This document shows positions 1-64,000 of a DNA stretch of 64,000 nucleotides, piece by piece. The translations under genes were made by a program, and so were the position numbers. This DNA comes from Methanobrevibacter gottschalkii DSM 11977. Its GTDB lineage: Archaea; Methanobacteriota; Methanobacteria; Methanobacteriales; Methanobacteriaceae. The stretch is taken from the NCBI RefSeq assembly GCF_003814835.1, contig NZ_RKRG01000002.1, positions 1-64,000 of the forward strand, given 5' to 3'. Within the stretch, counting starts at the first letter, position 1. Each line of letters starts with the position of its first letter. The notes beneath the pieces were generated by a model, which was given only the letters and a program-made list of their open reading frames with translations, made no database searches and was not told the DNA's origin.

Positions 1-360
1 TATACTCCACATAGAAACACAAAATTTAAAAAAGCATGCAAATTATTAAATATTATTTTAGTTCATTTACCTCCATATTCACCACAATTAAATCCAATAG
101 AACAAGTTTGGAAATCAATAAAAAGAATCACATACACTACTTTTGTCGAAACAAAAGAAGAATTAATAAAATTATTTAAAAAAGAATATTATAAGATAAT
201 AAATAATAAATCATTCTTTAATAAATGGGTATCGAAATACATTCTTAAAAGTAAGGTTTTTAACTATAAATTAAGAACTATGGGGTTGGGACTCTCTGAG
301 AAATATTTCTTGGACATTATAATATCTTTAGCGATGTTAAAATGTCTTATGAAACCATAA
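1..360 (+). pseudogene. IS630-family transposase, C-terminal fragment
   Basis: This reading frame is open from the window edge to a stop at 358-360. It contains the hallmark HLPPYSPQLNPIEQVW of the C-terminal half of IS630/Tc1-type DDE transposases, including the last catalytic acidic residue (the E of NPIEQVW). The rest of the gene lies outside the window, so intactness cannot be judged. The final 25 or so codons (from about 286) overlap what looks like the terminal repeat of a second decayed element, so the native C terminus may have been replaced. It is related to, but clearly different from, the IS630 transposase at 45129-46420. Confidence 0.8.
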
Positions 361-803
361 GGAACTCTTTTATTAATTTATGATGGACTTTTACTATTTA
401 AATGAAGACTTAAAACTCTCAGGGATATTGTGGATATGATGTACAATGGGTTAAAATCAATAGAAAATGGCATTATACGTCATGTTTTATTTGATTTAGT
501 TCATAAAAATGCCAATAGCAGAGTTTATTAGCTAAAAATGAAGATTCAAAAACAACTAAAAATTTTATAAAAAACAGCATTTAACCGAAAGATTGCATTG
601 CAATTGTAACAGATTTAAAACCCAAGTTTATGATAAAATAATAAGAGAATTAGGTTTTATTCATCAACATTGCACTTTTCATTTTATTATTAAATATCTA
701 TGATTACAATTAACCCGGAATTAACAAAAATGCAAAAAGAATTCGAGCAGAATTTAAAAAAAATGGATTTAAATCTCTCTGACAATCAAATTAAAGAAAA
801 ATT

Positions 804-2588
804 GGCTCTGTCCGATTTGGTACTGATGTTTAGTTTTGTTGATTTTTGCACATCGTTTGATCCATCTGATGTCGTTAAGTTTTATTCTGATTAGCAGACT
901 TCTGTATGTTTTGTAAATTCTTTTTATTTTGCTAGGTAGTGTTGTTTTGTAAAATCCTTCGATTAGGTTATTTGTACTTGGTATTTTTTTTGTTAGTTGT
1001 GTGTTGTATTGTTTTATCTAAGTATTTAGCTAAATTTTTTTAGGAATGCTTTTATTTCTTTTGGTAGTTCTTCTAATTTTTCATATAATTTATTGAATCT
1101 TTTTCTTGCTGTTTTTTCTGTCTTAGATTTGAATATTAAGCTTATTTTTTTCACTAATGCATCATCTAACCTTAATTTGTTGGTGCATTCTTTTCTTTTG
1201 GATTTCTTTTCGCTTAATTTTTTGTTTAGATTTTTCTTTTTATTGTTGTCTTTTTGTTGTTGTTTGTCTTCTTTTCTTGTTCTTCCCCTTTTTCCTTTTG
1301 TATTTTTTACTTATTTCTTGCATTTCTTTTGCTATTTCATCTATTTCTTCGTTTAATTTTTTTATTTTTCTATTTTAGCCCATTATGTTTCTTTATTAGT
1401 TTATCCATTAAATTTTTCATTGCATGAAAAGTGCATCTTTGATGATTAAAGTCTAAATCATCAATTATTGATGCATATGCTCGATATCCATCGGTTATTA
1501 TTGTTTTTACATCTAAATTTAAGAGTGATGTTTCTAAAAATTCTTTAATAAAATTTTTTTGTGAAAAATTCCCGTGGAACAACTGAATCTTCAATAATAA
1601 GTTTATTTTCTGCATCTAATAGTGTTAAACGGACGTATGGTTGGTGTTTAATCCACAAAAATTCCTCATCATAATGAACAAATCCATTAAATTCAATTTC
1701 AATATCAACAATTCTTTTTTGAATCTCTTTAATGCTTAAACTTAAATATTCATCTATTTTTTGGTTAAATAAGTCATGAACTCTTGTTATTTGAATTTTA
1801 ATACCTAAAAACAGATTAATTATCTCACTAATTTTTTCACAAGAAATTTGCTCAATACTCTCCAATTTTACTATTAAATCTGCTAGAAAATTATTATATT
1901 TACAATTTTCATCAACAAAATAATTTAAATTAGTTATGGTCGTAATGTAGTTGTTATTTTCTTTTTTTATATATTTCTGTACATAAATATGGGATAAATT
2001 ATCTAAAGCAATGGATTTAGTTCCATTACATTTAAATCCAATCATCAAATAAATTATTTTTCCTGATTAACGTTGATTAAAATGATTTTATCATCGTCTT
2101 GAGCAATATTATTTAAAAAATATAGAAAAGTCATTGGAAAATCAAGATCTATCAAACATCTGCCATTACAAAAGAAAGTTTTATATATCTCTTCAGCATT
2201 AAATAATACTGGAGAGTTTGTTTTTTGCTTCATAAATAAACATATCTCTCCAATCAATATATAACTCTTTTTAAATAACTTTACACTAGAAATAAACCTC
2301 AAAATGTAACCTAATTAAGTATATGGGAATCCAATAATTTAAATTAGTGAATTAAAGTAACCTCATCAAGATTAAAAATGAAATCAATAAAATCAAAGCA
2401 AAAAGATTCAACTACGAATTTAAATCAACACAAAATCAATAAAAACAACACAAACATAACTAATAATAAAATCAATTTCAAAAAAAACATTTAAATTCAT
2501 CGAAATGAAATTTCAACTGTAAAAACAAAAAAATAAAGAAAATTCAGAGACTAAAAATTAAAAAATCAGTACCAAATCGGACAGTGCC
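804..2588 (-). mobile_element. Nested IS (element B) with 24-bp terminal inverted repeats
   Basis: The left end (804-827) and right end (2565-2588) are inverted repeats matching at 23 of 24 positions, with outer core CTGTCCGATTTGGTACTGAT. The element is flanked on both sides by the 7-bp direct repeat AAAAATT (797-803 and 2589-2595), as expected of a target-site duplication. Removing the element and one repeat copy rejoins an open frame of element A's transposase. The element is 1785 bp and carries a minus-strand transposase gene with frameshifts, so its ends are intact but it is probably no longer autonomous. Confidence 0.85.
890..2302 (-). pseudogene. Frameshifted transposase of element B
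   Basis: Three consecutive minus-strand frames form one gene: 2302-2054, 2048-1545 and 1615-1370. A degraded tail continues to about 890, where LIEGFYKTTLPSKIKRIYKT resembles the C terminus of such transposases. The middle part has FNGFVHYDEEFLWIKHQPYV followed by IITDGYRAYASIIDDL and HQRCTFHAMKNLM, a DDE-transposase layout with a conserved Asp after the beta-strand and a CTFHA motif. At least three frame breaks and several stops in the 3' third argue for a dead gene. Exact family membership is uncertain. Confidence 0.75.
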
Positions 2589-3030
2589 AAAAATTCATAA
2601 TAAATGAATATTTAAGCTTAATTTATTAATTATTCAAACAACAAACATATAATAAAGCATTACAATACATAGATTTATTAAAAAAAGAATCAATTAATTT
2701 TTCAAAACTTTTAAAAGATTATAATGGATGAAAAATTTTTCCCAAAATATAGAAAATTCATCCACTTCCTTGAAAAAACACATAAAAGGAAAATTAAACA
2801 ATATCAACAACCAAATAGAAAATTATATAGGCAATACAATGCCAAAAGCACAAAAAAAGAAATTCAGAACATTAAAAGGAATATTCAACCAAATAATGCT
2901 CCAAAAAAATGGATGGATTGAAAAAAGAAAACAAGAGCTAACAAATTGACAGTCCCAATTATTTATCAAATTGTTTATATATTATGTCTATATTATATAA
3001 TTAACAGGAGGAGTTTTTCTGGATTTTAAA

Positions 3031-5694
3031 ATGGCTGTTGTGATGCCGGCATATAATTCCGCTAAATATATTCAAAAGGCATTAGATTCAATTATTGATC
3101 AATCACTGGATTTCAGGGATATTCAAATCATTGTTGTTAATGATGCAAGTAATGACAGTACTAAAAGTGTTGTTGAAGAATACATCAAGGAATATCCTAA
3201 AAACATCACTTTAATCAATAATGATGAAAACAGGGGTCCGGCATATTCAAGAAACGTTGGACTTCAAAATGTAAATGCTGAATTTGTGAACTTCCTTGAT
3301 AGTGATGATTGTATTTCAAGAAATGCATTTGAAAAAGCATATCTGTTTTTAAAAAATAATGAAGAAATTGACATTGCTTCAATTCCAATATATTATTTTG
3401 GTATCAAAAACAGGCCTCACAATTTGAATTTCAAATTCAGCAAAACTCAGGTTATAAACTTAGATGAGCATCCTGAGTACATCCAGCTTTCAGGTCCTTC
3501 AAGCTTTTTTAGATTTGAAAAGTTAAAACATTACAGATTCAATGAAAATTTAAGGGTTTCAGAAGATCCTCTTTTAATCAACCAGATGCTTATTGACAAT
3601 CCTAACATTGGTTTTATAAATGGTGCTAAGTATTACTATCGTCAGGATACTCTTCAAAATTCATTAATTGCAACTTCAACAAGTCACAAGTCTTATTTCA
3701 CGTCACGTGTTGATAATTATTTCATCGGTCTTATTAATTATGCAATTAATAAAAAGGGATATGTTCCCAGATTTATTCAACATATTTTGATGTATGATCT
3801 GCAATGGATTGTTGAAATTCGTTTTATTCATTTGTTGCTTAGCCAAAGCGAAATTGATGAGCTTTATGATAAAATATTCTTTATTTTAAAGTATATTGAT
3901 AGTGATGTGATTTATCATCAGTTGTCTCTTCCAATTGAACTTAAACATCATTTGGCATTACTTAAAGATCATGGTACTGCCTATAGATTAAATAAGGATA
4001 ATTTTCAGGAAGACTTCAACTTAAATACTGTATATATTGATAATTATGAATTTTTAGACAAGGATAAGATTTATATTTCTGGTGTTTTAACTAACTTTTT
4101 AAGAAGTACTGATGTTTATGCGATTGCGGATGGCAAAATTTACAATACAAATAAGCTTAATTTCACCCAAAGACGTAATTTTTCTCTTGATTTTGACTAT
4201 GGTTACAATCATAGTTTTGATGTGGTTCTACCAGTAAAACCTGGAATGAAAATATCATTTAAAACTAATGCTTCTAATCTTTTGATTGATTATAATCAAA
4301 CTTCAAGACTTTCTGGAACTTCCAGATATAGATTTTCTAAGGATTATTTGTCAATTGATTGTAGAAATCATATTCAAATTATTGAAAAAACAATCACAAA
4401 AGGAGTTAAATTAGAATTATCTGTTTTAAAGCAAATTTTAAAAGAGAAAAAACAAGGGTGGCGTACAGGTATTCTTTTAAGAATATTGTATTTCATGTTT
4501 TATTTTTACTTCAGGAATAAACACATATGGATATTTATGGATTTGCCGAATTCTTCAGGGGATAATGGATATTTCTTATTTAAAAAAGCAATTAAATCAG
4601 ATAAACTTAAAAATATTAAAAAGTATTATGTTTTCTCAAAGTCCAAAAATCTTCATGAAACATTTGCCGAACAAGAAAATAAATATGTTGCAAGTTCAAA
4701 ATTTATGAAAGCCAGAACCTTATCTGGCTTTATAACTCCAAATGAAGAATTTGAAAGATTGAAAAAAATAGGTAATGTCCTACAATACAAATCAATCAAA
4801 CATAGGCTGTATTTATTATTTGCCGATTACATTATTGCTTCCCATCCAGATAATGGAATCATTTATCCATTTTGGGGAAATTACCATCATTTGTCTGGTC
4901 TTGCACGATCCAAAACCATATTTCTACAGCATGGTGTTACAAAAGATGATATCTCCTATTGGCTCAATCGGTATGATAAAAGAATAGGTTTAATTGTCAC
5001 TGTATCTGATCTGGAAAAAGAATCATTTTTAAATCCTAAATATGGATATGATGAAAGTTGCATCCAGGTACTTGGTTTTCCAAGATTCGACTTTTTAAAA
5101 AAGGGCGAGGATAAGAAGGAAATTGTTTTAATGCCTTCTTGGAGAAGACAACATTCTCAACTCAGTGAAGACGAATTTATTCAAACAGATTACTTTAAAT
5201 CTATAAATGAATTGATGAATAACGAATATCTGATTAAATTCTTAAAATCAAAAGGATACAGGTTAATATTCAAACCTCACAGAAATGTTTTGAAATTCAT
5301 TGATTCATTTGATATCCCTGATGAAGCGGAATTGGGCATTGAAATGTCATACAATGAGATATTTAACCATGCGTCATTGATGATTACAGATTATTCTTCT
5401 GTTGCATTCGATTTTGCTTATCTTAAAAAGCCATTAATCTATTATCATCATGATGATGATTATCACTTTAATCTGGATGATTCTTACTTTAAATACGATA
5501 CAATGGGTTTTGGTCCTGTTGCAACACAAATCGATGAGTTAAAAGATGAAATCATAAGACTGGTTGAAAATGACTGTCAAATGGATGAGAAATATATTAA
5601 AAGAGTTGATGATTTCTTTAAATACACTGATAAAAATAACTCTAAAAGAGTTATTGATAAGATTTTGGAATTTGATGAAATGTTTTATTATTAG
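3031..5694 (+). CDS. Two-domain GT2 glycosyltransferase / CDP-glycerol glycerophosphotransferase-like protein
   Basis: The N-terminal ~300 residues form a family-2 glycosyltransferase (start MAVVMPAYNSAKYIQKALDS, NDASNDST, and the DXD-like DSDD near residue 91). The C-terminal ~350 residues match TagB/TagF-type CDP-glycerol glycerophosphotransferases (LQHGVTKDDISYW, MPSWRR, FKPHRN, ITDYSSVAFDFAYLKKPLI). Such fusions build teichoic-acid-like or glycan wall polymers at the cytoplasmic face of the membrane; the actual polymer is unknown. The strong ribosome-binding site AGGAGGAG (3006-3013) lies about 20 nt before this ATG but only about 6 nt before an in-frame CTG at 3019, which would add LDFK in front. 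The gene appears monocistronic and sits just outside the IS debris. Confidence 0.85.
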   Translation: MAVVMPAYNSAKYIQKALDSIIDQSLDFRDIQIIVVNDASNDSTKSVVEEYIKEYPKNITLINNDENRGPAYSRNVGLQNVNAEFVNFLDSDDCISRNAFEKAYLFLKNNEEIDIASIPIYYFGIKNRPHNLNFKFSKTQVINLDEHPEYIQLSGPSSFFRFEKLKHYRFNENLRVSEDPLLINQMLIDNPNIGFINGAKYYYRQDTLQNSLIATSTSHKSYFTSRVDNYFIGLINYAINKKGYVPRFIQHILMYDLQWIVEIRFIHLLLSQSEIDELYDKIFFILKYIDSDVIYHQLSLPIELKHHLALLKDHGTAYRLNKDNFQEDFNLNTVYIDNYEFLDKDKIYISGVLTNFLRSTDVYAIADGKIYNTNKLNFTQRRNFSLDFDYGYNHSFDVVLPVKPGMKISFKTNASNLLIDYNQTSRLSGTSRYRFSKDYLSIDCRNHIQIIEKTITKGVKLELSVLKQILKEKKQGWRTGILLRILYFMFYFYFRNKHIWIFMDLPNSSGDNGYFLFKKAIKSDKLKNIKKYYVFSKSKNLHETFAEQENKYVASSKFMKARTLSGFITPNEEFERLKKIGNVLQYKSIKHRLYLLFADYIIASHPDNGIIYPFWGNYHHLSGLARSKTIFLQHGVTKDDISYWLNRYDKRIGLIVTVSDLEKESFLNPKYGYDESCIQVLGFPRFDFLKKGEDKKEIVLMPSWRRQHSQLSEDEFIQTDYFKSINELMNNEYLIKFLKSKGYRLIFKPHRNVLKFIDSFDIPDEAELGIEMSYNEIFNHASLMITDYSSVAFDFAYLKKPLIYYHHDDDYHFNLDDSYFKYDTMGFGPVATQIDELKDEIIRLVENDCQMDEKYIKRVDDFFKYTDKNNSKRVIDKILEFDEMFYY

Positions 5695-5872
5695 ATGATT
5701 TCCAAATGATTTAAAATACAAAAGATTGTTTTGAATTGGTTTGGGATATTAATCTATTGGGATTTGAAACTGTAATTATTGTCTTGATAATTATTTTTCT
5801 AAGAGATAATTGGCAATTACTATAAGTATATTAATGTTTAAATTTTTATATCTTAAAAACTAATTTTTAATC

Positions 5873-6391
5873 ATGACATTGATAGACATCATGCTTAAAA
5901 GAAGAAGTACAAGAACATTTGCAGATGAGCCAGTCACTAAAGAGGAGCTTGATAAAATATTGCAGGCGGCACTTCTTGCTCCAACTAGTATGAATAGAAA
6001 ACCGTGTAATTTTATGGTTGTTGAAAGAAGTGAAACTCTAAGACAGCTTGCAAATTGCAAAGACCATGGTGCAAATCTCCTTGAAAATGCAGATAAGGCA
6101 ATTGTTGTTCTTGCAGATACTATGATTGCCGACACATGGTGTGAAGATTCATCGGTTGCTTTAACTTATATGCATTTAATGGCAACGGAATTAGGTCTTG
6201 GAAGCTGCTGGGTTCAGGTTCATTTAAGGTCTAAAGACAAAATTCCTGCAGAAGAGGTTGTAAGGGAAATCCTAAATGTTGACTCTCATTACAGGATTGT
6301 AGGCATGCTGGCTATTGGACGCTCTGACAATATTCCAAAGCCACACTCATTAGATGAACTGGATAAGAGCAGAATTCATTTTTTAGTATAA
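5873..6391 (+). CDS. Nitroreductase-family FMN oxidoreductase
   Basis: The 172-residue protein begins MTLIDIMLKRRSTRTFADEP, the typical RRSxRxF FMN-phosphate-binding start of the nitroreductase fold. It continues with LLAPTSMNRKPCNFMVV, and ends with a glycine-rich LGLGSCWVQVH segment and the GMLAIG strand. The family uses FMN and NAD(P)H to reduce a range of substrates, and nothing here defines the physiological one. Length is normal for the compact members. It is followed after 1 nt by the next gene, so the two are probably co-transcribed. Confidence 0.85.
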   Translation: MTLIDIMLKRRSTRTFADEPVTKEELDKILQAALLAPTSMNRKPCNFMVVERSETLRQLANCKDHGANLLENADKAIVVLADTMIADTWCEDSSVALTYMHLMATELGLGSCWVQVHLRSKDKIPAEEVVREILNVDSHYRIVGMLAIGRSDNIPKPHSLDELDKSRIHFLV

Positions 6392-6392
6392 T

Positions 6393-6788
6393 ATGTCGGA
6401 AAAGAGTTTAATTGTAAATCATGATGCTATTGATGAGGATTTAACAGAGAAATTCATAAACATGCATGATGGTCTTCCAGTTTTGCTTATGAATATTTTA
6501 GATGATTTTGATGATGGCATCTGGATTAGAAGATATGAGCTATACCTGAAGTATCCTGAATTGGAAAATCTGGATGGAAAGGAAATGGAAATCACATCCG
6601 AACTTTTAAAGGAAGGTAAGATAAAAGAAGCCGAGGATTTTCAGATAAATTATGCTCTTGATTTTTTAGATAAGCATCCTCAGTTCAAACAGATGATTGA
6701 TGGAGTTCATCGGCAGGGCAGCAAGGATTTGGAAATTCTTTTGAACTCAATTAAGGAAGCTTTCATCGGAGATTTTGACTACTTTTAA
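6393..6788 (+). CDS. Hypothetical acidic protein
   Basis: A 131-residue, strongly acidic, soluble protein whose family I do not recognise. It starts 1 nt after the nitroreductase stop, so it is almost certainly translated from the same message. No membrane segment, cysteine cluster or nucleotide-binding motif is visible; the sequence alternates short helices rich in Glu, Asp and Leu. Its context suggests a partner or passenger of the nitroreductase, but this is only inference. Confidence 0.7.
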   Translation: MSEKSLIVNHDAIDEDLTEKFINMHDGLPVLLMNILDDFDDGIWIRRYELYLKYPELENLDGKEMEITSELLKEGKIKEAEDFQINYALDFLDKHPQFKQMIDGVHRQGSKDLEILLNSIKEAFIGDFDYF

Positions 6789-6874
6789 CCCTTGAATAGT
6801 TACAATATCTTTATATATAATCCTCTATAAAATAGGATTTGGATATAACTACTCAATTGTAAAGGGGATTTAAA

Positions 6875-7165
6875 ATGCATGTTAAAGATGTTTTAGACGA
6901 TTTGGATATTAGGGTCAAATTACCTCAGCACTGGTATTCAACCGATGTAAGTAATGAATTTGAAGATGCCGAACTTGTCAGAAATGACGAAATAATTAAA
7001 ATCAGGGTTGAAGGTGAAAAAAATACTAAAGTTATCATCATTGATGTTGATGACGGGATGAGTGTTGTCAGTCTACTTCCGGATAAAAAAGTCATCGGAG
7101 TTAAATACCTAAAAAACAAAGATGACTTCGAATACATTGGTAAACCATCTGAATTGTATTTTTAA
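6875..7165 (+). CDS. Hypothetical small conserved-looking protein
   Basis: A 96-residue soluble protein beginning MHVKDVLDDLDIRVKLPQHW, with mostly alternating beta-type segments (KVIIIDVDDGMSVVSLL) suggesting a small all-beta or alpha/beta fold. The ribosome-binding site AGGGGAT lies shortly upstream, and a TATA-like TATATATAAT stretch (about 6811-6820) precedes it, so it seems to have its own promoter. I cannot name its family with confidence. No catalytic motif is evident. Confidence 0.65.
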   Translation: MHVKDVLDDLDIRVKLPQHWYSTDVSNEFEDAELVRNDEIIKIRVEGEKNTKVIIIDVDDGMSVVSLLPDKKVIGVKYLKNKDDFEYIGKPSELYF

Positions 7166-7291
7166 ATCTTTTATCCACTCTCTTTTTTCTTTTTATGATT
7201 TTCCATTATGTTTGCCTGATACCGAACTTTTCAACCGATTTCGATAGAAAAAAGCTATTGCTCCAAATCACCCACATTAAGTTACAAAATA

Positions 7292-7336
7292 TTTAAATAT
7301 ATATAAATTATATTGTTAATCACAAAGATTAGGAGG
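7292..7336 (+). promoter_or_regulatory. Promoter and ribosome-binding site of the mtrA-like gene
   Basis: The AT-rich box TTTAAATATATATAAA (7292-7307) is a strong archaeal TATA element. A perfect AGGAGG (7331-7336) lies 8 nt before the ATG at 7345. The distance predicts a short leader of roughly 20 nt, consistent with a well-expressed, separately transcribed gene. Confidence 0.7.
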
Positions 7337-7344
7337 AATTTATT

Positions 7345-7893
7345 ATGGTTGATAAAAAAGCACCTGCAGAAGGATGGCCTCCAATTAGTGGAGATTACAT
7401 TGTTGGAGACCCTGAAAGTCCAGTAGCTGTTACAACTCTCGCTTCCCATATTGAAGCTGACTTATCTGGAGCAGCAATTGCAGGACCATGTAAAACTGAA
7501 AACTTAGGTATTGAAAAAGTCGTAGCAAATGTTATTTCAAATCCGAATATTAGATTCTTAATTTTGGCTGGTGCTGAAGTTCAAGGTCACATTACTGGTC
7601 AAAGTTTTAAGGCATTGCATGAAAATGGGGCGGATCCTGACAAAAAGAAAATTGTTGGAGCAACAGGAGCTATTCCTTTCGTTGAAAATGTTCCTCTTGA
7701 AGGAGTTGAAAGATTCCAGCAACAATTGGAAATTGTTGATTTGATTGACACCGAGGATATTGGAAATATTCAATCTAAAATCAACGAATGCATTGAAAAG
7801 GATCCTGGAGCTTTAGAGGAAGATCCTATTGTTATGGAAGTTGATGAAGAAAACCAAAAATTGGTTATCGTTAATGATGATGCTGAAGATTAA
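7345..7893 (+). CDS. mtrA: Tetrahydromethanopterin S-methyltransferase subunit A-like protein, soluble form
   Basis: The protein begins with MtrA-type [19 protein letters not shown] and has the corrinoid-binding signature [14 protein letters not shown]; the histidine at residue 82 corresponds to the axial cobalt ligand of MtrA. MtrA carries the cobamide prosthetic group of the sodium-pumping methyltransferase that moves methyl from H4MPT to coenzyme M. This copy has 182 residues and ends in an acidic tail instead of the C-terminal membrane helix of the ~240-residue complex subunit. No other mtr genes are near. It is therefore probably the soluble MtrA paralogue known in some methanogens, with a role outside the canonical complex. 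Confidence 0.88.
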
Positions 7894-8121
7894 TTTCTTC
7901 AGCCCTCTTTTTAAATTTTCGTGATTTTTCACACTCCTGCTTTATCTTTTTTTATAATGTTCAAAATTTTTATATGTTCTGCCGGTCATAGTAGTAATTG
8001 CAATCTTTGCCAATATCTGAAATGATATATGAAATATTTGAATTTATATGACGTCATGTTAAATGATTGAAATTTTGAACTATTCCACAAATGTGGATTT
8101 GAAAAAATAGTAGGTGATAGT

Positions 8122-8475
8122 ATGAATAATTGCCAAAGCAGCTCCGTCAATTGGAGTGAAAAAGTCAGAATCCTGGATGAAAAAATTCGTCGTGAAATCG
8201 GACTTGAAGGGGAAAGTGAAGCAAAACATATTCTCATCAAGGTTCAAACCAAATCCGCCGAAACCATCGAACCAGCGTTCATAGTAGGAGAGGATGAAAC
8301 ATTCCTGGATCTATTTGTTTTGTCTCCACAGGAATCCAATATTATTTCCACAGCCGTCTTGAAAAACAACATCCAAAGTATCGGTGTTATTGGAGGAATG
8401 TCTGCTGAAAAAACGGATGCATCGGAAATCCCTGACAGGCCAGCACTTGATGATGCAAGCACATTGTACCAATAG
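8122..8475 (+). CDS. Hypothetical protein
   Basis: A 117-residue protein of unrecognised family. The start is supported by TAGGTGATAGT just upstream of the ATG. The sequence has a charged helical N-terminal third (SEKVRILDEKIRREIGLEGE) and then a predicted alpha/beta part containing ILIKVQTKSAETIEPAFIVGE and a Gly-rich IGVIGGMSAEK. No cysteine motif or membrane segment. It stands alone between mtrA and a poorly conserved intergenic stretch. Confidence 0.6.
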   Translation: MNNCQSSSVNWSEKVRILDEKIRREIGLEGESEAKHILIKVQTKSAETIEPAFIVGEDETFLDLFVLSPQESNIISTAVLKNNIQSIGVIGGMSAEKTDASEIPDRPALDDASTLYQ

Positions 8476-8990
8476 GTGCATGTTGGCAGATTCAATCAAT
8501 AAAAGATTTGGAGGTTTTCGTGACTTCTACAATCTTTTAAATCTTCTATGAGCATTATGAACCAATGATTGTTTCAACTTTTAAAGAGTCTTATTTAAAA
8601 CTCTCTAAACATATACATGTTGCTGTCCGTTTTATAATTTTTTTTCGACTGCTTTTAGATAAGTGAAAATTTATTGGATAAAATTTGATTTCAGGTATTT
8701 CAAATATATTATAATTATGTCTTATTTTGATTTAAAATGAGGAGCAGGCGGTAGTGTCTGGAGCTATTTTTTTTAAGCATTATCCAAGTTCAGAAATTTT
8801 TCTCTTGGATGTTAAAAGTGCAATTCTTTATCAATATTTCTGATAACCCGATTTTAAAAATGCTGCATGGAGTATTTTCTATAAAAAAGCATGCTTTAAA
8901 GACATCTTTGATTTTAAGCCAAAAACAGTTGATTTACAGATTATTGGCTAATCATTCAATTTTACACTTAAAAATAGAAATGGAGTAGAT
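8476..8990. other. 515-bp intergenic stretch, possible decayed sequence
   Basis: No intact gene is visible. There is an inverted repeat ATCCAAG...CTTGGAT (about 8791-8816) and a small GC-richer patch around 8738-8766 followed by eight T residues. A plus-strand segment (about 8770-8845) reads KHYPSSEIFLLDVKSAIL before stops, hinting at an eroded coding region, but I cannot identify it. Confidence 0.3.
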
Positions 8991-9599
8991 TTATAATCTA
9001 CTGATTTTAATTAAAGATTCTACAGGAATGCCTTCAATTTCAGAAAGCCCTGCTTTATCAATAAGTACGGTGACGCAAGTTGGTTCCCCACCTAAGTCTT
9101 TTACTGTATGAATTACTTCCCTTACTGTTTTCCCACTAGTAATGACATCATCTACAATAACAACCTTTTTGCCTTCAACGGTTCCAAAGTTAGTGCTTAT
9201 TGCACCTTCATCATCACTGGAGTCCTGATTTTTTCTGTGTTTGTTCGGGTGGAAAATAGCTATTGATGTGTCAATTCCAGTCATGTCTTCAATGAAATCA
9301 GCCATCACTGTTGCAAACGGCACTCCACTTACTGCAATACCTACAACAGTGTCTACTTCACCATGGGATAATGCCATATCACTTAAAGCACCTGAAACAT
9401 AGCTTAAACGTGTGGAATTTCCACCAATACTCTTCCAATTAATAGCAAAGTCTACTGGTACCTCGGTTTTTTCTTCCGCTTTTTGAAGAGTCAACCATCT
9501 GGCAGTGTCCATACTTACATTAAGTTCGTCAGCGATTTCACCGGTTGTAAAACCGTGTTGTCTTAATTCTTGCGCTTTTGCAATTAATTTTTGTTTCAC
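8991..9599 (-). CDS. gfcR: GfcR-like regulator: HTH plus orotate phosphoribosyltransferase-like domain
   Basis: Residues 1-45 form a helix-turn-helix ([25 protein letters not shown]). The remaining ~150 residues have a type I phosphoribosyltransferase fold with the PRPP loop [14 protein letters not shown]. This architecture is that of the archaeal GfcR/PyrE-like regulators rather than the catalytic OPRTase, which lacks the HTH. GfcR in haloarchaea controls sugar catabolism; the target in methanogens is not established. It is the last gene of the minus-strand unit hemC, oxidoreductase, gfcR, separated from the preceding gene by 12 nt. Confidence 0.8.
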
Positions 9600-9611
9600 A
9601 GTATCACCTAA

Positions 9612-10565
9612 TTATAATTCATCAAAACTAATTGGTTTGTGTTCTTTAGAGGATCTGTTTGCTGCAATAACCATTTTAAGAGCTTTAAGTCCGTCTTCAC
9701 CAGTAATTTCTGGTTCGCTTCCTGTCACTACTGCATTTAAGAAGGAAGTTAATTCACTTTTTAAGGGCTCTTCATGTTTAATTTCGATATCCTGGGCAAA
9801 TTTGCCATAAACCTCAATACTCTGCTGGATATAATCTACAGATATGATTCCGGCGGTACCTGTAAGTTCCAATTCTCTACGTTTGTATGGGGTTAACCAG
9901 TTTACTTCAATAATTCCAGTTGATTCATTATCGAAATTAACCATAATTTCAGCATGGTCTTCAAAGTCACAGTCATCCAATATGCTGTTCATAGTGCCGT
10001 AAACCTGTGTGATTTCCTCTTCAAACAAATAATTCAAAATGTCCAGGTCATGGATAGCTAAATCGATTGACACACCAACATCCTTAATTCTTGGTGGTAG
10101 CGGACCTACTCTTTTTGCAAATCCGGTTACAATATCTCCAATTACTCCATCATCAATAAGTTCCTTAGCTTTTCTAACAGCTGGATTGAATCTTTCAACA
10201 TGCCCTGTTGCAAGCAGCACTCCGGCTTCTTTAGCAGCTGCAATCATTTCTTCTGCTTCTTCCAATGTAAATGCAATCGGTTTTTCAACCAGTATGTGTT
10301 TTCCATGTTTTATTGCTTCCATTACTGCAGCATGGTGGAATGTAGTTGGAACACATATGCTTACTGCTTCGATTTCGGGATTTTCAAGTAATTCAGAATA
10401 TTCAGTATATCCTGTAGCACCATATTTTTTTTCAATTTTCTTAAGTGCTCTTTCACTCACATCACTTACAGCGACTAAATTTGCTTCTTCCATTTTGTGA
10501 TAGACACGAACGTGGTTTTCACCCATTGCACCTACACCAATAACTCCTACGTTTACAGTTCTCAA
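9612..10565 (-). CDS. Gfo/Idh/MocA-family NAD(P)-dependent oxidoreductase
   Basis: The 317-residue protein has a Rossmann start VNVGVIGVGAMGENHVRVY and the family signature EKPIAFTLEEAEEM with its conserved lysine in EKP. It also has an IHDLDILNYLF segment containing the catalytic-type histidine. Members oxidise hydroxyl groups of sugars, UDP-sugars or inositols; UDP-GlcNAc 3-dehydrogenase activity is known for related proteins but cannot be assigned from motifs alone. The gene lies 14 nt after hemC and 12 nt before gfcR in one minus-strand operon, with ribosome-binding site GGAGGAAT in front of the start. Confidence 0.85.
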   Translation of the reverse strand: MRTVNVGVIGVGAMGENHVRVYHKMEEANLVAVSDVSERALKKIEKKYGATGYTEYSELLENPEIEAVSICVPTTFHHAAVMEAIKHGKHILVEKPIAFTLEEAEEMIAAAKEAGVLLATGHVERFNPAVRKAKELIDDGVIGDIVTGFAKRVGPLPPRIKDVGVSIDLAIHDLDILNYLFEEEITQVYGTMNSILDDCDFEDHAEIMVNFDNESTGIIEVNWLTPYKRRELELTGTAGIISVDYIQQSIEVYGKFAQDIEIKHEEPLKSELTSFLNAVVTGSEPEITGEDGLKALKMVIAANRSSKEHKPISFDEL

Positions 10566-10579
10566 ATTAATTCCTCCGT

Positions 10580-11449
10580 TTAAACATAATTTTGGAAATG
10601 TTCTCCAATGCGTCTGCCAAGTTCAACCGCATCTTTAATAGAACCTTTCTGGGTTTCCTTTTTAAGGATTTCTCCTTGTTTAGTTAATAAGATTGAATAA
10701 AGTTTAAATTCTTTATTATTCACACGAGCAATAGCTCCAATAGGCCATTGACATCCTACACCAAGCTCTTCTAAAACCATCTTCTCTGCAAGCACTTCTT
10801 GCATGGAAATATGATCATTTAACTTTTGAATAATCTCTTTTTTATCAGAGTCTTTTCTAGTTATGATTGCAAGTGCACCCTGGCCTGCAGGCGGCGTAAT
10901 ATAATCTATTGGGAATACTTCTTTAATGTATTTTGTAAGATTTAATCTTTTAAGACCTGCTTCAGCCATTATTGTTGCATCCAAATCACTATTAAGTGCT
11001 TTATCAATCCTGGTTTCTATATTTCCTCTGATAGGTTTAAGTTCGAATTCTTTTTCGTAATGATTGCAAAATGCTTCTCTTCTAAGGCTGCTTGTTCCAA
11101 GTTTGGATCCCGGTCCAAGTTCCGCCCAGGTTTTTGAAGAAATAAGCACTTCATTTGGAGATTCACGTTTAGGAACTGCAGCAATTTCCAAATCTTCATT
11201 TAGTTCAGTCGGTAAATCTTTAAAACTGTGAACAGCAAAATCGACTTCTTCTTCTAAAAGAGCAATATCCAATTCTTTAGTAAACAAACCTTTCGAATCC
11301 ATATTGTATAATTGTGAAGTGGTAATTTTATCTCCTTTTGTCTTAATAATTTCTAAATCAATAGCTTCACCAGTTATTTTTTCCAACCAGGCGCATACCT
11401 GTTTAGTTTGAGCTAAAGCTAACTGACTTCCGCGTGTTCCAACAATCAT
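10580..11449 (-). CDS. hemC: Hydroxymethylbilane synthase (porphobilinogen deaminase)
   Basis: The start MIVGTRGSQLALAQTKQV, the segment FTKELDIALLEEEVDFAVHSFKDLPT and SSLRREAF are diagnostic. The cysteine in LGVGCQWPIG carries the dipyrromethane cofactor. The enzyme joins four porphobilinogen units into hydroxymethylbilane in the cytoplasm, feeding uroporphyrinogen III into siroheme, cobamide and F430. The 289-residue length is normal. It is the first gene of a three-gene minus-strand operon and is 130 nt downstream of cfbE, whose product acts at the end of the F430 route. Confidence 0.93.
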   Translation of the reverse strand: MIVGTRGSQLALAQTKQVCAWLEKITGEAIDLEIIKTKGDKITTSQLYNMDSKGLFTKELDIALLEEEVDFAVHSFKDLPTELNEDLEIAAVPKRESPNEVLISSKTWAELGPGSKLGTSSLRREAFCNHYEKEFELKPIRGNIETRIDKALNSDLDATIMAEAGLKRLNLTKYIKEVFPIDYITPPAGQGALAIITRKDSDKKEIIQKLNDHISMQEVLAEKMVLEELGVGCQWPIGAIARVNNKEFKLYSILLTKQGEILKKETQKGSIKDAVELGRRIGEHFQNYV

Positions 11450-11581
11450 TTATTATCTCCAAGTTTTTAAAAATTAATTATGCAATTTAATTTTGTTATA
11501 TTGTTAAGTTTTGCAAGTAATAATTATTAAATGTTTATAATTTTTCAAAATATTTTTTTAATATTTAAATTGATAATTTTT

Positions 11582-13000
11582 TCATCTTTGCTTTAATTTC
11601 CGGTAATCTGACCGATAAATAAAAAGAAGATTTTTATTGTTTTTTAATGCAATATCGTAAACATCATTGTAATTTTCAATTAACTGACATTTTTTAGACA
11701 TTTTTTTCTGAATCGAACTTCCAACATCTCCTGTCAAAATAATATTGCAGGAGACATTGTCTAGAAGTTCACTTACTTTCTCCTCATCAATTTCTTCACA
11801 AGTTATTCCGTAGTCTCCACCAACAGCGATCAGGTAGTCATTTAAATTACATATCATGTTTATTGACTCTTCAATTGATTTAGTATTGATTCCGGGATTG
11901 ATTTCTTCAATTACAGTAATATTTCCGATTTGTTTTTTATTTGTTCTTCCGGGGATTCCTTTGTAATTTTCAATTCCGTTTATAATTTTGTCTTTTGGAA
12001 TTTCCAAACTTAGTGCAGTTAAGACAGCTCCTAAAACATTGCTCACGTTATGTTTTCCAGGTGCAAAAGCGGTCATGCTAATTTCACCAGAAATTATGTT
12101 GCCATTAATTGTTTCAACATGGCTGAATATGATGTCCATTTTAGTCTTATCTGGTGTGTATTTAACATCATCCAGATATAAATTTGAATTTTCGTCACTT
12201 AGGGAAAACGTGTTGACTTTATCATGCTTTATGTCATTGTAGTATGTGTCATATGCTTCTTTTTGACAAACTACAGTTCCGCATCTGAATACTTGTCTTT
12301 TAGCTTTACTTGCACTACTTTTACCTTTTGCAATCGGGTAATCCTCAGCAATGTTCAATAATACGCCAACATCCCCAATACCGCTAACTCCTAATGATGA
12401 TTCAAAAATTGCCGAGTTATATCTGCGTGGGTTTTCACTTTCAGCAATGCCGCCGGCGATTTTACAGAGGGGATTGGATATTTTATATGCAAGATCAATT
12501 GTTTCTTTAATATTTGCCGGAGCTATTGAGATATTCTGTTTTAGCATGATTTTTTTTCTGTCTTCATAAAGCATAGCTCCAAGACTTGATAAAATCAACG
12601 GATTCTCATCAATTAAAATCTCTTTGAGCATAAAAACGCTGGATGTCTTGCCTTTAACTCCAGTCACTTCAACTTTTGGAAAATCACCTCCCCAATCCTC
12701 TAAAAGTTCGCAAATAATTTCATGGTGGGTTTGGAAAGTGTAGTTGAGGTCGGGATTGTGTTTAGCAATGTCTTTAAAACTTATAGGCATATGGATGGGG
12801 TAGATAATATTCATATCTCCCTTAAAACTTGCAAGATCACTTAACTGTATCAAATCTATTTTGTAAATACTAAGCATTTTAGCTTCAATGTCATTTAACG
12901 TGTTGTAGATATCATATGCAAGCACATTTTTTCCTTTTTTTGCAAGGCTAATTGCAATTTTAACTCCTCCGTGGGTTAAATCAATGACAAGATGATTCAT
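11582..13000 (-). CDS. cfbE: Coenzyme F430 synthetase (Mur ligase family)
   Basis: The protein is a Mur-ligase-like ATP-dependent amide ligase with P-loop VEVTGVKGKTSSVFMLKEIL and the central domain SSLGVSGIGDVGVLLNIAEDY. The start MNHLVIDLTHGGVKIAISLAKKGKNVLAYDIYN is the typical CfbE N terminus. CfbE performs the last amidation giving mature F430, the nickel cofactor of methyl-CoM reductase. I place the start at the ATG at 13000, which overlaps the preceding gene by 20 nt, rather than at a longer version beginning at 13030. It is the third gene of pdaD, NAD kinase, cfbE. Confidence 0.88.
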   Translation of the reverse strand: MNHLVIDLTHGGVKIAISLAKKGKNVLAYDIYNTLNDIEAKMLSIYKIDLIQLSDLASFKGDMNIIYPIHMPISFKDIAKHNPDLNYTFQTHHEIICELLEDWGGDFPKVEVTGVKGKTSSVFMLKEILIDENPLILSSLGAMLYEDRKKIMLKQNISIAPANIKETIDLAYKISNPLCKIAGGIAESENPRRYNSAIFESSLGVSGIGDVGVLLNIAEDYPIAKGKSSASKAKRQVFRCGTVVCQKEAYDTYYNDIKHDKVNTFSLSDENSNLYLDDVKYTPDKTKMDIIFSHVETINGNIISGEISMTAFAPGKHNVSNVLGAVLTALSLEIPKDKIINGIENYKGIPGRTNKKQIGNITVIEEINPGINTKSIEESINMICNLNDYLIAVGGDYGITCEEIDEEKVSELLDNVSCNIILTGDVGSSIQKKMSKKCQLIENYNDVYDIALKNNKNLLFIYRSDYRKLKQR

Positions 13001-14861
13001 TATTTGCACCTTGTATTTTTGGGATTCCACCTTCGCTTAATTTATCTTTAACTTTTTCATAGAAGTATTTGGTTGAAGTACGGATGAAGTAAGCGTCTTT
13101 GTCGGATTTTTTAAATTTAATTTCTTCTTCATATGCCGCCTCTTCATTGATTTGACCGTCGATAACGAATACTGCAGTTTTACCTTTTTTAAGTAATTTG
13201 ACTGTAATTTCACTACTGTCCGATACTACGAATGGTCTTGCTCCAAGTTTATATGGGCAAATTGGTATTATAACGAAACCCGCTACTTTAGGATCAACAA
13301 TCGGTCCTCCTGCAGACATTGCGTAAGCTGTTGAACCGCTTGGTGTTGAAATAATCAGTCCGTCTGCTCTTACTTCTTCAATTATTTCTCCATCCACTTG
13401 TATTTCAAAATGCATCATTTTTGCAGGTTTGTTTGTCATTACAACTACTTCATTCATTACACTGTATTGGTTGTTTTCGTGTGAAACAACAAGCCTGCTT
13501 CTTTTTTCTTTATAATAATCTCCTTTTAAAATGGAATTCAACGCTTCAAATGTATGTGGAGTTTCTATTTCAGTTAAAAATCCAACTGTTCCCATATTTA
13601 TTCCGAATAATGGAATTTCAGGATTCATTTTTCCCTGTGCTCTTAGCAGTGTTCCGTCTCCTCCGAGAATTATTGCCATATCACAATCAAAGTCAAAAAT
13701 CTTTTCTCCCAACTGTTTGAAATTTATATTTAAATTGAGATCTTCAAATGAATCCGCCATTTCCGGATGTTTTTCTTTAACTTCATTGATTATTTTATCT
13801 ATTTCGGGGTTTTCTTTTAGTTCAGTTAATCTATGAGCTAATCCCTCTTCAATTGTTACTTCACGTCCATTTGTTAGTAAATAATCAATAATTTTTGCAG
13901 CAAATAAAATCGGTCTTGTCTGGTCAATTCTGGATACTATTCCTACTTTTCCAATAAAGTCGGTCTGATTGTCATTTAGGATATCAATCATCTGTTTATG
14001 GAGTATTATGTTATTGGCAGCTACAATAATTGTTTTTTCATAAATGCTTAGTATATTGTTTAGTTTCTGCCCGTATTTGTTTGTAATGATGCATCCCGCT
14101 TCTTCAAGAATTAATTTGGATGCTGCAATATCAATTATTCTGCTTCCTCTAAGGTCTAAAAATGCATCATATCTTCCGCTGGCAACATAAGACAATTCCA
14201 ATACAACACTTCCTAAAACTCTCATACGACGAGCATTATCGACTAATTTGGAAGCTTGTGATGTGCCGCTTTTTGTAAATCCTCCAAGTGTCATGTCACT
14301 AATGTTTATGATGTTGCTGGGATGGACTTCTTCATTGTTCAGCCAACATCCTTTTCCTTTTTCAGCTTCAAAAAAATTACCATTGGCGAAATTACTTATA
14401 AAACCAAGTTCAACATCATTTAAAGTTGCAAGACGACCTTGATTGACACTGGAGACGGCTATTGAAATTCCAAAAGCAGGAATTTCTTTAATTGCATTAT
14501 TGGTCCCATCAATTGGATCGACTAAAAATATGAACTTCGGTATTTCATCTTCTTTTAAATCAGTACGTCTGAGTTCATCAGTAAGTTTAATGCTTCTTTT
14601 AGTGCCACGGCCAAGTTTTAATTCTCCGATTTCTTCACTGACGATGTATGACAATACAGGTGCATTTTTTAGGATATTGATCATTTTATCTTCTGCAATT
14701 ATGTCAATCAATGATGTTGGAGTTCCATCAGCACCAATTTTTACTTTCTCTCCAGATTCGGGTTTTCCAACATAGGGTCTAATTACTCTTGAAACTTCAC
14801 GGATAATTTCATATGCTAAATCGGTTGCAATCTGTTTGTCTTTTGCATCCATGTTTATCAC
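12981..14861 (-). CDS. Bifunctional NADP phosphatase / NAD kinase
   Basis: The 626-residue protein is a fusion. Residues ~1-275 are an inositol-monophosphatase-type domain (FLVDPIDGTNNAIKEIPAFG is the metal-binding DPxDGT motif). Residues ~300-610 are an NAD kinase with GGDGTLLRA and NMGTVGFL. The same fusion was characterised in Methanocaldococcus (MJ0917) as an enzyme with NAD kinase and NADP phosphatase activities, setting the NADP pool. Its start overlaps the pdaD stop by 4 nt and its end overlaps cfbE, so the three are translationally coupled. Confidence 0.9.
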   Translation of the reverse strand: MINMDAKDKQIATDLAYEIIREVSRVIRPYVGKPESGEKVKIGADGTPTSLIDIIAEDKMINILKNAPVLSYIVSEEIGELKLGRGTKRSIKLTDELRRTDLKEDEIPKFIFLVDPIDGTNNAIKEIPAFGISIAVSSVNQGRLATLNDVELGFISNFANGNFFEAEKGKGCWLNNEEVHPSNIINISDMTLGGFTKSGTSQASKLVDNARRMRVLGSVVLELSYVASGRYDAFLDLRGSRIIDIAASKLILEEAGCIITNKYGQKLNNILSIYEKTIIVAANNIILHKQMIDILNDNQTDFIGKVGIVSRIDQTRPILFAAKIIDYLLTNGREVTIEEGLAHRLTELKENPEIDKIINEVKEKHPEMADSFEDLNLNINFKQLGEKIFDFDCDMAIILGGDGTLLRAQGKMNPEIPLFGINMGTVGFLTEIETPHTFEALNSILKGDYYKEKRSRLVVSHENNQYSVMNEVVVMTNKPAKMMHFEIQVDGEIIEEVRADGLIISTPSGSTAYAMSAGGPIVDPKVAGFVIIPICPYKLGARPFVVSDSSEITVKLLKKGKTAVFVIDGQINEEAAYEEEIKFKKSDKDAYFIRTSTKYFYEKVKDKLSEGGIPKIQGANNESSCH

Positions 14862-15319
14862 TCTATTAGTTCATCCTTTAAATAAACGACTGATGCAACA
14901 ACTGATGCGATTTCACGAACAGTTGCTGTGGAGGATTCAACTATCAAATCCCCTTTTATTTTGACTCCTCGTTTATCCATCATATAGTTGACCATCATTT
15001 CTGCTTCTTCAATAAGTTCATTCGGATCTTCATTAATTCCTGTTGTTTCTACAACACATCCTAATTCTTCACCAATAGCTACTGCAATAACAGCAGTTAT
15101 TTCATCTCCTGGGTTGTCTGATGTCACTTCTGATAAAACACAGTTCACCATAGATCCTGCTTTGAGTTTAGGTAACTTATTAATTTCCGCATTGCCTGCA
15201 AGCATACTGGATACTTTAATTAAGTTCACATCACCTATTCCAGCATCGGTTAGGGCATTATCAAATGCGTTTAATTTACTTGGACCTTCATCTTTTCCAG
15301 ATACAATAGCTATTTTCAT
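14858..15319 (-). CDS. pdaD: Pyruvoyl-dependent arginine decarboxylase
   Basis: The 153-residue proenzyme contains LIKVSSMLAGNAE. The Ser37-Ser38 pair is the self-cleavage site that generates the pyruvoyl group on the alpha chain. Length and the KLKAGSMVNCVLSEVTS and EELGCVVETTG segments match archaeal PdaD. The enzyme converts arginine to agmatine, which the agmatinase at 16340 turns into putrescine. It is the first gene of the minus-strand operon with NAD kinase and cfbE, and its promoter region is shared divergently with the membrane protein at 15401. Confidence 0.93.
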   Translation of the reverse strand: MKIAIVSGKDEGPSKLNAFDNALTDAGIGDVNLIKVSSMLAGNAEINKLPKLKAGSMVNCVLSEVTSDNPGDEITAVIAVAIGEELGCVVETTGINEDPNELIEEAEMMVNYMMDKRGVKIKGDLIVESSTATVREIASVVASVVYLKDELIE

Positions 15320-15400
15320 TTTATCACTAACCTTAGATTTGTATGTTATATTAAATAAATATTTAAATGATAAAAAAGTAACTAGATTTAGGTGCGCCTA

Positions 15401-15754
15401 ATGATTTTAAATAAATATTTATCAATGATTTTATCGGCATGTTTTTTCATGCTACTTATGATGATTGTATCTGCTGTTACGGTTGTGTTCTTTAATGGGG
15501 GTTCCATCCCATATGTGGGCATTGTTTTTGTTGTAATTTTTTATTTTATGGCACGCATGTTCTATAATTATTTAAGAAATGATGAACTTTACAAAAACAA
15601 TAAAAATTACACAAGCGATGCACCGGATGAGGAATATATGATTAAAGGTCCAAGAGATGCTAAAAAAATATTCATAATCTTCTGGGTAATAATTGTTCTG
15701 ATTTTGGCAGCCGTCTCTTTATGGTTATATTCATTTAATATGGGTTCGGTCTAA
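15401..15754 (+). CDS. Hypothetical membrane protein, three predicted helices
   Basis: A small membrane protein with helices around residues 5-25 (MILSACFFMLLMMIVSAVTV), 30-46 and 87-108 (IFIIFWVIIVLILAAVSLWL), and a charged loop between the last two (NNKNYTSDAPDEEYMIKGPRD). I use the ATG at 15401; a GTG at 15392 would add three residues. No catalytic motif is visible and the family is not recognised. It is transcribed divergently from pdaD. Confidence 0.65.
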   Translation: MILNKYLSMILSACFFMLLMMIVSAVTVVFFNGGSIPYVGIVFVVIFYFMARMFYNYLRNDELYKNNKNYTSDAPDEEYMIKGPRDAKKIFIIFWVIIVLILAAVSLWLYSFNMGSV

Positions 15755-15805
15755 TTTATTTTTAAAAAAATTCTAATTCATAAATTACGCTATTTTAGCG
15801 AATAG

Positions 15806-15891
15806 TTTATATAAAATGGAAAAGATAGTTTATATTAATCTAGTAATATTCCTTATTATATAGATTAAAAACCGGTTTTTATTTATGGAGG
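15806..15891 (+). promoter_or_regulatory. Promoter and ribosome-binding site of aIF5A
   Basis: TTTATATAAA (15806-15815) is a clear TATA box. A second TATA-like stretch occurs near 15856. The leader would be about 60 nt, ending in TGGAGG (15886-15891) 9 nt before the ATG. Confidence 0.65.
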
Positions 15892-15900
15892 AAAAATTAT

Positions 15901-16299
15901 ATGTCAACAAAAGTTGTAGAGATTAAAACATTAAAAGTTGGAAAGTACATCGTTTTAGGTGGAGAAGCTTGTAAGATTATCAGTTACACTACCTCATCTC
16001 CTGGTAAACACGGAGCTGCAAAAGCAAGAATTGAAGCAGTAGGTGTTTTCGACAACCAAAAAAGAAGTTTAGTCAAACCAGTGGATAACAAAGTAGATAT
16101 TCCTATCATCGATAAAAGATTAGGGCAAGTTATTTCTATTCAGGGAGCTAATGTTCAATTAATGGACATGGAAAACTATGATACTCTTGATTTACCAATG
16201 CCTGAAGATTTAAAAGATTCCATCGTTGAAGGTATTGAAGTGGAGTACATTGTTGCTTTAGGTAATATGAAAATAATGAGAATAAGAGGATCTAACTAG
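15901..16299 (+). CDS. eif5A: Translation factor aIF5A
   Basis: The 132-residue protein has the N-terminal SH3-like domain with the hypusination loop [16 protein letters not shown], where Lys36 is the residue modified to (deoxy)hypusine, followed by an OB-fold domain. aIF5A binds the ribosomal E site and relieves stalling on difficult peptide sequences. Modification needs a polyamine aminobutyl group, so it is meaningful that arginine decarboxylase and agmatinase flank it. Strong TATA box and GGAGG site precede it; agmatinase begins 40 nt after its stop. Confidence 0.95.
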
Positions 16300-16339
16300 A
16301 TTCCTTTCTCTTATTCATGTTTCCTTTAAAAGATTAATT

Positions 16340-17206
16340 ATGCTTTTAAATACATACGAACCATGGAAATTCGCATTTTCCAGTGAAAATGAAAATATTA
16401 AAGAAAATTCATTCGGGATAATCGGAGTTCCCTTTGACAGCACTACTTCTTATCACTCCGGTGCACGTTCGGGACCAATTGTTGTAAGGGAAGCATCATT
16501 TGGTTTTGAAAAATACAATACTATTTTTAATAAAGAATTAAACACTGTTTTTTATGATTTTGGCGATGTTAATGTAGTTCCCGGAAATTGCAGTAAAACT
16601 TGCCGGATAATTGAAGATACAGTAAATGAATTATCAGACTTGAAAATTAAACCTATAATAATCGGCGGAGAACATTCAGCATCAATCGGAGCTATTAAGG
16701 CACTATCTGAAAAATATGAAAGATTAACAGTAATACACATGGATGCTCACAGAGACCTTGCTTTTGATTTCATTGGTGAGAAATGTTCACATGCAACAGT
16801 TATGAGAAGAGCTCATGAACTGGGAGTCAATTTAGTTCAAATCGGAATCAGATCATCTTCTAAAGATGAAGAGGACTTTGTAAAATCAACCTATAATATT
16901 CAGACATTTAAAAACAAGGATGTTCACAAGCACATGGATGCAATTGAATATTACTTGACAAACATTGATGGACCTATTTATATTTCAGTAGACATGGATG
17001 TAATTGATCCGGCCATCGCTCCCAGTGTTGGAAATCCAACTCCCGGAGGATTATTTGTCTCTGAAATGGAAACATTACTTAAAACATTATCACATAAAAA
17101 TGTGGTGGGCTTTGATGTCGTTGAAACTGCAAGTGATAGGCTGGGGGATAATACTGCGGTGGTTGCAGCTAAACTGATTTATGATTTTCTAACATTAATG
17201 GATTAA
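16340..17206 (+). CDS. speB: Agmatinase
   Basis: The 288-residue ureohydrolase has the three manganese-binding signatures in order: IIIGGEHSASIG, VIHMDAHRDL and YISVDMDVIDPAIAPSVGNP, followed by GFDVVETAS. It hydrolyses agmatine to putrescine and urea, using the product of PdaD encoded 1 kb away. It is probably co-transcribed with aIF5A (gap 40 nt). Arginase or guanidinobutyrase are sequence-related alternatives, but the pathway context and lack of a bacterial-type arginase region favour agmatinase. Confidence 0.92.
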   Translation: MLLNTYEPWKFAFSSENENIKENSFGIIGVPFDSTTSYHSGARSGPIVVREASFGFEKYNTIFNKELNTVFYDFGDVNVVPGNCSKTCRIIEDTVNELSDLKIKPIIIGGEHSASIGAIKALSEKYERLTVIHMDAHRDLAFDFIGEKCSHATVMRRAHELGVNLVQIGIRSSSKDEEDFVKSTYNIQTFKNKDVHKHMDAIEYYLTNIDGPIYISVDMDVIDPAIAPSVGNPTPGGLFVSEMETLLKTLSHKNVVGFDVVETASDRLGDNTAVVAAKLIYDFLTLMD

Positions 17207-17666
17207 TTTTAAAAATTAGTCATTGTAGCTCATTAACTGATTATATGTCTGTGATTTAAAATTATATTATTTAAATATAAAATTTCCATGCTTTCGAATA
17301 AGTTGAATAATGGTTATTAATTGAATGCTTTGAAATAAATTTGGATAAAACTCTTTTATCTAAAATATTTATAAATAATGTGTTTCCATCTCACAATCAA
17401 AAATACTTGTTTTATTCCAAAATTATTGATTCTTTAAATTTATATTTCAAATATTTTTTAAGCTTTAAACTTAATATTAATTTAAATGGCAGTGTTTTTA
17501 TTAAAATGGATTTTAATTAATAATTTGAATAAGCGGATATTTTTTGAGATGTCCTTAATTACTGAGGTTAAAATCAATTCTGGTTAGTGATTTATAAAAT
17601 AACAATACCATTAAATATCACCAAAACAAAATCTATAATATTAAATAAAAAACGGAGCATATTGTT
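17207..17666. other. 460-bp AT-rich intergenic region
   Basis: No open reading frame of substance, no hairpin of note and no GC-rich island is visible. The last 60 bp (AT-rich boxes near 17590-17645 followed by CGGAGC before the ATG at 17667) plausibly contain the promoter and ribosome-binding site of the next gene. Confidence 0.4.
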
Positions 17667-18887
17667 ATGAATAAAAGAACTATTGAGCTTTCAGGCCATA
17701 TTATCGATTCATTGACTTTAACTAAAACAATGGGCATAATCATGGACAAAGGTGGAGAATTTGACATTCTTGAAATAGATGTTGGACGTAAAAAATCAGA
17801 TATAAGTCATGCAAAAATTGAAGTTTCAGCAGATTCTCCCGAATTATTGGAGTCTATTTTAGATGAATTATCTGTACTTGGTGCTGCAATTGATGAAATT
17901 AAGGAAGTCAATCTCGTTGCATCTGTTAAAGATAAAGTTGCTCCTGAAGGTTTTTATTCATCATCTAATCATTCAACTCATATTTTCTATGATGGGGATT
18001 GGATTCCTGTTGAAGAAATTGAAATGGACTGTTTAGTAGTTGTTGATGAAGATGAAAAACGTGCTTTTGTAAAACCAATTGCCGATGTTAAGGTTGGCGA
18101 TAAAATAGTAGTTGGTCTTGATGGGGTTAAAGTAACACCACCTCACAGATCAAGGGACGAACAACAGGTATTCGAGTTCATGAACAGTGAAGTATCTTCT
18201 GAAAAGCCTTTAATGAATTTAATTAAGGGTATTGCAAGTGAAATGAAAGAAATCAAGGCTAAAGGCGGAAAAATAGGTATTGTGGGTGGACCTGCTATCG
18301 TACACACTGGTTCCGGCAAATATTTGGCTGCACTTGTAAAAGAAGGATACATTGATGTTATAATGGCTGGCAATGCACTTGCAACTCATGATATTGAGTC
18401 AAACTTATTTGGTACTTCTTTAGGCATTGAAGTTGAAACAGGCAAAATTGTGGCTCATGGCCATACTCACCATATGAGGGCAATTAACAGAATCAATCGT
18501 TCCGGTTCGATTAAAAATGCGGTTGAAGATGGAACTTTAACTGGAGGAATTATGTATGAATGCATTAAGAATGATGTTCCATATGTTCTTGCAGGTTCCA
18601 TCCGTGATGACGGACCGCTTCCTGATGTCATAACTGATACTGCAGAATCACAAAAGCTGATGAGGCATTATGCCCAGGAAGTTGACATGGTGATCATGAT
18701 TGCAACAATGCTTCACTCAATTGCAACCGGCAACTTACTCCCTTCAAGGGTAAAAAGTATTTGTGTGGATATTAATCCATCCACTGTTACTAAGTTATCC
18801 GATAGGGGAAGTGCACAGGTTGTTGGTATTGTAACTGATATTGGAACATTCCTACCACTTCTCTATAACGCTTTGCATGAGGAATAG
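17667..18887 (+). CDS. LOR/SDH-domain protein, probable ornithine cyclodeaminase
   Basis: The 406-residue protein belongs to the TIGR00300-type family. An N-terminal LOR/SDH domain (residues 1-100, [20 protein letters not shown]) precedes a central segment and a C-terminal NAD-binding region ([17 protein letters not shown]). Family members from Methanococcus have been characterised as an unusual NAD-dependent ornithine cyclodeaminase converting ornithine to proline and ammonia; related cyanobacterial proteins act on arginine. Whether this copy does the same is inferred. The adenine deaminase gene begins 1 nt after its stop. Confidence 0.75.
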
Positions 18888-18888
18888 C

Positions 18889-20604
18889 ATGGAATTTACA
18901 GCATACATTCTTGATGTATTGACTGATTCGGCATATCCCGCAAGAATTAAAATTGAAGATGGTATTTTTAAAGAGATTACTCCAATTTCTGCCGACTGTG
19001 AAATTGAATTGGATGTGGAAGGTTTATTGCTTCCGGGTTTTATTGATTCACATATTCATATTGAAAGTTCAATGCTTACTCCGGCACAATTTGCTAAAAT
19101 TGCAGTAATGCACGGCACTACATCTGTTGTATGTGATCCTCATGAAATAGCTAATGTTTGTGGAATTGAGGGTATTGAATTCATGATTGAAAATGCAAGT
19201 CAGGTTCCATTTAATTTTTATTTTTCAGCACCGTCCTGTGTTCCTGCCACTTCATTTGAAACATCTGGTGCTGTTCTGGATTCTGAGGATATTGAATTTC
19301 TACTGAAAAAAGATGAAGTTGTCGCATTAGGGGAAATGATGAATTTCCCTGGTGTTATTGATGGTGATGTGGAAGTTATAGAAAAACTTGAATTGGCTAG
19401 AAAATATAAAAAACCGATTGACGGTCATGCACCACTGCTTTCAGGTAAAGAATTGGATAAATACCTTGAGCAATATATAATTACTGACCATGAATGCAGC
19501 AATTTCTCTGAAGCTATTGAAAAAAAGCAGAAAGGTATGAAAATAATGGTTCGTGATGGATCTTCTGCTAAAAATATGGAGGCTCTATTTGATTTTTCAC
19601 AACGTATTGAATACTTGAGAAATCAGGATAGCTTTGGCATAATTCCGTCTGAAGTTCTGGAGAGAAGAATTCACTCACCTATTTTTGATTTTATTGTAAG
19701 TGATGACAAACACCCTAATGATCTGATTAAAGGTCATCTGAATAAATCTGTTAAAAAAGCAGCAGAGTTGGGTGTGGACATTATCAAAGCTATTGAAATG
19801 GTCACAATAAATCCCGCAGCGCATTATGGTTTGGAAGCAGGTTCTATTGTAACCGGTGCAAAAGCAGATTTTGTCGTAATAGATAATTTAATCGATTTTA
19901 ACATTCTAAAAACATACGTTGCAGGCAGATGTGTCTTTGATGGTGAAAAGGTTTTATTCGATGCTCCTGAAGTTGATGCACGAAATTCAATCAAAACAAC
20001 TAAAAAGACTGAAGAGGACTTTGAAGTCTATTTTGATGGTGATGAATGTGAAGTTAATGTTATAGAATGTTATAATGGTGAATTATTAACATCCAAATCT
20101 GGTGCAAATTTAAAAGTTATAAATGGAGTAGTTAAGCCTGATATCTATGATGATATTCTGAAAATATCTGTAGTTGAGAGATATGGCAAAAACAACATGA
20201 CCAATGCTTTTATTAAAGGCTTTGGTCTTAAAAAAGGAGCTATTGCATCATCAGTTGCTCATGACTCCCATAATATTATTGTTGTTGGATATGACTCAGC
20301 AATGATGGCTGAAGCTGTAAATACAATCATTGAAAACAAAGGGGGATTTGCAATAGCAAGTGAAGACTTCAGTGAATCACTCTCTCTTCCGATTGCAGGA
20401 CTTATGAGTAATGAAGATGCATTCGTTGTTGCAAATAAATTGGAAGTCTTACATAAAATGTCTCAGGCATTAGGATGTAAACTTGACTCCCCATTCATGA
20501 CAATGGCATTCATGGCATTACTTGTTATTCCATCTCTTAAAATATCTGATTTGGGATTATTTGATGGAGATTCGTTTGAATTTATTGATGTTATTAAAAA
20601 TTAG
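18889..20604 (+). CDS. ade: Adenine deaminase
   Basis: The 572-residue amidohydrolase has the metal site [19 protein letters not shown], then [29 protein letters not shown] and ITDHECSNF, and the C-terminal [15 protein letters not shown] typical of AdeC. It converts adenine to hypoxanthine and ammonia in purine salvage. I choose the ATG at 18889, one base after the preceding stop, instead of a start 48 nt upstream inside the previous gene. The 3' end overlaps the convergent DUF447 gene by 4 bp. Confidence 0.93.
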
Positions 20605-21227
20605 GGTTTATAACCTTTTCTTATTAATTCTTTTTTTATTTCACCCATTGCTTTTATATCCTCCCTATACCCCACTTTTGTCACTACACGGTTTGCTTCT
20701 CTGAATTTTTTAAGATATTCCTCTTTTTTATCTTCTCCAGCCATATCAAAACGGCTTAAATCAGCCAGTGATTCAATTACATAACCAAATCCTCTGTTCA
20801 TGGCTTGAGTAGGTTTGTTTATCATCAATTGTGTGACTTTTGATTTAATGACAACAGCTGCACCATTCTTTTTAATAGGATCGCTTTGTTTTATGGCATC
20901 TGTTAGGCTAATTACTTCACATTTAAAATATGCATCCGCACATTTTAGGGAATTGTCTTCGCTGAAATAATCTTGAGGTAATTTTCCAATGGTTGATACA
21001 GTAAATAACTCCGGATTATGAGTAATATTTACAATAAACTCTCTTTGAGAGATAATATTTTCTAAAGTTTGACTTCCTTTAAAAATACGGTTCAAAATTT
21101 TATCTCTGCCTGCACAAATTACACCAATTGGTGCGGCATTCTTGATATTCTCACAATTTTTTGTTGTAATAATTGTTTCGTATTGTCTTCCTTTTTCCAT
21201 TCCAATTAACGCCAAATCTGTTTTCAT
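20601..21227 (-). CDS. DUF447-family (flavin-reductase-like) protein
   Basis: The 208-residue protein begins with [20 protein letters not shown] and [20 protein letters not shown], matching the archaeal DUF447 family, which adopts a split-barrel FMN-binding fold. Its function is not established. The C-terminal half is a helical region ([24 protein letters not shown]). It is transcribed divergently from the SIS-domain gene, sharing an 87-bp intergenic region that contains a 12-bp palindrome. Confidence 0.75.
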
Positions 21228-21262
21228 GTTATCATTTAAGTTTTTTAAAAAACATTTTTATA

Positions 21263-21274
21263 TGTTAATTAACA
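21263..21274. promoter_or_regulatory. 12-bp perfect palindrome between divergent genes
   Basis: TGTTAATTAACA lies midway between the divergent start codons of the DUF447 gene (21227) and the SIS-domain gene (21315), within AT-rich sequence holding both presumed TATA boxes. Such a position suits an operator affecting both genes, though AT-rich palindromes can arise by chance. Confidence 0.35.
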
Positions 21275-21314
21275 ATATATTAATAATATTATTTATTCTT
21301 AAGGTGCTTAAACT

Positions 21315-22325
21315 ATGAACTATAAAATGTATGATGAAATGATGGAACAACCAGAATCGCTCAGTAAAACTTTTAAATCTGAGTTATCTAAAATGGAAGA
21401 TGTTTCCAAATTAGTTTCTGATGCTGATAAAGTATATTTAATTGGTTGTGGTAGTTCAATTTCAACTTGTTATAGTGTACGTGATGCAATTCGTATGTCT
21501 AGTACTAATATTAATATTGAGGTATTTACTGGTTATGAATTTTATTACAATAAGAAATTAGTTGAAAATGAGAATTCTGTTGCGATATTTACCTCTCAAT
21601 CCGGTGAAACAGCCGATACATTGGCATCTCTTAGAAGATGTAATGATTTGGGTATTCATACAGTATCAATTTCAAACGAATCTGAAAGTTCCATGACCAA
21701 AGAAGCTATTACTTCAATTATAACTAGATGTGAAACTGAAACTGCAATTTTAGGTACTAAAACTTACATTACTCAATTGGCTTGTCTTTATCAGATATTA
21801 TTTGCCGTTAGTGATTATGAAAATAAAACTGAATTGTTAGCAGAGTTACGTGACTTGCCTAAAACTTTAGAAAAATTATTGGAATCAACTGAATATGAAA
21901 ATAAAGCTTTAGCTCAGGAATTTAAAGATGAGGATATATTATATTGTTTAGGTAGTGGCCCTAACTTTGGTCTTGCATATAAACTGGCAATGACTATGCT
22001 TATGGAAGGAGCAATTAAACATGCCTGCCCATTGTATGCTGCTGAATTTAGACATGGACTAATTGAACGTGCTGAAAAGGATGTTCCAGCTATATTTTTA
22101 AAATCAGGTATTGAATCTGATGAAGTAACAGATAAAGCTATTGAATTTTCTAAAAATTTAGAATTAAAATATCTTGTATATGATCTGGATAGTTATGCGG
22201 GATTGGATAGATTACTGTCTCCATTTGTATTGGTAATTCCATTAGAATGGTTTGTATATTATTTGGCACACTTTAATGGTGAAGACCCTGGTGCAACAAG
22301 GCACATCGGCAAAGTCAGATACTAA
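21315..22325 (+). CDS. Double-SIS-domain sugar-phosphate isomerase or deaminase
   Basis: The 336-residue protein contains two SIS domains. The first has [19 protein letters not shown] and [17 protein letters not shown]; the second has [25 protein letters not shown] and [13 protein letters not shown]. It resembles the isomerase half of GlmS without the glutaminase domain, as in AgaS/FrlB-like proteins. It would bind a phosphosugar, possibly glucosamine-6-phosphate, but the substrate is not fixed by sequence. The ribosome-binding site AAGGTGC precedes the ATG. Confidence 0.8.
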
Positions 22326-22354
22326 TTTTTTTAAAAAGAGAATAAATGTAGATT

Positions 22355-22936
22355 TTATTCTACATTTACTTTATGTTTTGGTATAATTAATTTAGGAATG
22401 GTTATTTTAACAATTCCGTTTGTGAATTTTGCAGTAATCTTTTCAATGTCAATACTGTTGGAGAATCTTACAGTTTTAACACATCTGCCGGATTTGATGG
22501 CGGAAACAATTACTTCAGCACCTTCTTCTTCATCAAACTCTTCGATGTATGGTTTGAATGTAGTTTCAATAGTGAGGTCATTGTCACCAGCTTCTATTGA
22601 AACATCTTCTTTTGTAACCCCTGGAACTGCCGCTTTGATGAAATACATCTCTTTGGTTTCTACAAGGTCAATGTCAATAGTCTGAACGGTTGACTTTTTG
22701 TATTCTGAATATCTTTGGTCGGCAGTTTTTTGCATGTTTTTAATACTGTCTTTGAATTCATCAATACTTTTGTAGAAATCATTGATTACATTATCTGCAA
22801 TGTTTTTTCCTTTTTCTTTTTTTTCATCAAATTTTTCTTTTGTTTCATTGATTCTTTCCTTTGTTTCTTCTTTCTTTTCATCAAATTTTTCTTTTTTTTC
22901 ACTGAATTCAGCATCAATTGTTTCAGATTTTACCAT
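22355..22936 (-). CDS. hsp20: Hsp20/alpha-crystallin small heat-shock protein with a charged coiled-coil N terminus
   Basis: The C-terminal ~100 residues form an alpha-crystallin domain (YFIKAAVPGVTKEDVSIEAG and NGIVKITIPKLIIPKHKV, with an I-x-I-like terminal motif). Residues ~5-50 are almost entirely Lys/Glu repeats (KEKFDEKKEETKERINE), predicted to be a coiled coil and unusual for the family. I place the start at 22936 because GGAGTG (22945-22950, minus strand) lies at proper spacing; a longer frame from 23023 would run into the promoter. It is an ATP-independent holdase. The upstream promoter carries GTCAG half-sites around its TATA box. Confidence 0.85.
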   Translation of the reverse strand: MVKSETIDAEFSEKKEKFDEKKEETKERINETKEKFDEKKEKGKNIADNVINDFYKSIDEFKDSIKNMQKTADQRYSEYKKSTVQTIDIDLVETKEMYFIKAAVPGVTKEDVSIEAGDNDLTIETTFKPYIEEFDEEEGAEVIVSAIKSGRCVKTVRFSNSIDIEKITAKFTNGIVKITIPKLIIPKHKVNVE

Positions 22937-22991
22937 ATTTTTCACACTCCTTATCGACGAGTCTTTCATGATTGTGTAATAGTTACTTTTT

Positions 22992-23034
22992 GTCAGTATA
23001 TAAATTTTTTTATACCTGACCATTTCTGTCAGGT
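22992..23034 (-). promoter_or_regulatory. Palindromic operator-like repeats around the hsp20 TATA box
   Basis: A TATATAAATTTTTTTATA stretch (22997-23014) is flanked by GTCAG (22992-22996) on one side and by the inverted repeat ACCTGAC (23014-23020), 7-nt spacer, GTCAGGT (23028-23034) on the other. The three half-sites bracket the TATA element of the minus-strand hsp20 promoter, as expected if a regulator blocks or aids TBP binding. The rest of the 22937-23316 gap shows no gene. Confidence 0.55.
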
Positions 23035-23316
23035 TAAGGTTTTTTGATTTTTAAAATCCTCTACTTTCGCTTGTCTTGCAGTTGTTCCAGTTTCTTTCTT
23101 TATTTCTGGTATTGCTTGCCGTATCTGGTCTTGTTTGTCTTATGTATTATATCTGCTGAGACTTTGTTTAACAAATTTTACACTGGAATTTTGATTGATT
23201 TCAATAAAGATAATAATTCAGTGCATAACATTTGATTTAAACATTTTTAATATGTATGATGGAATCATTAAGTTCAAACACAATCGTGTTTTGCACAAAA
23301 TCCCCTTCAAAAATAT

Positions 23317-24480
23317 TTATTCATTGATTAAACCAGTATCCTGATTTATCCTCAGATTTTGCAAGTATAATTTGAAAAGATTGTTTTTTAATTTGTATTT
23401 TCCTCTTGATGGTTTAATTATCATGTTTTTATTGATCAAATTCTTTAATAATGCTGATGGTTCTGAATTTAGATTAGCATTATCTTTGATATATGAATAT
23501 GATAAAACTGTTTTGTCACTTTCAGCCATCAAACATAGTATTTTTCGCTCTTCTGTAGTGGATTTGCTAAACAATACTTTAAATTCGCGTTGAGCTAGAA
23601 TATTTAAGGAATGTACAGATGCTTTTTTAAATTCAGTCATGGTTACTTTATTGTCTGCATTTATTTCTTCAAAGCAACTGTAAGCTAAAATTTGCATGTA
23701 ATATGGGATTCCATTGGATAAGTAGTATATTTCCTTTAAAACATCTTCTTCAAAACTTACATTCTGTTTTTTGTTTGGAACATTAATTGCTTCACATAAT
23801 TCATCATAGGATAGGGGTCCGATTAAATAAGGTTCGAATATCCGTACTGCTGAGTCAAGTTTGTCTTGTATTTTGTAGAAAATGTCTTCAGAACCTGTAG
23901 CTACAAACATTATATTTTTTCCTTGTAAATTTAATTCTACAAGTGCATTCTGCAATATGCTCAATATTTTCATTGTTTCGTCATCGCCTATAATTCTTTG
24001 AAGATCATCAAGCAATAGAATTAACACAGGATTGTCTGAATCTAGTTCATCATAAATTACATTTAAAATTTTTTCAAAGGCAACAGCAGGGCTGGTTTTT
24101 GGAATTTCACGTGAAAATGATATGCCTCCAATCAGCGGTATGTTAATGCCTAATGAATTTATTTTTTCCCAGAAATGACCAATGTTAATGTTTAAAGCAT
24201 CGGAACATTTTTCTATTATTAATGTGTAGATATCATCAAAATTTCCTTCCATTAAAGGTATTCTAACGGAATATACATCATCAAAATTGGATATTTCATC
24301 TTGAAATTTCAATAACAATGATGTTTTTCCAATGCCTTTCGGTCCGTATAATATTAAATGGCCGGGAATTCCTCTTTTTGTTGAGCAGTATATTTCATTA
24401 AGTTCATTTAATTCGTTTTCACGACCTGTGAAATAAGAGGGTAATATTCCGGTCCGTTTTCTAAAAGGATTATGTTTCAT
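23317..24480 (-). CDS. AAA+ family ATPase with C-terminal winged helix
   Basis: The 387-residue protein has an archaeal ATPase domain: FTGRENELNELNEIY sensor-like start, Walker A GPKGIGKTS (residues 46-54), and Walker B LILLLDDLQR (about 152-161). It also has a sensor-1-type MFVATGSED and a C-terminal winged-helix-like region. It resembles the Cdc6/ORC-like and MNS-type STAND ATPases of archaea, which include regulators and mobile-element or defence proteins. The exact role is unknown. It stands alone, flanked by long intergenic regions. Confidence 0.8.
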   Translation of the reverse strand: MKHNPFRKRTGILPSYFTGRENELNELNEIYCSTKRGIPGHLILYGPKGIGKTSLLLKFQDEISNFDDVYSVRIPLMEGNFDDIYTLIIEKCSDALNINIGHFWEKINSLGINIPLIGGISFSREIPKTSPAVAFEKILNVIYDELDSDNPVLILLLDDLQRIIGDDETMKILSILQNALVELNLQGKNIMFVATGSEDIFYKIQDKLDSAVRIFEPYLIGPLSYDELCEAINVPNKKQNVSFEEDVLKEIYYLSNGIPYYMQILAYSCFEEINADNKVTMTEFKKASVHSLNILAQREFKVLFSKSTTEERKILCLMAESDKTVLSYSYIKDNANLNSEPSALLKNLINKNMIIKPSRGKYKLKNNLFKLYLQNLRINQDTGLINE

Positions 24481-25475
24481 AGTGTTAACATCCGATAATC
24501 AATTTCATAAAAAACATAAAAAATTTTTATGATTCTTATGTTTCTTATGTTTTTCAAGAATCTAGAAATTTAACATAATCTTTTCAGATAAATGGTATGG
24601 TGAAATTTTTGATTACCCAAATCCATATAAGATGGTAAATATGCAATTTTTAACTTACTTTAAGTAATTACTGATGTTTGCATTTTTAAGAGAAATACTA
24701 TTCGTTGTTCCTTTAGTATACTTGTGTATTTAATTTAGAATCAGTTGGTGTTTTGCCAGGATTATGTATTGAAAGAGAGCAGATTTGTTTTAAATTATGA
24801 AGTTGCATGATGTGAATAAGAGTGGAATTTGTAAATTTAAAGTTTTTTAACTCTTAAACTAGTTTTTTATTTTTATTCAGATATAGTAATCTTCTTTACA
24901 TTAATGAAAATGTTTTATTTTAAATGAATAACACATCATCATCTTTAACGATACTTTTAGCTTTATTTGAAACTACAATTCCAAAATTGGAATTATATTT
25001 ATTCATAGCATTTTTATTTGCCTTTTATTTTTATTACCAATACCCACTTCAATTTGAATTATATAAAATATTTAAAACAGAGGTTTTGGATAATTCAAAA
25101 TTATTCGCCAATTTTTGAACTGATATTGGCCCTGGTTTTTGAAGAGCAATAGTATTTAAAATGTGTAAAATAACTCATGTAACCACACTGACTTCATTTT
25201 AAAAGTAAAACCTTTTAATAAAAATACAATTCAAAAAATTGAATTATTGGATGAATTCATTATAAATTTTTGAAATAATTGAAACATCAAATAAAAATTA
25301 CATTTCCTAAAAGGATATATTTTTTATTTTTTGCTGGCAACTATATGACCTAGTTCATTTGTTATTTGCGAACATTTGTACTCTTTATTTGCCGGAAAGT
25401 TCAGACAGTTAACTGTAAAAATACAGCGAGAAATGGGTAAATATGCAAAAATCCGCATGCTAATAAAAAGTAATG
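24481..25475. other. 995-bp intergenic region with one weak small ORF
   Basis: Mostly AT-rich sequence. A plus-strand frame at 24924-25118 encodes 64 residues (start MNNTSSSLTILLALFETTIP, with a hydrophobic aromatic stretch) but has no ribosome-binding site, so I treat it as doubtful. A slightly GC-richer patch at about 25330-25460 shows no clear fold. I see nothing else that can be supported. Confidence 0.3.
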
Positions 25476-26504
25476 TTAGTAATATCCTTCTTCATCTTCT
25501 TCTTCAGCAGGGGTGCGATCTATTTTCTTAATTCTATCAATTTTCGCATTAATTTTATCTATACCTTCTCCTTCGATTGCTGATATAAATATTGAATTTT
25601 CTTCATCATCAATGTATTCTTTAAGGTATTCTGCATCTTCAACCAAGTCCATTTTGTTAAATAAATATATTACTGGAATTTCTGAAAATATTTTTTCTAT
25701 CTGTTTTAAAAGATTGTATTGATTGTCCAGGTGGAATCCGCAAGTCTCAGATCCATCAAAGATAAATAATATTGCATCAGCTAAATGTTCTAGTGCAACA
25801 ATAGCATTCATTTCAATATCATTCATTTCTAAAACAGGCCTGTCAAGAAGTCCCGGTGTATCAATAATTTGGATATTTTTCCAGTGTCTTTCAGTATGCC
25901 CAATCTGGATACCTTTTGTTGTAAATGGATAATTTGCAACTTGGGGATCTGCTCCTGTAATCTGTCTGAGCAATGTTGACTTACCTACATTAGGAAAACC
26001 GGCAATAACAATTGTAGTGGCATCAAAATCAATTGTTGGCATATTTCTTAAATTCTGTTTTGCAAAGTCTAGGAAATCTAAGTCTTTTTTGATTTTGTTT
26101 ACAACAGATGCAATTCTTCCATAAGCTTGTTTTTGAATAGCAGTTGCTCTTTCAGAAGGATTTTTCCTAATTTTTGAACCATATTCCTTTTCAAGTTGGG
26201 TTATTATACCATATGCCCAGTTAAGAGCACCTAATGCCTGTTTCATATCGTCCACACCAACTGTAATATCAATATAATCCTGATAAAAGGGATGTAAACT
26301 TTCAATTTCAGGAACTGCATCTAAAATTGATTTTAATTTATCTTTAATAACTTGACAAGAGGTTACCACTCTTCTTTCCTCAATTCTTTTACCTTTCAGA
26401 TGTTTAGGTATTTTTTGACCTCTTAATAAGTCTGCTTGTTTTTTACCTCTGCTGAATCCTTTATCAAGTAATTCTTGTGGTGTAGGTATTGTTGGAATCA
26501 TCAT
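25476..26504 (-). CDS. NOG1-family GTPase, ribosome assembly
   Basis: The 342-residue protein has a helical N-terminal NOG1 domain (residues 1-160) and an Obg/NOG-type G domain: G1 GFPNVGKS (169-176), G2 region YPFTTKGIQIGH, G3 IIDTPGLLDRP and G4 LFNKMD. It ends with an acidic tail EEEDEEGYY. NOG1 proteins bind the large ribosomal subunit during assembly. The gene is monocistronic and is the last clearly housekeeping gene before the mobile region. Confidence 0.9.
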   Translation of the reverse strand: MMIPTIPTPQELLDKGFSRGKKQADLLRGQKIPKHLKGKRIEERRVVTSCQVIKDKLKSILDAVPEIESLHPFYQDYIDITVGVDDMKQALGALNWAYGIITQLEKEYGSKIRKNPSERATAIQKQAYGRIASVVNKIKKDLDFLDFAKQNLRNMPTIDFDATTIVIAGFPNVGKSTLLRQITGADPQVANYPFTTKGIQIGHTERHWKNIQIIDTPGLLDRPVLEMNDIEMNAIVALEHLADAILFIFDGSETCGFHLDNQYNLLKQIEKIFSEIPVIYLFNKMDLVEDAEYLKEYIDDEENSIFISAIEGEGIDKINAKIDRIKKIDRTPAEEEDEEGYY

Positions 26505-26700
26505 TATATCACTCTAAATATCAGTTGCTTATATGCTTTCTCTCTCAACCTTTCTATACTATAGTTTAGATTTGGCAGGTTAATTAAATTTGTGGATAAG
26601 GTTGTGATATTTCAGTGGGTATATTATTTGTTTTATATAATGGATATAATAATAAATTAGGTTAGAGTTTTAACCGATAAAATTATAAAAAAAGTATTTT

Positions 26701-26797
26701 GAGATTAGAGAACCCCAATGCCGAAATAATGTCTCCTCCCGTGGAGACGAAGCTTAGAGAGGCTGAACTTCTAGAAGTTTTTACCTCCAGAATCTAC
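26701..26797 (+). ncRNA. Candidate structured non-coding RNA
   Basis: This is a GC-rich island in very AT-rich intergenic DNA. It folds on paper into a three-way arrangement: outer stem AGATT (26702-26706) with AATCT (26791-26795), hairpin GTCTCC/GGAGAC (26731-26736 with 26743-26748, loop TCCCGT), and a second stem GAGG/CCTC enclosing AACTT-CTAG-AAGTT. A TATA-like TTATAAAA (26683-26690) lies about 20 nt upstream, appropriate for its own promoter. It has no coding potential. I cannot match it to tRNA, SRP, RNase P or a clear box C/D or H/ACA RNA, although it ends in an ACA. Confidence 0.55.
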
Positions 26798-26943
26798 AAT
26801 TAAATATATGTAATATCAGCCATAATAAACAATATTAAAAAGATGTTCAAAAAGATGATATAACAATTAAAAATCCAGATTTCCTAAATTTATGAATTGT
26901 AATATAAGATAATATTGGTGGGGGGATAATCATTAATCAGACA

Positions 26944-29900
26944 ATGTTAAAATTAGAATCAATAGAATCAAGCATATTTGAGGAGCTATCGAACTCAATA
27001 ATTTATTTTCAATATGGTATTAATATAATTTCGACTGGACTAAATCGGGAAGGAAAACCTATAAAATGTCCTATAGATGCAATTGGAACTATAAAAAATG
27101 ATGATAAAACTGAGTTTGTATTTATTGAAGCAACTACAACACAAGTTAATAGTTTAAAAGATAAATGGTTAAGTAAATCTGATGATAAACCTGGTGACAT
27201 AATTAAAACATATAAAAAGGCAAAAGAATTTTTTAATCTAAATAAAAATTCTTCTTTTAAACTATTTTTAATGACAAATAGAGATTTATCTGGGGATAAA
27301 GGTTTAGATTTAATAACAGAGGTTGAAAATGAAAATTTTGATATTCCTTTAAAAATTGAAATTATGGAACAAGGGTCAATAAAACAATTCTTAGATTATG
27401 ATAGTGATGGACAATATTTGAGAAAAAAATTTCTACAAATTGATGTTGAAAGGTTATCTAAACCGTTGTTGCATAAAATTTGTGATGAAAACCTGCAAGC
27501 ATATGAAAATTTCATTAACACAACGGGATTTAATAATTTAATTGAAAGAGAGGAGCTACCTTCAATTGAAAAACATATCAGTAATAATAATTTGTCTTTT
27601 TTAATTGGAGAATCTGGATATGGCAAAAGTGTAATTTCTTTTCAAATACTCAAAAGACATATTAATAATGGAGGATATGGTTTGTGGATATCTGAAGAAT
27701 TTTTAAAAAATTCTTCTAATTTAAATTATACATTAGATGAACTTTTACATCAATATTGTCCAAAATTAGAAAAAAATAGTGGATTTAAAGCATTAAACTT
27801 TAATTCCAATGATAATTTTTTATTGATTTTTGATGATTTGAATAGGAGTGAAAATCCTAAAAAATTAATTGATAAAATCATTAATTGGTCGAAAAATATT
27901 AAATCGGGTAAAGAAAATACTGATGAAAATTATCATGATAAAATCCGGCTTATTTGTCCAATTTGGCAAAAAAATATGAAAAATTATGGTAGTAATCTAG
28001 ATAACGATTCAAATATAATCATAGAAAAACTAAAAGATGAAGATGGGATAAAAATTTTAAAAAACACAGCCAAAGACAAAGGCATTGTCTTGTCTGATTT
28101 AGAAGTAAAAAATTATCTAAAAAAATTAGATAATGATCCATTTTATATTGGTCTTTTTATCTCAGAATTAAATAAATTCAAAAATTGGGATGATTTAATC
28201 AATAATGCATTTCAAATTTTCTTAAATCGAAAATTTGAAGAATTAGATGAAGAAGAATTTTTACCTCAAGATTATGAAAGAATTCTATTAAAATTATCTC
28301 AAAATATGTTGGAAAATTATATATTAACCCCAAATCTACTTGAAATTGATTCATGGTTTGTCAGTGACAGAGATAAAAAAATTTTAAGAATATTAATTAA
28401 AGATAGAAAAATATGTTATTTAAATAATAATCAAAACTTATATTTTATACATGATAGGATAAAATTTTATTATTTGATTAGCGCATGTACAAAAATAATT
28501 AATGATAATCCTCAATCTGAAATATTCAAGGAACCTTTCTATGCAGAGATAATTGGTGCTTCATTGTATAATATTGGTAAAAATAAAAAATTTATAGAAT
28601 TTCTAGCAAACAATAACCTTTTAGCTCTTTTTGCATCCATAAAATATATTGATGATGCAAATGAAAACTATGAACAAATTTTAGGAATATTGACTGAATG
28701 GTCAAATGAAAAACATGAATCATATCCAAGCTTTCAAGAAGAAGTTGTCAAAACTTTATATACTTATGATTCTGAATTGGTTGTAACTCTATTGGGCAAT
28801 ATTAATTCTCTTTTTACCAGTATTCCTTGTTTTAGAAATGGATCAACAATACATGGTATAAAAAAAGCACTAAATATATTTGGATACAATTATCCATTAT
28901 TTAAGCAGACAATAGAACATGTTAAAATTCATTATAAATCTAAAATAATTGAAGATATAAAAAGAATATTGTCGTCTGATAAACTAGATGATGATTTATT
29001 ATGCGGTACCTTTTTATTAGCAGGATATTTAGGATTTGAAGAATTAGAAGAAATCATAAAATCTTCAGTTAAGTTATTTGAAATTAAAGAAGATAATTTA
29101 TATATTATCCTTTTTGCAGCATTTAGGTGCATAAATAATGATATGGATTTTATTAAGAATCTTTTAGAAAAATGGGACATGTTTGGAAAAAAAGATGATG
29201 AAATTCGATTTCCATTTATTGAAGAACTAAGATTAACTTTTAGAGATTACCCTGTAACTGATAATGTTTTAAATTACTTAGGCTTTAACTTTCAGGAATT
29301 TTCTAATATAAAACATTCAATATGGTATATTTGCAGTGAATTAAATAAACCACTATCATTTAAAATGACTTTAGATTATCTTTCCGATAATGAGTATTTA
29401 TTTGATATACTTCCATTTTTTAGAAGAATTCAGATATCTTCAGAATCTAGAATTTTTTTAGAAAACTATTATAAAAAAGAAGATATAAAAGGTCATTCTA
29501 AAAAATATGCGTTTAGATTATGGGCAATGAATTGTAATGAAAATGATCTTCCAAAATTACAAAAAATTGACAAAGATAACATTCTTTTTTCTGAGTCTCT
29601 AATCACTAGAATTAGATTAGGTGACTTAACGGCGTTAAATTCATTTATTAAAAATTTCGATGAAAATGTGGTTTTGAATGAAATCCATAATGTTTGGAAT
29701 GATGAGGCAAAATTATTTGTTGAAAAATGTTTTAAAGATATGGAACTTAATGAAAATAAAGAAATTCAGGATGGATATGACTATGTGCATTTAATGCAAT
29801 GTCTTGCAAAAATACCGTTAGAAGATGCAGAATATTACATAAAACAATATTGGGATAAAATTAAATATTACAGAATATTCATACAATTAAACTTTTATTT

Positions 29901-30459
29901 ATGCACAAATTTAAGCATTGGATTAAATAATGAGTTATTTGTTGAAATTAAACCAGATGAAACATTGTTTGAACATTTTACAATAAATTTCTTATATATG
30001 GAAGGATATGATAAATTTTCAACAGAGTCTCATTTTAATGAAATAATACAATATTTGGTTTATTTTAAAAATTCTGATCTTGATTTAATATTTAGAAAAG
30101 CTGAAGAATTAGGGTATTGTCGATGGATAAGAAAAGCATGTCGAAATTTAGATAAAAATCAATTTTCTAAATACTGTAAAACAGATAAAAACATAGTTTC
30201 TGATATGGAATTGTATGATAATTATAGTTTTTGGCAAATAAATTTTGAAAATAACTGCTTAAATAAAAATAGGATAAATAATATATTAAGACTATATTTA
30301 AATAATAATCAAAATATTGAATCATTTATTAATGTTGCAAAATTTATTAAAGAAAATGGAAATCGTGATGATTTAAAAATATTATTTGAGTCTAATATTA
30401 AAGAAGATAATATGCTGTATGATGTTGAGTTTAGTGTTAAATGCAGAACTTTAGATTGA
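26944..30459 (+). CDS. Nuclease-like domain fused to a STAND-type NTPase (Avs-like defence protein)
   Basis: The 1171-residue protein has three parts. Residues ~1-170 resemble a PD-(D/E)XK restriction-like fold, with PIDAIG (Asp45) and FVFIEATTT (Glu62), although the usual lysine is a threonine. Residues ~210-560 form an NTPase with Walker A GESGYGKS (222-229) and Walker B LLIFDDL (Asp297-Asp298). The last ~600 residues are helical repeats of irregular TPR-like type. This nuclease-STAND-repeat order is that of Avs-type antiphage proteins that recognise phage proteins and then cleave DNA. A GGTGGGGGG site lies about 17 nt before the ATG. No partner gene is adjacent. The family assignment is inference from architecture. 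Confidence 0.7.
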   Translation: MLKLESIESSIFEELSNSIIYFQYGINIISTGLNREGKPIKCPIDAIGTIKNDDKTEFVFIEATTTQVNSLKDKWLSKSDDKPGDIIKTYKKAKEFFNLNKNSSFKLFLMTNRDLSGDKGLDLITEVENENFDIPLKIEIMEQGSIKQFLDYDSDGQYLRKKFLQIDVERLSKPLLHKICDENLQAYENFINTTGFNNLIEREELPSIEKHISNNNLSFLIGESGYGKSVISFQILKRHINNGGYGLWISEEFLKNSSNLNYTLDELLHQYCPKLEKNSGFKALNFNSNDNFLLIFDDLNRSENPKKLIDKIINWSKNIKSGKENTDENYHDKIRLICPIWQKNMKNYGSNLDNDSNIIIEKLKDEDGIKILKNTAKDKGIVLSDLEVKNYLKKLDNDPFYIGLFISELNKFKNWDDLINNAFQIFLNRKFEELDEEEFLPQDYERILLKLSQNMLENYILTPNLLEIDSWFVSDRDKKILRILIKDRKICYLNNNQNLYFIHDRIKFYYLISACTKIINDNPQSEIFKEPFYAEIIGASLYNIGKNKKFIEFLANNNLLALFASIKYIDDANENYEQILGILTEWSNEKHESYPSFQEEVVKTLYTYDSELVVTLLGNINSLFTSIPCFRNGSTIHGIKKALNIFGYNYPLFKQTIEHVKIHYKSKIIEDIKRILSSDKLDDDLLCGTFLLAGYLGFEELEEIIKSSVKLFEIKEDNLYIILFAAFRCINNDMDFIKNLLEKWDMFGKKDDEIRFPFIEELRLTFRDYPVTDNVLNYLGFNFQEFSNIKHSIWYICSELNKPLSFKMTLDYLSDNEYLFDILPFFRRIQISSESRIFLENYYKKEDIKGHSKKYAFRLWAMNCNENDLPKLQKIDKDNILFSESLITRIRLGDLTALNSFIKNFDENVVLNEIHNVWNDEAKLFVEKCFKDMELNENKEIQDGYDYVHLMQCLAKIPLEDAEYYIKQYWDKIKYYRIFIQLNFYLCTNLSIGLNNELFVEIKPDETLFEHFTINFLYMEGYDKFSTESHFNEIIQYLVYFKNSDLDLIFRKAEELGYCRWIRKACRNLDKNQFSKYCKTDKNIVSDMELYDNYSFWQINFENNCLNKNRINNILRLYLNNNQNIESFINVAKFIKENGNRDDLKILFESNIKEDNMLYDVEFSVKCRTLD

Positions 30460-30494
30460 TTGAATATAGTCAATGCCGTCAATTTAAGAATTTC

Positions 30495-30545
30495 GGGGGT
30501 GTCCGATAATTATTTGATTTCAAATCTTCCTTTTTTTATTTTTAA
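30495..30545 (+). repeat. IS-end-like repeat, copy 1
   Basis: GGGGGTGTCCGATAATTATTT begins a stretch of about 50 bp that closely matches 53690-53740 in the same orientation (both read GTGTCCGATAA, then T- and A-rich sequence with a run of seven T). The GTCCGAT core is also in the ends of element B (804-827). These look like termini left by related insertion sequences. Confidence 0.45.
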
Positions 30546-30580
30546 ATCAACAATTATGTCGTCCTCAATTATGAAATCTT

Positions 30581-31838
30581 TTTAGGGGTCTGAATTTTTT
30601 TGGTTAAAATTCGGTCAGATTCATTTTATTTTTCTTATTTTTCATATTTATTTTTGATGGTTTTTAAAAATACGTTGTAATTATTATTTATTTTAATAAA
30701 AAAGGTCTTAATACTAATAAATTTAAATATTACGTGTTACAAATATTTATTTGGCGATAAAAATGAAACACAGATTAAATTTAGATATTAAAGATCCAAA
30801 TTATACTTTGTTAACAGAAATATTTAAAATTAGGGATTGTAGAGAAAGCTTTGAAATTTTATCTTCATTTGGCTTAAAAAACCTGGAAACAAGTATTTAC
30901 TTTTAAAATCATATTTATTAGCATATTTTTTGGTTTAGATATTCCATTCATCCTAAGTGAACTTGAATCTAAAGAAAAACTTCGTAAATACTTTAATTTT
31001 TCTAAAGTTTGGAGTGCAGATTAAGTTTATAAAACTTTATCACTCCAAGATTCAGAAAAACTCATGAAAGCATTAAATTGTATTCTAAATTCAAGAAATC
31101 GTGTTAAAAGAAGAGGAAAAAAGATTTTCATTGTTGATGCAACACCAGTGGACTTAGATTTTAATTTTAATCGAAATAAAAAGACAAAAGAGTAGCTCAA
31201 AACATTGAATTTAAAATGGAGTTATTCTTCCTCCAAAGGATTTTATATTGGATTTAAAGCAACTGTTGTCATTGATTATGATAGTATTAATCATGTTTGT
31301 ATTTTAATCCATTTTGGAGCGCTGGGTGATGCAAAACTTTTTGACGAAATAATGGAAAACCTACAAAAAAGACAAATAATTCAAAAAGAGGACACATTAA
31401 TTCTTGATAAAGGATATTACAGCTATGAAAATTACCAAATTGGAATTAGCAAATATAAAATCGTTCCTTTCATTTTTCCAAGAGACAATTTCAAAAGAAA
31501 TAAACTCAATGGCCAATTATCATACCCATTGCAGACATTTAAGAAAACAAAGAAAATCATAACTGAAAAAAGATTCTACGACAATTTAAAACATGAATTA
31601 CTAAAAAAACTAGACAATTGGAAGAAATTCAAACCAATCGAGGAAAAATAGAAGGCTTTTTCAAATTACTCAAACAAGGACTCAACATGAGAGAAATACA
31701 CAAATACACACCAAAATCAGTTGAAAAAACAGTATATCTAAATGTATTTTTAGGAGCCCTAATCATATCACAAGGATACTACTCAAAAACGGCCATACAG
31801 CAATTATCTGAGAACTAAAAAATTCAGACCCCTAAAAT
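30581..31838 (+). mobile_element. Degenerate IS4/IS5-like element with inverted ends
   Basis: TTTAGGGGTCTGAATTTTT at 30581-30599 is mirrored by its inverted complement near 31817-31835. Between these ends lies a plus-strand transposase gene broken by stops and frameshifts. The element is about 1.25 kb, a normal IS size. I could not see a convincing target duplication. It separates the STAND gene from the first phage gene. Confidence 0.75.
30763..31818 (+). pseudogene. Degenerate DDE transposase (IS4-like)
   Basis: Joined frames begin MKHRLNLDIKDPNYTLLTEI, pass through IFIVDATPVDLDFNFN (first catalytic Asp), then ATVVIDYDSINHV, ILDKGYYSYENY (second Asp) and RGKIEGFFKLLKQGLNMRE (the Glu). This is the D-D-E order of IS4-type transposases. 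There are stops at about 30904, 31022 and 31193 and frame changes near 30903 and 31630, so it cannot make a full protein. A trans-acting intact copy elsewhere could still mobilise it. Confidence 0.8.
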
Positions 31839-31947
31839 ATTTTCATCTCTTCCCCGCCACTAATTTTTCTGTTTCCATTAATTTTATTACTTATTTTATA
31901 TAAAAAATATAATAAATAATATAATAAAAAAATATGAAATGATTATT

Positions 31948-33249
31948 ATGGGAATTACTGATTATATTAAAACTAGATTATTGAATAATCGTGTGGAGCA
32001 GTATAACACTAAGCGCAGCTATTGTGGTGAAGATGAAAGACAACCTAGAACTGATGGAATCAACACTGGCCTTGACTTGCCTGATGCACTTCCGCCAGTT
32101 ATTAATAAGACAATAACTAATGCTCGTTATGCTGTTAAACTTGACGGTTACACTTCAGGTATCTTGAAAAATAGAATTGATAAAGCAAATGTTAATATGG
32201 TGCTTGTTGATAAGGAAAATAAATTATCTCAAGAGCAGAAGTTGACTTTAATTTTGTGGGCGAGAAAAATTGACATTTCTCAAGTAGCTAAAAATATTCT
32301 GCAAGGTGGAATGGTTGATGGGGAAGGTTTAATTAAACCTGTACAACGTTGGGATAAAAGCATTGGCAAATACATTAAACCGGTATTTTTAGAAATAGGC
32401 GCACACGGTTATGGATTGAAAAAAGAATTTAATGATGATAATGAAGTGCAGCTATATCTTCATGAAATGCCTAAGGATATTGTTAATGGATCTCCGGAAG
32501 AGTTTGATAATTATGTTAGTGTCGAAGAGGGAACATTAACGGTCAAGTACGAACCTGAAGAAGTTATTAACTTCATGTATAATGAGATATACTGTGAAGC
32601 TCAAAGCATTATCCTAAATTGCCTTGATGATATATACCACAAGTGCAATTTGGAACGAAATCAAGTGGAACGTATCAACAAGGATAATATTATTGAAGTA
32701 AAGCCTGCGATGGATGCAAACGGCCAACCTTACATCACCGAACTTTCAAGCACCGCTAAGGAAAATCTTTATGCTGATTATGGAACTACTGCCGGAAGTA
32801 ATGTAGCTATTGTGCCTCCAGGAATTGAAAGTAAAATCCTTGGTGGTAACAACTACCAGTCTGACTATACAAGACAAACAGAAATCTTTAGGAATAATAT
32901 CTTAAGGACTTTTGTAACTCCTCAGTCTCAAGCAGGTAATGAGAAGTCTAATCAGAACGTTGCTGAGTACATTAACGATTCAGCTATTACAGGATTCATT
33001 GTTAATGTGGCCAACGACCAGAAATGGGTGTTAAAGTATTGCAATCAGCTATTGAACTTGCAGTTGGAGTTAATGGGCATCAGTGAAACTTTAGATATAT
33101 ATTTCAGCTATTCAAGAGATGATGTTTTAAGATACATTATGGAACTTTCTTCCGAAGGTGATGAAATCTATAAGAATTATCTCAGTAACTTTGAAGAAGA
33201 GCAGCCTGTCGGTGAAAGGATTTTAAGTGAAAATGGTGTGGAGGTATAA
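31948..33249 (+). CDS. Phage portal protein
   Basis: The ~433-residue protein resembles SPP1-Gp6-type portal proteins. Features include the N-terminal MGITDYIKTRLLNNR, a YAVKLDGYTSGI segment, an acidic loop region, and the conserved C-terminal half with SNVAIVPPGIESKILGGNN and TFVTPQSQAGNEKSNQNVAEYINDSA. Portals form the dodecameric ring through which DNA is packaged. I favour the ATG at 31948; an ATG at 31939 is possible. No ribosome-binding site is visible, and a TATA-rich phage motif lies immediately upstream, so the mRNA may be nearly leaderless. The terminase that should precede it lies 30 kb to the right. Confidence 0.8.
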   Translation: MGITDYIKTRLLNNRVEQYNTKRSYCGEDERQPRTDGINTGLDLPDALPPVINKTITNARYAVKLDGYTSGILKNRIDKANVNMVLVDKENKLSQEQKLTLILWARKIDISQVAKNILQGGMVDGEGLIKPVQRWDKSIGKYIKPVFLEIGAHGYGLKKEFNDDNEVQLYLHEMPKDIVNGSPEEFDNYVSVEEGTLTVKYEPEEVINFMYNEIYCEAQSIILNCLDDIYHKCNLERNQVERINKDNIIEVKPAMDANGQPYITELSSTAKENLYADYGTTAGSNVAIVPPGIESKILGGNNYQSDYTRQTEIFRNNILRTFVTPQSQAGNEKSNQNVAEYINDSAITGFIVNVANDQKWVLKYCNQLLNLQLELMGISETLDIYFSYSRDDVLRYIMELSSEGDEIYKNYLSNFEEEQPVGERILSENGVEV

Positions 33250-33364
33250 TAAATATGATTTAAACTTTTTACAAATATTTTATTTTACCTTTTAGATAAC
33301 TTTTTATTAAATTTCATATATACATATTAATATCATTTAATAAACAATCTTGGCGAGGATTATT

Positions 33365-35263
33365 ATGAAAGAAAAAATGGGAATATATCAAAGATATAAT
33401 TTAGGTCCTCAACATTATCACAGTTATTTTGAGTTCGATTTCAAGAATAAAAAGGCACAACTCATATCTCAAGACATTACAGAAGATTTCAGAAAAGATA
33501 ATGCTTTAATTTATACTGATGATTCTAATTTAAAAATTGCAAATTCCCTTTTAATTGCAGAAGAAAATAAAATTTTTGATTTGAATGAAGATGATTGTCA
33601 AAAACTTTATTCTGAATTTGATAAAATTAAATATTCTCATGATGAAGAAATTCCTGGAATCTGGCAATTGAGTAACATTACATTTAGTGAAAAAAATTTT
33701 TATGATGATGCACCTGAAATATTTAAAATTCATGAAAGCAATTATCAATATGTCAATAATTATCCAAAAAATTGGATTCCATTAGGCAATTTAATTATTG
33801 ATTTATTGGGCTTTGATTTGTTAAATATTAATTTAAATAATTTAATCACTCCATTATATTATAATATAACTTCAGAAGGGGTTTATGAAAAACAAACAAA
33901 TAATAAACTGAATTTAAAAAAATTAAATTTTAATATTGTTTCTTTTGAAGAACCATTCAATCCTTTTAATTTTTCTATCGATTCAGAAGATAGTGATTTT
34001 GAAAAGATTATTGAACTATTGGAAGATTATGGCGTTTATAAATGGTATGATAAAGATTACGCTGAAAATATAATTGAAAGCGATGATTTCAATGATTTTA
34101 AAGGAAATTCATGGTTCATCGAATTAATATTTGAAAATGGTAGAGTTTTGAATTTAAGAGGAGATAATGCTTATCCAGACACTTATATTCATTTGGGAAA
34201 CGAAATTTTAAACTTTAAAGAGGATTTGTTAAGAATTAATGAAATAGATAAAGAACAGCAAAATTTCATTAAATCCTTTGGTGAAAATAAATTAGCTAAA
34301 AAAAGGAATATAATCAAAAAAATTGAAATTTCTCAAACTATTCTTTTAGATGATAGAAAACATTATGAGTTCACTTTAGATTGTGAAAATTCTGTTATTA
34401 TACCTTATGATAATTATGATCTTTATGAACCTCGTGAACACATTTCTAGAGACTTATCTAAAAAGAATTATTCTGTTTCAAAATTATTCTATGAAAATAT
34501 TGTCAAAGAAGAAATCAAATTAGATGAACAAAAATTAGATAATTTCTTAAATGAAATTAATGAATTAAAATTCATTGATGAGAAGCCACACATGTGGTTT
34601 TATGATAAAAATTATTATCAGAATCTTATCACTATTCACACTCCCATGGGTGAGAAATCATATAATTTAACTAACAACTATGAGCTTTGGAAAAAATTAG
34701 GTAGTTTATTTGAAGAATTGCTAGGCTTTGATGTATTAAATATTAAAAACTTTAAAAATATAATAAATCCATTTGATTATGATATTTGTAATGATGGTGT
34801 TTATGATAAAGAAACGGGGGATAAATTATCATTAGAATATATTGAATATGGGCATGAGGCAGTTTTACATTTTGGTATAGGTTATAATATCTATGTTGAT
34901 TTATTAAAAGGAACCACCTCCGGTTTAATTGAAAAAGATGATTTAAGTAATGATGAAATTGAAAAAATAGTATCTCTTCTTGAAAAGAACCGTGTGTATG
35001 AATGGGTTTTTGATGAATTTTGGAATAAAGCCATATATCATAAATGGTGTGGTTTTGATGGATATAATTGGTATTTAAGTTTAGTTTTTGAAGGAAATAA
35101 AGTTTTAAATATTGGTGATGGGAATGATTATCCCGATACTTTTGTCAACTTGGCAGAAGAGGTTATAGAGTTCAGTGGTAAAGATATACTTAAATTAAAA
35201 ACAGTATATGAAGATGATATTAAAATCTATAAAAAATATGCTGAATTACATTTAAACGGTTAA
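33365..35263 (+). CDS. Unknown protein with two tandem homologous halves
   Basis: The 632-residue protein shows an internal duplication. The first half carries NSWFIELIFENGRVLNLRGD followed by AYPDTYIHLGNEIL, and the second half YNWYLSLVFEGNKVLNIGDG followed by DYPDTFVNLAEEVI; other paired segments are ITSEGVYEKQTNNKLNL and ICNDGVYDKETGDKLSL. The start at 33365 is chosen because GAGGATT precedes it. I do not recognise a family and see no membrane segment or nuclease motif. AT-rich codon use and its position between portal and scaffold genes mark it as cargo rather than a phage structural gene. Confidence 0.7.
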   Translation: MKEKMGIYQRYNLGPQHYHSYFEFDFKNKKAQLISQDITEDFRKDNALIYTDDSNLKIANSLLIAEENKIFDLNEDDCQKLYSEFDKIKYSHDEEIPGIWQLSNITFSEKNFYDDAPEIFKIHESNYQYVNNYPKNWIPLGNLIIDLLGFDLLNINLNNLITPLYYNITSEGVYEKQTNNKLNLKKLNFNIVSFEEPFNPFNFSIDSEDSDFEKIIELLEDYGVYKWYDKDYAENIIESDDFNDFKGNSWFIELIFENGRVLNLRGDNAYPDTYIHLGNEILNFKEDLLRINEIDKEQQNFIKSFGENKLAKKRNIIKKIEISQTILLDDRKHYEFTLDCENSVIIPYDNYDLYEPREHISRDLSKKNYSVSKLFYENIVKEEIKLDEQKLDNFLNEINELKFIDEKPHMWFYDKNYYQNLITIHTPMGEKSYNLTNNYELWKKLGSLFEELLGFDVLNIKNFKNIINPFDYDICNDGVYDKETGDKLSLEYIEYGHEAVLHFGIGYNIYVDLLKGTTSGLIEKDDLSNDEIEKIVSLLEKNRVYEWVFDEFWNKAIYHKWCGFDGYNWYLSLVFEGNKVLNIGDGNDYPDTFVNLAEEVIEFSGKDILKLKTVYEDDIKIYKKYAELHLNG

Positions 35264-35293
35264 AAAAATTTTTCAGAAGTGTGTGTGAAAACA

Positions 35294-36996
35294 ATGCAAT
35301 GTTATAATTGTAACGGTATTTATAATGATTATTTAAGCTATTGTCCATATTGCGGTATTGAGAAAGTAGAATTTAATGTATGTAGCAATTGTGAAGAAAA
35401 ACTTACTAAAGATATTTTAGTTTGTCCAAAATGTGGTGGAAAACCAATTGAAGAAACAAACGAAATGAAATCTGATAGGTTGAATAGAGAAGGTTTGATG
35501 CATGGTATGACAAGTAGTCCCAGTGATTATTTTAATGAAGCTATAAAGTTTAATAAATATAATATTGATGCTTGGGTGAATAAATCAGAATTTTTGAATG
35601 ATCGCACAATGCATAAAGCTAAAAAATGTTGTGATGCAGGTTTAAAAATTAATAAAGATAATATGAAGTTATTATTATCTAAATCAAAAGCTCTTAAAAA
35701 AGATGAACGTAGGAGCGATGAGAATAATGCGGAGATTATCTTAAATAATCTTTTAAAAAGATGTAATCAAGAACTTCAAGAAAATGAATTAAATGAAGAG
35801 ATTTGGATTTTGAAAGGCGAAGTATTAAATGAACTTGATAAAAAAGAAGATGCAATCGAATGTTATTCTAAAGCTCTTGAAATAAATCCTAAAAATGAAG
35901 AATTATGGATACGAAAAGCATTCTTATGTTATTTAAATAATGATTATTATTGTGAAATAGAGTCTTACAAAAAAGCTATTGAATTGAATCCAACAAATGA
36001 GAAATACTATGAAAAAATTGGAGATGTTTATCATCTTTATATTCATGATAATGAAAAGGCAATTGAATATTATAATAAATCTTTAGAACTAAATCCTGAT
36101 AATAAACAGCTATGGGATACAAAAGGGCGTTTAGAAAAAGAAATTGGAAAATATGAAGAAGCACTAAAAAGTTTTACTGTAGATGCTGAATTAAATCCTA
36201 TCATGATGGAGCATTATTATCTAAAGCAGAAGTATTTTGTGAATTAAATCGTTTTGAAGAAGCAATTGAATGTTATGATGCTGCATTAAAAATCTTTTCA
36301 ACTGGTTATGCTAGAAATTTTAAAGCAGATGCATTAATTGAATTAGAAAGATATGATGATGCTTTAGAAGTCTATGATGAAACTATTAATGAAGAGCCAG
36401 ATTATGATGAAGCTTATTTGAAAAAAGGCAGGCTATTGCATAATTTAGGAAGATTTGAAGAGGAAGTTAACTGTTATGATTTGTTAATTAATAAGGATGA
36501 TCATATTTATCATTTCTATAAACAAGCTAAATTGTCTAAAGCTATTGCATTATCAAAATTTGATAAAGAAAAATCTAAAAATTGCTTTAATGAACTTTTA
36601 GAAGATTGTAATAATTCTTTAGAGATATTTCCTGATGATGCAGAATATTTAGAAAGAAAAGCAGATATACTTTATTTTTCAGGAAATCTAGAAGAGGCAT
36701 TTGAATGGTATGACAAAACATTAAAATGTGATAATGTAAATAATAAAGAAGCGATAATTTCTTCAAAAGGTTGTATTCTATATGATTTGAAAGAATATGA
36801 AAGAGCTATTGAATATTTTGATGAAGCACTTGAAATTTCTGATTTTTTCTATGCATTTCAATATAAAGGCTATTGTTTAGAAGAACTAAATAGATATGAT
36901 GAAGCGATGAAATGTTATAATAAATGTTTGGAAATTGAACCTAGAAATAAAGAGATACAACTTAAAAAATCTGAATTAATGGAAAAAATAAAATAA
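35294..36996 (+). pseudogene. Zinc-ribbon TPR protein, one frameshift
   Basis: The N terminus has two zinc ribbons (CYNCNGIYNDYLSYCPYCG and CSNCEEKLTKDILVCPKCGG). About ten TPR units follow, with the typical Y..ALEINP and YNKSLELNPDNKQLW pattern. The first frame stops at 36245-36247. A frame shifted by -1 nt resumes with DGALLSKAEVFCELNRF from about 36202 and stays open to 36996 with further TPRs. One gene is thus split by a single indel near 36200. It could be decay, phase variation or an assembly error. TPR-zinc-ribbon proteins are abundant in Methanobrevibacter; their roles are mostly unknown. Confidence 0.75.
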
Positions 36997-37263
36997 TTCA
37001 TTTTGAATAGTTAAATCTCTATTTAACTTTAAATTAATTAATTTCTTATTTTTTTCTTTCTATTTTTATTAATAGCTATTTTTTTTATTGTAAATGAATT
37101 TTATTCATAATTTTGTTGTCTGTCCATGATTTAACCCTATAATATTATTTATTATAGTAAACTTTTTATGAAATAATTTTAACTGGAGCAGATTAAAATA
37201 TAATATATATTTATATAAAATAAGTAATAAAATATATAATAAATAATATAATAAAAAGTGATA
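36997..37263. promoter_or_regulatory. AT-rich upstream region with the phage promoter motif
   Basis: A 267-bp gap without genes. Its end (37236-37256) holds an exact copy of the 21-bp AT-rich motif also found before the portal gene and before 43897. TATA boxes such as TTTATATAAAA (37210-37220) lie upstream. The motif ends only a few bases before the start codon of the scaffold gene. Confidence 0.5.
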
Positions 37264-38229
37264 ATGATGAGGCATGAACTTTTTGAAGTTGGATCCTATG
37301 ATTATTCTGACTTGGATGATAGACTTGACAAACCGGTAATATGGAGCGAAGATGATCTAAAGCTAATAGCTGAAAACTATAGGGGAGGAATTCCGTTAAC
37401 TTCAGAGCATGACAATATCTACGTAGGCATCGGAAACAATATTGAATATGAGAAAGGAAAGCTATTCATTGAAGTTCCGGACGAACTGGATATGGAATGA
37501 AAAGGATTATCTCCTAAAGTTGATGTCTTATTAAAAGATAAAGGAGATTCATTTGGAATTGATACTATGAGCTTAATAGATGTCGGTGTAACTAAAAACC
37601 CTAGAAAAATTACCTTATTGAATTCTGAAATAACCGGAAATACTGGTGCAACAGGAAATCCAAATCCCGCACCACAAGGACAACCTCAGCCTGCACCTAG
37701 CAAAGATGCTAATGTCGCAACCAGCTTGCTTTTAGAAAAGCTTCAAGGCAAGGATGTAGAGATTGGAAAGCTTCAGGATGAAATAAATAATCTAAAAGAA
37801 GAATCTAAAAAATATGATGAAATTAAAAAAGCTATTGAAGAAAATAAGGAATTTATAGATTCTAAAGATGATATTCTAAAAGAATTATCTGAACTGCGAA
37901 AAGCTGAAAATGAAAGGAAAATAAAAGAATACGAAGCTAAATATAACTTCAACTATAATGAAAACGCCCAAGATAAAGAGATAATTGATAAGCTATTATC
38001 TGGTGATGTTGATATGGAATTAATGGAAAAGCTGGCTGAAAGAAGAATTAAAATTGAAGCTAGTAATGATGGTTCAACACCTGGTGGTCGCAACCCTTCA
38101 AACTCCGGTGATGTAGGTGAAACCGGTGAAACCGGCAGCACTGGAAATGAAGATGCACCATCTTTTACAACTCGTGAAGAATATAATAAGATATTGAAAG
38201 ATATGGGTTTTAATCGTACCAGAATTTAG
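37264..38229 (+). pseudogene. Phage scaffold / prohead-protease-like gene with in-frame TGA
   Basis: One reading frame runs from 37264 to 38229 but is interrupted by a TGA at 37498-37500, after DELDME and before KGLSPKVDVLLKDKGDSFGI. The N-terminal part (IPLTSEHDNIYVGIGNN) resembles the start of prohead protease/scaffold proteins. The downstream part has IDVGVTKNPRKI and a long coiled coil (about 70 residues of KLQDEINNLKEESKK type), flanked by Pro/Gly/Thr-rich linkers, as in scaffold proteins. A TGG-to-TGA change is the simplest cause. Readthrough making two products cannot be excluded. If dead, the prophage cannot assemble heads unaided. Confidence 0.65.
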
Positions 38230-38299
38230 CAATGATGGTGTTTTATTGCTTTTCACCGGAGCTAAAATTTTTGATATGTAGGAAAACTCGTTATTCATT

Positions 38300-38610
38300 G
38301 GGGAAGTGTTAGGTGTTTTCACTTCTCCTAAAATATCGTGCATTGAAACCCTTAATGCCTAATTAAAGGGGGACAAGCCCCCTTTTAATTACCCACGAAT
38401 GCCAATGCAAACAAAATAAAGTTTACCAAACTTAACCCCGAACCGACCGCTAAAGGGTCGGTTCTTAAATTTGACAAATTCATCTATTCCAAATCTAAAA
38501 CCGGAACAGGGGAACAAGCCCCTGTTCCTCGAGCTTGACAAAGCAATTATTGTTAGGTCTATAGTATGGCCTTTCGCTTACGCTCAAGGCGTCCAGTCCT
38601 CCCTTCGGTC
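38300..38610. repeat. Cluster of GC-rich inverted repeats
   Basis: In the 565-bp gap after the scaffold gene lie at least five hairpins: GGGGAAGTG/CACTTCTCC (about 38300-38328); AATTAAAGGGGG/CCCCCTTTTAATT with loop ACAAG (38361-38390); GAACCGACC/GGTCGGTTC with loop GCTAAAG (38440-38464); GGAACAGGGG/CCCCTGTTCC with loop AACAAG (38503-38528); and GCCTT/AAGGC (about 38568-38589). Two share the loop sequence ACAAG. Such GC-rich perfect stems are otherwise absent from this AT-rich prophage. Terminators, a packaging site or a structured RNA are all possible. Confidence 0.6.
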
Positions 38611-38794
38611 GGACGGAACATAATCTTTTATTAGTTGTTTAATAACATAGATGCAGGTAATTGATATAATATAAAATAATTTATGTTGTTATAGTTTGAT
38701 AAAGTCTTTTTTAAATTTCAATGCCAACTATTAACAATGAAAAATATACATATTATATGATATAAACAAGTTTAACATAAATTAGGTGTTTTTC

Positions 38795-40753
38795 GTGGTT
38801 TCAAATAATATTTTTATCTCACCAATTGAGTTTAAAGATTGGGAAAATTGGAAAAACAAAATAAATAATTCAAATGATAATGAAGAGCTATGCCATATTG
38901 CAGAAACAGATCGTGAATGGTATATTCGTGCTTTAGCTGTTAATAAAATAAATGATGAATCAATATTGGCAGATATTGCAATTAATAATTCTAATTCGTA
39001 TATATGTAGGTTAGCAGTTAGTAAAGTTCAAAATGATGAATTATTAAAAGAGATTGTAGATAAATCTCCAATATATGAAGTTTGGGAGGATGCATTATCT
39101 CAGATTGATGATGAATATATATTAATGGATTTTGCAGAAAATGGAAGAGATTTCCATATTAAATGGCATGCAATTAAAAAAATTAAAAATGAAAATTTGC
39201 TAGTTAATTTTGTTAAAAAAAGATTAAAACATACACGAAAAGATTTTATAGACAAATCCAAATCATTTGATGAATCACGTGAATATTCATTATGTACGAT
39301 TGCTGTAGAAAACATTCATGATGAGTCATTATTAAAAGAAATTGTAATAAATGATTATAATCAAGCTATGGGCATTGAAGCTCTAAAAAATATACATAAT
39401 CAAGAATTTTTAATTGATGTGGCTTTAAATAATTATGATGTGCATTATAAGTTATCTGCGATAAGAAATATTACAAATGATGATGTTTTAATAGATATTG
39501 CAAAAAATCACCCTCAACGATTTGTTCGAGAAAAAGCTATAGAAAAAATATCTAATCAAGCTATTGCAACAGATATAATCGCAAATGATCATGAAATTGA
39601 AGTAGATAAATTAGATATTCAACATATTGATGATAGTTTATTATTTAATCTTGTTAAAAAAGATAATAATTGGCTTCGCAGGACATATTTTGTTAAAGCT
39701 ATTCAAAATACAGATTATTTAAAAGAAGTAGTATGTAATGATGTGGATAGTCATGTTTGTAAAGCTGCCGTTGAAAAAATTCATGATGAGTCATTTTTAA
39801 AAGATTTAGTTAATCGTGATTTTAGTTCAGAAGCATTTGCTTGGGATGTAATACCGGCTGCTTTAAAAAATATTCATGATGATTCATTTTTAAAAGATAT
39901 TGTTAACAATACTAAATACGGCCGTTATGCTTTAAAAAATATCACTGATGAATCTTTTTTAATCCAAATTGCACTAAATTGTCGTGACTCTCATTGTAGA
40001 AGTGAAGCGTTGGAAAATATCTATGATGAATCAATTTTAACTCAAATTGCTTTAACTGATCCTCAGATGCATGTTAGAAGAAAAGCAGTAAGTAAAATCT
40101 CTAATGATTTTGCATTAATTAATATTTCCATTATGGATCCTGGTTTTCAAGAATATGATAGACCATATTGTGTAATTTATTTGGTTCGCCAAGAGGCAGA
40201 GTCCAGATTAAAAGTATTACTTGAAAATCCTGATATAAAAACTAATACTGAATATGTTGATGTTATTCAAAGAATTAGATATGAACTTGATGAGAAAAGA
40301 AAAACATCAACTCAAAAAGGAATTATACATATACCTTATAATGAAATGAAAGATTTTACTCAAAATAAAACAATAATAAAAGAGAAAAATAAAAAAAGAA
40401 AGATTACAAAAAACAAAAGGGATGAAAAATCTAATCTGGAAGTCGAAATTAATAAATTACTTGAAAATTATAAAAATGATGTATTAATTACTATTATATC
40501 ATTTAATAATAAAAGTTTATTTAAAAAGGGTTCTATTTTTAATATTGTAAAAGAACCAGATAATCCATATGATATGGAGGCCATTGCTGTTAAATCTGAT
40601 AATATAACAATAGCATATGTTGCAAATAGTGTTCGTACTGTTGTAAAAGGTACTATGAGTGCAGGTAGAATTTATGATAAATTTGGTGAAGATTGTGAAA
40701 TTGAAGTTATTTTTGTTAGAGATCAAATTATAGCAAAATTAATCTTTGATTAG
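38795..40753 (+). CDS. HEAT-like repeat protein with C-terminal HIRAN-like domain
   Basis: Residues ~20-480 consist of about 15-18 short helical repeats with a recurring pattern I.DESFLKDIV and VRRKAV (for example IHDESLLKEIVIND, ITDESFLIQIALNCRDSHCR). These are like the short HEAT-type repeats found in Methanobrevibacter. A Lys-rich linker follows. Residues ~570-650 contain KEPDNPYDMEAIAVKSDNITIAY, the core of HIRAN domains, which bind DNA ends or stalled forks. I favour the GTG at 38795, which has TAGGTG just upstream. A repeat scaffold plus HIRAN suggests DNA-linked sensing, possibly defence; that is inference. Confidence 0.7.
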   Translation: MVSNNIFISPIEFKDWENWKNKINNSNDNEELCHIAETDREWYIRALAVNKINDESILADIAINNSNSYICRLAVSKVQNDELLKEIVDKSPIYEVWEDALSQIDDEYILMDFAENGRDFHIKWHAIKKIKNENLLVNFVKKRLKHTRKDFIDKSKSFDESREYSLCTIAVENIHDESLLKEIVINDYNQAMGIEALKNIHNQEFLIDVALNNYDVHYKLSAIRNITNDDVLIDIAKNHPQRFVREKAIEKISNQAIATDIIANDHEIEVDKLDIQHIDDSLLFNLVKKDNNWLRRTYFVKAIQNTDYLKEVVCNDVDSHVCKAAVEKIHDESFLKDLVNRDFSSEAFAWDVIPAALKNIHDDSFLKDIVNNTKYGRYALKNITDESFLIQIALNCRDSHCRSEALENIYDESILTQIALTDPQMHVRRKAVSKISNDFALINISIMDPGFQEYDRPYCVIYLVRQEAESRLKVLLENPDIKTNTEYVDVIQRIRYELDEKRKTSTQKGIIHIPYNEMKDFTQNKTIIKEKNKKRKITKNKRDEKSNLEVEINKLLENYKNDVLITIISFNNKSLFKKGSIFNIVKEPDNPYDMEAIAVKSDNITIAYVANSVRTVVKGTMSAGRIYDKFGEDCEIEVIFVRDQIIAKLIFD

Positions 40754-41026
40754 TTATTTGTGCAAGGTTAAAACATCATATAATGAATAGTAATTATCCT
40801 CACATAAACTAATATTGCATTCATTAGATTTATTGAGATAACCAATATCAATTAATTTGTTGATTAATGCATCAAATTCTAAATCATTCAATCCATAATT
40901 CCTCATTTTATTTTTTAATTTTTCAATTTTAATGCCTTTTTCATCCTGTGAATCATTAATATAATAACTTAATTTACCTATTATCTTTATAACATAATGG
41001 TTTTGTCTAGTAAAATGGATAATCAA
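40754..41026 (-). CDS. Small hypothetical protein, partner of the upstream TPR gene
   Basis: A 90-residue protein (MIIHFTRQNHYVIKIIGKLS start) with a predicted helical core KIEKLKNKMRNYGLNDLEFDALINKLIDIGY that looks like a small winged-helix or helical bundle. It overlaps the end of the TPR gene by 20 nt, implying translational coupling on the minus strand. Family not recognised. Confidence 0.55.
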   Translation of the reverse strand: MIIHFTRQNHYVIKIIGKLSYYINDSQDEKGIKIEKLKNKMRNYGLNDLEFDALINKLIDIGYLNKSNECNISLCEDNYYSLYDVLTLHK

Positions 41027-42023
41027 TTTTTAATCCATTGAATCTAAAGTTAAATTCTTCATCGCATTTTTTACAATAATGTGTAGGACTAGATTCATCA
41101 ACGGAACATCCACCAACAATAATATTGCCCTTTTCTTGTTCTTCAAATACTTCATCACCTACAACGAGCCCATAAATTATCGGAGTTAATTTTCCACCAC
41201 ATTTTGAACAGTTTGTAGTTTCAAATTTATGTTCTATTTTTGAAATCCATTCAAGATAAAATTCATTAATGTATGAATAGTCATCAATAGATAATTTAAG
41301 TAGCATGCGTTTAATAGCATCAACAGAGTCAGTATCGAACTCTTTATGATCAGTTTCTTCAATTTCAAATCCTTTTTTATAACACCATAAAGCAGTTTCA
41401 TATTCTTCTTTTTCCTCAAATCTAAAACCTAATGCCTGATAATCTGTGGAAGTAATATCATCAGTATTTTCTAAATTTTTACAGAATTCTAATGTATCGT
41501 ATATTCTGTCTGAAGTATAATATACATACCATTTGTCTTGAATAAGATCTTTGTTATTTTTATCTATACTTAATGCAATATCATAAATTTTCAAAGATTC
41601 ATCATATCTATGTGAAAAACATAAGTTATGGCCTGTGAACTCTAAAAGATCCAAATCATCTGGTCTAATCTTTAATAATTTATAACAGTATATGATTGCT
41701 TCATTGCGCTTATTATTATTGCCATATAATTTTGCTTTATCAAACCATGCATCATAATTTTCTATATTCATTGAATAAATGCATTTAAAAAATTCATCGT
41801 AATTGTCAGAGTATTTTTTCAAACAGTTTGATAGTATTTCATCATACCATTTGAAATGTGATTCATTGGAATTATTTTTAAATTCGTTACTGGCTTTTAA
41901 AACCTTTTTATAATATTCAAAAGATTGTTTATATTTTTTTCTTTTATAAAATCTCAGAGCTTTCCTTTCCAAATAAAAAAATTCCTCTTTAATTTCCTGA
42001 TTTTTGTTAATAATGTTTAACAT
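41007..42023 (-). CDS. TPR protein with C-terminal zinc-binding domain
   Basis: The 338-residue protein has TPR-like helices over residues ~15-270 (EAIIYCYKLLKIRPDDLDLL, ETALWCYKKGFEIEE). A C-terminal metal site comprises CSKCGGKLTPIIYGLVVGD, the loop NIIVGGCSVDES, and CKKCDEEF. The C-terminal C..CGGKL.PI.YG plus GGC plus C..C arrangement is one I associate with small Methanobrevibacter and bacterial zinc proteins of unknown role. The gene is on the strand opposite to the phage genes and forms a pair with the overlapping 40754-41026 gene, so it is cargo. Confidence 0.65.
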   Translation of the reverse strand: MLNIINKNQEIKEEFFYLERKALRFYKRKKYKQSFEYYKKVLKASNEFKNNSNESHFKWYDEILSNCLKKYSDNYDEFFKCIYSMNIENYDAWFDKAKLYGNNNKRNEAIIYCYKLLKIRPDDLDLLEFTGHNLCFSHRYDESLKIYDIALSIDKNNKDLIQDKWYVYYTSDRIYDTLEFCKNLENTDDITSTDYQALGFRFEEKEEYETALWCYKKGFEIEETDHKEFDTDSVDAIKRMLLKLSIDDYSYINEFYLEWISKIEHKFETTNCSKCGGKLTPIIYGLVVGDEVFEEQEKGNIIVGGCSVDESSPTHYCKKCDEEFNFRFNGLKIDYPFY

Positions 42024-42162
42024 ATTTCACCGAACAATTGCTATGATTATATTTTTTGTTGGTAATTTTTAATTAATTTTACTTTCAAATAAATTATAAA
42101 AAATATGTTTATTATTTTATTTATTATATAATTTATATAAAAAGGATAATAAAATATTAATC

Positions 42163-43830
42163 ATGACATTGCAGAAAAAATTACAAATCAATATTGTCAT
42201 GAGCAATTACAACCAGAGGAGCAGTAGCTATTCATCCGGCCATGATTATATCTTCCTGGATAATTTAGCCAGCAGTTCTTACTCCAATTATTTCAGAAGT
42301 GATTTGAAAAACCTGAAGATCAAAACTTCCAATGGTACTGAATGTCAGGTAGTATACATTCCATCTTATGGATCACAAGGCGCAGCAATACTTGCAAGGG
42401 TTTCTGTTGGTCAGATTTCACAAAACACAAAGCTACTCTTGGACGTTCATGATACAGGAACAGCATTCGCAAGCACTTTATCAACTGGTAATGAAGTTTT
42501 AATGTTTGATGCAAATAATGATACATACTCACAATTTTTCATGAACTACTCCGGTTTATCATCAAACAATGACTCAACAGATGGGGGCCAATTTTTAAGA
42601 GCTAGATTTGTTCCTAACCTCGAAGGAACTTCTCCAACTGATTTGTTTACCACATTTGCTTCAGGCCAACCATTAGCCAACAATCGTGTTGTTGTAGCCA
42701 GATTCAAATATATTAACGGTAATGTTTTTGTTAATGATAATGCAACATATCACGGTTCAACCATTGGAGGCATCATGATGCAAATTGATGGAACTCTCTC
42801 ACCTGATGAGTCTAATGTAAAGGCTACTGTCAACTATTGGGGTGGGGAAAAAGATTATTGCATGTTCACTGGTGCTAAGACTTTAGTATTGGCCAGTTCA
42901 TTTGATGCTTACAATCAGGGAAGTGATGAAGAGGGAAACTGGAAACAATATCATTTTCATAATCGTGTTGGAACAGGAACATCGAATACATCAGATTATA
43001 TTGAAGGGTTCAGCAGAAATAATCCAACTAAAATTTATCTTGGGTGTTTTAAAATGATTATTGATTATGATGTAAATTCAACAATCGGACATGGCCGTGG
43101 ATATCCAACAGGCCTTGAACATACAGAGAAAATGGATGTAATAGCTTGTCTTTTAGATGAGGGCGAAAGAACATATGTTAATGATGAACATACTGCTTGG
43201 ATTTGTTCCAATCAATGTGCAGTCGGCGATATGGTAACTTTAGATATGTCTTCAACAATGGAACATACAATTGTTAGAAAAGCTCAAGCAGGAGAATTGG
43301 CTTTCGGTTATCTTTTAGGTAAAGTCCAGGTTAAGACTTCAGGATTAACATTAGTTGCTGTGGCCGTGTTAGGTGATGTCTTTAGATTAAAACTCAAAAG
43401 GCCAGTGGCTGAAGACATATTGCCGAATACAAGAATCTATATTGACAGTGCCGGTGAATGCAATCCGGTTGAAGGCCATGACTTAAGGCTGTTGTCAATC
43501 GTTAATCTTCAAAATAATGAGGATACTGATTACATTAGAGTTTATCGTCAGATGTCTGAGGTTGAAATGTATCGGGAATCTCAGAACTGTATTGATCTTG
43601 GAGATTGCAGTTTTGAACAGGATGAGATAACTCACGTTGTTAATATGATCGTGCCTTCAGAGTCAAACATCATGGCCCAGGCAAATTATGTAAAGGATGC
43701 AGACGGTGTCACCTATTGTGAGCTTCCTGATGTAGCTATTGTCAATAACGTCCGTTTCGTATGGGAAGACAACAAACTCTACATGGAATGGGAAGGATGT
43801 GATGATGGCCAAAATGTATATTTTATATAA
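42163..43830 (+). CDS. Phage fibre- or adhesin-like structural protein
   Basis: The 555-residue protein has an N-terminal beta-rich region (DLKNLKIKTSNGTECQVVY and LLDVHDTGTAFAS), resembling DUF2341-type lectin-like modules, so a receptor-binding fibre is plausible. Residues ~340-470 (AWICSNQCAVGDMVTLDMSS, GYLLGKVQVKTSGL, VLGDVFRLKLKRPV) resemble the decoration protein at 50793 in layout (VGD.V.L, G.....V, L.LGH.FRLKL). No signal peptide. It starts a unit of closely packed small genes that ends at the truncated glycosyltransferase. Confidence 0.6.
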   Translation: MTLQKKLQINIVMSNYNQRSSSYSSGHDYIFLDNLASSSYSNYFRSDLKNLKIKTSNGTECQVVYIPSYGSQGAAILARVSVGQISQNTKLLLDVHDTGTAFASTLSTGNEVLMFDANNDTYSQFFMNYSGLSSNNDSTDGGQFLRARFVPNLEGTSPTDLFTTFASGQPLANNRVVVARFKYINGNVFVNDNATYHGSTIGGIMMQIDGTLSPDESNVKATVNYWGGEKDYCMFTGAKTLVLASSFDAYNQGSDEEGNWKQYHFHNRVGTGTSNTSDYIEGFSRNNPTKIYLGCFKMIIDYDVNSTIGHGRGYPTGLEHTEKMDVIACLLDEGERTYVNDEHTAWICSNQCAVGDMVTLDMSSTMEHTIVRKAQAGELAFGYLLGKVQVKTSGLTLVAVAVLGDVFRLKLKRPVAEDILPNTRIYIDSAGECNPVEGHDLRLLSIVNLQNNEDTDYIRVYRQMSEVEMYRESQNCIDLGDCSFEQDEITHVVNMIVPSESNIMAQANYVKDADGVTYCELPDVAIVNNVRFVWEDNKLYMEWEGCDDGQNVYFI

Positions 43831-43835
43831 AATAA

Positions 43836-43856
43836 ATAATAAATAATATAATAAAA
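43836..43856 (+). promoter_or_regulatory. Third exact copy of the 21-bp AT-rich phage motif
   Basis: The stretch with core AATAAATAATATAATAAAA is identical to 31909-31929 (before the portal) and 37236-37256 (before the scaffold gene). Here it lies about 40 nt before the ATG at 43897 and directly follows the stop of the fibre gene. It is followed by a second similar AT-rich run (to 43880) and AATGAGG, which may serve as the ribosome-binding site. Confidence 0.55.
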
Positions 43857-43896
43857 TATATAATAAAAAATATAATATCATAATGAGGTTTATAAC

Positions 43897-44088
43897 ATGA
43901 CCATAAGGAAACTGGTAGGAACTCTAGAAAACAAAGGCCCGTACATTGACCAATCAACAGGCCACTGGTTTTACTGGAACGGCACTAGATATGTTGATAG
44001 TGGCTATCCTTACGCTGTAAAACTCATTATTGAATTTAAAATCGAAAATGGAATATTATATTACTCAATTACTTGGGAGGCACAATGA
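43897..44088 (+). CDS. Small phage protein
   Basis: A 63-residue protein rich in aromatic residues (GHWFYWNGTRYVDSGYPYAV), a pattern typical of small fibre-associated or chaperone proteins with a YWNG.RY.DSG motif. Its TGA overlaps the next ATG (ATGA at 44085-44088). Function unknown. Confidence 0.6.
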   Translation: MTIRKLVGTLENKGPYIDQSTGHWFYWNGTRYVDSGYPYAVKLIIEFKIENGILYYSITWEAQ

Positions 44089-44234
44089 AATACATAAAAT
44101 ACTTTGAAACAATCGAAGAGTACGAATCCTGGATGAAAGTAGAAGAAAATGCTGAAGAGGTATATCAAAGTGAAGAGAAGATTCTTGTTGATGGAGTAAT
44201 CATCAGCCACACATACAAAGAGGAGGAAATTTAA
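44085..44234 (+). CDS. Small phage protein, 49 residues
   Basis: The ATG overlaps the stop of the preceding gene (ATGA), and the TAA at 44232-44234 is followed directly by the ATG of the holin-like gene. It encodes a very acidic peptide beginning MKYIKYFETIEEYESWMKVE. Tight coupling on both sides supports translation. The GAGGAGG near its 3' end is the ribosome-binding site of the next gene. Confidence 0.65.
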   Translation: MKYIKYFETIEEYESWMKVEENAEEVYQSEEKILVDGVIISHTYKEEEI

Positions 44235-44486
44235 ATGATTTACGAATTCCTGGAAGCAAACAGAAAGGACATTGACATTTTAACTTCATTTCTTGTTACA
44301 GCTATTCCAATTGTCATGCTCTATTCAGAAGCATTAGGAATTACTGAAAATACAATTCCTTACTGCATTCTCATGATAATCTTAGGAATAGCCAGTCATT
44401 ACGCAAGCAGGATAAGAGGCGAAGGAGATGTTGAAGACGCCAAACAAAAAGCTAAAAGAGTATTGGGATTCCCTGAAGAAAAATAA
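44235..44486 (+). CDS. Holin-like small membrane protein
   Basis: An 83-residue protein with two predicted membrane segments (residues ~15-32 ILTSFLVTAIPIVMLYS and ~40-57 IPYCILMIILGIASHYA) and a charged C-terminal tail (RIRGEGDVEDAKQKAKRVLG). Size, topology and position in a late-type small-gene cluster fit a phage holin, but the lysis enzyme is 14 kb away. Strong AGGAGG lies 9 nt upstream. Confidence 0.6.
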   Translation: MIYEFLEANRKDIDILTSFLVTAIPIVMLYSEALGITENTIPYCILMIILGIASHYASRIRGEGDVEDAKQKAKRVLGFPEEK

Positions 44487-44510
44487 GATTCTTTGGAGGA
44501 TATTGTTATC

Positions 44511-44780
44511 ATGAACAAAATAAAAAAGAAGATATTCATATGCAACTTTACCAAAACAATTTCAAGTGCCGTTTTAACAGCTGTAGCCATCAACATCATA
44601 ATGACCAATGCAACAAAGTATGCTTTAATTGAAGGATTATTGCCGTTTACATTAGCTATTGTTATTGTTGGCCTAATCGATTTGTATGAGTATAGATGTG
44701 AGCGTGAAGACAAGATTAATTTGGATGAACTGGAAGAGCGAATAGAAAAACTGGAAGGTAATGTGGATGGAGAAAGGTAA
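44511..44780 (+). CDS. Small phage membrane protein with C-terminal coiled coil
   Basis: About 89 residues with two membrane segments (SSAVLTAVAINIIMTNA and LPFTLAIVIVGLIDLYEY) and a C-terminal charged helix (KINLDELEERIEKLEGN). I use the ATG at 44511, served by TTGGAGG, rather than a TTG at 44493. It overlaps the glycosyltransferase gene by about 14 nt. A second holin component or antiholin is possible. Confidence 0.55.
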   Translation: MNKIKKKIFICNFTKTISSAVLTAVAINIIMTNATKYALIEGLLPFTLAIVIVGLIDLYEYRCEREDKINLDELEERIEKLEGNVDGER

Positions 44781-45117
44781 GATTCTAATTGCAGTTCCGA
44801 CATTTGAAAATATAAAACCGCAATGCTTCAAAAGCATCTATGGGCTGACAAATCCTAAGGATTTTAATCTTTATTTCGATTATGTGAAAGGTTATGATTG
44901 TGCACGTGCAAGAAACGAAATAGCAAAACTTGCAATCAAACATGACTTTGACTATGTGCTGATGGTAGATTCAGATGTTAGTGTTCAAAAGGATGCTCTT
45001 GTTAAGCTATTGGAATGTGAAACCGACATTGCTTTAGGATGGTATTTCAAGAAGAGAACAAGAACAGATGAGTCTGTTATCTTTGATTTTGGAAAAGACT
45101 ATAGTAATCAACGCTGA
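44767..45117 (+). pseudogene. Truncated glycosyltransferase-like phage gene
   Basis: The N-terminal part of a GT-A fold protein: KILIAVPTFENIKPQCFKSI, then YDCARARNEIAKLAIKHDFDYVLMVDSDV with the DSD metal motif, and ALGWYFKKR. It ends at an abnormal stop where the IS630 element begins (about 45112), and the remaining half of the enzyme is missing from the window. Phage glycosyltransferases often modify host surface or phage DNA. This one is probably inactive. Confidence 0.65.
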
Positions 45118-46460
45118 AAATTATAAAACTATTGCAGGAAGTTTTCCTCCCAGTTTTTCCAAAAACTTGAATTATCAACTACTTTTTTAAATTCGGTCTT
45201 AAATAGGTATTTTAATTGTGCAATGCTTGAAATGTATTTTCTAGAAATTTTAGCTTTGATTGTTCTCCATACTTGTTCTATTGGATTGTATTTTGGGGAA
45301 TATGGAGGTAAATGAATTAAATCCATATTTAAAATTTTGCATAATTCTGTGAAAAATATTGCATGGTGGACGCTGTAATTGTCTAAAATAACTGCTATTG
45401 GTTTTTCTAGGATTAATTCATGTTTTAGTTCATTATCTGAGAAAAATGCTAATAACATTCCTTTTTGAAGATTTTCGAGAACTGATTTACTTTTTGTTTT
45501 AAAACTGAGCGGATTTTTTTCAAGTCTTTCGTATAATTTTTTAATTGTATTATTTTTTTCAGACAAGTTTTTAAATGTTAATAATAATTTATTATAGTTC
45601 TTTTCTTTATTTATTGTATTTAATATGTTTTCTAGGAGTAATTCATCATTATTGATTATTTTTTTTAATTTTGATTTTAATTCTTTGTTTTCGATATTAT
45701 TGATGGTGATGGTGATCATAAATTTCATCATTTCAAAGGTTTTAGTGTTATCTAAAAATGATAGAAATGAATTTCCATTAATTGCTTGAATACCAAGTCC
45801 ATTTATTGAAATTCGTTCTGTTGGTTGTTCTTTGATGTTTTTTGTGCCTTTTTTATGGTATGTTCTTTGACTATTGTCCTGATTTTGACAATATGTTTGA
45901 TCCAGAAATACGACAGTGAAATTTTCTAAATCTAGATGTCGAGTGTTTTTTTTAACTGTTCTTCGGCATCAGCGGGCATTTTGGCATAAATTTTATATGG
46001 TTTGGTGTAAGAATATCCTAATTTTTTCATTATCCGTTCTATACTTCTAATACTGTATTTTACTTCAAATTCTTTTTCAATTTTATCTTTTACTTCTCTT
46101 GCAGTTTGCAAATTTTCTTCTTGTATTATTTCATCTAATAATATCAATTGTTCATCAGTTAGTTTTGATTGACCTTTGGAGCCTTTTTTTCTTTTTAATC
46201 CTTCCATTCCACCTTCATTCCATTCCCTTATCCAATTATATACTGTTCCTTGACTGATTCCATGCTTTTCCACAATATATGGTATTGGTTCATCATGTAA
46301 AACGTCTAGAATAACATATAATTTATTTAAAACCCTAGTATCATTTTCTAACTTCTTTATTTCAGCTTGTATCTCAGAAATAATTCCTAAATACTCCTTA
46401 ATTAATTTTTGATTAGACATAATAATATTTATTATACCTAATAGTATTTATAATTTTCAG
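45114..46460 (-). mobile_element. IS630-family insertion sequence
   Basis: The ends CTGAAAATTATAAAACTATT (45114-45133) and its inverted counterpart (46441-46460, one mismatch) bound a single minus-strand transposase gene. The element is about 1.35 kb. IS630 elements target TA, and TA dinucleotides lie about 10 nt outside both repeats, so the true ends may reach a little further out. It looks intact and could be active. Left and right flanks belong to different genes, so insertion was accompanied or followed by loss of sequence. Confidence 0.8.
45129..46420 (-). CDS. IS630 transposase, two frames joined by a likely -1 frameshift
   Basis: The first frame (46420-45932) is a 162-residue helix-turn-helix domain (IVEKHGISQGTVYNWIREW). 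The second frame carries the catalytic part: VVFLDQTYCQNQD (first Asp), ILDNYSVHHA (second Asp) and HLPPYSPKYNPIEQVW (Glu). The frames meet at an A8 run (minus strand of 45946-45953) that reads TTA AAA AAA ACA, a classical A_AAA_AAA slip site. A -1 shift there yields ACT CGA CAT CTA GAT and continuous sequence into the DDE domain. Total about 430 residues. The alternative is a simple indel in a dead copy. Confidence 0.75.
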
Positions 46461-46467
46461 TGTCTAG

Positions 46468-46914
46468 AACTATAATGGGAAATATGATGAGGCAATTAAA
46501 TTACAAAAAGAGTTAATTAATTTTCAAAGATTGTTTAAAACAACATATGTATCTAATTTTGGTGAAATCAACCATATATTGAATTACTGTTATGAAGAAT
46601 TAGAATGGGGAGAGTTAATCAAATTATCAAATGAGTTATTGGATATTGAAAAAAATCATCAAAATAATCGGAGAAGTGATAATATACAATATTCAGTAAT
46701 ATTAATTGCAATAGTTACTCTTTGTTCCCAATTATTGATTTATTATTCCAATTTTAAAGATGTAATACTTTTCATTGGAGGAATTGCTTTTTTATTTTTC
46801 TTAAGCTTAATTTTCAAAGAAAAAATTTATTATGTCTGGCAAATATTAAAGTTAGTGCCTAAATTTATTTACAATTTAATAGTTTTATTATTAAAAAGAA
46901 TAAAAGATTTATAA
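46468..46914 (+). pseudogene. N-terminally truncated membrane/TPR protein
   Basis: The frame is open from the edge of the IS630 element (NYNGKYDEAIKLQKELINFQ, a TPR-like unit) to 46914 and lacks any good start codon near the IS. The second half has two membrane segments (residues ~50-70 SVILIAIVTLCSQLLIYYS and ~77-95 VILFIGGIAFLFFLSLIF). It is probably the remnant of a longer TPR-membrane protein beheaded by the IS insertion. A TTG at 46531 could start a 127-residue product. Confidence 0.5.
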
Positions 46915-46915
46915 T

Positions 46916-47908
46916 TCATTTGGATTGACAAATCTTTAATTGATAATTCTCATTATCTTCATTTTTAATCTCATCTAATGATTGTATGGCTATTCTATTT
47001 TCAACATACCATTTTGAATGTTTGACTTTAATTTGATTTATTCTAGATAATTCATCAATTAGTAATCTAAATGTATTATAAACTTCTAATACAATTTTAT
47101 TTTGCTTTTGAAGATATTTTATATCAAATTCATTATCTCTAATGTTATGTGAAGGTTTAGATCTTTCACTTCTTACTTTATTAATAATCTTTATTGTTTT
47201 TTTGATGGTGGCTGGAGATACTCCAATTTCACCCAACCATTCTTTAAATAAAGTTATGGTTCCTTTATCTTTCTTTTTTGTACCGTCTTTATTAGTAAAT
47301 TCAATTAAATCTAATTTCCCTTCAAAGAATTTTTTGTTGATGTTATCTGAAAGCATTATGTCAAATATTTTAATAAAATTATCATATTCTTTTTTAGTAG
47401 ATAATACTAATATATTAAATTCAATTGGGGGTTTTTTCTTATAATTGGATTTAAATAATTTAATTTCATTATCTGAACATAAATTGTTAAGTTGTTCTAT
47501 TTGATATAATATTGCACTAAAAACAGAGGGATCGGGCCATTCTCCATCATTCATAGATTTTATGTATGATGGATCAACATAACTTTTCTTTTTAACTTCA
47601 TAAACACTGAATCTTTTTTGCATTTCAGGGTGTAATTCAGACAGTTCTTTTAAAAGTACTGCAAAAATTCTTTCATTGTTTTCATCAAATCCAAGACCCA
47701 CATTATCCAAAATAAATTTAAATTTCTCATCAAGTGTTTCATCATTATCATATTTTTCTGTGATGCTTATATTATATTTAAAAGAATTATTGCTGATAAC
47801 ATACCTTGGGTTATCAATAATATTTCTTAATAAATCTACTTCAAAATAAACAAGCTCATATGGACATTCTCCATTTGTTAATTTTTGAGTATAATGCCCT
47901 TCAATCAT
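46916..47908 (-). CDS. Hypothetical protein, second gene of a two-gene module
   Basis: About 330 residues beginning MIEGHYTQKLTNGECPYELV. The start at 47908 is chosen because AAGGAG precedes it. The central part contains FKEWLGEIGVSPATIKKTIKIINKVRSERSKPSHN, then VLEVYNTFRLLIDELSRI; this RSERSKPSH-type stretch recalls HEPN-like helical domains, but no R-x4-6-H motif is unambiguous. Family not recognised. It lies 28 nt after the membrane protein gene, on the strand opposite to phage genes, next to the restriction-modification genes, suggesting a defence-related pair. Confidence 0.6.
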   Translation of the reverse strand: MIEGHYTQKLTNGECPYELVYFEVDLLRNIIDNPRYVISNNSFKYNISITEKYDNDETLDEKFKFILDNVGLGFDENNERIFAVLLKELSELHPEMQKRFSVYEVKKKSYVDPSYIKSMNDGEWPDPSVFSAILYQIEQLNNLCSDNEIKLFKSNYKKKPPIEFNILVLSTKKEYDNFIKIFDIMLSDNINKKFFEGKLDLIEFTNKDGTKKKDKGTITLFKEWLGEIGVSPATIKKTIKIINKVRSERSKPSHNIRDNEFDIKYLQKQNKIVLEVYNTFRLLIDELSRINQIKVKHSKWYVENRIAIQSLDEIKNEDNENYQLKICQSK

Positions 47909-47935
47909 ATTTTTTCTCCTTGGTTCCATAATATA

Positions 47936-48505
47936 TCAGTTATTAAGTTTTTTTAAGTAATCATTTGTATTTTTTAGTTCATCTTTAATTTTAGTTAAAG
48001 ACATTTCTATGGAATCGGATTCTGATGTTAAATAAGAAACACTTTTGATATAGCTCAAATCACTGATATATTCTCTTGTTATTTTAGTATTATAGATATT
48101 TGTAAATGTTATAATGAATTTATATTTAACTGGATTATCTTCATTTTTTAAGTAATTAAATCCCATATCAAAGAAAGCTTTAATTTGATAATTTGGAGGT
48201 AAGAATGAAATTTCCTTTAAATGTTCATAATCTTTATTATGTGAATCTTTTAATTCAGGTTCAACTTCAATAGATATATCTTTAGCAACTGTATTTCCTA
48301 TATTTTCAACAATTAAATACATTCTATTATTTTCTACTTTAAAATACATTATTACCTCAGCAGAATTAGCCTCAACACGTGTTTTTTTCATTTCTTCAAC
48401 AGATTCATTTGTTGAACGTGCCATTTTATATGTTGCGAATGCCATGAATCCCGTAACGATTGTTAGAATTATATCTAAAATAATTGAAATAAAATTTAAA
48501 TCCAT
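47936..48505 (-). CDS. Membrane-anchored hypothetical protein, first gene of a two-gene module
   Basis: About 189 residues with one N-terminal membrane helix (residues ~8-26 IILDIILTIVTGFMAFATY), a short charged coiled coil, and a beta-rich soluble domain (NSAEVIMYFKVENNRMYLIVENIGNTVAKDISIEVEP) of immunoglobulin-like type. This resembles a common bacterial membrane protein of unknown role with the pattern M....T..s.. plus VENiGn..A.di. It is probably co-transcribed with 46916-47908. Confidence 0.6.
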   Translation of the reverse strand: MDLNFISIILDIILTIVTGFMAFATYKMARSTNESVEEMKKTRVEANSAEVIMYFKVENNRMYLIVENIGNTVAKDISIEVEPELKDSHNKDYEHLKEISFLPPNYQIKAFFDMGFNYLKNEDNPVKYKFIITFTNIYNTKITREYISDLSYIKSVSYLTSESDSIEMSLTKIKDELKNTNDYLKKLNN

Positions 48506-48542
48506 ATTTTTCACATTAACTATTTTTCAACCTATAATTTCC

Positions 48543-48707
48543 TTATTTAATTATTTTTAATTCTAATGTTTCTTTTTCAGTATCTAGAATCCATTCTAAT
48601 ATGTCCCCGGATTTAATATTCAAAGCTTTAACATATGTTTTAGGGATTGTTGTTATGAGTGAAATCTCACCTTGGTTTCTAACTTTTGTTTCTTCATTAA
48701 TTTTCAT
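48543..48707 (-). CDS. AbrB/SpoVT-like small DNA-binding protein
   Basis: A 54-residue protein (start MKINEETKVRNQGEISLITT). The core I-TTIPKTYVKALNIKSGDILEW is the swapped-hairpin AbrB fold, typical of antitoxins and archaeal transition-state regulators. It lies divergently upstream of the cytosine methylase, 136 bp away, and downstream of it on the same strand is the two-gene module. It could be an autoregulator or a restriction-modification control protein. Confidence in coding comes from clean codons and the fold pattern. Confidence 0.75.
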   Translation of the reverse strand: MKINEETKVRNQGEISLITTIPKTYVKALNIKSGDILEWILDTEKETLELKIIK

Positions 48708-48843
48708 ATTTATTTATATATTTTTTATATTAAATAACACTTTTGATTTATTTTAATAGTTAAAAAAGTAACACTTAAATATCATTGGGTAGATATTATA
48801 TACTAGATAATACAGAAATATAATTTGCATAAAAGTGGTAATT

Positions 48844-49845
48844 ATGATAAAAGTTATAGAATTATGTGCCGGTGCAGGCGGGTTAGCACTTGGATTTGAA
48901 AAAGCAGGTTTAGAACATGAGGTGCTTGTTGAAATTGATAAAGATTGTGTGGCAACACTTAATAAAAATAGACCTGATTGGAATGTACTTCATGCAGATA
49001 TAAAAGAAGTTGATTTCACACAGTACCATCCAGATATAGTTGTAGCAGGACTGCCTTGTCAACCATTTTCTTACGCTGGTAAAAAATTAGGATTTGATGA
49101 TACAAGAGGAACATTATTCTTTGATTATGCAAGATGCATTAAAGAAACTAATCCAAAAATGTGCATAATAGAAAATGTAGAAGGTTTAGTAAGGCATGAT
49201 AAAGGGCGAACAATGGAAACAATAGTGAATGTATTGGAAAATGAATTAGGTTATGATGTTCAATATAAAGTCCTAAATGCAGTTGACTATGGTGTAGCAC
49301 AAAAAAGAAAAAGAATGTTTCTTGTAGGAACTAAAAAAGGAATAATATTCAATTATCCTAAAAAAGTTAAAGGTAATCCTGTGCTTCGTGATGCCCTTAA
49401 AGATGTTCCGGAATCAGAAGGAACTGAATACTCTGATAAGAAAAAAGAAGTACTTGAGTTAGTTCCACCTGGAGGATGTTGGGTTGATCTTCCAGAAGAT
49501 GTTCAAAAAGAATATATGGGTAAAAGCTTCTATTCTGGTGGTGGAAAACGAGGTATGGCAAGAAGAATCTCATGGGATGAACCATGTTTAACATTAACCA
49601 CTTCACCATGTCAAAAACAAACAGAAAGATGCCATCCAGAAGAAGTAAGACCATTCACAGTAAGAGAGTATGCAAGAATACAATCATTCCCCGATGACTG
49701 GGAATTTGAAGGCGGAATAACTTCTAAATACAAACAAATTGGAAATGCAGTACCAGTTAAAGTTGCTGAAGCAGTAGGAAAAGAAGTTATCAAAGCATTA
49801 AATGGCGAAAATAAAAGAAAAGAAGGTCAAACAACTTTATTTTAG
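48844..49845 (+). CDS. Type II DNA (cytosine-5-) methyltransferase
   Basis: The 333-residue enzyme has all canonical m5C motifs: I (IELCAGAGGLALGFEKAG), IV (GLPCQPFSYAG with catalytic Cys72), VI (ENVEGL), VIII (QKRKRMF), IX in the target-recognition region (LTLTTSPCQKQTERCHPEE) and X (QIGNAVPVKVAEAV). It is the protective partner of the convergent Eco47II-like endonuclease, whose 3' end it overlaps by 4 bp; a GGNCC target is plausible. The ATG at 48844 is preferred over a GTG at 48835. The promoter region carries TATATACTAGAT near 48800. Confidence 0.93.
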   Translation: MIKVIELCAGAGGLALGFEKAGLEHEVLVEIDKDCVATLNKNRPDWNVLHADIKEVDFTQYHPDIVVAGLPCQPFSYAGKKLGFDDTRGTLFFDYARCIKETNPKMCIIENVEGLVRHDKGRTMETIVNVLENELGYDVQYKVLNAVDYGVAQKRKRMFLVGTKKGIIFNYPKKVKGNPVLRDALKDVPESEGTEYSDKKKEVLELVPPGGCWVDLPEDVQKEYMGKSFYSGGGKRGMARRISWDEPCLTLTTSPCQKQTERCHPEEVRPFTVREYARIQSFPDDWEFEGGITSKYKQIGNAVPVKVAEAVGKEVIKALNGENKRKEGQTTLF

Positions 49846-50570
49846 TCTTTAAATATTAGTTGTTTGTACTTTTCAAATACTACTTGGTCTTTTGGAGTTA
49901 AAATATGTTTACTCTTTTTAATATCATTTATTGCATTTGGAAGTGCATCAAATAATTGTTCAAAAGCAGTTTCATCTCCAGTGACTAATGTATAAACATC
50001 TTTTCCAGCAATATTTCTAATATTATCATTTATTTCATGTACAACATTTTCTTTATTGTCTCTATACACCCAAGTTTTATCAAATGATTCATAATTTTGT
50101 GAAACTATATACGCCCAATATATTTTAGCATTTGGATATTTTTCAGCTAATTCTTCACATTTGAATCGAGTATCTCTTAAAGAACTTGAATTCATTGTAT
50201 TGTATTTATTTTTTAATTCAATCCATATTGTATCATCTTCTTTTTTCAAGTCCATTCCGGATGGATGACCTCTTCCAAGATTTACCCAACCATCAACACG
50301 ACCTAAAAGATTCTGGTGGAAATCACCAACACGATTACTTGCAGTTTTATCATGTTGTCTTGGAATTTCAAAATTAATCCATTCACTTAAGCTGAATCTA
50401 TTTGAATAAATATCAAATAATGTTTTAAATTGGTCAATAGTTTCTCTACTATTGCTTAAAACTTCCCAAGGTGTTTTTGATAAATCTTCATCCGTTGCAT
50501 AGGCATCTACAACTTTTTTTACTTCTTCTAGAAATATTTCATCTGAAACAAAAGTTACATATTTATTCAT
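49842..50570 (-). CDS. Eco47II-family Type II restriction endonuclease
   Basis: The 242-residue protein contains VGDFHQNLLGRVDGWVNLG, then GHPSGMDLKK...IWIELKNKYNTMNSSS, which matches the catalytic core of Eco47II/Sau96I-type enzymes (acidic residue plus ELK). These cut GGNCC sites. The start MNKYVTFVSDEIFLEEVKKV at 50570 is preceded by GGGTGC. It converges on the methylase and overlaps it by 4 bp, the compact tail-to-tail arrangement seen in many Type II systems. Specificity is inferred from family. Confidence 0.88.
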   Translation of the reverse strand: MNKYVTFVSDEIFLEEVKKVVDAYATDEDLSKTPWEVLSNSRETIDQFKTLFDIYSNRFSLSEWINFEIPRQHDKTASNRVGDFHQNLLGRVDGWVNLGRGHPSGMDLKKEDDTIWIELKNKYNTMNSSSLRDTRFKCEELAEKYPNAKIYWAYIVSQNYESFDKTWVYRDNKENVVHEINDNIRNIAGKDVYTLVTGDETAFEQLFDALPNAINDIKKSKHILTPKDQVVFEKYKQLIFKD

Positions 50571-50792
50571 AATTTGCACCCAAAGTAATTATTACATCAT
50601 GTTATGTTTATTTTGTTTTAAAGCATTTTCGTTATTGTACGATAAGTACCCAAATATTGATGTAATCCAAATCGTGTTTTGGAAATGGTTAAATTCTAAC
50701 TTCCACTAAATTTTAAAAAAAGTAGCTATTATATATAAATCTTTATATATTATAAGTAATAAATTATATAATAAATTAAGTGGAGGACATTT

Positions 50793-51287
50793 ATGGCAGA
50801 TTCTATAATTTTACTTGAAGAGAGAAAAGAAGTCACAACCTTCCTTCTGGATGAAGGTACAATCACCGCAACTACAGTTACAACTCCTACAGGTGAAACT
50901 CCAGGTTACGAATACGCAGGAACAAAAATAAAAGTCGATGATGTAGTTACATTATCAGTCAATTCAGACATCGGAAAACCAACAGTCAAGAAATTCACTG
51001 GTGCGGAAGGAGAAATCATCTTAGGCATTGCAGTAAACGATCCGGTTACAATGACCGGAGGTAAAAGAAAAACAGCTATTCTCGTATTGGGTCATTTATT
51101 CAGATTAAAATTAGCATCTGGAATTTCAAACATTGCTGTTAATAACAGAATAGCTTTAACCAGTACAGGTGCTATCAAATCAGATGAGGGAGAATATATT
51201 GCAATGCATCCTGTAACTAGCTCAGATGATTACAAATACATCGAAGTGTTCAGACCATATGACATCGGAACTACAGGTTCAACTTAA
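50793..51287 (+). CDS. Phage decoration / head protein-like
   Basis: A 164-residue beta-rich protein with YAGTKIKVDDVVTLSVNSDI, ILGIAVNDPVTMTGGKRKTAIL and VLGHLFRLKLASG. This is the layout of DUF2190-type capsid stabilising proteins that occur directly before the major capsid gene. A strong GGAGG precedes the ATG and a TATA-rich phage-type promoter (TTATATATTATAAG) lies about 40 nt upstream. It starts the decoration-capsid-capsid unit. The fibre protein at 42163 carries a related region. Confidence 0.7.
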   Translation: MADSIILLEERKEVTTFLLDEGTITATTVTTPTGETPGYEYAGTKIKVDDVVTLSVNSDIGKPTVKKFTGAEGEIILGIAVNDPVTMTGGKRKTAILVLGHLFRLKLASGISNIAVNNRIALTSTGAIKSDEGEYIAMHPVTSSDDYKYIEVFRPYDIGTTGST

Positions 51288-51298
51288 GGTGATAATTA

Positions 51299-52237
51299 AT
51301 GATTACAAAAGGAAATGATACAAAAGTTCAAAATGAGGTAATAGCTCAAACCATTACTGATGAAACTGCAAAAAGATTGAAGTTAGCTAGATTGTTTCCT
51401 AAACAAGAAATCAAAGAGAACTCAGATTACTACACATACTTCAGACAGAACATCAATCTCGATGAAGCTATCAAAAAAGGTTTGCTTGGAGAAGCAAAAG
51501 ACATTGCTCCCGGTGCATCATTGCAAGAATTGAACATCAGAAAACCTGTAACCGACACAATCAGTATTGATACTGTTGGTGGAGTCTTGAATGTCAATAA
51601 GGATGTTTTCGACTCAGATATCGTTTCATTTGAGGATTTATTAGGCGATGTGGCTACCGTTATTGCTAACCGTATTGAATACAACATTTACGATACATTA
51701 ATAAGCTCACCGAACGTTCCACAATATAACACAACTCAAACAGATGATACAATGGATGCTTTCGGTAACTTTGTCATCAAAGCACAGGAAGCATTCAAAG
51801 GCAATGCTGGAGCTGGAGCAGATTTAACAATAATGGCAGAGTCTTACAAAACATTATCATACGTTAAACAGTTGGCTTACTCCTCAAACAAATTGGTTCA
51901 GCCTGTAGAAGACATTAAGGAATACTATGGTATTGATAACATTGATCTTTTAGGAACTACACAGGCTGACGGCGGATCTCTAATAGGTGAAAAACAGTAC
52001 ATTGGTTTCGATTTAAGAAATGCACCATTAACTGTATTGTATTCCAAATCTTCAGGAACTACAGTTGCACCTATTACAAGTGATGAGAACATTGCAGATT
52101 TCTATCCCATCATTGAAATCATGCGTAAAGACATTTACGATGAGTTACCTCAATATACAAAATTATTCATACAAAGTAAAGTCGGAATATTGCTGAATAA
52201 ACCAGGACTTGCCCTGAAAGGTACTTGCAGGCCATAA
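51299..52237 (+). CDS. Major capsid protein, copy 1
   Basis: The 312-residue protein has an N-terminal helix region (KGNDTKVQNEVIAQTITDET), LLGEAKDIAPGASLQELNIR, SIDTVGGVLNVNKDVFDSD, and a C-terminal PIIEIMRKDIYDELPQYTKLFI. These fit an HK97-like capsid fold with the SLQEL E-loop region and the PxIEIMRKD spine helix. A ribosome-binding site AAGGTGAT precedes the ATG. It is followed 12 nt later by a close paralogue in the same orientation. Confidence 0.75.
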   Translation: MITKGNDTKVQNEVIAQTITDETAKRLKLARLFPKQEIKENSDYYTYFRQNINLDEAIKKGLLGEAKDIAPGASLQELNIRKPVTDTISIDTVGGVLNVNKDVFDSDIVSFEDLLGDVATVIANRIEYNIYDTLISSPNVPQYNTTQTDDTMDAFGNFVIKAQEAFKGNAGAGADLTIMAESYKTLSYVKQLAYSSNKLVQPVEDIKEYYGIDNIDLLGTTQADGGSLIGEKQYIGFDLRNAPLTVLYSKSSGTTVAPITSDENIADFYPIIEIMRKDIYDELPQYTKLFIQSKVGILLNKPGLALKGTCRP

Positions 52238-52249
52238 GGAGGATTGTTA

Positions 52250-53176
52250 ATGTTAACCAAAGGAAATGATGCAAAAGTACAAAATGAAGTGATGGCACAG
52301 ATTGTGGCCGATACTTCTGCAAAGTGGATGAAATTCACAAGATTATTGCCAAAGCAGGAAATTGAAGAGAACTCACAGTATTACACTTACATGTCTCAAA
52401 GAGTCAATATTGAGGAAGCTATTCAGTCAGGCGTTCTTGGTGAAGCCAAAGACATTGCTCCTGGCGCTACTTTACAGGAACTGAACGTCAGAAAACCAAT
52501 CAGTGAAACTATCAGTATCGACACTATCGGTGGAGTTTTAAACGTTTCCGCTCAAATGCTTGATTCCAATTTAATCTCCGTTAATGACATGCTGCAGGAT
52601 GTGGGAATCCTTATAGGCAGAAGCATTGAAAAGGCAGCCATTGACATGATTATGAATTCATCTAAAGTAGCTACCTACAACTTCGAAAGTGGCGATGACA
52701 CTGGTATGACCATCCTCAAAGCTCAGGAGAAATTCAAGGAATCAGCAGGTAGCTATGCCAACTTAAACAGCATGGCCGTAAGCTACAAATCTTTGACAAC
52801 CCTGAAATCAGACATATTCTCAAGCAACAGACAGGTCGAACCGGTAGAACTTATCAAAAGCTATTACGGTGTTGACAACATCGATATCTTAGGAACAGCA
52901 GTATGCGATGGCGGTTCCGAGATGGGTGACAAGACCTATATCGGTATGGACTACATCAACCCAGGAATGAAATTATTATACTCCAGAACTACCGGAACTA
53001 CCGTTGCTCCGTTAGGACCTGACGGTGAGATGTATGATTTCTATCCATTGATTGAATTCATGAGAAAGGACATCAGGGATGAGCTGCCGATGTACACCAA
53101 ACTCTTCATCCTGTCAAGCGTTGGAGTATTAATGAATGCACCTAACAGAATCATCAAAGGTAATTTCAGAGCATAG
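52250..53176 (+). CDS. Major capsid protein, copy 2 (tandem paralogue)
   Basis: A 308-residue protein clearly homologous to copy 1 from end to end: KGNDAKVQNEVMAQIVADTS, VLGEAKDIAPGATLQELNVR, SIDTIGGVLNVSAQML and LIEFMRKDIRDELPMYTKLFI. The N-terminal hundred residues are roughly two-thirds identical by eye, with more divergence after residue 110. The ATG at 52250 follows a perfect AGGAGG. Two coat paralogues in tandem suggest gene duplication with one acting as minor capsid or vertex protein, or relaxed selection in a defective prophage. Confidence 0.75.
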   Translation: MLTKGNDAKVQNEVMAQIVADTSAKWMKFTRLLPKQEIEENSQYYTYMSQRVNIEEAIQSGVLGEAKDIAPGATLQELNVRKPISETISIDTIGGVLNVSAQMLDSNLISVNDMLQDVGILIGRSIEKAAIDMIMNSSKVATYNFESGDDTGMTILKAQEKFKESAGSYANLNSMAVSYKSLTTLKSDIFSSNRQVEPVELIKSYYGVDNIDILGTAVCDGGSEMGDKTYIGMDYINPGMKLLYSRTTGTTVAPLGPDGEMYDFYPLIEFMRKDIRDELPMYTKLFILSSVGVLMNAPNRIIKGNFRA

Positions 53177-53286
53177 AACCATATTTTATCTCCTAAAATA
53201 TTAGTGAAGTTTCAATAGCTTCACTAATTTCTTCTGCTCCGTTTTTATATGCAATAATCGCCATATTATATACTGGAGGCTATAAA

Positions 53287-53703
53287 ATGAAACTGATATT
53301 AGATACTGAAAATTCACATCCAACAACAATAACAGTCAAGGGAAAAGAAATAACATTGCTGTTGATTGAATCCAGTATACTGATTGATTCATCCCAGATA
53401 GCCAAGATTTTTGACAAAAAGGAAAAGACAGTAGTTACTAAAGTCCTAAAATCCAAACTGGAGAAATACGAAACAGAAAACGTTAAGCTACTCAAGAATT
53501 ACGGGTTGATGCATCCTGATGCAGTCAAGCCAAGACCATTCTATGACTTAAGGCAGATGCTGGAAGGACCAGCTTATTACTACTTCAAAAAAGAAGATGA
53601 AGTTGATATAATCAAAGTAATCATCAGGGTAGCTATCGGCAAACATCGTGAGTGGATTCATAATCGGTGCATTGATAAATTTAGGGTTGGGTGTGTCCGA
53701 TAA
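53287..53703 (+). CDS. Truncated phage protein, KilA/BRO-type partial similarity
   Basis: A 138-residue protein beginning MKLILDTENSHPTTITVKGK, with a possible winged-helix LIDSSQIAKIFDKKEKTVVTKVL and an acidic tail (FKKEDEVDIIKVIIRVAIGK). TACTGGAGG precedes it. Its last residues (RVGCVR) are read from the insertion-sequence end-like repeat GGTGTGTCCGATAA, so the original C terminus is lost. It looks like the last gene of the capsid unit, cut where the defence-like cargo begins. Confidence 0.55.
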   Translation: MKLILDTENSHPTTITVKGKEITLLLIESSILIDSSQIAKIFDKKEKTVVTKVLKSKLEKYETENVKLLKNYGLMHPDAVKPRPFYDLRQMLEGPAYYYFKKEDEVDIIKVIIRVAIGKHREWIHNRCIDKFRVGCVR

Positions 53704-53740
53704 CTATTTTAATTTTTAAATCTCTCTTTTTTTATTTTAT
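53690..53740 (+). repeat. IS-end-like repeat, copy 2
   Basis: GGTGTGTCCGATAACTATTTT and the next ~35 bp match the repeat at 30495-30545 in the same orientation. Both copies sit at the junction between a coding sequence and foreign DNA: here between the cut phage gene and the PLD/FRG operon, there between the STAND gene and the IS4-like element. The rest of 53704-54029 shows a short coding remnant (EESYVGSLNELYRERVSQRF, about 53745-53835) and AT-rich sequence that should contain the operon promoter. Confidence 0.45.
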
Positions 53741-54029
53741 TTTTGAAGAATCATATGTTGGTTCTTTAAATGAATTATATCGCGAGAGAGTTTCTCAAAG
53801 ATTTGTTAATTATTTGTCTAGAATTGATTTTCCTTAAATGCATTTTAAGTTTAAATAATTAATTTCAAATATTCTATATTATTTGTAGCAATAATAAATT
53901 ATCTATAAATTCTTTTTAGATTCATATTTTATGTTAATTATTTATAATATATGTTTAAGTTCTAATTCTGTTCATGAATTTTTTTAAATAATGAAGTTCA
54001 TAAATATTGATGTAGGTGGAGATGATTTT

Positions 54030-55667
54030 ATGTTGGGTATAAAAGAATTTTTAAAGCCTTCAGTTTTAGGATACTATAAACGTTGTGAAGTTACTCAAAT
54101 TTCTTTTTACAAAGATAATCATGAAGAGGAATCTAATTTATTAACTTTATTTATTTTTGATGAAGAAAATTTTCAAGGTAGGAATGAAATTTTTTTGACT
54201 GGCAAGAAGAATAAAATAAATTCTAAGTATAAATTATGTATTAAAAGATTTTATTTATCTATTGAAGAAAGTATTGAACTTTTCAATTGTTTAAATCAGG
54301 GTGTTTCAAAAACAAGTTCATTAAAGAAATATATTTTTAATGATAATCCTTTAAAATTATTGCCTCAGCAATTCATCACAACAAATGAAGACATTAGATT
54401 TAATAAGATACTTAAAAATAATTTCCATAGTGGTTCTTATATATTTGAGTTTTTTGATGAAGAAAAAGATTTTGAATTATTATTTGGTTTAAATAAATCG
54501 GGAAGGTTAAAAAAGATTTCAAAGATGATTGGGGAAGTTGTTCCAATTGATTTGTTGTCTTGTACTGATTGTTTGGGAAATTATATTTTTCAATTACCAA
54601 TAACTATTTTAAATGTTCACACAAATAAGAATAAGAATATACTTGGTATTGATTTTTATTGGCATAATAATTTAATTAATGAAGTTAAACCTAATTGTTT
54701 GATTAATATATATTCAAAAGTTGATAATAATTATCTATTTGATATTTTTGAGGAATATAATAAAGAAAATCATCAAAAAATTAACATATTGCCTTCTGGA
54801 AAAAATTATGTTTTAAAAATATGGAATAATGATTTAAAAATATTGCTATATGAAATGAATAGTAAATATTTTGAAAAATTCAGAGTTTCATTGAGTATGA
54901 GTGAGTGTGAAAGAAAATTTATTGAGGATAATGGAGAATCTGAAGTAACTATCATGTCAAACCCTAAATTAAGTGATGATATTAGTTATTTAAATTATAG
55001 AAATGATGCAATGTATAAAAAGAATTTAAAAGAACTGGAAGATAATCTTAAATTTAACACATATATGCAAAATGAGAACGCATTAGAAGATATAAAAACA
55101 TTAATTAATGAATATGGTAAAAATGGTGTGAATATAATTGATCCTTATTTGGAACCGAATGATTTAATAAGAACAGTAGTCCATTTGAAATTCTATGATG
55201 CGCCAATAAAAGCAATTACTTCTTTAAAAAATTCATTTAATGAATTATTGATAATGAAAGAAATGTTAGAGCAACTTCCAAATCAAAATATAGTTCAAAA
55301 TTTTAAAAATGTTTTAAATGAAAAAATAGAAAAAGAAAAAAAATCTAATCTTGAATGTATTGAAGATTATAAAAAGGAGTTGGATGAGAAAATTATTAAT
55401 TCATGTGGATTAAATTTAGTATTTAGGGCTCAATTTGATAGATATGGTCAACCATTTCATGATAGATTTTTAATTTTTCCTGGAGATGATGAAAAATTAC
55501 TTGAACCCATAGTATTTTCATTAGGAACTTCATTAAATGCTTTTGGTAAACATTTCCATATATTGCAAGAGGTTTCACATCCGCAACATGTGGCTGATGT
55601 TTTTGATAAGTTATGGGGGATATTAGAACAAAAAGAGGAGTGTCTGATTTGGAATTCAAAGGAATAA
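54030..55667 (+). CDS. PLD/VPA1262-like protein of a three-gene cargo operon
   Basis: About 545 residues beginning MLGIKEFLKPSVLGYYKRCE. The start at 54030 is chosen because GGTGGAG lies 8 nt upstream; an ATG at 53991 lacks a site. The C-terminal part has VNIIDPYLEPNDL and later PFHDRFLIFPGDDEK...VFSLGTSLNAFGKHFHI, an HxR...GTSLN pattern of phospholipase-D-like nucleases and of the VPA1262 family. The N-terminal two-thirds is an unassigned alpha/beta region. It overlaps the next gene by about 19 nt. Nuclease action is inference. Confidence 0.65.
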   Translation: MLGIKEFLKPSVLGYYKRCEVTQISFYKDNHEEESNLLTLFIFDEENFQGRNEIFLTGKKNKINSKYKLCIKRFYLSIEESIELFNCLNQGVSKTSSLKKYIFNDNPLKLLPQQFITTNEDIRFNKILKNNFHSGSYIFEFFDEEKDFELLFGLNKSGRLKKISKMIGEVVPIDLLSCTDCLGNYIFQLPITILNVHTNKNKNILGIDFYWHNNLINEVKPNCLINIYSKVDNNYLFDIFEEYNKENHQKINILPSGKNYVLKIWNNDLKILLYEMNSKYFEKFRVSLSMSECERKFIEDNGESEVTIMSNPKLSDDISYLNYRNDAMYKKNLKELEDNLKFNTYMQNENALEDIKTLINEYGKNGVNIIDPYLEPNDLIRTVVHLKFYDAPIKAITSLKNSFNELLIMKEMLEQLPNQNIVQNFKNVLNEKIEKEKKSNLECIEDYKKELDEKIINSCGLNLVFRAQFDRYGQPFHDRFLIFPGDDEKLLEPIVFSLGTSLNAFGKHFHILQEVSHPQHVADVFDKLWGILEQKEECLIWNSKE

Positions 55668-57133
55668 TTGATAATTTTGATGAATTTAATATGATTTTGG
55701 TTAATGAAGAATTAATATTATTATTTGAAAGTTTGCATGACTTTTCCTTTGATGAATTAATGTATTTTGAAGACCCATTACATTATGAAAATATTGGTGT
55801 TCAAAAAATCATGTCTCAAATTGATGAGATTATATCTGTTTTATTTTATAATATTGATATTAAAACAACTGATGATGTCATAAGTATTGTAAAAAGTGAT
55901 ATTTTATTATTTAAAAGAGCTATGGATCAAATTGATTTGAAATATTTTATTTTTTTCTCGTATCTAAATTCTTATTTGAATGTTGATGTTGATTATTTGA
56001 TAAATCATTTTAACTATGAACTAAATATGATTAAGATGGAAGAAAAAATTAATGAGTTATTTAATCAAATTCAAGTTTTTCCTAAACCTAATGATAATAA
56101 CTTATCACCACTTTTAAAAAATGTTTTATTTAAGTCCTTGAAAAAAGATGACATTATGCATTCATCATTAAAGTTATTAAATATTAGTAAAGATCCATTC
56201 ATTTTTTATAATTTTAAAATTTATTGTCCAAAATTATTAACTAGTATGCTGATACTTATTAAAAAAATAAATTATGATTTCTTTTTAAGAAATATGTTTG
56301 ATGTAAATAATTTAATCATGGCAGTACTTTTTTGTAAAGAATTAGATATATCTGAAATATTAGAGTGTTATTATGAAAACGATATTTCTAATATTGATTT
56401 ATTATTCACATTTTTGAAAAAAAGTATAGATTCTAATGAATTAATAGATGATAATATTGTGTTTATTAAGGATATTCTACTTGATATTTTGGAGTTAAAT
56501 GAAAATTTATTTAGAAAAATTATCAGATTATTCAAACATAAAAAGTTATTTAATAGATCAATTGGTTTATTATTGTCTGGAATTAATAAATGGGAAGTTG
56601 AATTAATTGTTAATGAATTTGACTTAAATTTTGGAGCAAATAATCATCTAATTAATCTTAGGGAAAATATTTTAATAAACCTCGATAAAAAATCGGATAA
56701 TTTTAAATTAGTTTTAAAATTAGTTTATAAAAATTGGGATTTGAATTTAAATTCTTTGATTGATGATGATGAGAATGGATGGGATTTATTATGCAGTGAT
56801 TTTAATTCATTTATTTTAGAATATTATAATCAATTTTATGATGATGATATGTTGGTTGAAGAAATGAAATTGAATTTTAATTTTCTTGAAAAAATTAATT
56901 CAACATGGTCATCTAATTTTACAAATTATAAAAATAGGATACATGTTTATTATACGAAATTATATTTGTTAAGTTCAATTTATAAAAAAAGGAATATTAA
57001 TAATATAGAGATATTGGGATGCTATGAGAATTTCTTTAAAAATAAGTATTTAATTGAAGTTTTGTTAAGAGATAAAGCGAAAAAATCGATTATTGATTTT
57101 AAAAAAGATTATAATATGATGAAAATTCAGTAA
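55649..57133 (+). CDS. Unknown helical protein, middle gene of the cargo operon
   Basis: About 494 residues, almost wholly helical and rich in Asn, Asp, Leu and Ile, with no recognised motif, membrane segment or cysteine cluster. Repeated segments of about 35-40 residues (for example SIDSNELIDDNIVFIKDILL) suggest an alpha-solenoid, perhaps a sensor or adaptor. A TTG at 55649 sits 7 nt after GAGGAGTG and is my preferred start; an ATG at 55613 lies inside the preceding gene and lacks a site. Placement between a nuclease-like and an FRG-domain gene suggests a complex. Confidence 0.6.
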   Translation: MEFKGIIDNFDEFNMILVNEELILLFESLHDFSFDELMYFEDPLHYENIGVQKIMSQIDEIISVLFYNIDIKTTDDVISIVKSDILLFKRAMDQIDLKYFIFFSYLNSYLNVDVDYLINHFNYELNMIKMEEKINELFNQIQVFPKPNDNNLSPLLKNVLFKSLKKDDIMHSSLKLLNISKDPFIFYNFKIYCPKLLTSMLILIKKINYDFFLRNMFDVNNLIMAVLFCKELDISEILECYYENDISNIDLLFTFLKKSIDSNELIDDNIVFIKDILLDILELNENLFRKIIRLFKHKKLFNRSIGLLLSGINKWEVELIVNEFDLNFGANNHLINLRENILINLDKKSDNFKLVLKLVYKNWDLNLNSLIDDDENGWDLLCSDFNSFILEYYNQFYDDDMLVEEMKLNFNFLEKINSTWSSNFTNYKNRIHVYYTKLYLLSSIYKKRNINNIEILGCYENFFKNKYLIEVLLRDKAKKSIIDFKKDYNMMKIQ

Positions 57134-57158
57134 TTAATATTTTTTAAGGGAGTATATT

Positions 57159-58646
57159 ATGTTTAAAGAGGGCATTAATACAATTATAATTGAAAGTTAT
57201 GATGAACTGGCATGTATTATAAAAGGAAAACATGAAAAGAATAAAATGGACCTTCGTGAAGATTTTATATTTTGGGGATTATCAAACATCGAATATGAAT
57301 TAATTCCTTCTGCTTTAAGAAGAAATAAGTTAAATCAACTTGAAATTAATGAATTAATTGAATCTGATCACATATTTAAAGTTTCAATTGATGAAAATGA
57401 TGCCAAAATGTTTAATTTAGAATATTCTGAATCAATAAATGATGGTGAAGTTATAATTGGAGTAGATAAATATGGGAATCTGATTCATGATGTGAAATCT
57501 GATTATAAAGTTTTAGAATGTGATTTGCAAAGAGAAAGAGAAAATTATCTTCTATTAAAATTTTTTAATTGTGCAGATAAATCTGGTTTGAAAGTTAAAT
57601 CAGAAGGATTTTTAAGAGAGTTGATTCATAATTATTCTTCAAAACGATTAGAAGAGTATTGGTTGGATTTTGATATTTTAGAAACTATATCCTTGGCTCA
57701 ACATTATGGTTTGCCGACTAAAGCTCTAGATTGGTCTTATGATTATAAAGTTTCATTATATTTTGCTGTAAAAGATGTAATTGAATCTAATTTGTCTTCT
57801 GATGGAGTATTGTGGGCCTTAAATTATAAATTAATTGAAAACCATAATTTTAATGAGGAATATTATGTTAATTTACATATTCATAGGCCGGAATATAATA
57901 CAAATCCTAATTTAAATGCTCAAAAAGGATTATTTACTTTTTTAGAAAGATATGTTGGAGATTATGACAAACCATTAAACAAAATAATTTCTGATGAATT
58001 AAATAAAACTCTTGACCAAATGCCGTGGGATAATCTTTATGAATCTAAAATTAGGACAATTCCGGATGATATATCTAAAAATGATACGATTTTCTATAAA
58101 TTTATTATTCCTAAAGAAATTAAACAAAATATTTTAAATGAATTATATTTGGAGGGTTATTCTGAAGAATATTTATTTCCCGGATATAAAGGAGTTTGTG
58201 AATCAGTAATTAATAGAGTAAAGTTAAATGAGATATTAAAAAATAATGATGAACATATTAAAAAGAGCATATTATTGTCCGTGGACTGGAATTTAAATGA
58301 AATTATAAATAAAAATCAACTTTATGTATTTGTAAACTTGGATTTTAAAGAAGAAATTGATAAAATCTTTATTTACCATAATAATGATGTTGTAGGTTAT
58401 TTTAGAGGAAATGAAATAATTAAAGATTCACTAAATGTGTTATGGGAACAGTTTGGGGAACATTCAGGTTTATCTGAAGATAAATTTGATGAGTGTTTTA
58501 AAGGTAATGATGAATCATTTGCAATTAGAATTAATGATTTAAATATTTTTAAGCATTCAATTAAATTGTGTGACTTTGAATTGGAGAATGATTTTTGTTT
58601 TGTTGAGGATAATGAAGATTTAAAATTTTTATTGAATTTTAATTAA
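57159..58646 (+). CDS. FRG-domain protein, third gene of the cargo operon
   Basis: The 495-residue protein carries an N-terminal FRG domain: FIFWGLSNIEYELIPSALRR (in place of the usual YRGQ...L.PS..R) and LAQHYGLPTKALDWSYDYKV then SLYFAVKDV, the family's QHYGLPTRLLDWT...LYFA core. FRG domains occur in phage and defence loci and are of unproven biochemistry. The C-terminal ~250 residues are unassigned. AAGGGAG precedes the ATG, and only 25 nt separate it from the previous stop. Confidence 0.8.
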   Translation: MFKEGINTIIIESYDELACIIKGKHEKNKMDLREDFIFWGLSNIEYELIPSALRRNKLNQLEINELIESDHIFKVSIDENDAKMFNLEYSESINDGEVIIGVDKYGNLIHDVKSDYKVLECDLQRERENYLLLKFFNCADKSGLKVKSEGFLRELIHNYSSKRLEEYWLDFDILETISLAQHYGLPTKALDWSYDYKVSLYFAVKDVIESNLSSDGVLWALNYKLIENHNFNEEYYVNLHIHRPEYNTNPNLNAQKGLFTFLERYVGDYDKPLNKIISDELNKTLDQMPWDNLYESKIRTIPDDISKNDTIFYKFIIPKEIKQNILNELYLEGYSEEYLFPGYKGVCESVINRVKLNEILKNNDEHIKKSILLSVDWNLNEIINKNQLYVFVNLDFKEEIDKIFIYHNNDVVGYFRGNEIIKDSLNVLWEQFGEHSGLSEDKFDECFKGNDESFAIRINDLNIFKHSIKLCDFELENDFCFVEDNEDLKFLLNFN

Positions 58647-58730
58647 AAAACAATTTAAATTTTTCTCAGAACTTTTGGGTTGCAATTTTATTACAAAAAT
58701 ATAATAGTTATTATATATAAATAATATAAT

Positions 58731-59549
58731 ATGTCAGATAATAAAAATAATAATATTAGTTGGACAAGTTTTTGCCAAGCTATGAATTCCATAGCATACT
58801 GGCTACTCCAAAATAAAAAGAAGTATAAGAAACGTGACCATTACCAAATATTAACGTTAAAAGGTAGTTGTAGCGATATAGAAAAGAAAGCGAAGAAATT
58901 AGGAAACGATAAACTAGTATCAATGTATACAATGGCTTTAATCAAAGATAATACATCTTTAGATTTCCTTCCAAACTATGTAACATTAAAGAACGGAGAA
59001 CAAATTGATAAAGCCGAATATGTAGATATGGCCATAAGGACAGAAGCATATATCAGAGCAAATAAAAGACTTCCGGCTATTGTATATAGAATGTCAACAC
59101 TTCCAGATTACAAAGATTCCACAATGAAGCTATTTATCAATGTATTCAACTTCAAAGGAAATACAATCGATGAAGCATTAGCTATTATATCAAAGATGAA
59201 ATTATATAGTAAATACTTCGATTCACAAAAAACAGACAAGAAAACAATCAATGATGCTAGTCTGGGTAAAGGTTCAAATTGTGTAGACTGGGGACAAGTA
59301 TATTATCGTATAGCGAAATCATTAGGATATGATGTACAATTTGTCCATGTCAAATGCCGTGTAAGTGGAACTGGCCATATAAAATTAAGATTAAAACATA
59401 AAAAACATACTGGAGGAAACTGGATTAACCGTGATCCTGCTGCAGTTGCGGATACCACTTCAGGAAATGTTAAATCAATCTGGTGTGAAGATGGTTACCT
59501 CATAGCATATGATCCTTCCTGGATATTCACAGATTTATATAGCAGTTAA
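58731..59549 (+). CDS. peiW: Pseudomurein endoisopeptidase (phage lysis enzyme)
   Basis: The 272-residue protein has an N-terminal pseudomurein-binding repeat (LKNGEQIDKAEYVDMAIRTE, then ANKRLPAIV). A C-terminal transglutaminase-like cysteine-protease domain has Cys184 (GSNCVDWGQVYYRIAKSLGYD), His216 (GTGHIKL) and Asp235 (NRDPAAV), the catalytic triad of PeiW/PeiP. It cleaves the epsilon-Ala-Lys isopeptide bond of pseudomurein to lyse the host. The choice of peiW over peiP is not decisive. No ribosome-binding site is visible, and TATATATAAATAATATAAT runs right up to the ATG, so the mRNA may be leaderless. Confidence 0.9.
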   Translation: MSDNKNNNISWTSFCQAMNSIAYWLLQNKKKYKKRDHYQILTLKGSCSDIEKKAKKLGNDKLVSMYTMALIKDNTSLDFLPNYVTLKNGEQIDKAEYVDMAIRTEAYIRANKRLPAIVYRMSTLPDYKDSTMKLFINVFNFKGNTIDEALAIISKMKLYSKYFDSQKTDKKTINDASLGKGSNCVDWGQVYYRIAKSLGYDVQFVHVKCRVSGTGHIKLRLKHKKHTGGNWINRDPAAVADTTSGNVKSIWCEDGYLIAYDPSWIFTDLYSS

Positions 59550-59602
59550 CGTTAATGTTAACTCTTTTTCTTTTTTAATAGTCATGTATGATTTTATAAC
59601 AA

Positions 59603-60391
59603 TTACAAATCTTCTTTTTTATTGTAAACTTTTGATAGGTATTGTCGATATTGACTTACTTTTGCCGCATTTATTGGTTTATAAATTTCAATAGCTTGTT
59701 CACAAACTCGTTGGGCATCATCATATTTCTCTGAATCAAAGTATATTTTAAACAGTTTAGAATAGGAATTATTACTAATTGTCCTTTCATTTAGATTTAT
59801 TTCATATAATTTAATAGCTTCATCTTGTTTTCCTTGTTTTAATAAGTCATCCGCTTCTTTATCACGTTGTTTATGTTCTTCATTTGCAGAAGGCAATCTT
59901 TGAGATTTTGTTTCCTTTTTAATTTTTTTTGCTTTTTCTAAATCTCGTTTAAGACTATTAACATGAGATTTATTAGGTATCTTCCTACAGTTTTTAATTC
60001 CATGCTTCAATACTCTGATACTATTGTCAATTTCATTTCTATCTTGATATATTGAGGATAGATGGTAATATGTGAATGGTGTGTCCGTATGAATAAGAAT
60101 ATTTGATTCTAAAACTTCAATTGCTTCATCAATTTTTCCTTCTTTTTCTAATTCTTCAGCTTTTTCGTTATTTTTATAATAAATATTACTATATTTCATC
60201 ATTTTTGCGTCTTCCAATCTTCTTTCTAATTCCAATGGGACGATGCCATATTTTTGATTGTATTTGTCCATATCTCTTTTAACAACTTTAATAGCATTGT
60301 CATAATCATTATTAAAAAAATAATTGAAATATTCTGTAGAGTCAGGAATCTCTTTTCTTATTCGTTTTCTATAATCTTCAAATGCTCCCAT
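59603..60391 (-). CDS. TPR protein, cargo gene
   Basis: The 262-residue protein has TPR-like units (KAEELEKEGKIDEAIEVLES, YYHLSSIYQDRNEIDNSIRV, DDLLKQGKQDEAIKLYEINL) separated by a Lys-rich linker. It resembles a common type of cytoplasmic TPR scaffold in methanogens and bacteria of unknown target. It is the only minus-strand gene in this part of the prophage, between the lysis gene and the terminase unit, and has its own promoter. Confidence 0.7.
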   Translation of the reverse strand: MGAFEDYRKRIRKEIPDSTEYFNYFFNNDYDNAIKVVKRDMDKYNQKYGIVPLELERRLEDAKMMKYSNIYYKNNEKAEELEKEGKIDEAIEVLESNILIHTDTPFTYYHLSSIYQDRNEIDNSIRVLKHGIKNCRKIPNKSHVNSLKRDLEKAKKIKKETKSQRLPSANEEHKQRDKEADDLLKQGKQDEAIKLYEINLNERTISNNSYSKLFKIYFDSEKYDDAQRVCEQAIEIYKPINAAKVSQYRQYLSKVYNKKEDL

Positions 60392-60564
60392 ACTATCACT
60401 TAAAATATCATTTATAGCAACTAATTAATAGTTATTTTTATTTTAACTATTCAAATAAATTCAGTTTATCATCAATATCATGTTGGAAACATAGCACAGG
60501 ATAATTTTATATAATTAAAATAATAAAATATTATATTAATTATTATATACAGGTTGTAATAGCT

Positions 60565-60762
60565 ATGGCCAATATAAATAATACATCATCCTACATGGAT
60601 GAAGACAAAAAGCAAATTATCAAAGAGTCCAACTATACCTTTAGAGATGCTCTTGAAGTTTCATCTTATCTCATTGAAGTAGGCAAGTTCGAAAGATTCT
60701 ATAAAGAAATGCAAATCCACGATCTTCAAAAGGAACTTGACGAAATGGATGACGGAGAATAA
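60565..60762 (+). CDS. Small phage protein, related to the 60898 product
   Basis: A 65-residue protein (MANINNTSSYMDEDKKQIIK start). The middle IIKESNYTFRDALEVSSYLIEVG matches IVEDSTFTHKDAYELGAKLIAMG of the next gene, so the two are divergent paralogues. Helical, acidic C terminus. An AT-rich phage-type promoter (60520-60550) lies upstream. Possibly a ribbon-helix-helix-like or assembly factor; unproven. Confidence 0.6.
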   Translation: MANINNTSSYMDEDKKQIIKESNYTFRDALEVSSYLIEVGKFERFYKEMQIHDLQKELDEMDDGE

Positions 60763-60897
60763 CTTCAAAAAATATATCTCTCGTATATAACTCTTAAAAG
60801 AAAACTATTTTTCATAAGCAAAAGTAATATTTATTATTACTTTTATATTTTTTTTATAATAAAATATTATATATAAAACATAATAAATATATGTATT

Positions 60898-61146
60898 ATG
60901 TTACTTGAAAAAACCAACATCAGCGCAAGAGTGGATATTACACTCAAAAAGATTGTCGAAGATTCAACCTTCACCCACAAGGACGCATATGAACTGGGAG
61001 CAAAACTGATAGCTATGGGAAATGCTGAAGAGACAATTGTACTAATAAACACCAATCCTGATTTTGAAAGAATCATGAAACAAACTGAATACAGTTTAAT
61101 CGAAGCAAGGAAACTGGAACTTGAAAGAGAGTTAAGAGTTTTATAG
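60898..61146 (+). CDS. Small phage protein of the terminase unit
   Basis: An 82-residue protein (MLLEKTNISARVDITLKKIV start) with the helix EDSTFTHKDAYELGAKLI shared with 60565-60762. The first residues ISARVDITLKKI are compatible with a ribbon-helix-helix strand, so DNA binding is possible. It is followed after 10 nt by the small terminase gene. The promoter-like AT-rich sequence TAATAAAATATTATATATAA ends about 20 nt before the start codon and no ribosome-binding site is evident. Confidence 0.6.
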   Translation: MLLEKTNISARVDITLKKIVEDSTFTHKDAYELGAKLIAMGNAEETIVLINTNPDFERIMKQTEYSLIEARKLELERELRVL

Positions 61147-61156
61147 GAGGGAACCT

Positions 61157-61969
61157 ATGGGTCGAGGAAATTCAGATATCATATATTTTTTAGAACAGCA
61201 TGAACAGGAAATAATAAACTGCTGCAAGAAGGGAATGAGCAACAATGAAGTCATTGAACTATTAAAAACAAAATATGGTCGTGATGTAGCAGATATTACT
61301 TATAGAAAATTCAAGGCGGGTTTAAATCTAACAAAGAGTGATTTCCTGGAAACATTGTTGGATGAGATAATGGTCATGAAGACATCTGGTGCAACAGATG
61401 CAAATGTCAGGCGATGGCTGGAAGAGGAACATGAAATCGAAGTGAGCAGATCCACATTCTCAAGATTCAAAAAGAAATATCACATAACAGATAAAGAAAA
61501 AGACCCAAGGGCAAGAGATAAAGATTCATTAACAAATAGGGCAATCACTCAAGGCCAAATTATAGACAATGAAGTTCACACAGACAATATCGACTTAGCT
61601 ATTGATACAATACTTCAGCAACAGGTTACTGATATCAAAACGGGTCTTGACAATCTTGACAAGATTACCAAAAATGCTGTGGGTATTGAAATTGACTTTG
61701 CAAAGCTCGACCAGGAAGTAAGATACAATGCCAACGAAAAAAGTCTGGCAAGATACCTGATTGATTTAACAGAATTAAAAATAAGATACTTGGAATTATC
61801 AGTTAAAGCATTTGAAGCTAAAAACAGGCTGTTCAAGGATGAAATGGATAGGCTATTTAAAAATAGAGTTCTTGAACTGGAAGACAAAAAGATTGAAATC
61901 TCACAAAAAGACATCATGAATGAAATAGAAATCCTTGCAAAACAAATTGATGATAACAATGTACAATGA
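61157..61969 (+). CDS. Terminase small subunit-like protein
   Basis: The 270-residue protein has two helix-turn-helix-like segments near its N terminus (NCCKKGMSNNEVIELLKTKYG and TSGATDANVRRWLEEEHEIEVSRSTFSRF), followed by long charged helices. DNA-binding N terminus, helical C terminus and position right before the large subunit fit a small terminase that recognises the packaging site. AGGAGGGAACCT precedes the ATG. Its end overlaps the large terminase gene by about 20 nt. Confidence 0.75.
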   Translation: MGRGNSDIIYFLEQHEQEIINCCKKGMSNNEVIELLKTKYGRDVADITYRKFKAGLNLTKSDFLETLLDEIMVMKTSGATDANVRRWLEEEHEIEVSRSTFSRFKKKYHITDKEKDPRARDKDSLTNRAITQGQIIDNEVHTDNIDLAIDTILQQQVTDIKTGLDNLDKITKNAVGIEIDFAKLDQEVRYNANEKSLARYLIDLTELKIRYLELSVKAFEAKNRLFKDEMDRLFKNRVLELEDKKIEISQKDIMNEIEILAKQIDDNNVQ

Positions 61970-63368
61970 GAACAACGAATTCTATTTGGATGCTAGGGAT
62001 AAAGTTATTCTTCAGAAATGTGTGTATGAGAATCCATATATTCCATTCTCTCCATTTCCAAAGCAGGCCGAAATGATTTTAGCTAGAGAAAAGGAAGTCC
62101 TGATTGGTGGTGCTGCAGGAGATTCCAAATCAACAAGTCTTTTGATGAGGGCATTGTTCTATGTTCAGGATGACATGAATGAATACCATGCCCTCATCCT
62201 GAGACGTACATTATCTGACTTGAAGCGTAAAGGAGCTTTAATTCACAAGGCAAGTCAATGGTTAAATCGAAAGGAAATTCAAAATAATGCAAGTATCAAA
62301 CCGAAGTGGGATGGAACCGAACACTCATGGACATTTCCCAATGGAAATTCATTAACTTTCGGATATTTACGTAACATTAATGACCTTGATACATATCAGG
62401 GTTCCGAATACCAGTTCATAGGAATTGATGAGCTGACACAGTTGGAGAGGTTTAAATATATCTATATGAGGTCAAGAGTTCGTAAGACCAAAGACAATAA
62501 GCTTCCAACACAACTGATGGCATCAAGCAATCCGGGTAAGCGTGGAAACAAATGGGTGCGTGAAAGATTCATAGAAAAAATAGACACTGACATTCAGGAT
62601 AAATCACAAATAAGATTCATTTCATCCAGCTACTTGGACAACATCTATCTAGACAGAAACGACTATGAAGAATATCTTATGGGATTAGATAGAGTAACAA
62701 GAGAGCAATTAATGAACGGTAACTGGTATGCCTCAGTCAAAGGCCAGTTATTTGATGAATCAGACTTCCACATAATCTCTCAAGATGAATGCCTGAAAAT
62801 ACCAATCGTTAGAGTCATCAGATACTGGGATCTTGCAACTACAGAAGTATTGAACGATGACAAATTGAGAGGAAGTGATCCGGATTATACTGCTGGTGTT
62901 TTATTAGCTAAAGATCTAAACGGTAATATCTACATTTGGGATTCATATGAATTTCAGCTTGAGTCAAGAAACTTGATCAATGAAATACTGAACACTGCAG
63001 CACGTGACAAGTCAGATGTACAGTATATTGAACTCGATGGAAGCACAGGTAAAAACTTCGGATTATTAATCATAGATGAGCTTAACAGAAGAGGATTCAC
63101 TACAGGTACTGGTAACTCAAGAGAAAATAAAGTTGACCGTGCAAGAAGAGTTTCAGCAGATATTCAGAAGAACGGAATATTTCTGGTTGGGAAGGATAGA
63201 ACAGGGTTTACGAAAAAATGGGCCATGGAATTTCTGGAAAAAATTACTGCTTATCCAAATGAAGCCATTCATGATGACTGTGTGGTGGCATTTACTGGAG
63301 GATATGAAAAAATAGTTGCAGAAAAACAATCACAAAGAGTTAATGTGGATAAATGGTATTCCACATGA
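61950..63368 (+). CDS. Terminase large subunit
   Basis: The ~472-residue protein has an N-terminal packaging ATPase: Q motif PFPKQAEMILAREKEVLIGG, Walker A GGAAGDSKSTSLLM, Walker B FIGIDELTQ and the coupling motif ASSNPG. The C-terminal RNase-H-like nuclease has IRYWDLATTE, VQYIELDGSTG and AIHDDCVVAFTGGYE (three acidic residues). It drives DNA into the capsid and cuts it. The start is taken at 61950; 61959 is also possible. The domain looks intact. In most tailed phages the portal gene follows; here host-like sequence follows. Confidence 0.9.
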   Translation: MITMYNENNEFYLDARDKVILQKCVYENPYIPFSPFPKQAEMILAREKEVLIGGAAGDSKSTSLLMRALFYVQDDMNEYHALILRRTLSDLKRKGALIHKASQWLNRKEIQNNASIKPKWDGTEHSWTFPNGNSLTFGYLRNINDLDTYQGSEYQFIGIDELTQLERFKYIYMRSRVRKTKDNKLPTQLMASSNPGKRGNKWVRERFIEKIDTDIQDKSQIRFISSSYLDNIYLDRNDYEEYLMGLDRVTREQLMNGNWYASVKGQLFDESDFHIISQDECLKIPIVRVIRYWDLATTEVLNDDKLRGSDPDYTAGVLLAKDLNGNIYIWDSYEFQLESRNLINEILNTAARDKSDVQYIELDGSTGKNFGLLIIDELNRRGFTTGTGNSRENKVDRARRVSADIQKNGIFLVGKDRTGFTKKWAMEFLEKITAYPNEAIHDDCVVAFTGGYEKIVAEKQSQRVNVDKWYST

Positions 63369-63544
63369 TAATAGTTTGATTTGAATGTTTTTAATACTAA
63401 GATGCATAAGAAAAGTTAGTAAATAATCTTTTGCATGTTGCTATTCAAAAGATACGTCCTAAAACTTTATGGTGATATCAATAACCATTAATACTGGAAT
63501 GAATAAAAACAGTATCAAAAACACTTTTGTGGGCATTATGTGCA

Positions 63545-63963
63545 GTGAAGATATCTGGGATAGATGTTGGCGGAACGGCAATAAAATAAGTCATGACTGA
63601 TAGGAGCGCAGAAATCAGCAAAATCAACGATGAAAACCAAGAAGAAGATGAGGAACTCTTCAATTCACTGGATGAAATAATTTCCCAAAACATAGATGAA
63701 ATAGATGGTGTTGTGATTTCCTTTCCAGAGAAAATTAACTCAAAAAATGGCATCGCCCATACTGCAAGAGCCTTCATGTGGATTTGTGATTTGGCCTTAA
63801 AATCTATCCTTGATGAGAAATACTCCCAACCTGTTTGGATTTTAATGAACAACTTATGAGACTATTCTAATAAATGCTATTATGATAAAGAATTAGATTT
63901 AGTAATGGATTCAGCTTATAAAAAAGTATACGAGGGAAAAATTGAAACGAACAAAACAACATA
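63545..63963 (+). pseudogene. Broken ROK-family sugar kinase
   Basis: A GTG start gives VKISGIDVGGTAIK, the ATP-binding DxGGTxxK signature of ROK kinases, and then a stop (63587-63589). The same frame resumes with MTDRSAEISKI and DGVVISFPEKINSKNGIAHT, the second half of the ROK nucleotide/sugar site. The frame ends at 63859 after QPVWILMNN, and a shifted frame continues for some 30 codons. The gene is thus dead by a stop and a frameshift. It marks the end of recognisable phage DNA. 63369-63544 shows no gene. Confidence 0.75.
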
Positions 63964-64000
63964 GATTGATGCATCAGCAAAAGCCATACTTATGAAAAAT

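Follow-up and report, generated by a model that had tools for sequence, protein, structure and literature searches.

The window, a 64,000-nucleotide stretch of the Methanobrevibacter gottschalkii genome, contains a gene (positions 26944–30459, forward strand; hereafter the STAND gene) that, with a probability of about 75%, encodes an Avs/NLR-type antiviral sensor-effector acting as a one-gene system. It is cargo of an archaeal provirus and occupies a variable slot bounded by the provirus left end and the putative portal gene. Proteins of the Avs/NLR kind are known, and our best reading is that the family described here is a little-described, Avs-like single-gene defence family. The reading frame was open from the ATG to the stop codon over 1171 residues, and relatives of the protein were mostly full-length. 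Asp45, Glu62, Thr64, and the Walker A and Walker B motifs listed in the original prediction, which was made from the DNA letters alone, were each found in the translation; the open frame and the retention of every motif ruled out a decayed gene.

The AlphaFold2 model of the full-length protein (pLDDT 85.5, pTM 0.71) showed, in order, a nuclease domain (residues 9–164; 26968–27435), a STAND/NACHT-like NTPase with a helical region including a predicted winged helix (residues 205–520; 27556–28503), and an all-alpha solenoid of about 45 helices, the presumed sensor (residues 526–1168; 28519–30447). The predicted folds and the conserved NTPase motifs described below bore out the nuclease–STAND–repeat architecture proposed earlier. 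Comparison of the full model with the PDB gave Avs4 bound to the PhiV-1 portal (8dgf) as the best match (E 1.8e-10), followed by NLRP2, NLRC4, NLRP7, and NOD2, and the effector–STAND–repeat architecture and overall structure were accordingly Avs-like. Global TM-scores against Avs4 and the NLRs were low, about 0.19–0.35, as expected because the model is flexible and multi-domain.

The central region contained the Walker A motif GESGYGKS (residues 222–229; 27607–27630) and the Walker B motif LLIFDD (residues 293–298; 27820–27837), both supported by the family alignment. Across the 37 aligned members, SGxGK was conserved at about 95–100%, Asp298 at 100%, and Asn300 at 97%, and Cys-Pro 338–339, Asp-Pro 398–399, and His-Asp 503–504 were also near-invariant; these motifs are therefore not a chance pattern. 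The STAND protein alone matched NACHT in Pfam below threshold (E 0.031), and members of the family matched AAA_16, AAA_22, nSTAND3, nSTAND_NTPase5, NACHT, and NB-ARC. A Walker A motif, a Walker B motif of the hhhhDD type, a NACHT/NB-ARC-like module, and a predicted helical/winged-helix extension together place the region in the STAND superfamily. In the C-terminal part, HEAT_2 was detected by Pfam in three members. Most close pairs were less identical in the C-terminal half than in the nuclease domain (31–38% versus 76% for L003/L010, 67% versus 84% for L021/L025, and 58% versus 72% for L002/L004), as expected of a sensor; in L005/L006 and L035/L037, the C-terminal half was not the more divergent part.

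The N-terminal model was predicted with high confidence (pLDDT 92.4, pTM 0.87) and adopted the PD-(D/E)XK-like fold that had been proposed for it. It consisted of a helix (residues 9–24, containing Glu13), strands at 46–52 (after Asp45) and 55–64 (ending in Glu62-Ala-Thr64), helices at 68–76 (containing Lys74) and 85–99 (containing Asp85 and Lys88), and a strand at 103–111. Foldseek matched this model to MspJI, BstEII, R2 endonucleases, EcoO109I, Avs4, Card1, BamHI, and FokI; weaker APOBEC matches interspersed among these were taken as chance. The domain thus belongs by predicted fold to the PD-(D/E)XK superfamily. The canonical combination of a motif II Asp with a motif III (D/E)xK was absent, since motif III reads [E/H/Q/A]-[H/A/F]-T beside an invariant Asp45, and we filed the domain as a non-canonical variant of the fold.

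Conservation in the 37 members delineated the probable active site. Glu13 (motif I, core helix 1; codon 26980–26982), Gly32, Asp45 (motif II, start of core strand 2; 27076–27078), Lys74 (27163–27165), Gly84, and Asp85 were invariant, and Lys88 was conserved at 95% (Gly84-Asp85 to Lys88, start of the next helix; 27193–27207). In motif III (Glu62-Ala63-Thr64; 27127–27135), Thr replaced the usual Lys in 36 of the 37 members (97%) with Ser in the remaining one, and position 63 was His in 92% and Ala in the STAND protein. The replacement of Lys by Thr noted in the original prediction was therefore real, although as a trait of the whole family that accompanies an invariant Lys74 and not as a defect of this copy. 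Glu62, in turn, is not conserved: it was Glu in only 8 members and His, Gln, or Ala elsewhere.

A precedent for such a site exists in the DUF1626 nucleases, in which the motif III lysine is often Thr and has probably moved into the helix that follows core strand 3 (motif IV), and lysine migration to the following helix has likewise been proposed for DUF506 and DUF790 (PMC1913061). Because Thr is fixed across the family, an invariant Lys74 lies in the corresponding helix, and DUF1626 offers this precedent, the lysine site has probably been rewired, with Lys74 as the relocated catalytic lysine of an active effector nuclease. The earlier suggestion that the effector may be inactive is unlikely, since the altered site is invariant among 37 divergent proteins, and this invariance ruled out an inactive effector as the first choice. 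In a broader form of the suggestion, a degenerate, inactive REase-like domain would sense nucleotides or bind DNA while a partner protein kills. The canonical motif III lysine is missing in 37/37 members, Glu62 is variable, and inactive REases paired with NTPases have been discussed as nucleotide sensors (PMC12839542). Nevertheless, we consider this quite unlikely: invariance of Glu13, Asp45, Lys74, and Gly84-Asp85 at 20–30% identity is unlike an eroded site, the nuclease domain is at least as conserved as the rest of the protein in most close pairs, and the loci of relatives share no conserved partner gene.

With the STAND protein as query, PADLOC (a version dating from 2023) returned nothing and NCBIfam no relevant match; the sequence search of the PDB gave no useful match with the protein and only weak, scattered matches with the family profiles. 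A translated search of plasmids recovered seven relatives with 20–27% identity over most or all of the length, from Halobacteria, Cyanobacteriota, Campylobacterota, and Pseudomonadota. When 84,980 species genomes were scanned with a pattern derived from a five-row alignment subset, the eight-row alignment being too divergent for this purpose, 33 further loci came to light, distributed over Pseudomonadota, Myxococcota, Cyanobacteriota, Latescibacterota, Bacteroidota, Chlorobiota, Actinomycetota, and others. The resulting alignment of 37 members, mostly full-length and with 20–30% identity to the STAND protein, defines a family of archaeal and bacterial proteins that carries no library name. Within the phylum of the window, the STAND protein occurred in 1 of 152 genomes, and horizontal acquisition of its gene is therefore most likely. 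The tree grouped it with proteins from Halobacteria, cyanobacteria, and Pedobacter; its branch is long and lacks close relatives, which leaves its exact place unsure. A 187-residue ORF (L042:4250–4813) comprised the nuclease domain of the family with no STAND part downstream and lay near a gene homologous to one at the locus described below that Hma genes flank; the nuclease domain may thus also exist alone.

Relatives were located in defence-rich neighbourhoods. HmaA and HmaB flanked a relative on both sides at L021, with homologous genes at L025, and a Hachiman helicase lay next to a relative at L026. Other neighbours included Gabija-, OLD-, AriA-, and AbiLi-like genes, and those of the plasmid relatives included Shedu, Lit, TIR, and AbiEii genes. 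In total, the PADLOC families matched at E ≤ 1e-10 numbered 168 for a set of 121 neighbour proteins and 63 for 121 control proteins (families and not proteins were counted); the control was small and rough, its proteins coming from arbitrary contigs in six of the genomes that supplied the neighbours. No partner gene was conserved across the loci of relatives, which argues that the family is a one-gene system.

The STAND gene had been placed at the edge of an adjacent prophage, and we found it to lie inside the provirus. In genome G066, NOG1 comes immediately after the AMMECR1 gene, an arrangement that represents the empty site, and in the genome of the window these two genes are 48.3 kb apart. 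The provirus is bounded by ATCATCATT at 26497–26505 and by ATCATCATT at G000:C2:74791–74799, with an integrase (C2:73597–74721) just within the right end. At the left end (26497–26596), the core ATCATCATT is joined by 92 bp (26505–26596) that are 100% identical in a sibling provirus of G070 (L102:6037–6128), where they are also preceded by ATCATCATT. In that sibling, the stretch from the left end to the portal gene contains two different genes (435 and 595 aa). A location outside the prophage was ruled out by the empty site and by this shared left end; together with the different genes of the sibling, they identify the STAND gene as provirus cargo.

The cargo slot extends from about 26597 to 31870 and also contains an IS element with a broken DDE transposase (30579–31838), located between the STAND gene and the putative portal gene (31939–33249, forward strand), which forms the right border. 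At the corresponding place upstream of the portal gene, other sibling proviruses carried different genes, namely an OLD-family ATPase with a UvrD/GajB-like helicase (Gabija-like, directly upstream; L120:1543–5022, reverse strand) and, by eye from sequence, a KAP NTPase, an SF1 helicase, and a DUF4263-like protein, the last without a PDB match. Differing defence genes in sibling slots are what is expected of hotspot cargo, with few siblings available and both borders shown in L102 only. Of the two phage proteins that had been attributed to the neighbouring prophage, the terminase (61935–63368; phrog_979, E 4e-80) was certain and belongs to the same provirus, whereas the portal is putative, on the basis of a sub-threshold Pfam match (E 0.056), its location next to TerL on a viral contig, and its conservation in sibling proviruses.

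Several further features of the provirus were observed. Of the 130 genomes of the taxonomic family, 36, including that of the window, had a match to the putative portal gene, many copies showing 90–99% identity; copies were often several per genome and occurred in other genera too, which would fit a provirus family that is very active or has recently spread. The first 47–66 portal residues, or fewer, were found alone in G046:C98, G050:C63, G097:C5, G051:C37, and G046:C39 (L053:10844–10906), and these resemble provirus scars or duplicated ends. Gene order differs between the element here (31939–63368) and viral contig L085: TerS–TerL directly precedes the portal gene in L085 and lies at the far end of the element here. 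The provirus also encodes a cytosine methyltransferase (48835–49845) and a type II restriction enzyme (49842–50579; PADLOC REase_II, E 5e-39), which by their matches are a second defence system, a protein (57159–58646) that matches the PADLOC candidate families PDC-S15 and PDC-M11B, and a pseudomurein endoisopeptidase-like lysis gene (58731–59549; phrog_37889) that fits a Methanobacteriales host.

Given its location in a provirus, the STAND protein could instead regulate the provirus or the host, for instance in induction control or signalling, as STAND proteins act in signalling too and the release of a gene transfer agent is controlled by a CARD-NLR-like system (PMC13236601). This is highly improbable, because relatives are not tied to proviruses, neither the protein nor the family profile having found a relative in the viral contigs, and instead occur in defence-gene surroundings, on plasmids as well as on chromosomes, in many phyla. 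A search of phage records likewise recovered no relative.

The identification as an Avs protein stood with respect to architecture and structure and did not extend to sequence: neither the PADLOC nor the NCBIfam Avs models matched the STAND protein, so that no Avs1–5 profile recognized it, and the PADLOC Avs models matched none of its relatives. The Avs4 model NF041815 had no match in the whole genome, and Avs4 proteins were found in 0 of 274 genomes. The sensitivity of these profile searches is unproven, as no Avs-positive control genome scored strongly. It is unlikely that the protein is a true, diverged Avs4 or another Avs1–4 type that senses terminase or portal, even though Avs4 was its best whole-chain structural match, also matched the N-terminal domain, and shares the domain order. 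Besides the unmatched models, the STAND protein has 1171 residues as against 1579 model positions, its nuclease motif differs, and a terminase or portal trigger would attack the carrier at induction, as both proteins, the portal putatively, are encoded in the provirus that carries the STAND gene. Prophage defence systems are reported to spare their own prophage (PMC11087260). Since self-sensing would harm the carrier provirus at induction, the local terminase and portal are not the default expectation for the trigger.

For the antiviral sensor-effector that we favour, we infer a working mode like that of Avs and NLR proteins. The C-terminal alpha-solenoid would bind a protein of an incoming virus, and ATP binding by the STAND module would then lead to oligomerisation. 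The N-terminal PD-(D/E)XK domains clustered in this way would cut DNA and halt the infection, probably sacrificing the cell. In the nuclease site, presumably composed of Glu13, Asp45, and Lys74 together with Asp85 and Lys88, Lys74 would substitute for the canonical lysine of motif III. We see even odds that the family constitutes an Avs type of its own, with a distinct viral trigger and with the lysine relocated to the next helix, that occurs in both bacteria and archaea and has been disseminated by archaeal proviruses via the portal-adjacent slot. If the favoured reading is true, an NLR-like immune family of broad distribution has escaped present defence libraries, receptors of this sort pass between archaea and bacteria, and the archaeal provirus slot is a place to find further defence systems. 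Two questions also become testable: the target recognised by the sensor, and the ability of a migrated lysine to sustain catalysis in an immune effector.

Among known systems, the STAND protein resembles Avs4 (AVAST type 4; 8dgf) in having an N-terminal PD-(D/E)XK-type nuclease, a central STAND NTPase, and C-terminal helical repeats, and differs in its shorter length, the lack of a sequence-profile match, and a nuclease motif with Thr at motif III and an invariant Lys74. With the mammalian NLRs (NLRC4, NOD2, and NLRP2) it shares a STAND/NACHT module between effector and repeats, but the effector is a nuclease instead of a CARD or PYD and the repeats are HEAT-like and all-alpha instead of LRRs. 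The replaced motif III lysine and its proposed migration to the following helix are shared with DUF1626, where the substitute is Thr, and with DUF506/DUF790; no sequence relation to these families was detected, and unlike the STAND protein they have no STAND fusion as far as stated in PMC1913061. P2-like phages have a defence hotspot beside the portal gene, and P2/P4-like hotspots in general consist of a small variable cargo slot with differing defence systems, among them STAND proteins that begin with a nuclease domain (PMC9122126); the slot described here, as far as the few siblings examined indicate, is comparable, but belongs to an archaeal provirus and lies at its left end when integrated.
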